This document shows positions 1-37,937 of a stretch of 37,937 nucleotides of DNA, piece after piece. The first letter of the stretch is position 1, and the number at the start of each line of letters is the position of its first letter. Source of the DNA: Endomicrobiia bacterium (GTDB lineage: Bacteria; Elusimicrobiota; Endomicrobiia; DTEH01). Location of the stretch: assembly GCA_025060535.1 (NCBI GenBank), contig JANXCA010000009.1:1-37937 (forward strand), in the 5' to 3' direction. A program made the position numbers and the translations under genes. A model generated the notes under the pieces. That model had not been told where the DNA came from. It did not search any database and saw nothing but the letters and a program-made list of their open reading frames with translations.

Positions 1-678
1 AAGACCTATCTTTTGAGCAATATTTCTTAAAACATTCATCTTTTTAGAATCTAAATTACTCACTATAGCAGGTACTATTATAGATGCTTCTATTAATTTT
101 GCTGTTTTGTTTATGCTTAAATCTTCTAGGTATTTTTTAATATATTTTTTGTCCTTCTTAACATAAAAAAATTTTTTACCCTCTAAATCCATAAACTGAC
201 CCTTTATAAGACCATCAAAACCCACATAGTTTGAAATTAGCTTTAAAACCTTTAAAATTATATCATGCTTCATATTTTGCCAATCTGATAGTATCTCAAA
301 AGCTAAAGTCAAAAGTCCATCCCCTATAAGGATAGCATCTGATTCTGAAAATTTTTTATGTAAACTAAGACGACCTCTTCTGTAGTCATCATTATCCATA
401 CAAGGTAAATCATCATGAATAAGTGAGTAATTGTGAATAAGCTCTATACAACAAGCAGGATAAAAAACATCTTCTTTCTTAATTCCTAACATTTTAGAGG
501 AACAAAACATTAATATAGGCCTTATATACTTACCGCCAGGAAATAAAAAATAAAATATCATCTTTTTATATCTTTGAGGAAAATTTTTTAAATATGCCTC
601 TAAAGTTTTTCTAAAATTTTTAGTAAACCAAGTTAAATCTTTTTTAAGTTCTTCCTCAAAAAGGGAGTTCTTCTTCAT
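1..678 (-). CDS. ispA: Polyprenyl (farnesyl/geranylgeranyl) diphosphate synthase, C-terminus truncated by window start
   Basis: Translated by hand on minus strand: MKKNSLFEEELKKDLTWF...PGGKYIRPILMF...IELIHNYSLIHDDLPCMDNDDYRRGRLSLHKKF; carries the first Asp-rich motif DDxxxxD and GGKxxRP motif. ATG at 676-678; overlaps xseB by 23 nt. Not in the supplied ORF track because it runs off the edge. Confidence 0.93.
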   Translation of the reverse strand, partial: MKKNSLFEEELKKDLTWFTKNFRKTLEAYLKNFPQRYKKMIFYFLFPGGKYIRPILMFCSSKMLGIKKEDVFYPACCIELIHNYSLIHDDLPCMDNDDYRRGRLSLHKKFSESDAILIGDGLLTLAFEILSDWQNMKHDIILKVLKLISNYVGFDGLIKGQFMDLEGKKFFYVKKDKKYIKKYLEDLSINKTAKLIEASIIVPAIVSNLDSKKMNVLRNIAQKIGL

Positions 679-961
679 CTATATCTTCTTCCTCATCCTT
701 TTTTTCTTTTTCAACCGTATCATTTGGCTTTTCTACAAAGGGTTTTAATGTAAAACCATCTTTTGTTTTTACGACCATCTCAACTTTATGTTTTACCTCT
801 TCTAACTTTTGATTACAAAATTTAACTAATTCCATCCCTTCTTCAAAAAGATTTATTGTCTCTTCAAGAGGAACTTCTGATGTTTCCAATTTTGAAACTA
901 TTTCTTCTAATCTTTTTAAAGCTTCTTCAAAAGTATATTTTTCTTTTTTATTTTTTTCCAT
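656..961 (-). CDS. xseB: Exodeoxyribonuclease VII small subunit
   Basis: YTFEEALKRLEEIVSKLETSEVPLEETINLFEEGMELVKFCNQKLEEVKHKVE is the characteristic XseB helical hairpin; adjacent to ispA as commonly found. Confidence 0.95.
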   Translation of the reverse strand: MEKNKKEKYTFEEALKRLEEIVSKLETSEVPLEETINLFEEGMELVKFCNQKLEEVKHKVEMVVKTKDGFTLKPFVEKPNDTVEKEKKDEEEDIDEEELPF

Positions 962-971
962 AAAGTTCTCC

Positions 972-1397
972 TTAATTTATCTCTTTAATTATTTCTTTAA
1001 TCAATTCTTTATCTGAATTATAAGTAAGAATCTTTTCTACTTCTTTAATGTCATACCACAACACTTCATCTATTTCATCACTTCTAGATTGTTGTATTTT
1101 TACAGGTTTCATAAAATACCACTTCACTTTTTTATGAACTTTTCTACCATCCTGTATAAACCAATATTCTACATCTTTTATTTCTTTTATTATTTCTGCC
1201 TCCACACCAGTTTCTTCTTTTACTTCTCTTAAAGCAGCTTGTTGGGGAGTTTCTTCTTTTTCAATATGCCCTTTAGGAAAAGTATATACAGTCTCTCCCT
1301 TCAAATTCTTAGTTCTTACAACAAGAACATTTTTATTTTTATCAACTACTACCCCTCCAGCAGAGAATTCATATACTGTCTTTTCTTTTTTATTCAT
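972..1397 (-). CDS. NUDIX hydrolase
   Basis: Nudix box GHIEKEETPQQAALREVKEETGVEAEI (Gx5Ex7REUxEExGU). Confidence 0.93.
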   Translation of the reverse strand: MNKKEKTVYEFSAGGVVVDKNKNVLVVRTKNLKGETVYTFPKGHIEKEETPQQAALREVKEETGVEAEIIKEIKDVEYWFIQDGRKVHKKVKWYFMKPVKIQQSRSDEIDEVLWYDIKEVEKILTYNSDKELIKEIIKEIN

Positions 1398-1893
1398 AAA
1401 ATTTAACTATATCTTTTAGTTCTTTTTTATTTATTTTCTGTGCTAATTTAAGTTCATTTTCTTTAGGATATCCTAAAGATATCAAACTTACTAATTTATA
1501 TTTAGCTTCTAAAGAAAGTAATTCTTTTATCTTTTCTGCATAAAATTTTTTATCTCCGGCAATCCAACAACTTCCTATTCCAAAACTCCAAGCTGCTAAA
1601 AGAATATTCTGGGTTGCTGCAGAACCATCTTCTAAATAATACTTAGTATCTTCACAAAAAACTGCTATACAACAATATGCTTCTTTTATAAACTTACCAT
1701 AATCCGTAAGCTCTGCTATTTGAGTTTTTAAGTCATTATTCTTTATTACAATAAATAACCAGGGTTGTTTATTATTTGCTGTAGGAGCATATCTAGCACA
1801 ATCTAAAATTTGATTAATTATTTCATCAGGAATTGGTTTTTGAATATACTTTCTTATACTTCTTCTTGTTTTTATTATATCTAAAAAGTTCAT
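1390..1893 (-). CDS. Nitroreductase family protein
   Basis: FLDIIKTRRSIRKYIQKPIPDEIINQILDCARYAPTANNKQPWLFIVI, GIGSCWIAG; typical nitroreductase fold motifs. Overlaps NUDIX gene by 8 nt. Confidence 0.92.
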   Translation of the reverse strand: MNFLDIIKTRRSIRKYIQKPIPDEIINQILDCARYAPTANNKQPWLFIVIKNNDLKTQIAELTDYGKFIKEAYCCIAVFCEDTKYYLEDGSAATQNILLAAWSFGIGSCWIAGDKKFYAEKIKELLSLEAKYKLVSLISLGYPKENELKLAQKINKKELKDIVKFYE

Positions 1894-1897
1894 AAAA

Positions 1898-3043
1898 TTA
1901 AATCAGAATTATCATTAAAATAGAAGATAAAAAACTCATAATACTACCAAACAAAAATGTAGCAGATGGACCAATCTTATCCCACAATAAACCAGCAATA
2001 AGGCTTGCAGGAAAAAGCATAAATCCTACTAATGTATAATGAAGTCCTAAGATAGTAGCTTTATATTCTGAAGGAGATATTTCTGATAAAAATGCTTTCT
2101 CTTGCCCTTCAACTAATGCTATATAGATTCCATAAATCACAAATAACACCCATATGAAATCTGTAGTTTTCATAAAAGCAAAAAATAAATATACTAAGGA
2201 ATAAATAAAATATCCAACAGTTATTACAGTTTTTTTTCCAATTTTGTCTCCAATAAATCCTGCTGGGTATGAAAAAAGAGTATAGGATAAATTGTAAATT
2301 AAATATAAAAGTATTGTTGTAAGATAGTTTATGCCTAAATTTTTTGCCCTTATAAGCAAAAACTGATTGGAGGAATTACCTAAAGCGAAAATTACAGAAA
2401 TAAATATATATTTTTTTGCAACAAAAGGTATATATTTAAAATCATAAAACTTTAAACTTATTTTCTTTTCAAAGGATAGGGTTTCTTTCTTTTTTTCTTT
2501 TACAAAAAATAAAATCAAAACTCCTAAAAAAGCTGGTAAAATGGATAAAAGAAATACTTTTTTAAATGGTATTTCTTCAGGATTGTATAAAAATAAAAAG
2601 TAAACCACTATCACACCTAACATAGCACCAAAAGTATCCATGCTTCTATGTAATCCAAAAATTTTGCCTTTCTTGGCATCTTCTGTTGATTCAGAAATTA
2701 AAGCATCTCTTGGAGCCGTCCTTACCCCTTTACCAAACCTATCAACTATCCTTGATATTAAAACAAACGGCCAGTTTTTGCTAAAATAAAGAAAGATTTT
2801 ACCTATCGTAGAAAAAGAATAGCCAAATATTACAAATGGCTTTCTTTTTTTAAATTTATCTGAAAACTGACCAGAAAAAACTTTAAGCAAGTTAGATATA
2901 CTCTCTGCTATACCTTCTATAACACCAATAATGGTAAAGGGAGTATTTAAATAAGCTAGATAAAGTCCCAAAATAGGATATATCATTTCAGACGACATAT
3001 CTGTTAAAAGACTTGTTATGCCTAATAAAATTACATTTTTCAT
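1898..3043 (-). CDS. MFS transporter
   Basis: 12-TM-like hydrophobic pattern; FGYSFSTIGKIFLYFSKNWPFVLISRIVDRFGKGVRTAPRDALISES is typical of an MFS subfamily. Confidence 0.88.
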   Translation of the reverse strand: MKNVILLGITSLLTDMSSEMIYPILGLYLAYLNTPFTIIGVIEGIAESISNLLKVFSGQFSDKFKKRKPFVIFGYSFSTIGKIFLYFSKNWPFVLISRIVDRFGKGVRTAPRDALISESTEDAKKGKIFGLHRSMDTFGAMLGVIVVYFLFLYNPEEIPFKKVFLLSILPAFLGVLILFFVKEKKKETLSFEKKISLKFYDFKYIPFVAKKYIFISVIFALGNSSNQFLLIRAKNLGINYLTTILLYLIYNLSYTLFSYPAGFIGDKIGKKTVITVGYFIYSLVYLFFAFMKTTDFIWVLFVIYGIYIALVEGQEKAFLSEISPSEYKATILGLHYTLVGFMLFPASLIAGLLWDKIGPSATFLFGSIMSFLSSILMIILI

Positions 3044-3121
3044 ATTGAGTGGTAATCTACAATATTTTTACTTAAAATTAAAGTGTTGAAAAAGTTTTAA
3101 GTTTTTAATAAAACTAAAAAA

Positions 3122-4483
3122 ATGACAAAAGTAATTTTAATAAACCCACCTATATATGACTTTAGTGCTTATGATGTATGGCTTAAACCTTTGGGACTTC
3201 TTTATTTATCAAATATTCTTAAAAATTACAACATTGAGGTAATTTTATTAGATTGTCTAGATAGAAATTATTTTAAATCTATTCCTACTAAAACAGATGG
3301 TACTGGAAAATATCCTTACGAAATTGTTCCAAAACCAGAGGTTTTAAAAAATATCCCTTTAAAATATAAAAGATACGGAATCTCACAAAGAACTATAGAG
3401 GAACTTTTAGTTTGTAATAAAGACGCATCTTTTGTAATAGTAACTTCTTCAATGACTTATTGGTACTTAGGAGTAAAAGAAATAATAGAAACAACAAAAA
3501 AAATACTACCAAAAGCAAAAATTATTTTAGGAGGAATTTATCCTATACTTTTACCAAAACACTCTGAAAAACTTTTTTCAGATAAGGTAGACTTAATATC
3601 TAAAAATTTTAGTTTTTGTGAAATTTTAAAATATCTTAATTTATTAGAAGGAGAAACAAAATATAAAAGTTTTTCAAATTTTCCACCACCTGATTATACT
3701 CTATATAAATATATATGGTATGTTGTAATTAGATTTTCATACGGATGTCTTAACAACTGCAAGTACTGTGCTTCAAAAAGTATTTTTGCAGGATATGAAA
3801 TGAAAAGCACTAACCAGATAATTAATGAAATTACTTATCTTTATAATCTAACAAATTGTGAAAATTTTGTGTTATACGATGATGCTCTTTTAAATGCAAA
3901 AAATTTACATTATATTACAGAATTATTTAATAAGTTAATTAGACTAAATTTAAAAATCAAATTTTATACTCCAAATGGGATAAGTCCAAGATTCATAACA
4001 AAAGATATAGCTTATTTAATGAAACAATTAAATTTTACAGACCCAAGGTTAAGTTTAGAAACTATATCTTCTTTTACACATAAATTAGTAGACAATAAAG
4101 TGAATCTAAAAGATTTTGAAAAGGCTTTAGAAAATTTAACAGCAGCGGGATATAAAACTAATGAAATTTCAGTTTACCTATTAGCAGGTTTACCGAACGA
4201 AACAATAGAAGATGTTTATAAATCTATAAATCTACTACATAAGTATAAAGTCAGAATACGACTAAATGAATTTTCTTTAGTACCTAGAAGCAAAATTTTT
4301 TATGAATTAGGATTGTCAGAAGAAGATATAGATCCTCTTCTTTATAACAATAGTATATTTTTATTTAACGGAATACCTAATAAAGTTAAACCATGGTGTA
4401 AATTTGAAGAACTCCAATATTTAAAAAATTATGTTAAAAATTTAAACGAAAAAATTTTAAATTTAGAAAACACATATGTTTGA
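3122..4483 (+). CDS. B12-binding-domain radical SAM protein
   Basis: N-terminal ILINPPIYDFSAYDVWLKPLGLLYLSNIL (B12-binding-like domain); radical SAM CxxxCxxC motif in FSYGCLNNCKYCASKSIF. Confidence 0.9.
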   Translation: MTKVILINPPIYDFSAYDVWLKPLGLLYLSNILKNYNIEVILLDCLDRNYFKSIPTKTDGTGKYPYEIVPKPEVLKNIPLKYKRYGISQRTIEELLVCNKDASFVIVTSSMTYWYLGVKEIIETTKKILPKAKIILGGIYPILLPKHSEKLFSDKVDLISKNFSFCEILKYLNLLEGETKYKSFSNFPPPDYTLYKYIWYVVIRFSYGCLNNCKYCASKSIFAGYEMKSTNQIINEITYLYNLTNCENFVLYDDALLNAKNLHYITELFNKLIRLNLKIKFYTPNGISPRFITKDIAYLMKQLNFTDPRLSLETISSFTHKLVDNKVNLKDFEKALENLTAAGYKTNEISVYLLAGLPNETIEDVYKSINLLHKYKVRIRLNEFSLVPRSKIFYELGLSEEDIDPLLYNNSIFLFNGIPNKVKPWCKFEELQYLKNYVKNLNEKILNLENTYV

Positions 4484-5237
4484 AACTCATTCACATTTAT
4501 TTGATGAAAAAATTATTTCAGAGTTGGATATAATTTTAGAAAATCTAAATTCCTCAAATTTCTTAGGAGTTATATGTATTTGTGAAAATGAGAAGGACAT
4601 AGAGTATTTTATTAAATATTCAGCTAAGTATAAGTTTCTTTATTGTAGTTTAGGAATACATCCCCATAATGCTAAAAATTATGATGAAAAAAAATTTTTA
4701 GAAATGTTTAAAAAATTACAAAAAACAAACAGACTATTAGCCATAGGAGAGATTGGTCTAGACTTTTATTATAATTTTTCACCCCCCCAACAACAAATAC
4801 AATCTTTTAATCTACAGTTAGATTTTGCAAAAAAATATGAACTTCCTGTAATAATTCACTCAAGAAAAAGTAAAGACATATTATACGAAATTTTGAAGCA
4901 AAAAAATATCAAAAAAGGAATACTGCATTGCTTTAGCGAAGATTATGAGTTTGCAAAAAAAATTATAGATTTAGGATTAATGTTAGGAGTAAGTGGAATC
5001 ATAACTTTTGATAAATCCGAAAGTCTCAAAGAGACATTTAAAAATGTCGATGTATCTTTTTTAGTATTAGAGACTGATTCTCCATATCTTACCCCTAGCC
5101 CCTACCGGGGAAAAGTAAACAACCCCTTATATTTGAAATACATTTTAGAAACATTAGCAAAAATTAAAAAAATTGAAGTAAATGAGTTAGAAAAAATTAC
5201 AGATTATAATGCCTTAAAAGTATTCAATTTAGTTTAA
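4476..5237 (+). CDS. tatD: TatD family metal-dependent hydrolase
   Basis: FETHSHLFDE, GIHPHNAK, AIGEIGLDFYYNFSPPQQQIQSFNLQLDFAKKYELPVIIHSR, LETDSPYLTPSPYRGKVNNP are TatD signatures. Confidence 0.95.
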   Translation: MFETHSHLFDEKIISELDIILENLNSSNFLGVICICENEKDIEYFIKYSAKYKFLYCSLGIHPHNAKNYDEKKFLEMFKKLQKTNRLLAIGEIGLDFYYNFSPPQQQIQSFNLQLDFAKKYELPVIIHSRKSKDILYEILKQKNIKKGILHCFSEDYEFAKKIIDLGLMLGVSGIITFDKSESLKETFKNVDVSFLVLETDSPYLTPSPYRGKVNNPLYLKYILETLAKIKKIEVNELEKITDYNALKVFNLV

Positions 5238-7375
5238 TGAAAAATAAAAATATTTTATTTGTAGGTATAATATTCTTATCTGTTTTAATTTTTTTGTCAG
5301 AAATAATTTTTACTAACAAAACATTTTTTCAAAGAGATATAATTTTACAATTTAAACCGTGGAAAACATTTATAAATGAATGCTTTAAAAAAATAGATTA
5401 TTCTGAATATTTAGAGTCTCTTCCTATTTGGAATCCCTACAATCACTGTGGAATGCCATTTATAGCTAATATCCAAGCACAAATTTTTTATCCAATTAGC
5501 TTAGTTTTCTATATAATCAAAGATTTTACAGTTGCTTTCAAAATTTTTATAACTATTCATCTATTTCTGGCTGGATTATTTATGTTTCTGATGTTAAAAA
5601 ATAAAAATTTATCTACAATAAGTTCTTTAATAGGATGTATAATATGGAGCTTCAATGGATATATAATCTCGCGTATTGAGTTTCTTAGTGTATTTGCTTC
5701 TATAGTATGGATACCATTAATTATTTTCTTAATAGATAAGCTACCTAATAATTTTTCTCTTAAACACACAATTTTACTCTCTTTTGCAATAGCATTGCAA
5801 TTTTTAGCAGGACACACACAAATTTGGATGTATGCTTTGTTATTTTGTTTTTTTTATTCTATATTTTTATCATTTTCAAATAAAAATATTAAAATTTTTT
5901 TTATGTTTATAACAAGTAGTATATTCTCATTACTACTTTCAGCAATACAGTTTCTACCAACATTAGAATTTATATTTTTATCTACTAGGAGTGGAGGAGG
6001 AATAAAAAATTTTGGAATGAGTTTTGAAGAATCTTCTAAGTATTCTCTCAAATTATTAGATATTATAAATCTATTTTATCCCTTTAGTTGGCAAATAGAC
6101 TTTATTAAAACTTTGCCAACTAAAGAATCCCATCAAATTCTTTACTTACCTAATTATTGGATTTATACTTTTTATGTTGGAGTCACTACTTCTGTGTTAA
6201 CTTTTATAGGTTTTTTTTCAAAAAAATATTTAAAAGAGAAAATTTTTTTAAGTTGTATATTTTTATTATTTTTTTTATATGCTTTAGGAAAAAACTCTTT
6301 ATTTTTTATTTTTTTATATAAAATTTTACCAATAATAAGAATTTTTAGATATCCGGCTACTAGTTGTTATATATTAGTTTTTGTTGTATGCATATTGGCT
6401 TCTTATGGAGCTGAATTTATTTTAAAAATCCAAAAATTAAATTTAAATAAATATTTAATCTTTATACCACTACTTATTTTTTTAGAATTAAAATTATATT
6501 CAAAAAAAATAATGCTCACTTTACCTTCTAAAATTCTATATGAAAAAAAAGAAATTACCAACTTTTTATTAAACTCAAATGATATCTCCTTATATAGATT
6601 TGCATTGACACCCAAAACCCAAATTTTATCAAGAACAGTTTCTGCTGAGGATTTGTATAATGCAATAGCTACTTATAGAGATAACTTATTAGGTAACATA
6701 AATTTAGATTATTTTATATATAACTTTAGAGGACAAGATATAGAATTAAAAAACTTTTTTGAATTTTTAAACATAGTGTATTCTGAAAAATCATTGGATG
6801 AAGCATTGCCATTTTTTTCTATATCTAATGTTAAGTATATTCTATCCTCTGAAAGCCAACCTACAAAATATTGTAATTTGATTTTCAACAGAAAATATAT
6901 GAAAATATACGAAAATCCTTTTGCAAAAGAAAGAATATATTTTGTGAATGAATATCTGTCAGAAAAAGATCTAAAAAAATCAATTCAACTTATAAAGAAA
7001 ATAAAAGACAAATTAACACACTGTATAATAATTCATTCCAACGAAAAATTTAATATTGATTTTAAACCTAAAAAAATTTATTATTCTATTAAATATCTTG
7101 ACTTTAGACATAACAAAGTATCTTTAGAAATAGAAAATAATGCAGATGGTTTTTTAGTTATGTCTCAAAATTTTTATCCTGGATGGAAATGTTATATTAA
7201 TGGTCGTTCGGGAAAAATATACCATTGTAATATATATATGATGTGTGTTTATCTTAAAAAGGGATACAATCAAGTAATTTTTCAATTTGAGCCTTTAAGT
7301 TTTAAAATAGGAAGTATCTTATCTTTAGTTTCTACTTTAATTTTTTTGCTATATTTATTTGAAAAAGGAGGGTAG
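5237..7375 (+). CDS. YfhO-like multi-TM membrane protein (GT-C-like)
   Basis: N-terminal FQRDIILQFKPWKTFINECF...WNPYNHCGMPFIANIQAQIFYP, many TM segments, C-terminal LVMSQNFYPGWKCYINGR...IYMMCVYLKKGYNQVIFQFEP typical of YfhO. Confidence 0.85.
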   Translation: MKNKNILFVGIIFLSVLIFLSEIIFTNKTFFQRDIILQFKPWKTFINECFKKIDYSEYLESLPIWNPYNHCGMPFIANIQAQIFYPISLVFYIIKDFTVAFKIFITIHLFLAGLFMFLMLKNKNLSTISSLIGCIIWSFNGYIISRIEFLSVFASIVWIPLIIFLIDKLPNNFSLKHTILLSFAIALQFLAGHTQIWMYALLFCFFYSIFLSFSNKNIKIFFMFITSSIFSLLLSAIQFLPTLEFIFLSTRSGGGIKNFGMSFEESSKYSLKLLDIINLFYPFSWQIDFIKTLPTKESHQILYLPNYWIYTFYVGVTTSVLTFIGFFSKKYLKEKIFLSCIFLLFFLYALGKNSLFFIFLYKILPIIRIFRYPATSCYILVFVVCILASYGAEFILKIQKLNLNKYLIFIPLLIFLELKLYSKKIMLTLPSKILYEKKEITNFLLNSNDISLYRFALTPKTQILSRTVSAEDLYNAIATYRDNLLGNINLDYFIYNFRGQDIELKNFFEFLNIVYSEKSLDEALPFFSISNVKYILSSESQPTKYCNLIFNRKYMKIYENPFAKERIYFVNEYLSEKDLKKSIQLIKKIKDKLTHCIIIHSNEKFNIDFKPKKIYYSIKYLDFRHNKVSLEIENNADGFLVMSQNFYPGWKCYINGRSGKIYHCNIYMMCVYLKKGYNQVIFQFEPLSFKIGSILSLVSTLIFLLYLFEKGG

Positions 7376-7381
7376 TTTCAA

Positions 7382-7582
7382 ATGAAAGAGTGTAACATTA
7401 CAGCAAATCTAAAAAATTGTACCTGTAGTTATGAACCTTGCAGCAGAAAAGGAAAATGTTGTGAATGTGTCTTATATCATAGAAAAAATGGACAAATTCC
7501 CGGATGTTTCTTTCCTCCTGATAAGGAAAAACTTTACAACAGAAGTATAGAGTTTTTTATATCTATTTTTAAACAAAAATAA
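7382..7582 (+). CDS. Small Cys-rich protein, DUF6485-like
   Basis: 66 aa with 8 Cys: MKECNITANLKNCTCSYEPCSRKGKCCECVLYHRKNGQIPGCFFPPDKEKLYNR; strong SD (aaggaggg) upstream. Confidence 0.8.
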   Translation: MKECNITANLKNCTCSYEPCSRKGKCCECVLYHRKNGQIPGCFFPPDKEKLYNRSIEFFISIFKQK

Positions 7583-7584
7583 AA

Positions 7585-8697
7585 TTATATTATAGTCTCT
7601 TCTGTCTCAATATCAAAAAGGTGAGCTTTTTCAACATTTACTACTACTTCAATAATCTGATTAGGTCTTGCTGTATCATGAGGATCTGCTTTCACTACAA
7701 AACTGTTTTTTGCACTTTTAAGGTGAAGATATATTTCAGAACCTAATGTTTCAATAAAATCTACAGTTAAAGTTATTAAATTTTCTTCTTTGATTGGGCC
7801 TGTATAGAAAAGTTTATCATACATATGTTCTGGTCTAATTCCTAATATCATTTTATTACCTTTCTTTGCACAATAATTTTCTACTTTCTCTTTAAAGGAT
7901 GAAGGAAGTTTTAATTTAAAACTTCCTTCGTCAGCATATAAATTACCATTTTCTTCAACTATTTCTACTTCTACAAAATTCATAGGTGGAGAACCTATAA
8001 ATCCTGCGACAAATTTATTTTTAGGATTATCATACAACTCTATAGGCTTGTCAACTTGCTGAATTACTCCATCTTTCATAACACAGATTTTATCTCCCAA
8101 TGTCATAGCTTCAACTTGGTCATGTGTGACATATATTATAGTGGTCTGCAGACGTTCATGAAGTTTTTTAAGCTCTGCGCGCATTTGAACTCTTAATTTA
8201 GCATCTAAATTTGAAAGTGGTTCATCAAACAAAAAAACTTTTGGTTTTCTTACTATTGCTCTTCCTACAGCAACACGCTGTCTCTGTCCACCTGAGAGTT
8301 CTTTAGGATATCTGTCTAAAAGATGAGAAATTCCCAAAATTTCAGCAGCTTCTTTGACACGAGCATCTATTTCTTGTTTAGAATACCCTCTAATTTTAAG
8401 CCCAAATGCCATATTATCATATACTTTCATATGAGGATATAACGCATAGTTTTGAAAAACCATTGCTATATCTCTATCTTTAGGATGAAGATTATTTACT
8501 ACTTTACCGTCAATGTAAATTTTACCCTCAGTTATTTCTTCAAGACCTGCTATCATTCTTAAAGTTGTAGTCTTACCACAACCAGAAGGCCCTACAAGTA
8601 CTGTAAACTCTTTGTCTTTTATCTCTAAATTTATTCTTTTAACCACCTCAACATTCCCAAATCTTTTTGTAACATTTTCCAAAATTACTTCCGCCAT
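7585..8697 (-). CDS. Sugar-type ABC transporter ATP-binding protein (UgpC/MsmX/MalK family)
   Basis: Walker A GPSGCGKTTTLRMIAGL, signature LSGGQRQRVAVGRAIVRKPKVFLFDEPLSNLDAKLR, MalK-type regulatory domain with GIRPEHMYD; AAGGGGG SD. Confidence 0.95.
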   Translation of the reverse strand: MAEVILENVTKRFGNVEVVKRINLEIKDKEFTVLVGPSGCGKTTTLRMIAGLEEITEGKIYIDGKVVNNLHPKDRDIAMVFQNYALYPHMKVYDNMAFGLKIRGYSKQEIDARVKEAAEILGISHLLDRYPKELSGGQRQRVAVGRAIVRKPKVFLFDEPLSNLDAKLRVQMRAELKKLHERLQTTIIYVTHDQVEAMTLGDKICVMKDGVIQQVDKPIELYDNPKNKFVAGFIGSPPMNFVEVEIVEENGNLYADEGSFKLKLPSSFKEKVENYCAKKGNKMILGIRPEHMYDKLFYTGPIKEENLITLTVDFIETLGSEIYLHLKSAKNSFVVKADPHDTARPNQIIEVVVNVEKAHLFDIETEETII

Positions 8698-8728
8698 TTT
8701 TTTATTTCACCCCCTTAAAAATCAAAAC

Positions 8729-8804
8729 CGGGCTCGACGGGATTTGAACCCGCGATCTCTGGCTTGACAGGCCAGCGTGTTGAACCAGGCTACACCACGA
8801 GCCC
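8729..8804 (-). tRNA. tRNA-Asp(GTC)
   Basis: Reverse complement GGGCTCGTGGTGTAGCCTGGTTCAACACGCTGGCCTGTCAAGCCAGAGATCGCGGGTTCGAATCCCGTCGAGCCC(G); anticodon loop CTGTCAA. Confidence 0.95.
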
Positions 8805-8856
8805 AATCAAAATTAAATCTTAGTTAGTTTGTATAATTGTATAAATTGAAAAATAT

Positions 8857-8927
8857 GGGCGGTAGAGGATTTGAACCTCTGACCTTCCGGGTGTAAACCG
8901 GGCGCTCTCCCGCTGAGCTAACCGCCC
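8857..8927 (-). tRNA. tRNA-Val(TAC)
   Basis: Reverse complement GGGCGGTTAGCTCAGCGGGAGAGCGCCCGGTTTACACCCGGAAGGTCAGAGGTTCAAATCCTCTACCGCCC; anticodon loop TTTACAC. Confidence 0.94.
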
Positions 8928-8958
8928 TTCTAAAAACAATTTTCTAAACTATATTATG

Positions 8959-9033
8959 GGTGGTTGACGGGACTCGAACCCGCAACAACCTGGGCCACAG
9001 CCAGGTGCTCTATCCAGTTGAGCTACAACCACC
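8959..9033 (-). tRNA. tRNA-His(GTG)
   Basis: Reverse complement GGTGGTTGTAGCTCAACTGGATAGAGCACCTGGCTGTGGCCCAGGTTGTTGCGGGTTCGAGTCCCGTCAACCACC; anticodon loop CTGTGGC; encoded G-1 opposite C73. Confidence 0.95.
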
Positions 9034-9045
9034 ACAAAAAAACAC

Positions 9046-9118
<73 letters not shown>

Positions 9119-9127
9119 AAATAAAAA

Positions 9128-9200
9128 TGAGCCCGGAGAGATTCGAACTCTCGACACCCGGCTTAAAAGGCCGGTGCTCTACCTACTGAGCTACGGGCCC
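9128..9200 (-). tRNA. tRNA-Lys(TTT)
   Basis: Reverse complement GGGCCCGTAGCTCAGTAGGTAGAGCACCGGCCTTTTAAGCCGGGTGTCGAGAGTTCGAATCTCTCCGGGCTCA; anticodon loop CTTTTAA. Confidence 0.95.
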
Positions 9201-9217
9201 TTTTTGTTTTATTACAA

Positions 9218-9289
9218 AGCCGGCGAAGGGACTTGAACCCCCGACCTGACGCTTACAAGGCGCCTGCTCTACCACTGAGCTACGCCGGC
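9218..9289 (-). tRNA. tRNA-Thr(TGT)
   Basis: Reverse complement GCCGGCGTAGCTCAGTGGTAGAGCAGGCGCCTTGTAAGCGTCAGGTCGGGGGTTCAAGTCCCTTCGCCGGCT; anticodon loop CTTGTAA. Confidence 0.95.
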
Positions 9290-9326
9290 AGACATAACAA
9301 ATATAAACAAAATTCTATAGTTGAAA

Positions 9327-9355
9327 ATTTTATAAAAATGATTTATAAAAGTCAA
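9327..9355 (-). promoter_or_regulatory. Sigma70-like promoter for the tRNA array
   Basis: Minus strand TTGACT-N17-TAAAAT (5/6 matches to each hexamer, ideal spacing), 38 nt upstream of tRNA-Thr and abutting the obg stop codon. Confidence 0.7.
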
Positions 9356-9358
9356 TAA

Positions 9359-10633
9359 TTACTCAATAAATTCAAATTCTACATCTGAAATTAAAACCTT
9401 ATCACCAACCTTAATTCCTTTTTCTTTCAATTTCTTTTCTATCTTTAATTTTTTAAGAATACTATGAAATCTCTCAATACTTTCTTTAGAAGAAAAATCT
9501 GTCATTTTTACGAGATCCTCAATTTTTTTCCCTTTAATTATAAACTTATTATCAATTTTTTCAATTTTGAAATCTTCTTTATATTCTATTATTTCTTGCT
9601 TTTTTTCCAAAATAGGCTCAACATCTTTTATGTCTTCTATGATTTGTACAATTTTTTTTACTAACTCATTAATACCCTCTTTTTTAAAAGCAGATATAGC
9701 TAAAACTGGATATTTCTTCAATTTTAGTTTAAACTTTTTAATTAAAGTATTCTTTGTTTCTAAAGATATCGTGTCTATTTTATTTAATACAACTATCATA
9801 GGTTTTTTAATAAGTTTTTCAGAGTAACTTTTAAGCTCATTTATTACTATTTGATAATTTTTATAGATTTTTTCAAAATCTCCGCAACTTATATCTATTA
9901 AATGCACCAACATCCTTGTTCTTTCAATGTGTCTTAAAAAATCAGTACCTAAACCTTTTCCTTTATGTGCATCTTCTATCAACCCAGGTATGTCTGCAAC
10001 TACTAACTTTTTATCATGATACACTAAAGTGCCCAAATTAGGAGACAGTGTTGTAAAGGGATAATCAGCAATTTTAGGTTTAGCTGCTGTGATCACAGAC
10101 AAAAGTGTAGATTTTCCAGCATTTGGTAAGCCTATTATACCTACATCTGCTATAAGTTTTAACTCTAAAATCAAAGTTACTTTTTCTGATGGTTGACCTA
10201 ACTCAGCTATCCTTGGAGCACGATTTGTGGATGACTTAAAATCAGCATTCCCTCTACCACCTCTTCCTCCTTTAGCAACTAAAACTACTTCATAGGGTTT
10301 TGTTAAATCTGCTAAAAAAATTTTATTTTTGTTTTCATCTAATTTATAAACAACTGTCCCACAAGGAACATCTATATATAAGTCTCTTCCATCTTTTCCA
10401 TACATATTTTTGCCTTTCCCATGTTCTCCATCCTCTGCTTTGAAATGAGGTCTTAAAGTAAAATCATAAAGAGTAGTAATGTTAGGATTTGCTCTTAAAT
10501 ACACATCACCACCTTTACCGCCTCTTCCACCATCCGGACCACCATATGGAACAAATTTCTCTCTTCTAAAACTTACACAACCATTTCCACCCTTCCCTGA
10601 TTCTACATATATTTTTACAACATCTACGAACAT
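9359..10633 (-). CDS. obg: GTPase Obg/CgtA
   Basis: FVDVVKIYVESGKGGNGCVSFRREKFVPYGGPDGGRGGKGGDVY Obg fold; G1 GLPNAGKSTLL, G3 DIPGLIEDAHKGKGLG, NKID; C-terminal OCT-like domain. Confidence 0.97.
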   Translation of the reverse strand: MFVDVVKIYVESGKGGNGCVSFRREKFVPYGGPDGGRGGKGGDVYLRANPNITTLYDFTLRPHFKAEDGEHGKGKNMYGKDGRDLYIDVPCGTVVYKLDENKNKIFLADLTKPYEVVLVAKGGRGGRGNADFKSSTNRAPRIAELGQPSEKVTLILELKLIADVGIIGLPNAGKSTLLSVITAAKPKIADYPFTTLSPNLGTLVYHDKKLVVADIPGLIEDAHKGKGLGTDFLRHIERTRMLVHLIDISCGDFEKIYKNYQIVINELKSYSEKLIKKPMIVVLNKIDTISLETKNTLIKKFKLKLKKYPVLAISAFKKEGINELVKKIVQIIEDIKDVEPILEKKQEIIEYKEDFKIEKIDNKFIIKGKKIEDLVKMTDFSSKESIERFHSILKKLKIEKKLKEKGIKVGDKVLISDVEFEFIE

Positions 10634-10634
10634 A

Positions 10635-10874
10635 TCAACTTAAAGGAACAACCTCTACTATTTGTTTGTCCTTACTAAGATGTTTAAAAACAACTTTTCC
10701 TAAAATTTTTGAATGTATTGTGAAATCTTTAGAAATATAAGTGTTTTTCCCAGCTAAAAACTTCGTACCTCTTTGTTTTAAAATAATCTGTCCAGGTTTT
10801 ACTATTTGATCATGGTAAACTTTTATTCCTAGATATTTAGGGTTGCTATCCCTTCCATTAGTAACATGTGCCAT
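10635..10874 (-). CDS. rpmA: 50S ribosomal protein L27
   Basis: NGRDSNPKYLGIKVYHDQIVKPGQIILKQRGTKFLAGKN; adjacent to obg; strong SD GAAAGGAGTTAAAGCTATG. Confidence 0.95.
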   Translation of the reverse strand: MAHVTNGRDSNPKYLGIKVYHDQIVKPGQIILKQRGTKFLAGKNTYISKDFTIHSKILGKVVFKHLSKDKQIVEVVPLS

Positions 10875-10894
10875 AGCTTTAACTCCTTTCTTAA

Positions 10895-12022
10895 TTATTC
10901 AATTATGCTTCTGTTATAATTTATTAAATGAGAGTTTCCTTCTTCCGATAGCCATAAAGAATTTTTGTCTATAAAAAAGCTTGAGATAACTCTATTTGCT
11001 AAAAAATCTAATTTGTAAGAGTTCACTATTTCTTTGTAACCTTTAAGTTTATAAAGTGTATAATTTTTGTCTAAAATCCATATTTTATCTTTATACGAAG
11101 AAGCATATATTATATCCTTTACTAAATAAGGAAATTTTTCTATTACCTTATTTAAATCTTTGTCATATACAACAATTTGTTTGTCTTTATTATCAAAAAC
11201 TAAGATATTATTTTTATAAGCCACAATACAAATAGGTTCAGTTTGAGACAAGTTAACTACTTTAAGTAAAATATTTTTTCCTTTAACTATTACATATTTA
11301 TATATTTTTTTATTCCAAGCATCTAAAATATATAAATAATTTGAAACAAAACATATAGATGTAGGTACAATGTTGTCTCTGGAAAGCTTAAAAGATGTTA
11401 TCATAAATAAAAAATCACCTTTAATTTTATAAAACGCAACTTCTTGTGATGACCAACTACTTAATACAAGCTTATTATCTATAGCATTTATAGAAGATAT
11501 TGTCTCTAATGTAGTTTCATAAAACTTTTGTATTGGCAACTTTTCCCTTAAAACAAATTTCTTACATAATAACGCAAAAAACAAAATCAAAATGCTTACA
11601 CCAAAAAGTAAATTTATTTTTAAAGGAATCTTAAATCCTACTAATTTTTGAAATTGTGGTTTTATTTCTTTTTCTGGTTGTGGAAAAACTGTAATACTTT
11701 CTTCTTTTATTGTCTGTTGAGTATTAAATTTCTCTTTCGAAAGAATACTTATCTTTGTTAATAATTCATTTAAATTTCTCTGTGCTTCAAGATATCTTGG
11801 ATTAAGTCGAAGTGCTTTTTCAAACTCTATCCTTGCTTCTTCTAAAAAACCCTTCTTTGCTAAAGCTCTACCTAAAGAATTATGAACATCAGCATAGTCA
11901 GCACCATATTCTATTGCTTTTTTATACTCCTCAATAGCTATATCTAACTCACCTGTTGCTTCAAAAACCCTACCACGATAATAATGTCTCATCGCATCTA
12001 AAGAAACATCATACTTAGACAT
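10895..12022 (-). CDS. TPR protein with single TM helix and C-terminal propeller-like domain
   Basis: N-terminal TPR repeats (YYRGRVFEATGELDIAIEEYKKAIEYGADYADVHNSLGRALAKKGFLEEARIEFEKALRLNPRYLEAQRNL), TM INLLFGVSILILFFALL, then ~200 aa of repeated beta strands (YLYILDAWNKKIYKY, NILVFDNKDKQIVVYDKD, KIWILDKNYTLYKL). Confidence 0.75.
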   Translation of the reverse strand: MSKYDVSLDAMRHYYRGRVFEATGELDIAIEEYKKAIEYGADYADVHNSLGRALAKKGFLEEARIEFEKALRLNPRYLEAQRNLNELLTKISILSKEKFNTQQTIKEESITVFPQPEKEIKPQFQKLVGFKIPLKINLLFGVSILILFFALLCKKFVLREKLPIQKFYETTLETISSINAIDNKLVLSSWSSQEVAFYKIKGDFLFMITSFKLSRDNIVPTSICFVSNYLYILDAWNKKIYKYVIVKGKNILLKVVNLSQTEPICIVAYKNNILVFDNKDKQIVVYDKDLNKVIEKFPYLVKDIIYASSYKDKIWILDKNYTLYKLKGYKEIVNSYKLDFLANRVISSFFIDKNSLWLSEEGNSHLINYNRSIIE

Positions 12023-12037
12023 AAAATCTCCCTTTAG

Positions 12038-13216
12038 TTAGTCTACAACTGGAAATTCTAATGTTACAGCAGTACCTTTATTAAAAACTGAACTTATATC
12101 TATTTTGCCATTAAATAATTTTATATACCAAAAAGCTTTAAATAAACCTATACCAAAATGCCCTTGTTCAAACTTTGTCGTAAAAAATAACTCAAATACT
12201 TTTGGCAACAAATGCTCAGGTATTCCACAACCATTGTCCTCTATGACTATTTTTTTAGATAACTCAGAGGATAGTAATTTTATAATTATTTTATTATTTG
12301 TGAGTTGGAAAAACGACTCTAAAGAATTTTGTATAACTTCTGATACTATATCTGACAAAATTTGAAAATCTGCTTCAACCATAAGATCTTTATCAGAAGA
12401 AAAAACTTCCTGTGATACTTCAACATTTTTAAAAGATATCTCTTTTTCAAACTTATTTAAAACAAAAGAAATTATTGACTTTAAATCCACTTTTTGAAGA
12501 TTTATTGTAGAAGGAGGTTTTAAACGCTCAGAAGCAGTACGAATTATATCTCTTATTTTATATATCTCTTTCTGAACTACTTCTATTTTTCTATAGGAGG
12601 GATGCCCATCTATTTCATCTTTCACTAAATTAAATGCTTCATCTATTATACCAATAGGATTTCTAAAATATCTTAAACATTCATTCATAAAAGTAGTTAA
12701 TAACTTCATATGTGAAATTACATAATCTATTTTATCTTGTTTTGATGTTTCTTTTAAATATTTTTCTTCTTTTGAGATTGTTTCTATTTTTTCTTTTAAA
12801 TTTTTATTTTCTATCTCTAACTCTGTGATTTTTTTAAGAAGTTCTAAAAGTGACTTATCTTGTTGTAAAGATAAAGCTGACACTTTTGCTATTTGTTGTT
12901 CTTGAGTTGTTTTTAGTTGTTCATATTTTAGCATTATATCTTCTATCTCTTTTTGTAATTTCTGAATGATTTTTTCTTTTTCTTGTAAAATTGTCTCATA
13001 TCCTTTTTTAATCGTCTCAAGCAACATATTTTGGACTTCAGAAAAAAAAGATGGAGAAACCACTCCAGTTGAGTTTATCTGAGGTTTAATATCTAAAATC
13101 TGTGCAGAAAGATTTTCTTTTTTATTTTGTATCTCTTCAGTAAGCTTTTTTATTCTTTCACGAATTTTAATTATTCTTTCTTTTTCTTGTTGTGATAATT
13201 TTTCTAAATCTTTCAT
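12038..13216 (-). CDS. Cytoplasmic histidine-kinase-like HATPase protein with long N-terminal coiled coil
   Basis: C-terminal HATPase_c: VIQNSLESF (N box), IEDNGCGIPEHLLPKVFELFFTTK (G1/F), GHFGIGLFKAFWYIKLFNGKIDISSVFNKGTAVTLEFP (G2/G3); ~150 aa coiled coil; no TM or sensor domain seen. Confidence 0.82.
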   Translation of the reverse strand: MKDLEKLSQQEKERIIKIRERIKKLTEEIQNKKENLSAQILDIKPQINSTGVVSPSFFSEVQNMLLETIKKGYETILQEKEKIIQKLQKEIEDIMLKYEQLKTTQEQQIAKVSALSLQQDKSLLELLKKITELEIENKNLKEKIETISKEEKYLKETSKQDKIDYVISHMKLLTTFMNECLRYFRNPIGIIDEAFNLVKDEIDGHPSYRKIEVVQKEIYKIRDIIRTASERLKPPSTINLQKVDLKSIISFVLNKFEKEISFKNVEVSQEVFSSDKDLMVEADFQILSDIVSEVIQNSLESFFQLTNNKIIIKLLSSELSKKIVIEDNGCGIPEHLLPKVFELFFTTKFEQGHFGIGLFKAFWYIKLFNGKIDISSVFNKGTAVTLEFPVVD

Positions 13217-13221
13217 AAAAT

Positions 13222-14586
13222 TTACGGTATCTCAAGAACACTTCCTGGAACTAGTTGACCCCTTATTATTTTATCTTTGTTTGCTTCATAAATCCTTCTC
13301 CATTCTGAAGGATTTCCATAGTACTTCTCAGCTAACTTAGGTAAAGTATCACCTTCAACTACAGTGTGATATCTTTTTTTAGGTACAGTTGGTTGTAGAG
13401 GTGAAGTAGTTGTTGGCTGTTGAGGTTTTGGTTTTTCTTCAATTTTTCTTGATTCTGCTTCTTTAAGTTTCTTTTCTAACTCTTCTAATTTCTTAAGTAA
13501 AATTTCTTCGGTAGTTGAAAGCTGTTGAGGTTGTGGAGGTTGTAGAGTTGGTGTAAGTTCTTCTTCAGTAGGCATTGGTTGCTTAGAAGTAAAAGATTTA
13601 ATTTGTTCCTCTAATTGTTGTTTTTCTAAAAGAAGTTTGTAATATTCTTTTTTAGAAATCTTTTCTTCTTCTACCTCCACTGGTAAAAATTTGTAATTTA
13701 AAGAAAAACACTGAATACCACCGGTATCAACTTTACTTAAAGGAGACCACATATAAGCATAGTTAAAGCTAATCTGGGAAGTATAAAACCCAAAACCTAA
13801 AGAAATACTACTGTAGTCATTTTTACCATATCCTATTCCAAAAGAAGGAGTAAGTTTTATTTTTTTATTAAAAAATAAAAATTTATATTCAAAAGAAAAA
13901 GCAAAAATATAGTCCATTAAAGAAGAAAATTCGATTTTTAAATTAGGAAAAACTTTTATATTTTTATATTCATATTTATATCCAAAATTCAAACACATCG
14001 GTATATTTTCTTTAGTATATAAACCTACATTTGGCTGAAATATATTTTCTATCAATATACCTAAATAATTAAATTCATTAAACATATACAACCCACCTAG
14101 CGAAGCTGAAAAATAAGAAATTTCTGAAGTTTTTGAAAAAACAGGATTTTGTTTCATATAATCGTCTAAATTATACGACTCTCTATCATATGTGAATTTT
14201 ACTCCAAGTGCAACCTTAGGGATAAGTTCTTTTAGCTGTCTTCCATAAGAAAGTATTATTTTGTTTTTTATATACCAATCTATTATACCAAATTGATTAA
14301 AACCAAAACCTACTATACCATTTAACAATTTCTGGTTAGCACCTAAGCTATTATTAACAAATTTAGTTCCGTCTGTCAAGTTAGGATAAATCAGTCCATA
14401 TGTAAAAGTAATCTCTGGTACTTTAAGATTCCATAAACCTGCAGGATTTAAAAATATACAACTTACTGAATCATCTTTTGCAACTGTGTTATTTAATCTA
14501 AAATTTTCAGCAGAAAAATTCTCAACCGGATTATAACAATATCCTAAGCTAAATAAAAAGATAAAAATTATATTTAAATATTTCAT
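13222..14586 (-). CDS. Outer-membrane beta-barrel (PorV/FadL-like) protein with C-terminal LysM domain
   Basis: Signal-like N-terminus; AENFRLNNTVAKDDSVSCIFLNPAGLWNLKVPEITFTYG is PorV-like; alternating beta pattern; Pro/Gln-rich linker; C-terminal YHTVVEGDTLPKLAEKYYGNPSEWRRIYEANKDKIIRGQLVPGSVLEIP = LysM. Confidence 0.8.
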   Translation of the reverse strand: MKYLNIIFIFLFSLGYCYNPVENFSAENFRLNNTVAKDDSVSCIFLNPAGLWNLKVPEITFTYGLIYPNLTDGTKFVNNSLGANQKLLNGIVGFGFNQFGIIDWYIKNKIILSYGRQLKELIPKVALGVKFTYDRESYNLDDYMKQNPVFSKTSEISYFSASLGGLYMFNEFNYLGILIENIFQPNVGLYTKENIPMCLNFGYKYEYKNIKVFPNLKIEFSSLMDYIFAFSFEYKFLFFNKKIKLTPSFGIGYGKNDYSSISLGFGFYTSQISFNYAYMWSPLSKVDTGGIQCFSLNYKFLPVEVEEEKISKKEYYKLLLEKQQLEEQIKSFTSKQPMPTEEELTPTLQPPQPQQLSTTEEILLKKLEELEKKLKEAESRKIEEKPKPQQPTTTSPLQPTVPKKRYHTVVEGDTLPKLAEKYYGNPSEWRRIYEANKDKIIRGQLVPGSVLEIP

Positions 14587-17500
14587 TTTGCTACTATTAT
14601 TGTCCCTGTAAATGTTTTGTTACCTATTTTTATTTTATAAATATAAATTCCCTTCGGTACAACTTCTTTGTTATCATATCTTCCATCCCAAACAAGTTCT
14701 GTATCTTCCAATTTTAGTTTAGCCACATATCTTAAGTTTAAATCATAAACTTCTCCCTCTGGAGTAGATAAAGTAGGATTAAAAATCACAAAGTGGATTT
14801 TGTTATTTTTGGGAGAAAGAGGAGTAAAAATTTTCCTTGGGTAGATATTTACAATTGCAGGTTCTTCAGAAAAATGTATGACTTTTCTTATAACATATTC
14901 ACCTGTATTTTTTAATGTACATCTTAAAATATTTTTTTCTTTTTCATAATAGGTAGGAATAAGGACATATTCAACACCATTATTAAAAAACACAAGTGGT
15001 CTAAATTTATCATTATTTAAATAATCCTCCTGAAAATTATTCTTCAAAGAAATTTCTAAACTTATTGGTTGTGGTAATGTGTAAGTTATATTTTTATTAT
15101 TTTTTATAACCTCTAATTTATACCTCATAATTACATTTAACCTATCTATATCTTCTTCCTTAACAGACATTGTCGCAACTTGTATTTTATAACCTAAATC
15201 CAAAATTTCTTCATCTACAAATTTAGGAATTATCATTCTTATTTCCTCTAAAGGAATAATCCTGCTACCAGAGTTAAAAGAAGTTATCACATCAGAAGGA
15301 GCACTTTCTATATCTCCATATGTTATTGCCTTTATAAAGTAGTAGTAGGTAGTAAAATAAATATAATCTATAAACATTGTAATAGTTGAAGATACAAACT
15401 TATACACTGTATCTGTGCTCAGAAGAGTTTCATAATCCTGGCTACGATATATGTTGTAGCCCTTTATATCGTCTGCAGCTGATCCATCTGTATAGGTTTG
15501 AACTTTTTGCCAATATAAAATAAATCTGTATTGTTGTTGTTGGTAAGTTATTTTTTCTACTCTTGAAGGAATATTTATTATTCCTACAAAAAAACTTTCT
15601 TTATTAGCGTCACTACTTATTCCCTCCTCATCTATTGCAAGCACTTCATAATAATATGTTGTATTTTGTGTTAAATTTATCTGTGGTTGATAAGTAGTAG
15701 TTGAAACTTCTACATCAATTATTGATTCAGAAAAATCTTCTTTAGAAAAAACTTTCAATCTATATTTAATAATTTTAGTATTAGGCTCTTGATGAGAAGA
15801 AGGACTCCATTTAAAAACCGGTTTTCTTAAATTAGTTTCACCTTTAGGAGATAAAATTTCTACAGGATTTGGTCTAAAATAAGGCACATAAAACTGAAAA
15901 ACATTTGAATCTCTCCACAAACCTCTACTATCATAAGCAACTATTTTCCAATAATAAGTAGTATTCATCAAAAGTTTATATTCTATAGTATGTACAGATA
16001 CTGTAGAAGATATTATTGTGGTTGTAGTTATTTTAGATGGAAAATTACTTCTAGTAGATAATTTTAATTCATAATAAACTATATTATCGTCTTTATCCAC
16101 AGCTAATGACCAACAAAATTTTGGATTCCTTGTTAAAACTGTTCCTGAGGGATAATAAATCTCAAAAAATTCAGGAGGGTCATTTTGCAAGTCCACAAAA
16201 AAATAATTTATCTGTGAAGTTTTTTTGCCTATTTGGTTATAGGCTTCCACATACCAAAAGTATGTAGTGTTTTCTTTTAATGCTGAAGTAGAATAAGAAA
16301 TTACTTGAATTTCTTTATAATTTTTATATGGATCTAAAGAAAGGACAAAATAATTAGTTGTTTGTTTTTCAGCCTCACCAAGAAAGATTTTATAATTTAT
16401 TGGTTTCCACCATTCTGTTTTGTTTGCTGCAGTCCAAGTTAAATTTAAAGGTTGATGTTGAATACGAACAAATGTGAAAGTAGAACCAGGTGACAATAAA
16501 TAAAAATCGTCTGGCAAGTCATCTTGAAGATCTACTATAAATAAATAAGATGAAATACTTTTTGTATAATTCCCTTTACTGTCATATGCTTCTACCCACC
16601 AATAATATATAGCATTTTCTTTAAGCAAAGATAAATCTAAATTATAATTTAAAGTTGTACTTCCCAAAACTATAATATATGTAGAGTGCCCAACTACATA
16701 ACTATCAAAGGTAGAAATAACTATTCTATAATGATGAATATAATCTTTCGGATCGGATTCATAACTTGGTTGCCAACTTAAAAAAATATTTCTTTCTTTT
16801 ATTACACCAGATGTTATATTTACATAGAAACTTTTTGGCTCTTCTTCAATAGAATTTATCCAAAAAGAGCTAACAGTAGAACTAGAAACACCTCCATATT
16901 TATCATTCGCAACTACTTGCCAAAAATACTGAGTGTTTTCTTTAAAATCAAAAGAAACTTCTATTTCTATTGTACTATTTAACTGTTTACCTAAATTTGA
17001 AGCTATATCTTCATATTTTTCATACACAGAAAAATCTGACATACTAGAAATATATAGAGTATAAAAAACTATATCTTCATCCGGATCTCCTTTATTTTTA
17101 AATTTAAACTTTGGATTTGTTGTGTTTACAACTTCATCATTTATCGGATATTCTAATTCAAAATTTCTTGGTTCAAAATTTGTTGTTTGGAAATAAAAAG
17201 TAGAATACGGAGTTTGAAAATTGCCAAATCTATCATATGCTTTCACATACCAAAAATATGTTGTTCTTGGTTGAAGATCAAAATTTAAAACAAAACTTGT
17301 AGTTGAAGAATAAAAACTATATTGAAAAGAAAAATTAGCTCTACTACTTATCACTAACACATAACTTGAAATTATGGGGTCATAGTTGTCTGGATCATAC
17401 ACCTGTTCCCAGTAAAATGTAGGTCTGAAGGTTTTAATCCCAACTGCAAAAGGTGAATTTATAGAAACACCCGGAGATAAAAGATTAAATTTGTATGGCT

Positions 17501-20318
17501 TTTGATTTGATATTACAAAATATCCAGTTGAAAAAGCAACTCCATATGGTTTTACTAAATATGGTTGAGAAGTAGAAGGATTCAAAGAAAAATTCCACTC
17601 ATTTTCTCCCCAACAATGAATCTGCCAATAATATGTAACAGAAGGATACAGTTTAGAAAATGTAAACATTACTGTTGTAGAGGTAACTTGTGGGTTTTCT
17701 AAATATATGTTTAGTTTCCATAAAGCTAAAGTATACCACCCATCACAAGTTTGCGGTAGAAATGTAGAAATGTTTAAAAAATAATGTTTCACACTATCAA
17801 AAGGATCTGGATCCTTGGGCTTTGTCCATTCAAAATATATAGGTCCTTCAAGAGATATTGGATTTATTATACCAGTTGGTTTAACTATATTATAATCAAA
17901 AGGAGCTTGTGGTAAAAAATCAATACAGAAAGTTTTTGGTGACTGAGATAAAGAAGGTGAAAATGTTTCAGTAGAAGTCCATATCCAGTATAAATTCTGT
18001 GGAGCATCAAGTGCTCTTATTCTAAAAAAATATGTTGCGTTTTCTATAATTTTTAAATCATATCCTTCTTGGGTACCTTCTTCTATAATTTTTGTTATTG
18101 CAGTAGAAACAAAAAAATCCCATCTTTTAAACCAATCTTCATACTCAAAAGGAGGTGCATTTTGATTAGGATTTCCAACATATCTCCATGCATTGGCTTC
18201 GTTTTTTGGCTCACGCCAACTTGAGATAAAAACCGCATACTCATATACACCATCTTGAGGATCAGGATCAAAAGTAGGTTGCCAACATAAGATTATAGGT
18301 GTGGATTTAGCAATGAAAATTTTATCATTATTTATTACTTTTTCCATTAAAGGATAATATGTGGTTCCTTCTAATACTATTTTATAAAAAGTTGCACCTT
18401 TTAAAATGGTAGGTGTTCCTGTAGGAAAAAATACTTCAAAATCACAAATAGGTTCATCTTTTTGGTTAATCCAAAACCAACCCAACGGAGTCTGTGTAGA
18501 AAGTTGTGGAAAACCTAAAAAGCTGCCTGAGTCATATGTTACTACATACCAATATATCTTTTTATTTTCATAATCCAATAACTCATTAGAAGATGGCTGT
18601 GTATATGGTGTCATCAAAAAGTAAGAAGTTGTTAATAATCCTTCTTTTGGAATCTTAATATAGTTTTCAAAACTTTCTGATGTAGAAAGAAATATCTCAT
18701 AGCCTATAACATAGTCATAAGGATCCACATCATATGCATCCTTAAAATCAAAAGAAATCTGTCCTGTATTAGTATGCACTACAGTATTTATAGGAGAAAT
18801 TAAAGGATTTGTGTGGAATTTAGGAGAAGTATTTTTAAAATTTACTATAAATTTAAAAATAGCTGTTGTTGAAGAAGCACCTTCTGAATCATAAGTAGTA
18901 AGTGTCCAATAATATGTTGTGTCATCTAATAAATTCTCAACTATAACATATGTTTGAGTGGTAGATAAATTTATAACCGGATGGCCTAATATATTTGAAG
19001 TAATATAAGTTGAAATTTTTAAAGTATAAGAAGATATAAAATCTCCATAGTCACTATCATTGCTTGCATCACTTAATGAAATTCCAGCATGCCAGCCTGC
19101 TTCTGACCAGTCTATTTTTACTGTAGTTGAAGAAATTACTATTGAAGTTGTGTTCCTTACAGGATCATATACAAAGTGCTTTAGAGGTGCATAACAACTT
19201 GGCAATGAATTAAAAGGAACCACATAAGGAGAAGATGAAGAAATTAACGACCAGTTATTTCTTTCATCTTTTGTTTTTATTGAAAAATAATAAAAATTAT
19301 TATTTAACAAACCAGTTATAACTACACTTGTAGAAGCATTAGGAACAACATTAACATTTTCTATAAAAAATACTTCAGTAGCTTCTGACCAAAGTGACTC
19401 GTTATTTATTTGTTGTCTATGATATCTTATTTTATAACCGCCAGAATAACTTGATGAATTATATAAAAAACCATCTTCATAGGAATCTTCATAAGGCAAA
19501 ATCCAATTAAGTTTTATGTGTCTAAATCCTGCCGAAACCAAAATAGATGTAATCCTTCTTGGAGGAGAAATATCAGGCTGTGCTATAGTAGTTACTTTAT
19601 TTGAAATTTCTGAAATGTTTCCAAGTTCATCTTCTGCCCACATTCTTATATAATAAGTAACACCTCCATTTAAACCTGTAAGTGTATACTTTGCAGACCA
19701 GATATAGGAGGGATATCCCCAAGTAGATATTTTAACTTGTGCTGCTAAGGGTGACCAATTATTAAAATTTTCATCTTCTGTATATTGAATATAGAAATAA
19801 CCAGATAAAGCTCCTATTATAGTGCCATTTATATAATCATCACTTCCTTCAAACTCTAATTCAATTTTACCTTCATGTATTCCACCAGTCGCATCTTTAA
19901 TATTAATATATGGCTTCCATAAAGTAAACCAGCCCGTTGCTGTATTTGATAAAGATACACTTTCATCTGATGAAGAAATAAATACTACAAAATAAAAAGT
20001 TGTATATTTACTTAATGAATTATTTAAAACAAATTTATCCAAACCTGAAATTGTTACTAATTGTTGTTCTCCAGGATAAACAGGCCCTGTAGAAAGCACA
20101 ATTTGAGCTGTGGAGGTAGACCAAGATATCTCTGAGAATGTGCTATATTGAATATAATAGCGGCTTCCTTCTGGTAAAATATCAGCTCCAGGATATGTCC
20201 AGATTAATTTTATACTTCCTTCTGAAAGATCATTACTTCCTGAAATTGAAATTAAGTCAGAAATATTAAAAGAAGCAAAAAGTTGAGTTGTTAATAAGCA
20301 TAAAAGTAAAATAAACAT
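14583..20318 (-). CDS. Giant secreted FN3-repeat surface protein with FlgD-Ig/sorting-type C-terminal domain
   Basis: Signal peptide (MFILLLCLLTTQLFA); repeated TYYWxVxAYDxxG strand motif; C-terminus VYDLNLRYVAKLKLEDTELVWDGRYDNKEVVPKGIYIYKIKIGNKTFTGTIIVAK. Confidence 0.85.
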   Translation of the reverse strand: MFILLLCLLTTQLFASFNISDLISISGSNDLSEGSIKLIWTYPGADILPEGSRYYIQYSTFSEISWSTSTAQIVLSTGPVYPGEQQLVTISGLDKFVLNNSLSKYTTFYFVVFISSSDESVSLSNTATGWFTLWKPYINIKDATGGIHEGKIELEFEGSDDYINGTIIGALSGYFYIQYTEDENFNNWSPLAAQVKISTWGYPSYIWSAKYTLTGLNGGVTYYIRMWAEDELGNISEISNKVTTIAQPDISPPRRITSILVSAGFRHIKLNWILPYEDSYEDGFLYNSSSYSGGYKIRYHRQQINNESLWSEATEVFFIENVNVVPNASTSVVITGLLNNNFYYFSIKTKDERNNWSLISSSSPYVVPFNSLPSCYAPLKHFVYDPVRNTTSIVISSTTVKIDWSEAGWHAGISLSDASNDSDYGDFISSYTLKISTYITSNILGHPVINLSTTQTYVIVENLLDDTTYYWTLTTYDSEGASSTTAIFKFIVNFKNTSPKFHTNPLISPINTVVHTNTGQISFDFKDAYDVDPYDYVIGYEIFLSTSESFENYIKIPKEGLLTTSYFLMTPYTQPSSNELLDYENKKIYWYVVTYDSGSFLGFPQLSTQTPLGWFWINQKDEPICDFEVFFPTGTPTILKGATFYKIVLEGTTYYPLMEKVINNDKIFIAKSTPIILCWQPTFDPDPQDGVYEYAVFISSWREPKNEANAWRYVGNPNQNAPPFEYEDWFKRWDFFVSTAITKIIEEGTQEGYDLKIIENATYFFRIRALDAPQNLYWIWTSTETFSPSLSQSPKTFCIDFLPQAPFDYNIVKPTGIINPISLEGPIYFEWTKPKDPDPFDSVKHYFLNISTFLPQTCDGWYTLALWKLNIYLENPQVTSTTVMFTFSKLYPSVTYYWQIHCWGENEWNFSLNPSTSQPYLVKPYGVAFSTGYFVISNQKPYKFNLLSPGVSINSPFAVGIKTFRPTFYWEQVYDPDNYDPIISSYVLVISSRANFSFQYSFYSSTTSFVLNFDLQPRTTYFWYVKAYDRFGNFQTPYSTFYFQTTNFEPRNFELEYPINDEVVNTTNPKFKFKNKGDPDEDIVFYTLYISSMSDFSVYEKYEDIASNLGKQLNSTIEIEVSFDFKENTQYFWQVVANDKYGGVSSSTVSSFWINSIEEEPKSFYVNITSGVIKERNIFLSWQPSYESDPKDYIHHYRIVISTFDSYVVGHSTYIIVLGSTTLNYNLDLSLLKENAIYYWWVEAYDSKGNYTKSISSYLFIVDLQDDLPDDFYLLSPGSTFTFVRIQHQPLNLTWTAANKTEWWKPINYKIFLGEAEKQTTNYFVLSLDPYKNYKEIQVISYSTSALKENTTYFWYVEAYNQIGKKTSQINYFFVDLQNDPPEFFEIYYPSGTVLTRNPKFCWSLAVDKDDNIVYYELKLSTRSNFPSKITTTTIISSTVSVHTIEYKLLMNTTYYWKIVAYDSRGLWRDSNVFQFYVPYFRPNPVEILSPKGETNLRKPVFKWSPSSHQEPNTKIIKYRLKVFSKEDFSESIIDVEVSTTTYQPQINLTQNTTYYYEVLAIDEEGISSDANKESFFVGIINIPSRVEKITYQQQQYRFILYWQKVQTYTDGSAADDIKGYNIYRSQDYETLLSTDTVYKFVSSTITMFIDYIYFTTYYYFIKAITYGDIESAPSDVITSFNSGSRIIPLEEIRMIIPKFVDEEILDLGYKIQVATMSVKEEDIDRLNVIMRYKLEVIKNNKNITYTLPQPISLEISLKNNFQEDYLNNDKFRPLVFFNNGVEYVLIPTYYEKEKNILRCTLKNTGEYVIRKVIHFSEEPAIVNIYPRKIFTPLSPKNNKIHFVIFNPTLSTPEGEVYDLNLRYVAKLKLEDTELVWDGRYDNKEVVPKGIYIYKIKIGNKTFTGTIIVAK

Positions 20319-20327
20319 ATTCTTTAA

Positions 20328-20801
20328 TTAATATACTAACTTTTTAATTATAATTTCAACACAAATCTTAATTTCTTCCGCTACCTGTAGATATACACTC
20401 TCTGGCTGACCAATTGGATCAAATATCTCTGGCTGAGAAAAAAAACCAGCAAATTTTTTCAAAAGATAACATTTATCAAAGAATTCTTTAAAGTTTTTAT
20501 ATATAAAATCAAGTTGTTTATTTTCCATTACCAATACCAAATCAGAAATTTCTAAAAGTGGCTGACTTATTCTGGTAGGTATATGCTTTGAAAGATCTTT
20601 CTCTTTAATGTTATAGAGTTTAAAAAGTTTTTTTATACTTTCAGGTAAACAGAAATCTTCTTCAGCTATTATTCCACAAGAATAAACCTTTATACTATCT
20701 ATGTTATATTTAGCCAAAAGATGTAAAGTATATCCCTCGGCAAAAACACTTCTAAATACATTGCCGTTACACACATAAAGTATTGTTTTTGTCTGTTTCA
20801 T
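20328..20801 (-). CDS. Low-molecular-weight protein tyrosine phosphatase family protein (Wzb-like)
   Basis: P-loop CNGNVFRS (C-x5-R) near N-terminus and EIFDPIGQP general-acid DP motif. Confidence 0.85.
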   Translation of the reverse strand: MKQTKTILYVCNGNVFRSVFAEGYTLHLLAKYNIDSIKVYSCGIIAEEDFCLPESIKKLFKLYNIKEKDLSKHIPTRISQPLLEISDLVLVMENKQLDFIYKNFKEFFDKCYLLKKFAGFFSQPEIFDPIGQPESVYLQVAEEIKICVEIIIKKLVY

Positions 20802-20803
20802 CT

Positions 20804-22180
20804 TTATTCTACAAAAATAGGATTTGTTGCTAACATATGAGGATATTCAGATTCTATCCAGATTCTATAATAAGAAAGATTTTGTGGTTTATTGTCAGAA
20901 AAAACTATTTTTTTTGGAGTAATATCTTTAGTTTCATAGATTAAATCTCCATTTTTTATTATACACACCTTTATATTTTTATTTTCGTTATTTGAGAAAT
21001 AAACATTGAATTCAAAAGTTAAAACTTCTTTATCAAATTTATACCTTCCTCCAAAAACTACAGGCTGAGAAGATATTTTTAAATCAGAAATTATAAGCTC
21101 TTTTTTATCGTCCCTCCAAACAGCATAAAAATTTCCATTTTTTAAAGAAGAAAGTATAGACTCCTTATTTTTTTGTTTAGTAAACACTATGTTTTTTCTT
21201 ATAAAAAAAGAAAAATTATTTTCAACAAAATCAATTTCAGAATAACACCATATAGGTGAGTTCCTTTTTCCTTCACAGTATTCTTTTAAAACTTCATCCC
21301 AGATACCTCCAATATTTCCAACTTTTCTGTAACCTTCCGCAAATATACTAAATCCATCATAATTAAAAGTTTTTAGTAACGATTCATAATATGGTTTAGT
21401 TTGTGTATAAATTTTAAGTTTTTTTATTGTTTTTAGTATTTTTTTATCTTCATAGTTAGTTGCTTCAGGATGTGCCCAGATAATAATAGAGTTAGTTTTT
21501 AAACTATTTATATAATTAATAAATTCTTGATAAGGTTTTTCATCAAAATTTTTATATTGATGATATTTTTTTTCTAAAAACGGAAAATTAGATAATAACA
21601 AAATTAAAGAAACTACAAACAAAAATTTTGATTTTAATAATAACGAAAAAAAAACTAATAAAATAGGCCAAAAAGATTTTAAATTAAATTTTTTAATATT
21701 TATCTCATTTCCTAAAATAGGCATCTTTAAATAATAATTTTTATTACTTAAACCCACAATTAAAAGATGTTTATGCAAGTTATTAATAACTAATGAATCT
21801 TTTTCTGTTGACCAAAAATAATGTGTAGTTAGTTCTACTGCAGGAATTACTATTACATCTTGCTGTTTTTTATTTATATAATCTATCTCATTTAGATACT
21901 TTTCAATACCTAAATTCATCACAGAAGGACCACTATATGTTTTTTTAATTATATTTCTAAATGGCCATACTCCAAATTCCACCTTCTGTAAAAAATGATC
22001 AGTTAGAATTACACAATCAATTTTATTTTGTTTTGCTATTTCTACTATTTGATTTATAGAATATTTTGAACCACTAAATTCAGAATGAATGTGAAGAATA
22101 CAATTTAACTTTATAAGATCTTCACAAAAACAAAATTTTATTAATAAACTCAAATATAAAAAGAAAAACAACTTCTTCAT
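20804..22180 (-). CDS. Exported/membrane PHP-domain protein (CehA-like)
   Basis: LHIHSEFSGSKYSINQIVEIAKQNKIDCVILTDH, PAVELTTHYF, IIWAHPEA; N-terminal signal/TM and an internal pair of TM helices; C-terminal NGNFYAVWR...YRIWIESEYPHMLATNPIFV. Confidence 0.82.
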   Translation of the reverse strand: MKKLFFFLYLSLLIKFCFCEDLIKLNCILHIHSEFSGSKYSINQIVEIAKQNKIDCVILTDHFLQKVEFGVWPFRNIIKKTYSGPSVMNLGIEKYLNEIDYINKKQQDVIVIPAVELTTHYFWSTEKDSLVINNLHKHLLIVGLSNKNYYLKMPILGNEINIKKFNLKSFWPILLVFFSLLLKSKFLFVVSLILLLSNFPFLEKKYHQYKNFDEKPYQEFINYINSLKTNSIIIWAHPEATNYEDKKILKTIKKLKIYTQTKPYYESLLKTFNYDGFSIFAEGYRKVGNIGGIWDEVLKEYCEGKRNSPIWCYSEIDFVENNFSFFIRKNIVFTKQKNKESILSSLKNGNFYAVWRDDKKELIISDLKISSQPVVFGGRYKFDKEVLTFEFNVYFSNNENKNIKVCIIKNGDLIYETKDITPKKIVFSDNKPQNLSYYRIWIESEYPHMLATNPIFVE

Positions 22181-23463
22181 TTTTTAGTAGAAAAAATATT
22201 AGTATAAAGACTTTCTAATAAAAAAATCATTCTTTCTATACTAAACTGTGGATAACCATCTATTATTTTGTTTACCCAAACTTTAGCATTACTTGACATT
22301 TCAGTCCTTAATTTTACATCCATCAACAGCCTAACTACTGCTTCGGCTAATTTTTTGGAATCTTGTGGTTCAACTAAAATACCTGTATGAAGGTCTACTA
22401 CAACTGAACTAATTCCTTGAACTTTTGTAGCAATCACTGGTTTTCCTAAAAGTTGTGCTAAAACTATAGTCTTACCCATACCTTCATTCAAAGATGGCTG
22501 AACATATATATCCATTATTGAAATTAACTCAACTACATTTTCTCTCATACCAGTGAATATAACTTTAATTTTTTTATCTTTTAATGTTTTTTCAAAAATT
22601 TTTATATTATTTTTTTGTCCATAATAAAAACTTTTAGATAAACTTACAACTTTAAAATGTTGTTCTGTAAGGAGTTTTTCTAATTTTTTTCTTTCAGAAC
22701 CGTCTCCCACAATAAGAAAAGAAAAAGAAGAATTTAAAAAATTACAAATAAAAGGTATCGCTTCTATCAAATATCTTACACCTTTAACAGGCTCAAGCCG
22801 TGCTACTGTGCCTATAATCATGTTTTCTTTTATGTTAAATTCTTCTTTTAGATTATTCAATTCGTGATATGTAATCTGTAGATTATAATCAACTCCTGAG
22901 GGTATCACAACCCATTGATTAATTTTGCCGATCCCATACATAAGAGATTCATTTTTCTCACCATCAGTTAAAGCAACAATTTTGTCAGTTATTTTTGCAG
23001 TAATTTTTTCAATCACTAGAAACATAAATGTAATAAGTTTATTATAATATCCGTAAAAAATATGACCATGAGGAGTATGAATTATTTTTATATTTCGGAA
23101 TTCAAGACTAAAAGTCCGCAACAAAAATGCTGCCCATCTACCTAAAATACCGCCTTTTGAAGTATGTGTATGGACTATATCTGGTTTTTCTTTTTTTATT
23201 ATATTTAAAATTCTCAAAAAAGCAACTAAATCTTTTATAAAAGAAATTTTTCTTTGCAGTTCTTCAATATAATAAGTTTTAAAATTTAAGGTAGAAATAT
23301 TAAAATCTAAACTTTTTGTTTTACCACCATATATTAATACTATCTCATAATCATACTTTACAGGTTCTTTCTTTAATGCAAAGTATTTACAACTAATCAA
23401 GACATTTTCAGAGGAACCACCTTTATCAAGACGTGTTATGATATGAATAATTTTAAGTTTCAT
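22177..23463 (-). CDS. Glycosyltransferase family 4
   Basis: IHIITRLDKGGSSENVL, DIVHTHTSKGGILGRWAA, IIGTVARLEPVKGVRYLIEAI, VQPSLNEGMGKTIVLAQLLGKPVIAT. Confidence 0.92.
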   Translation of the reverse strand: MKLKIIHIITRLDKGGSSENVLISCKYFALKKEPVKYDYEIVLIYGGKTKSLDFNISTLNFKTYYIEELQRKISFIKDLVAFLRILNIIKKEKPDIVHTHTSKGGILGRWAAFLLRTFSLEFRNIKIIHTPHGHIFYGYYNKLITFMFLVIEKITAKITDKIVALTDGEKNESLMYGIGKINQWVVIPSGVDYNLQITYHELNNLKEEFNIKENMIIGTVARLEPVKGVRYLIEAIPFICNFLNSSFSFLIVGDGSERKKLEKLLTEQHFKVVSLSKSFYYGQKNNIKIFEKTLKDKKIKVIFTGMRENVVELISIMDIYVQPSLNEGMGKTIVLAQLLGKPVIATKVQGISSVVVDLHTGILVEPQDSKKLAEAVVRLLMDVKLRTEMSSNAKVWVNKIIDGYPQFSIERMIFLLESLYTNIFSTKK

Positions 23464-24545
23464 TTTTTTAATAAAATTTCAACAACTTCTGAATCAGCTA
23501 AAAATCTCATAGGAGGGCCCCAAACACCAGCACCTGATGTAACTATTAATACTGAGTTATTTTTTTTATAAATACCATAGAAATATTTATAAAAAATTCT
23601 CACAAAGATATGAAAAGGGAAAATCTGCCCTCTATGAATATGTCCTGAGATCATTATTAAATCAAAATTTTTTGATATTTCCTCAAAATAAAGTGGTTGA
23701 TGTGAGATCAAAATATTTAATTTGTTTTTAATATAATGTTTTGATAAAATTTCCATTACTTCTTGTTTTGACAAATCTTCAGTAATAATATCACCCAGTC
23801 CTATAAAATTTATATCTCCTATACACAATGAATTATTTCTTAAAATCTTATAACCTAAACTACTAAAAATTTCTGAAGCTTTATTAATTCCGAAATAATA
23901 TTCGTGATTACCAAATACCACAATAGTAGGGATTTTATAAGAATGAATTTTCCTAACCATCTCATCATTAATTTTAAAACCATATTCTAATATATCACCT
24001 ACTAATACTAAAACATCAGGTTGAGAATTTTTTATTTTTTCATACAATTTTAAAAACCATAAATTTTTATGTCTACAACTTAAATGTGTATCTGAGATAA
24101 AAATTATTTTATAGTTTTTATTTAAATTATCAAACTTAAAAGTAATTCTATTAAAATTAGGCAACTTTATTCCTTCATAAGTAGCTTTAATAATATAAAT
24201 TAAAGATACACCTAAGAATAAACAAATAATTATTCTTCTATCAATTTTTTTAAACAAAAATAAAAAAATTTCTCCTATAAAGCACCAAAAAGACATTATC
24301 AAAACTAATCCTATCCAAAAAAACCCTAAAATAAAAATATATTCTAAAACTCCACAACTAAATCTTACACGTAAAAATAAACTCAAGATAGAAACTATAA
24401 ATAAACCCAAAAAAACTTTCCTAAAATAAATTATATTTTTTCTTACAAATGGAAAATCTGAAATAAACTTAAGAATAAACAAATGAGATAAAAAGAAAAA
24501 AAACAATAAACTCAAAAAAATCAAACCAAATGCAAAATACTTCAT
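23460..24545 (-). CDS. Membrane-anchored metallophosphoesterase (YkuE/YaeI-like)
   Basis: IIFISDTHLSCRHKN, VLVGDILEYG, VVFGNHEYYFG, LISHQPLYF, ISGHIHRGQ; preceded by several TM helices. Start placed at MKYFAFGL (ATGA overlap with upstream stop) rather than the ORF-track start at 24632. Confidence 0.88.
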   Translation of the reverse strand: MKYFAFGLIFLSLLFFFFLSHLFILKFISDFPFVRKNIIYFRKVFLGLFIVSILSLFLRVRFSCGVLEYIFILGFFWIGLVLIMSFWCFIGEIFLFLFKKIDRRIIICLFLGVSLIYIIKATYEGIKLPNFNRITFKFDNLNKNYKIIFISDTHLSCRHKNLWFLKLYEKIKNSQPDVLVLVGDILEYGFKINDEMVRKIHSYKIPTIVVFGNHEYYFGINKASEIFSSLGYKILRNNSLCIGDINFIGLGDIITEDLSKQEVMEILSKHYIKNKLNILISHQPLYFEEISKNFDLIMISGHIHRGQIFPFHIFVRIFYKYFYGIYKKNNSVLIVTSGAGVWGPPMRFLADSEVVEILLKK

Positions 24546-25375
24546 TTTTTTACAGAATATATAATAAATGAAGGAGATATTATAAATCCAGTAAAAAAAT
24601 ATACAATTTTTGATATTATAAAATATAAGCACTTAAAAATTGAAACAATTTCATTTAAAAATTTTAATTGTCTATATGGATCGCCTAAAGTTAAATAAAG
24701 ATACGCTTTATTATTTAAAATTCTAAATCCATTCTTTAATAAAAGCCATTTTAATGACCTAAATGTAAAACCAAAATTATGATATACAAAAGGAGATTTA
24801 ATAAACAATTTTACTATATTTATTAGTTTCTCTAAATAAATATGAAATAAAGCATTCTTTACCCTTATTATCAAAATACCATTTTCAGTTAAAATTTCAT
24901 TAATATATTTAATTGCTTTATTTATATCATTTATCTCATATAACACATCAATTAAAATAATTACATCAAAAAATTTTAAAGGAAATTTTATATGAAGAAA
25001 ATCACCTAAATAAATTTTATCTTCACCAATTAAAGTTTTTGCAGACTCTACAGACCTTTTTACTAATTCAACACCATATACATCATATCCTATATTTTGT
25101 AAATATTTTAAAAAATACCCACTTCCAAAACCTACTTCTAAGACTTTAATTTTTGTAGTTTTGTATCTTTTAATAAGAAATTTTTTTATTTTATAATAAA
25201 TACTACTTTTAGACATATCAATAATTCTTTGCATTTCAAAATATTTATCATAATATGACTCTATCTCTAAAGAAGATTTTCTTATTTTATTTTGATAAAA
25301 ACCACATTTTTTACAAATAAATAAGTTTTTATATTCTTTAATTTTATAAGAATTACAAATTATACAACTCTGCAT
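24542..25375 (-). CDS. Class I SAM-dependent methyltransferase with N-terminal zinc ribbon
   Basis: CIICNSYKIKEYKNLFICKKCGFYQ zinc ribbon; VLEVGFGSGYFLKYLQNIGYDVYGVEL motif I; FDVIILIDVLYEI. Confidence 0.88.
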   Translation of the reverse strand: MQSCIICNSYKIKEYKNLFICKKCGFYQNKIRKSSLEIESYYDKYFEMQRIIDMSKSSIYYKIKKFLIKRYKTTKIKVLEVGFGSGYFLKYLQNIGYDVYGVELVKRSVESAKTLIGEDKIYLGDFLHIKFPLKFFDVIILIDVLYEINDINKAIKYINEILTENGILIIRVKNALFHIYLEKLINIVKLFIKSPFVYHNFGFTFRSLKWLLLKNGFRILNNKAYLYLTLGDPYRQLKFLNEIVSIFKCLYFIISKIVYFFTGFIISPSFIIYSVKK

Positions 25376-25379
25376 AACT

Positions 25380-28307
25380 TTAGACCAAATTTTTCAGTAT
25401 ATTTAAAACTTCTTTTGGTGTAATTTCTTTAAGACATTTTAAGTTTTTACAGTTATACTTATAACATGGTCTTTTACATTTTATATTTTCTTTCCTTAAA
25501 ATATAAATTTTATCTTTTTCTACATAAGGAGTATATCTGACAACATCACCAGGTCCAAATATACATATCACTTTTTTATTCAAAGCAGCTGCAAGATGCA
25601 TAAGGCCAGTATCATTTGACACAATTATATCCATTTTTTCCATAAGAGCAGCTAATTTCTCAAATTTATCAGTTATGTTATTGGTTATAATTACAAAATC
25701 CAAATCTGAAAAAGTTTTATGCATCAATTTATCTTCTTCTTTACTACCAAAGATAAAAATTGAAGCATATGAATATATATTTTTAATAAGAAATGCTAAA
25801 TCTCTCCAATACTCTAATGGCCATCTCCTTGAAGGCCTAAACGCTCCTGGACAAAATCCAACTAAAATCTTAGATCCCTTTATATTGTTTCTTATAAATT
25901 CTTCACTCCATTGCTTTGCTTCGATTCTTATTGGATAAAAAATATAATCTGGTTTTCCCTTTATGCCTAAAGGTTCTAGTAACTTATAAGTAATTTCTAC
26001 CTCATTAGTTGCTGGAAAATCTTCTTCATCATAAAAGAAATTAAAAATTCTTCGTGAAAATTTTTTACCATACCCTATAAAAAAATCTGAATTTATAAAA
26101 GTTTTTATTATTAAAATTTTAAGCATACCTAATAAACTATTTACTTTTCTTAAATTTATAACAAAATCAAATTTTATATTTTTTAATCCAATTAATAACT
26201 TAATCAAACTTTTAATTTTTTTAAATTTAAACATCTTATAATGAATCGGCAAAGTAATTATTTCTGAAAAATAAGGAATTGTCTGTGCTATTTCTTGTGA
26301 ACGCGATATTGTAAGTAAAAAAAACTTAGAATTGGAATATCTATCATAAAGAGCTTTAATTATTGGCATCATCATTATTATATCTCCGAGACCACCTAAA
26401 TTTATTAATAAAATTTTCATTTCATTTTTTAATTCAATAGCTCTTTTTAAGTTCAAAGATAATAATTTCAAAAACTTTTCTCGCCACATCTCCCACACAA
26501 GAATAGTAAATAAAAGATCAGAATAGTTTTTGGTTTTATTCAGATGCTGCTTAATTATTTTTTGTAGATAATTATAATTTATTAGGCCCTCACTATTTAT
26601 AGTATGTGGATTTAAGTAATCGAACATTAATTCTTTAATCTCCTCTATCAACCACCGTCCTAAAGGAATTTGAAAACCTTGCTTTTTTTGTTTTACGATA
26701 CTTAAAGGTAAACCTTCCATTTCTAAAATCTTTCTTAAAAAATACTTTAAAGTTAATTTTTTTGTTTTACTTTTTAGTGATACCTTGCTTAAAAATTCTA
26801 CTAAACGAACATCTAAAAAAGGAACTCTTAACTCTAAAGAATTAGCCATTGAGGCACGATCTGCTAAAAACAATAAATTATCTTTAAGATATGTAGATAT
26901 ATCAAAAAAATAAATATCTTCATAAGTATTTATTGACGGAAGGAAATCCGTATCAAATTTCTTAAGTTCCTTTTCCAAAAATAACTCATCTTTGTCATTT
27001 AAATCTAAAGAAGAAACCCACAAGATGTATTTTTCTTTTAAATTCTCTGAAATATATAAAAATCTTTTTATCCAGTTGATTAAATCCCTTTTTTGATAAG
27101 TAATCTTAAAAATTTTAGAAAACTCAAAAAGACATCTTTGAAAAAATAACGGTGTATGTAAATAGATTTGTGCAAAATATGCACCAATATATCGCGGATA
27201 GCCACCAAATAACTCATCCCCTCCTATACCAGAAAGAGCAACAGTTATTTTATTTTTGGCAAACTGACTAATAAGATAAGTAGGTATTATTGAGGAATCT
27301 CCAAATGGTTCTCCTGATTTTTCTAATATATCTAATAAAACTTTCTCAATTTGCGGTGTTAAAATTTTAACATTGTGGTTAGTATTAAAAAACTCTGAAA
27401 TAATTTTGGCTTTTTTTAGTTCATTAAAAGTAATATCTTCCTCTCCGAAACCAACACTAAATGTCTCTATTTTACCAATATTAAACTTTTTCATAAATGC
27501 TACTATCGCAGAAGAATCTAATCCACCAGAAAGAAATACTCCTAAAGGGACATCTGAAACTAATTGTTCTTTTATAGAAAGATAAAACAATTCATAAATT
27601 TTTTCTATAATAAACTCTTCCTTTAAGTTTTCCTTTTGACTAGAAGTATTTAACTCCCAGTATTTGCGAATATAAAAATTGTTATTTCTCCAAACAAGTA
27701 AACTTGCAGCTGGAAGTTTTTTGATCTGTTTTATGATAGTGTATGGTTCAGGAGCGTAAAGCAAAGAAAAAAAATAAGATAAGGCATCTTTATCTATTTC
27801 AAAATTTATGCCAGGTACCAAATATAGTGCTGATATTTCAGAGCTAAAAAATATAGTTTTATCTTTAATAATATAATGTAACGGTTTTATTCCAAAATGA
27901 TCCCTAACTAAGACAAGCGTCTTAGTCTTTTTATCCCATAATGCAATCGCAAACATCCCACGAAGATATTTTACAAAATCAAGACCATAATCTTCATACA
28001 AATGAACTATGACTTCTACATCAGACTTACTTTTAAATATATGTCCTTTTGACTCAAGAGTGTTTCTTAGTTCTCTAAAATTATATATCTCTCCGTTACA
28101 TACAACTACCACATTACCATCTTCACTCATAATAGGTTGACTTCCTGTTAAAAGATCAATAATTTTAAGTCTTCTAATACCTAAAGATACTAAACTATCT
28201 TCAGTATAAATTCCTTCCTCATCAGGTCCACGATGTATTAATTTGTCTAACATTTTTCTAAGGAGTTCTTCATCTTTATAATTTACAAAACCACATATAC
28301 CACACAT
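25380..28307 (-). CDS. asnB: Fused asparagine synthase (glutamine-hydrolysing)-like amidotransferase and C-terminal GT9 heptosyltransferase-like domain
   Basis: N-terminal nucleophile MCGICGF, GVFLSGGLDSSAIVAF PP-loop, ALSGIGGDELFGGYPRY; from ~26420 MKILLINLGGLGDIIMMMPIIKALYDRYSNSKFFLLTI...FCPGAFRPSRRWPLEYW...IVSNDTGLMHLAAALNKKVICIFGPGD = GT9. No stop between them. Confidence 0.88.
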   Translation of the reverse strand: MCGICGFVNYKDEELLRKMLDKLIHRGPDEEGIYTEDSLVSLGIRRLKIIDLLTGSQPIMSEDGNVVVVCNGEIYNFRELRNTLESKGHIFKSKSDVEVIVHLYEDYGLDFVKYLRGMFAIALWDKKTKTLVLVRDHFGIKPLHYIIKDKTIFFSSEISALYLVPGINFEIDKDALSYFFSLLYAPEPYTIIKQIKKLPAASLLVWRNNNFYIRKYWELNTSSQKENLKEEFIIEKIYELFYLSIKEQLVSDVPLGVFLSGGLDSSAIVAFMKKFNIGKIETFSVGFGEEDITFNELKKAKIISEFFNTNHNVKILTPQIEKVLLDILEKSGEPFGDSSIIPTYLISQFAKNKITVALSGIGGDELFGGYPRYIGAYFAQIYLHTPLFFQRCLFEFSKIFKITYQKRDLINWIKRFLYISENLKEKYILWVSSLDLNDKDELFLEKELKKFDTDFLPSINTYEDIYFFDISTYLKDNLLFLADRASMANSLELRVPFLDVRLVEFLSKVSLKSKTKKLTLKYFLRKILEMEGLPLSIVKQKKQGFQIPLGRWLIEEIKELMFDYLNPHTINSEGLINYNYLQKIIKQHLNKTKNYSDLLFTILVWEMWREKFLKLLSLNLKRAIELKNEMKILLINLGGLGDIIMMMPIIKALYDRYSNSKFFLLTISRSQEIAQTIPYFSEIITLPIHYKMFKFKKIKSLIKLLIGLKNIKFDFVINLRKVNSLLGMLKILIIKTFINSDFFIGYGKKFSRRIFNFFYDEEDFPATNEVEITYKLLEPLGIKGKPDYIFYPIRIEAKQWSEEFIRNNIKGSKILVGFCPGAFRPSRRWPLEYWRDLAFLIKNIYSYASIFIFGSKEEDKLMHKTFSDLDFVIITNNITDKFEKLAALMEKMDIIVSNDTGLMHLAAALNKKVICIFGPGDVVRYTPYVEKDKIYILRKENIKCKRPCYKYNCKNLKCLKEITPKEVLNILKNLV

Positions 28308-28313
28308 TTTTAA

Positions 28314-29414
28314 TTACCTCTCATTAATTACTAAATTAAATATTTCAATATATTTCTTACCAATTTCCTCTAAATTAAACTTTTTAACTTGTCTAAAACC
28401 TAACTCTACTAACTCCTTTCGTAACTTCTCTGACAATAAAACTTTTAATATAGACTCTTTAATTTCATTTATATCATATGGATTAAAATATAAAGCCGCA
28501 TCTTGAAGTATCTCCAAAGTAGTTGAGATATTAGAAGCTACTACAGGACAACCACATGCCATTGCCTCTAATGGTGGCAGTCCAAAACCTTCATATAAAG
28601 ATGGAAAAACAAAAACCTCTGCTCCACTATATAAAGAAACTAATTCATCGTCAGGTAAAAACTCAATTATATTTAACCAAGAAGGTAAAACTTTAAAAGT
28701 AGAGATTAAATCTTTTCTTTTTACTCCAACAAGTAAAAGATAATAGTTATTTCTGATGCTGTCAGGTAATAACTTATATGCTTCAATTAAACGATAAAGG
28801 TTTTTATGTGGTTTTGAATTCCCTACATATAACAAATACTTTGAATTAATATTATATCTTTTTTTCACTTCCTCAACTTTTTTATATGGTTGAGGATAAA
28901 ATTTCTTATCTACGGATAAATAAATAACCTCAATTTTATCTTGGGGGATACTTAAAATATTTATTAAGTCAACTTTAACTGTATTTGAACAAGTGATTAT
29001 TTTTTTTACTTTTTGCGCAGTTAATTTAATGAAATTTTTTATATAGAGTTGGTATTTAAGGTTATTCTTATATGGAGGTAATATAAGATACATTATGTCA
29101 AAAATATTGGTGATAACTGGGACAGATAAAAACACAGGAAATTTATAATAAGGTGAAAAGAATAAATCTATATTATATTGTCTTACTCTTTTTAATAATT
29201 CTAACTGATCCCAAACAAAAGTTATTTTTTCGGGTATATAAATTTTATATAGGTTAGGATATTCTAAATTAACTTCACAATATTGATTTAAGAACACATA
29301 AAAATCCCAATTTGGTTTTTCTTTCGCTATATAAGATAAAAAATTATAAAGAAATCTTTTAATACCTGTAACTTTATTTTTAACAAATTCTCTTCCATCT
29401 ATACCTATTTTCAT
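28314..29414 (-). CDS. Glycosyltransferase family 4
   Basis: YLLYVGNSKPHKNLYRLIEAYKLL, VFVFPSLYEGFGLPPLEAMACGCPVVASNIST. Confidence 0.93.
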   Translation of the reverse strand: MKIGIDGREFVKNKVTGIKRFLYNFLSYIAKEKPNWDFYVFLNQYCEVNLEYPNLYKIYIPEKITFVWDQLELLKRVRQYNIDLFFSPYYKFPVFLSVPVITNIFDIMYLILPPYKNNLKYQLYIKNFIKLTAQKVKKIITCSNTVKVDLINILSIPQDKIEVIYLSVDKKFYPQPYKKVEEVKKRYNINSKYLLYVGNSKPHKNLYRLIEAYKLLPDSIRNNYYLLLVGVKRKDLISTFKVLPSWLNIIEFLPDDELVSLYSGAEVFVFPSLYEGFGLPPLEAMACGCPVVASNISTTLEILQDAALYFNPYDINEIKESILKVLLSEKLRKELVELGFRQVKKFNLEEIGKKYIEIFNLVINER

Positions 29415-29416
29415 CT

Positions 29417-30394
29417 TTACAAACTAATACCATATCTTTTGAAATCATACTCAAGCATCATTTTAACTAACTCTTCAAACTTTACTTTAGGTTTCCAACC
29501 GAGTTTCTCCCTCGCTTTAGTATAGTCTCCTCTTAATTCAAAGACTTCAGCCGGACGATAATGGGAAGGATCAACAACTACATAATCTTTCCAATTAAGT
29601 TTAGCATAACTAAAAGCTAACTCTACAAATTCTTTTACCGAATGTGTTTCACCTGTTGCGATTACATAATCATCTGGTTGATCTTGCTGTAGCATCAACC
29701 ACATTGCTTCTACATAATCTCCAGCAAATCCCCAGTCACGCTTTGCTTCAAGGTTACCTAATCTTAGTTCCTTTGCTAAACCAGCCTTAATTCTTGCAAC
29801 GCCATCTGTAATCTTTCTTGTAACAAATTCAAATCCACGCCGAGGTGACTCATGATTAAAAAGTATTCCACTACAACAAAACATACCATAAGCTTCTCTA
29901 TAGTTCATTGTCATATAAAAACCAGCAACTTTTGAAACACCATAAGGTGAACGAGGATGAAAAGGTGTGTTTTCATTTTGAGGTGATTCCTTCGCTAATC
30001 CAAACATCTCAGAAGAGCCAGCAAAATAAAATTTACACTTTGGTGCTCTTTCTTTTAAAGCAGATAAAATAAACATCGTGCCATTAATGTTTGTATTTAT
30101 TGTAGAAAATTCGTCTTCAAATGAATAAGAAACAAAACTTTGTGCAGCAAGATGATAACACTCATCTGGTTGAATTTTTTCTACAATATTAAAAATACTC
30201 GCATAACTTTCAAGAGAACCACAATGTAAAATAAGTTTATCCTTTATATGTTTTATTCTCCATAATCTATGTTCTGGATCTTCTAAAGCTACTCTTCTTA
30301 CAATACCATGAACCTCATATCCTTTAGTTAAAAGAAACTCTGCAAGATATGAACCATCTTGTCCAGTAATACCTGTAATTAATGCTTTTTTCAT
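29417..30394 (-). CDS. gmd: GDP-mannose 4,6-dehydratase
   Basis: KALITGITGQDGSYLAEFLLTKGYEVHGIVRR, ECYHLAAQSFVSYSF, FAGSSEMFGLAKESPQNENTPFHPRSPYGVSKVAGF, NHESPRRGFEFVTRKI; strong SD aaaggagg. Confidence 0.96.
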   Translation of the reverse strand: MKKALITGITGQDGSYLAEFLLTKGYEVHGIVRRVALEDPEHRLWRIKHIKDKLILHCGSLESYASIFNIVEKIQPDECYHLAAQSFVSYSFEDEFSTINTNINGTMFILSALKERAPKCKFYFAGSSEMFGLAKESPQNENTPFHPRSPYGVSKVAGFYMTMNYREAYGMFCCSGILFNHESPRRGFEFVTRKITDGVARIKAGLAKELRLGNLEAKRDWGFAGDYVEAMWLMLQQDQPDDYVIATGETHSVKEFVELAFSYAKLNWKDYVVVDPSHYRPAEVFELRGDYTKAREKLGWKPKVKFEELVKMMLEYDFKRYGISL

Positions 30395-30412
30395 TTTTTC
30401 CTCCTTTGTTAA

Positions 30413-31465
30413 TTATTCTTTTTGAGATAATTCTTTATATATTTGAAGTATATGATCAACATAGTTTTCTATAGAAAATTTTTTTGCTTTTTCTTGTGCA
30501 TTTTTTGAAATTTTCTCGTACAACTTTTTATCTGTCAAAAGTAATTCCATTGAATTTTTTAACTCCTCAATACATGGTTTTACAAGAATACCATCTACAA
30601 AATTTATAATCAACTCTTTTGGCCCTCCAAAATCTGTAGCAATCACTACTTTTCCACAAGCCATTGCTTCTATTATAGTTCTTCCAAATGGTTCCGGTTC
30701 AGTAGATGGATTTAAAATTATATCACACATATTCATAAGTTGAGGAATATCTTTTCTAAAACCTAAAAAAATAATGTTATCATAAGAAGAAAAATTTTTA
30801 GTAAAATTTATTATTTCTTCTTTATAAGGGCCATCTCCTACAATAATAAGCTTTACATTTTTTAATTTTTTACATAATCTATCAAAAGCCTCAATGGCAA
30901 TTTTATGCCCTTTCCACCAATCAAGTCTTGAAAATATTCCTATTATTTTATCTTTTGAAGATACATTAAGTTCTTTATAAAGATAATCAATAGGTAACCC
31001 TGGCTTAAACTCTTTTATATCAACAGGATTATAAATTTTGATAACTTTTTTTTGAAAATTTTTAAATTTATATCTTATAACATCTGAAGTTACTATTATT
31101 TTATCTGAAAACATAGCTATGAGCGAGTCCTTTAAAAAACTTTTTTCAATTACTCTATTGTGCCATACAAAATTTATTTTAAGCATTTTCGCTATAAATC
31201 CGGCTAAAAAAGTATATTTTGTTGTAGCAGAATTACAATGAATAATGTCAGGATGTAATTTTTTTATTTCAAAATATAAATTAAAAATTGGTACAATTCT
31301 AACTTTTATATTTTCTTCTTTTAGTTGTTCTAAAAATCTACAATAATATGGCATAAAAACTTCAAAATCAATTTTTGTCTTTAAATTTTTAAGTAAAACA
31401 AATAAACTTATCTGCCCCCCACCTGGTGGATCAATTGGTTGATCTATGTATAAGACTTTTAACAT
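30413..31465 (-). CDS. Glycosyltransferase family 4
   Basis: LYIDQPIDPPGGGQISLFVLL, IIGIFSRLDWWKGHKIAIEAFDRL, EPEPFGRTIIEAMACGKVVIATDFGGPKELI. Confidence 0.92.
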   Translation of the reverse strand: MLKVLYIDQPIDPPGGGQISLFVLLKNLKTKIDFEVFMPYYCRFLEQLKEENIKVRIVPIFNLYFEIKKLHPDIIHCNSATTKYTFLAGFIAKMLKINFVWHNRVIEKSFLKDSLIAMFSDKIIVTSDVIRYKFKNFQKKVIKIYNPVDIKEFKPGLPIDYLYKELNVSSKDKIIGIFSRLDWWKGHKIAIEAFDRLCKKLKNVKLIIVGDGPYKEEIINFTKNFSSYDNIIFLGFRKDIPQLMNMCDIILNPSTEPEPFGRTIIEAMACGKVVIATDFGGPKELIINFVDGILVKPCIEELKNSMELLLTDKKLYEKISKNAQEKAKKFSIENYVDHILQIYKELSQKE

Positions 31466-31467
31466 AT

Positions 31468-32451
31468 CTAACTTATATATTTTTTAATTAACCGGATTAT
31501 CCTACCTATATCAAAAGATATATCAGCTATAAATTTTATTATTGGAAAACAAAAGAATGTAAAAATACGATATAAAAATCCAAATTTATAAATATCAAAA
31601 TATTTCCACATAAAAAAATATTTTATTAACTGAGTTATATACCACAAAAATAAAAATAACAAAAAAAATGGTTTAAAAAATAAACTTACTAAATATGCAA
31701 AAAATAACTTAAAAGATAATGCTGTTTGAATTATATACCGCCAATGAAGTTTACTTGTAGCCACTAAGTCAATATCTGCCATTCCACGACGAATATACCA
31801 TTTTATCATCTTAAGCAAATTTTTATGAGTATCATGCCATACTAAAGCATCAGGAATATAAAGAAATTTTTTTTCTCCATATCTTTTTATTATTCTTAAA
31901 CATAAATCTGAATCTTCACTACCATATCTGTTTTCTAAATTAAACATACCTACTTCTAAAATAACATCTTTTCTAAAAATGGTATTACAGGTAGCAACTT
32001 GAGAAAGTTTAATAATTTTACCTTTTGAGTAAAAATGCAGTCTAAATCCACCACCTGGATGTCCTAAAACTCCAATACAGAAACTTATAAAATTTGCATT
32101 TTCTTTTTTAGGAAAAACAGCTCCCATTGCACCAAAAACATCATCACAAAGATTAGAAGTTATTTTTTCAAACCAATCTTTTTCAATCTCCACATCATCA
32201 TCAATAAATATCACAAATTTAGAAGCACTATGAAGAACTCCTAAGTTCCTTTGATGAGAAAAACCAGCTTCCTTATATGAAATTTTTATATGTTTAATAT
32301 TATTTAAACTTGGCAAACACGAATATTCTTTATTAGCTTCTATAACAATTATCTCAAAATCATCTCTTTTTATTTCTTCAAGTAGTAACTTAACTAAATT
32401 TTCAACTTTATTTTTGTTGTCTTTTGTTATAATTATTATTGAATATTGCAT
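31468..32451 (-). CDS. Glycosyltransferase family 2
   Basis: YSIIIITKDNKNKVENLVKLLL, GFSHQRNLGVLHSASKFVIFIDDDVEIEKDWFEKI, FNLENRYGSEDSDLCLRIIKRG-type motif; C-terminal TM region. Confidence 0.9.
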   Translation of the reverse strand: MQYSIIIITKDNKNKVENLVKLLLEEIKRDDFEIIVIEANKEYSCLPSLNNIKHIKISYKEAGFSHQRNLGVLHSASKFVIFIDDDVEIEKDWFEKITSNLCDDVFGAMGAVFPKKENANFISFCIGVLGHPGGGFRLHFYSKGKIIKLSQVATCNTIFRKDVILEVGMFNLENRYGSEDSDLCLRIIKRYGEKKFLYIPDALVWHDTHKNLLKMIKWYIRRGMADIDLVATSKLHWRYIIQTALSFKLFFAYLVSLFFKPFFLLFLFLWYITQLIKYFFMWKYFDIYKFGFLYRIFTFFCFPIIKFIADISFDIGRIIRLIKKYIS

Positions 32452-32477
32452 TTATAGTAATAAATTTCAATTTTTAA

Positions 32478-33659
32478 TTACTTATCAGATATTATTAACT
32501 GATAATACTTAATCATTTCCTTAACAATGTTTTCCCATAAATAATTTTTCTCAATAAGTTCAGACGCATTTTTGCCTAAATAATATCTTTTTTGTAAAGA
32601 ATTTAACAATCCAACTACCTTATGTGCAAACTCAACATAGTTAGAAGCAAATAGAATATGTACATCATCTAAAACTTTAATTCCTTCAGTAGCTTTTTTA
32701 GTTGAAACAACAGGCATTCCTATTCCTAATGCTTCTAATAGTTTATTCCTTATCCCAGCACCTGTCCTTATAGGAGCAACATATACTGAAAATTCTCTTA
32801 AATAACTATAAATGTTATCTACAAAACCAGTAACGACTATTGATTTGTCTTTTTTTGCAAGATTTAGTATCTTTTTTGCTGGATTTCTGCCAACTACAAA
32901 AAATTTTATATTAGGTATATTTTTTTTTATTATTGGTAAAATTTTTTGGGCAAAAAACAAAACAGTATCAATATTTTGAAAAAATCCCATATCTCCTGTA
33001 TAAATGATTGTATTGCCTTTGTCGTGATCTTCAGGTTTTGTTTTTCTGTAATTTATTATTTGACTTTCAATTCCATTTGGCACTATGTATACTTTTTTAT
33101 TAGGATATCTTTTTATAATATAACTTTTAGCCTCTTCTGATACCACAAAAAAATTATTAAAACTTTTATATATTTTTGTATCTGCTAAAAAATATCTAGG
33201 GATTCTACTAAATTTTATAATTTTTTTTAATAAATTTCTCTCAAAAACTACTTCATACCATACCCCTTTTAACCCAGCAGCCCATAAATCTATCACTACT
33301 GGCACAAAATTTTTAAATTCTATAAAATTTATTGCAATCTGCACTTTGTGAATATGTACAATATCATATTTGGTTTTATGTAAAATCTCCTTTATACGAT
33401 TTTTAAGTTTCAAACTTATGTTGTAAGCTTTAAAAAGTATTAAATTTTTAACTTTATGATGGAACTTCATTGAAAAATCTTCTTCAACAAAATAAATGTT
33501 GTCTATGTATTGCTTTATTGTTTCATCAACCAAATTAGTTTTAAATGTTATCAAATCAATTATATTCCCAAATTCTTTCAGATATTTTATCTGGTAATAC
33601 ATTCTTTGTCCACCACCAAATCTATGAGGCAGTTCAGGAGTTATAAATAATATCCTCAT
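32478..33659 (-). CDS. Glycosyltransferase family 4
   Basis: ILFITPELPHRFGGGQRMYYQIKYLKE, VPNGIES, TIIYTGDMGFFQNIDTVLFF, VYVAPIRTGAGIRNKLLEALGIGMPVVSTKKATEGI. Confidence 0.9.
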   Translation of the reverse strand: MRILFITPELPHRFGGGQRMYYQIKYLKEFGNIIDLITFKTNLVDETIKQYIDNIYFVEEDFSMKFHHKVKNLILFKAYNISLKLKNRIKEILHKTKYDIVHIHKVQIAINFIEFKNFVPVVIDLWAAGLKGVWYEVVFERNLLKKIIKFSRIPRYFLADTKIYKSFNNFFVVSEEAKSYIIKRYPNKKVYIVPNGIESQIINYRKTKPEDHDKGNTIIYTGDMGFFQNIDTVLFFAQKILPIIKKNIPNIKFFVVGRNPAKKILNLAKKDKSIVVTGFVDNIYSYLREFSVYVAPIRTGAGIRNKLLEALGIGMPVVSTKKATEGIKVLDDVHILFASNYVEFAHKVVGLLNSLQKRYYLGKNASELIEKNYLWENIVKEMIKYYQLIISDK

Positions 33660-34834
33660 TTATTTATTAAATTTAAAAGTTTCTTAATAATTTGAGTATC
33701 TTTAAACTTTTTACTTCTTTCTAACCCTTTTTTTATTATATTTTGTCTTATATTCTCATCTACTATTAGCAAGTACATTGCTTCAGCTATGGAAATATAA
33801 TCATATGGTGAACACAAAATTCCAGCATCTGCCACTACTTCTGGAATAGAAGAAGTATTAGAAGCAACTATAGGAACTCCACAAGACATTGCTTCTACTA
33901 ACGGCATTCCAAAACCTTCATATAGTGAAGGGAAAACAAATAAATCAGCACCTGAATATATTGCAGGTAAATCATCATCGGGAAGATAGGATATAAATTT
34001 AATTCTGTCTATAATATTGTTATTTAAAGCAAAATTCATTATATCCTTATCTACTTTACCTGTACAATCTGGACGTCCAACAAAAACAAAATTATGTTTT
34101 ATTTTGTAGTTATTAACCAAATAACTAAATGCTTTTACAGCAGTAAGTAAATTTTTATTTTCTCCTCTTACTCCCACATAAAGAATATACTTTTCTTCGG
34201 GATTTAAACCATATTTTTTTAAGGTATAAAAGATAATTTCTTTAGGTTGAATACAAAACCTTTCTGAAATAACAGGATATACAACTTCAATTTTTTCTTC
34301 AGGTAAATTAAATGCAGCTATAACATCCTTTTTTGTAAATTCTGAAATTACAATAAAATAATCTGATCTTTGGATAGTAGAAAACAACAATTCCCTAAAA
34401 GATTCTCTATAAGAAGGCGAAACCACAGGGCTTCTAATAGGTGTAATGTCATAAATAAATGAAATTACATTGACATTTTTCAAATATGGAGTAAAATAAA
34501 CTGTAGAAAAAAAAATATCAAGATTATTATAAAATTGTTTTTGTAAAACATCTGTTAAAATTTTTGTATCCCATATAAATTTTTGAACTCTATCAGGCAG
34601 AAATACTTTTTTAAATTTCACATTAGCATATTTTTCATAGTCCAAAATTACTTGTTTAGGTATTGTTTTTCTAAAGGTTCTTATGAAAAAATAGTATTCA
34701 TTTTTAGTATCTATTTCCAAAAGTAAATTAATAATGTTAGAAATATACTTACTTATACCTGCACCTTGAAAATAGTTAGCTATAATTGGTGTAGCATCAA
34801 TACCTATTATTTTAAATTTTTTAACACTATACAT
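33656..34834 (-). CDS. Glycosyltransferase family 4
   Basis: YILYVGVRGENKNLLTAVKAFSYL, LFVFPSLYEGFGMPLVEAMSCGVPIVASNTSSIPEV. Confidence 0.93.
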   Translation of the reverse strand: MYSVKKFKIIGIDATPIIANYFQGAGISKYISNIINLLLEIDTKNEYYFFIRTFRKTIPKQVILDYEKYANVKFKKVFLPDRVQKFIWDTKILTDVLQKQFYNNLDIFFSTVYFTPYLKNVNVISFIYDITPIRSPVVSPSYRESFRELLFSTIQRSDYFIVISEFTKKDVIAAFNLPEEKIEVVYPVISERFCIQPKEIIFYTLKKYGLNPEEKYILYVGVRGENKNLLTAVKAFSYLVNNYKIKHNFVFVGRPDCTGKVDKDIMNFALNNNIIDRIKFISYLPDDDLPAIYSGADLFVFPSLYEGFGMPLVEAMSCGVPIVASNTSSIPEVVADAGILCSPYDYISIAEAMYLLIVDENIRQNIIKKGLERSKKFKDTQIIKKLLNLINK

Positions 34835-35553
34835 ACATTTCCTGTGTTTCTTCCTCTCTCATTGACTCCACAACTTATAACTTCTTCTTCAGTTACTAAA
34901 GTCCAGTATTTGTCATTATAGTTAAGAAAATACTGAAGTTTAACAATTTCAAAACTTGAAATTAGTTTATTCAGTGCTTCTTTATCATAAACTCTAAATA
35001 ATTGAGTTTTCATATTTTTTCCAAAAGGTAAAGTTAATATAAACTTTCCATTTGGTTTAAGTATACGTTTTATCTCTGAAACTGCTTGATAGTCATCTTC
35101 AAAAACAGAGTCACCATAATGACCTAAACCTATATGTTCAATTGTTGAAATAGCAATAATAACATCAAAAAAATTATCTTCAAACTCTGTTTTACATATA
35201 CTACCTTTTACAAAAGTAAAATTCGGATGATAAAAAGGATATTCAGAGATATCAATTCCCCACACTTTATAACCTAAACAACTAAGCTCCAACGAGATAC
35301 TACTCCAACAACAACCAACATCTAAAATTTTACTTCCAACAGATACATCATATAAGTTCATAAACAAAAAACCTCTTTCAAAAATTCTTTCAGTGACTGT
35401 ATAATCTTCCTTATATATCTTTTCTAAAACTTTCTGTGGTAAACGATCTAATATTTTTTTAATAATAGAAAACTTAGAAGTTATCTTTTGGAGGGTTTCA
35501 TTCTTAAATTTTTTATGGACAACTATAGGCCACTCTAAAAATATTTTGTTCAT
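34807..35553 (-). CDS. Class I SAM-dependent methyltransferase
   Basis: SKILDVGCCWSSISLELSCLGYKVWGIDIS motif I; DNFFDVIIAISTIEHIGLG; ILKPNGKFILTLPFG. Overlaps downstream GT4 by 28 nt. Confidence 0.88.
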   Translation of the reverse strand: MNKIFLEWPIVVHKKFKNETLQKITSKFSIIKKILDRLPQKVLEKIYKEDYTVTERIFERGFLFMNLYDVSVGSKILDVGCCWSSISLELSCLGYKVWGIDISEYPFYHPNFTFVKGSICKTEFEDNFFDVIIAISTIEHIGLGHYGDSVFEDDYQAVSEIKRILKPNGKFILTLPFGKNMKTQLFRVYDKEALNKLISSFEIVKLQYFLNYNDKYWTLVTEEEVISCGVNERGRNTGNVCIVLKNLK

Positions 35554-36788
35554 TTTTTATCTCCTGTTATCATCGGTAAAAACTTTAATATCAAAAAACT
35601 ATACACTACTAAACTAAAAATTTGAGTTAAAGAAGTTGCTAATGCTGCACCTATGGAAAAAAATTTAGGTATTAAGATAAAATTCAAAAGAATATTAACT
35701 GTACTACTTAGAAATGAAATTATAAACATCAAATTTTGTTTACCAATAATTATAAGGATATCACCTAAAATAATACTAATAAAAGCAAATGGAATACCTA
35801 TACATAAAACTTTTAATATCTTTATGGCATCTAAATATTTCTTTGGAAGCACAAACAACATCAAAGGTTCACCTGCAATTAACACTATAACTAGAATAAA
35901 CAAACCTGCTATTAACGAAACAATTATTCCCTCAATAGCAACTCTTAAAAATTGTTTACTGTTGTAAAGTTTTGACATTAAAGGAAAAAATACAGAACCA
36001 ATTACAGCTGCAACAAAAAACATAAAGCTATAAAACTGAACTGCCGCATTATACATACCAACTGTAGCATTTACAGTTAAAAATGATAACATAACAGTAT
36101 CTACTTTTGTATAAAACATTGAAATTAATATTGTTAAAAATAAAGGTAAAGATTGCTTCAAAAGAAATTTTGCAAAACCAATATCAAATTTATATATAGG
36201 CAAAATATATCTTAATCCTACTACAAATAAAAACAAATTAGTTAAATTTTCAGATAACACATAACTTATAACTACACTAATTAAACCTAATTTAAACATA
36301 CTTAAAAATGAAAACAAACCTAAAAAAATTATTTTCCTTAAGATATTTCCTATAGATAACCACCATATCTTAAGTTCTGAATAGAAAACAGAATTCACTG
36401 TTGTAAGTGGATAAGTAAGAAAACTTAACAAAAGTCCTATAACTGCAAAACGTTTAACAGGTTCTTTGAAAGTAAAAGTTGTTATTATAATTATACCAAT
36501 ATACACTGCTACCATAAACATTCTTAATATAGTAGCAGTACCTATTAAAAATCTTCCTTTCTGCTTATCTATACTTACTTCCCGAGTAATTATTGGCGTC
36601 ATTCCCATATCACATAAAGGAGAAAACATAGTTATATATGCTACTGCAAAAGAATAAATACCATAATCTTCAATAGAGATATTTCTTGTAATCATCATCA
36701 GAGTAAACAAAGATAATAATGACTCAGGAATTTTGGCTAATATTTGGATACCTATATTAGTAACTGCCGAAACAATATATTCTATCAT
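35550..36788 (-). CDS. Polysaccharide flippase (Wzx-like, MOP superfamily)
   Basis: ESLLSLFTLMMITRNISIEDYGIYSFAVAYITMFSPLCDMGMTPIITREVS; multi-TM throughout. Confidence 0.9.
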   Translation of the reverse strand: MIEYIVSAVTNIGIQILAKIPESLLSLFTLMMITRNISIEDYGIYSFAVAYITMFSPLCDMGMTPIITREVSIDKQKGRFLIGTATILRMFMVAVYIGIIIITTFTFKEPVKRFAVIGLLLSFLTYPLTTVNSVFYSELKIWWLSIGNILRKIIFLGLFSFLSMFKLGLISVVISYVLSENLTNLFLFVVGLRYILPIYKFDIGFAKFLLKQSLPLFLTILISMFYTKVDTVMLSFLTVNATVGMYNAAVQFYSFMFFVAAVIGSVFFPLMSKLYNSKQFLRVAIEGIIVSLIAGLFILVIVLIAGEPLMLFVLPKKYLDAIKILKVLCIGIPFAFISIILGDILIIIGKQNLMFIISFLSSTVNILLNFILIPKFFSIGAALATSLTQIFSLVVYSFLILKFLPMITGDKK

Positions 36789-37937
36789 ATATCTTTAAAT
36801 TCTCTACAAACAAGTAAACCACATAAAAACCAAAATGGTTCCATTATCCGAATAATAATAAAAGTATTTGCTCCAATTGATTGAACAAGTAAAGCTACAA
36901 GTGAAGATATGACACATAAGGATATTGATTTATATAATGAATCTGATGCATTCTTAAACACAAAAAACGCTTCTTTAAAAATTGTAAAAATCATCCATAA
37001 AAAAAATACCAAACCTAAAAGCCCTACCTCTCCAATTATTAAAGGTATTTGTGCATCTACAAGCCCTACACCCGTAACACCATGGCCTAATATAGGCCTT
37101 TTAGGAAGAAACTCTTCAAAAACTCTTCTCCATGCCTTTACTCGTGCTAATGCAGAAAGTTCTTTAACTTTAAATCCTAAAATTACAGCTTCTTCTTCAG
37201 ACCAACCAGGACCTACAAATGTTTCTTTTATTCTCTCAATTACAGTATTTGTTGCTTCTGGAAAAACTAAAGGAGACAAAGCAAACAAAAGTAATACACA
37301 TCCTAAAAGCAAACCTTTCTTCTTTTCTGTAAGTAAAATAATTATCATCATCATAGGAACAAATGCAAAATAACTTGACCTTGATTTAGTATATGCAAAA
37401 GGTATTAATGTAAAAATTATTAAAAACAAATATAAAAAGTTTGTAGTTTGAAGTTCAGAGTAACATAGCAAACAAAATAATAAAGATAAAACTATCAAAA
37501 GATACCCACCATAAGTATTGGCTTCACCCGAACCAACAGGTACCCCAGCTTTAACTTCTGCACCAGGAGCATCAAAAGGAGCATAAAGTCGCTCAACCTT
37601 ACCTATCAAAAAATAACCATGGATGTTTACAATTATAGAAGTGATCAAAAACAAAATAATATAAGTTTTTATTTGAGTTTTATTAGATACAATTTGAGTG
37701 ATAAGAAAATAAACTAAGAAGTATTCTATATATTTTAAAATATAAAAAATTGCTTTTTTAAATAATACTGTTCCAGAAAGAATTCCAAAATAAGTAGAAA
37801 CTACACAACTTAAAGTATATAAAAACATCGGCAACAACAAAGGAGTAAAAACTAAATCTATCTTTTTACTAAATACAGATTTTGCAAACCATCCAAAAAA
37901 AACAGCAAAAATTAATAAATCATCGATACGAATAACA
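36785..37937 (-). CDS. O-antigen polymerase/ligase family protein (Wzy/WaaL-like), 5' end outside window
   Basis: Multi-TM with PFAYTKSRSSYFAFVPMM and RVKAWRRVFEEFLPKRPILGHGVTGVG. Frame stays open to the window edge upstream of the ORF-track start (...IRIDDLLIFAVFFGWFAKSVFSKKIDLVFTPLLLPMFLYTL). Confidence 0.87.
   Translation of the reverse strand, partial: VIRIDDLLIFAVFFGWFAKSVFSKKIDLVFTPLLLPMFLYTLSCVVSTYFGILSGTVLFKKAIFYILKYIEYFLVYFLITQIVSNKTQIKTYIILFLITSIIVNIHGYFLIGKVERLYAPFDAPGAEVKAGVPVGSGEANTYGGYLLIVLSLLFCLLCYSELQTTNFLYLFLIIFTLIPFAYTKSRSSYFAFVPMMMIIILLTEKKKGLLLGCVLLLFALSPLVFPEATNTVIERIKETFVGPGWSEEEAVILGFKVKELSALARVKAWRRVFEEFLPKRPILGHGVTGVGLVDAQIPLIIGEVGLLGLVFFLWMIFTIFKEAFFVFKNASDSLYKSISLCVISSLVALLVQSIGANTFIIIRIMEPFWFLCGLLVCREFKDI

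Follow-up and report, generated by a model that had tools for sequence, protein, structure and literature searches.

A conserved four-gene cassette of Elusimicrobiota combining a giant surface fibre, a barrel-LysM protein and a histidine-kinase relative with arginine at the phospho-acceptor position

The locus and its gene products

Four co-directional ORFs lie on the minus strand within positions 10895-20318 of the window, the whole 37,937-nt stretch of DNA analysed here, which comes from a draft genome of 1.9 Mb (88% complete) of an Endomicrobiia bacterium, a member of the little-studied phylum Elusimicrobiota. In order of reading they encode a fibre, a barrel-LysM protein, a HATPase and a TPR-TM-propeller protein. 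The first-pass annotation of the window had described these four genes with this order, this direction and tight junctions, and the ORF coordinates and junction sequence agreed with it: the fibre and barrel genes overlap by 4 nt (aaATGAaa), and gaps of 5 nt and 15 nt separate the barrel gene from that of the HATPase and the latter from the TPR-TM-propeller gene, respectively. The features of the locus are as follows.

20328..20801, minus strand: LMW protein-tyrosine-phosphatase-like protein (LMWPc, 47.7 bits)
14583..20318, minus strand: giant FN3/Ig-like surface fibre, 1911 aa, with an N-terminal signal-peptide-like segment (Pfam fn3, Ig_Rha78A_N)
14586..14840, minus strand: C-terminal ~85 aa of the fibre, resembling a T9SS type B (CHU_C) sorting domain (CHU_C and TIGR04183, below cut-off)
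13222..14586, minus strand: putative outer-membrane shuttle/anchor barrel with LysM, 454 aa (domain matches, AlphaFold2 model, Foldseek)
13690..14415, minus strand: predicted 14-stranded FadL/PorV-like beta-barrel, aa 58-299 (AlphaFold2 model, Foldseek)
13447..13653, minus strand: predicted coiled-coil linker of two helices, aa 312-380, periplasmic by topology (AlphaFold2 model)
13225..13374, minus strand: C-terminal LysM, aa 405-454, presumed to bind peptidoglycan (PF01476, 23.1 bits, above cut-off)
12038..13216, minus strand: soluble coiled-coil / degenerate DHp / HATPase protein, 392 aa (HATPase_c, 56 bits)
12671..12673, minus strand: codon of Arg182 at the phospho-acceptor position, in the H-box LRYFRNP (aligned with AHRVRNYLG of His+ homologues)
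12047..12361, minus strand: GHKL ATPase domain with N, G1, F and G2 boxes kept (Pfam, alignments)
10895..12022, minus strand: TPR-TM-propeller protein, 375 aa (TPR match, AlphaFold2 model, profile homology)
11699..12001, minus strand: TPR repeats, aa 8-108, presumably cytoplasmic (TPR match, AlphaFold2 model)
11552..11617, minus strand: single transmembrane helix, aa 136-157 (AlphaFold2 helix)
10913..11530, minus strand: predicted five-bladed beta-propeller, aa 165-370, presumably periplasmic (20 strands, pLDDT ~90)

The LMW tyrosine-phosphatase-like gene lies 9 nt upstream of the fibre gene, occupies the same place in the congeners G001 and G002, and is replaced by other genes in G003 and G004; for this genus it may be the first gene of the operon and a fifth member of the cassette. 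On the other side, the Obg gene (9359-10633) is the next one downstream on the same strand, after a gap of 261 nt. In a promoter scan, sites were no commoner than in shuffled sequence, so that the limits of the operon cannot be fixed by promoters. Further along the window, an exopolysaccharide/LPS-type cluster at 22-38 kb contains a single ORF (25380-28307) fusing an asparagine synthase (amidotransferase) to a family-9 (heptosyltransferase-type) glycosyltransferase. A metallophosphatase ORF with a GTG start (23460-25375) overlaps a methyltransferase ORF by 91 nt, and its real start is probably an internal ATG.

Orthologues of the fibre, of 1901-1958 aa, occupy the same place in G001, G002, G003 and G004. 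The fibre N-terminus is hydrophobic (MFILLLCLLTTQLFAS), as read from the sequence itself and not by a predictor. At the other end, the window fibre scored 18.8 bits against CHU_C (cut-off 27), 20.3 bits against TIGR04131 (cut-off 35) and 21.6 bits, also below cut-off, against the type A sorting domain TIGR04183; the CHU_C gathering score was passed by the orthologues L081, L116, L121 and L130, at 30-43 bits. Judged by these profiles, the fibre ends in a stretch similar to a type B (CHU_C) secretion signal of the T9SS. The fibre gene adjoins that of its PorP/SprF-like barrel, by overlap in the window and as fibre-barrel pairs across the phylum.

AlphaFold2 modelled the barrel protein (pLDDT 75) as a 14-strand barrel, a coiled coil and a LysM domain, and Foldseek matched this model to FadL (9e-10) and to the PorV-RemA-CTD complex (8gl6_F, 2.8e-9), the latter having the highest query-normalised TM among the matches listed. 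With NF033709 (PorV/PorQ, cut-off 90 bits) the window protein scored 18.5 bits and the best orthologue 68 bits, neither reaching the cut-off; PF11751 (PorP_SprF, cut-off 22.3 bits) gave 29.3 bits, above cut-off, in the orthologous barrel of L116 and no match in the window barrel at E<=0.1. On its model, the barrel is a 14-stranded fold of the FadL/PorV-like kind.

The model of the TPR-TM-propeller protein (pLDDT 83) comprises a TPR part, in which the motif HYYRGRV is invariant among homologues, a TM helix and a 5-bladed propeller; in the homologues, a single hydrophobic segment lies at the position of this helix. Counted from the strand list, the 20 strands make five blades, with the N-terminal strand closing the propeller, and Foldseek related this domain to glutaminyl cyclases (TMt 0.63-0.70) and also to BamB. 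Because the protein has a single TM segment and a cytoplasmic end made of TPRs or, in relatives, of a receiver, the propeller should lie in the periplasm.

No match to HisKA was found by Pfam in the window HATPase, whose orthologues in family f1 share 44-59% identity with it. The description of this protein as lacking the histidine proved accurate, and Arg182 rules out an ordinary histidine kinase. Each of the 13 Arg-type kinases, which belong to two class-level groups, retains the N, G1 and G2 boxes and hence, probably, ATP binding.

Recurrence of the cassette and its two-component relatives

With the HATPase and the barrel as queries, 80 loci were fetched (L113 being a short contig), and the order fibre, barrel-LysM, HATPase, TPR-TM-propeller was kept in 11 Elusimicrobiota loci: in the same class, the window, G001, G002, G003, G005 and G015, whose fibre gene is truncated by the contig start, and in a second class-level group L114, L115, L116, L117 and L118. 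Twelve of the 14 TPR-propeller genes had, at most five genes away, both a gene for a barrel-LysM protein and the C-terminal domain of a fibre. For the REC-propeller genes, a barrel-LysM gene lay within the same distance in 21/32 phylum-wide, several others being at contig ends. The four genes are a real module, whose order recurs beyond chance. Thus the grouping proposed in the first-pass annotation stands on conserved synteny, the co-occurrence of the four genes extending over two class-level groups and the HATPase/TPR pair being found mostly with the barrel/fibre pair.

There were exceptions. The module of G004 is split over two contigs, and in G011 (L083) the HATPase and TPR-propeller genes have no adjoining fibre or barrel gene. 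In the rearranged locus L112 of G004, the TPR-propeller gene lies beside a second fibre/barrel pair, and a DUF559 (restriction-endonuclease-like) gene (L112:10344-10817) takes the place of the HATPase gene, between those of the barrel and the TPR-propeller. L083, as a second pair without the first beside it, and L112 could be taken to mean that fibre plus barrel and HATPase plus TPR protein are two separate functional pairs co-transcribed by coincidence. We consider this very improbable, since the barrel-LysM gene stays close to most propeller genes of both types throughout the phylum, a proximity that is not restricted to close relatives.

A scan of named genomes found close relatives of the TPR-propeller family only in Endomicrobia/Elusimicrobia MAGs. 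Among 198 genomes of the phylum of the Bacteroidota control, the propeller search gave three weak matches, which had no REC or TPR match and two of which start like secreted proteins; the cassette was not found in this sample. Searching plasmids with the HATPase yielded partial matches only, at <60% identity, as would be expected for generic kinases. Downstream of the module of G001, L065:13541-16441 encodes a PilB/GspE-type ATPase (T2SSE + MshEN) and a GAF-HD protein, and similar neighbours also lie near the G003 module.

Other families of the phylum have these fibre and barrel-LysM genes too, and there the genes that come next encode a soluble coiled-coil histidine kinase and a REC-TM-propeller protein, composed of a receiver domain, one TM segment and the same propeller. 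In the window the receiver (DD, D57, K) is absent and TPRs are found in its stead, and the TM+propeller part is homologous, the TPR and REC types aligning over 229 columns (hhalign 99.8%, E 1.3e-29). The window cassette appears to be one version of a cassette found throughout the phylum, whose barrel/fibre pair is otherwise accompanied by a genuine kinase with a REC-TM-propeller response regulator. In a third form, the kinase is reduced to a remnant that lacks the ATPase domain, and the receiver-like stretch has no catalytic residues (for example L067 and L081); the two are sometimes fused in a single protein of 683-694 aa (L081, L148, L149, L150 and L169). Two cassette forms occur in tandem in G003. 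At L133:11585-19999, L136:11206-19005 and L143:7263-14051, the cassette's His+ kinase is contained within a giant ORF of 2262-2804 aa.

To count how the two partners covary, the nearest co-directional kinase of each propeller protein was aligned. Beside an intact receiver, 25 of 26 scorable kinases had the phospho-His, the remaining one having Asn (L157) and L125 not being scored, and all 13 kinases beside a TPR-propeller had Arg at this position. Degenerate receivers had one neighbouring kinase with Asp (L155) and two without an H-box in the alignment (L160 and L171). This coupling of kinase and receiver had a Fisher p of 3e-9 with the unscored case counted against it, a value obtained from samples that are not independent and that amount to 1-2 independent contrasts. 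In the kinase tree a single, weakly supported branch (59/79) sets the 13 Arg proteins apart. L155, L160 and L171 group in a clade of their own with support of 97/96, subject to a long-branch warning, and two or more lineages have thus probably lost His separately; the propeller tree does not resolve the three TPR clades. The trees are unrooted, and to speak of "loss" is to assume that a phospho-His is, in general, rarely gained.

Sequence comparison makes the HATPase and the TPR-propeller protein, as a pair, homologues of a cytoplasmic histidine kinase and a REC-TM-propeller response regulator, whose position they occupy, and the loss of phospho-His and receiver appears coordinated. The window switch would either descend from or stand in for a two-component pair, with its phosphate-relay parts missing. 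These losses also fit a purely structural anchor, that is, a PorE-like static tether to the peptidoglycan and the inner membrane, in which the HATPase is vestigial or an assembly scaffold. L067 and L081, with a coiled-coil remnant and a pseudo-REC and no ATPase domain, point the same way, and static anchoring has been proposed as the role of PorE-linked type B proteins (PMC9143113, PMC12618676). However, the ATP-binding boxes conserved in every Arg-type HATPase argue against a vestigial protein, and we regard this explanation as unlikely.

The SprA-like protein and a proposed mode of action

TIGR04189 (SprA) had matches in 45/60 relatives, the SprA-like protein of this genome scoring 73 bits where the equivalog cut-off is 200. 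When a single SprA-like protein was compared with the PDB by phmmer there was no match; a profile of ten Elusimicrobiota SprA-like proteins was needed, and in the whole PDB it retrieved SprA only (E 4e-24, four stretches). This profile found proteins, mostly full length and single copy, in 166/199 Elusimicrobiota genomes and in 134/142 good ones, and the listed genomes without it, many of them small, all belong to one family (f3). The SprA-like proteins have 1733-1850 aa; L174:6004-11205 encodes a SprA/Sov-like outer-membrane translocon in single copy. Models of GldL and GldM (PorL/PorM) matched in none of 7 Elusimicrobiota genomes and were positive in the Muribaculaceae control genome. Canonical T9SS is thereby ruled out as a label, and we refer to a SprA-type translocon instead.

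The interpretation that we prefer, with a probability of roughly 0.55, is a T9SS-like surface-adhesin cassette with a peptidoglycan-binding anchor and a trans-envelope switch free of phosphorelay. By homology, the FN3 fibre would cross the outer membrane via the SprA-type translocon, and its C-terminal domain would be held on the adjoining, dedicated PorV/SprF-like barrel. The LysM of the latter would fix it to the peptidoglycan, one chain doing the job of the Bacteroidota PorP and PorE. The predicted topology suggests that the periplasmic propeller docks on the barrel/LysM side and that the cytoplasmic TPRs bind the soluble HATPase; this protein may then act as an ATP-gated binding switch, not as a phosphodonor, linked via TPRs and propeller to the anchored fibre. 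Function and direction of signalling are what we infer here. Inside-out control, of fibre presentation or of anchoring, is favoured over contact sensing because in the receiver-type homologues the domain that can be phosphorylated lies upstream of the membrane, and a DNA-binding output is lacking; static anchoring or inside-out control is at least as likely as contact sensing.

An outside-in contact sensor, one of the readings suggested by the first-pass annotation, would employ the same parts and topology, fibre tension or a ligand acting through barrel, LysM and propeller on the TPRs, which would gate the HATPase and hence cytoplasmic targets. The signal in such assemblies can run either way, and the T2SSE/PilB-type ATPase and GAF-HD genes downstream of the G001 cassette are possible targets. 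Against it, the receiver of the REC-type relatives is fused to the membrane propeller, with neither a DNA-binding nor an enzymatic output recognised, so that nothing is seen that would carry a signal from outside to inside. Moreover, none of the kinases checked as examples is itself predicted to have a membrane segment. A contact sensor seems improbable to us.

As for the earlier interpretation as a whole, its grouping of the genes, the barrel as partner of the fibre and the ATPase as cytoplasmic component were retained, on conserved synteny and on the analogy with type B CTD/SprF pairs; it had not recognised the SprA-type translocon, the two-component homology of the HATPase/TPR pair or the T9SS-like character of the fibre and its barrel. 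That the module is undescribed holds within the literature searched, where we found no description of Elusimicrobiota with a T9SS, a LysM/response regulator or FN3 surface proteins, and where a recent pseudo-receiver review mentions neither transmembrane nor propeller. Negative results from this literature and from the genome samples mark the limits of the search and are not proof of absence.

More tentatively, Elusimicrobiota might possess a phylum-wide trans-envelope control in which a two-component-type signal in the cytoplasm is read, without DNA binding, by a membrane-spanning response regulator whose periplasmic propeller acts on a SprA-exported, peptidoglycan-anchored adhesin of the outer membrane, the lineage of the window having been converted to a phosphorelay-free Arg-HATPase with TPRs. 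If this is true, SprA-type export reaches a phylum outside the groups to which the cited literature restricts the T9SS, given as Bacteroidetes in 2016 (PMC4793230) and as Fibrobacteres-Bacteroidetes-Chlorobi in 2024 (PMC11205867). There would also be response regulators with the output domain across the inner membrane, so that phosphorylation acts directly on the envelope. Furthermore, REC with His, degenerate REC with a lost kinase, and TPR with Arg would form a natural series that strips the phosphorelay chemistry and keeps the physical link, making it possible to ask how much of two-component signalling is chemistry and how much is binding.

Comparison with known systems

Among known arrangements, the Bacteroidota operon that encodes a type B substrate, a SprF/PorP shuttle and PorE comes closest. 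The precedent is the complex of a type B CTD protein with PorP and PorE (PMC9143113), and five F. johnsoniae operons combine a PorE homologue, a type B substrate and a SprF-like shuttle (PMC12618676). As in PorE-PorP-PG1035 and SprF-SprB, the cassette comprises a putative surface protein with a CTD that resembles CHU_C, a neighbouring cognate 14-strand FadL-type barrel, a presumed peptidoglycan-binding function and a partner with TPRs and a beta-propeller. In contrast to PorE systems, its peptidoglycan binding would reside in a LysM on the barrel itself, its TPR/propeller protein spans the membrane once and lacks a lipoprotein signal, a cytoplasmic kinase-like ATPase is added, and canonical GldL/GldM were not detected. 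The TPR-TM-propeller protein was rejected as a PorE orthologue: the OmpA domain and the hydrophobic N-terminus are absent, and an internal TM is present instead. The Elusimicrobiota SprA-like protein resembles SprA/Sov in the four matching stretches and differs from it in being ~500-650 residues shorter and in its GldL/GldM partners, which were not found.

Regarding the switch, DivL, a Caulobacter pseudokinase in which the phospho-acceptor His is replaced (Tyr550), has a partner-binding role and binds DivK~P (PMC4211667). The window HATPase is likewise a histidine-kinase relative with this His replaced; whereas the partner of DivL is a phosphorylated receiver, the neighbour of the HATPase is the TPR-TM-propeller protein, in a cassette without a receiver. 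With two-component systems in general the cassette shares a DHp-like segment and a GHKL ATPase fold, and its homologues in the phylum are a His+ kinase and an intact receiver. It departs from them in that the phospho-His is Arg and TPRs replace the receiver in the window, and in that the output of its relatives is a TM segment with a propeller, not a DNA-binding domain or an enzyme.
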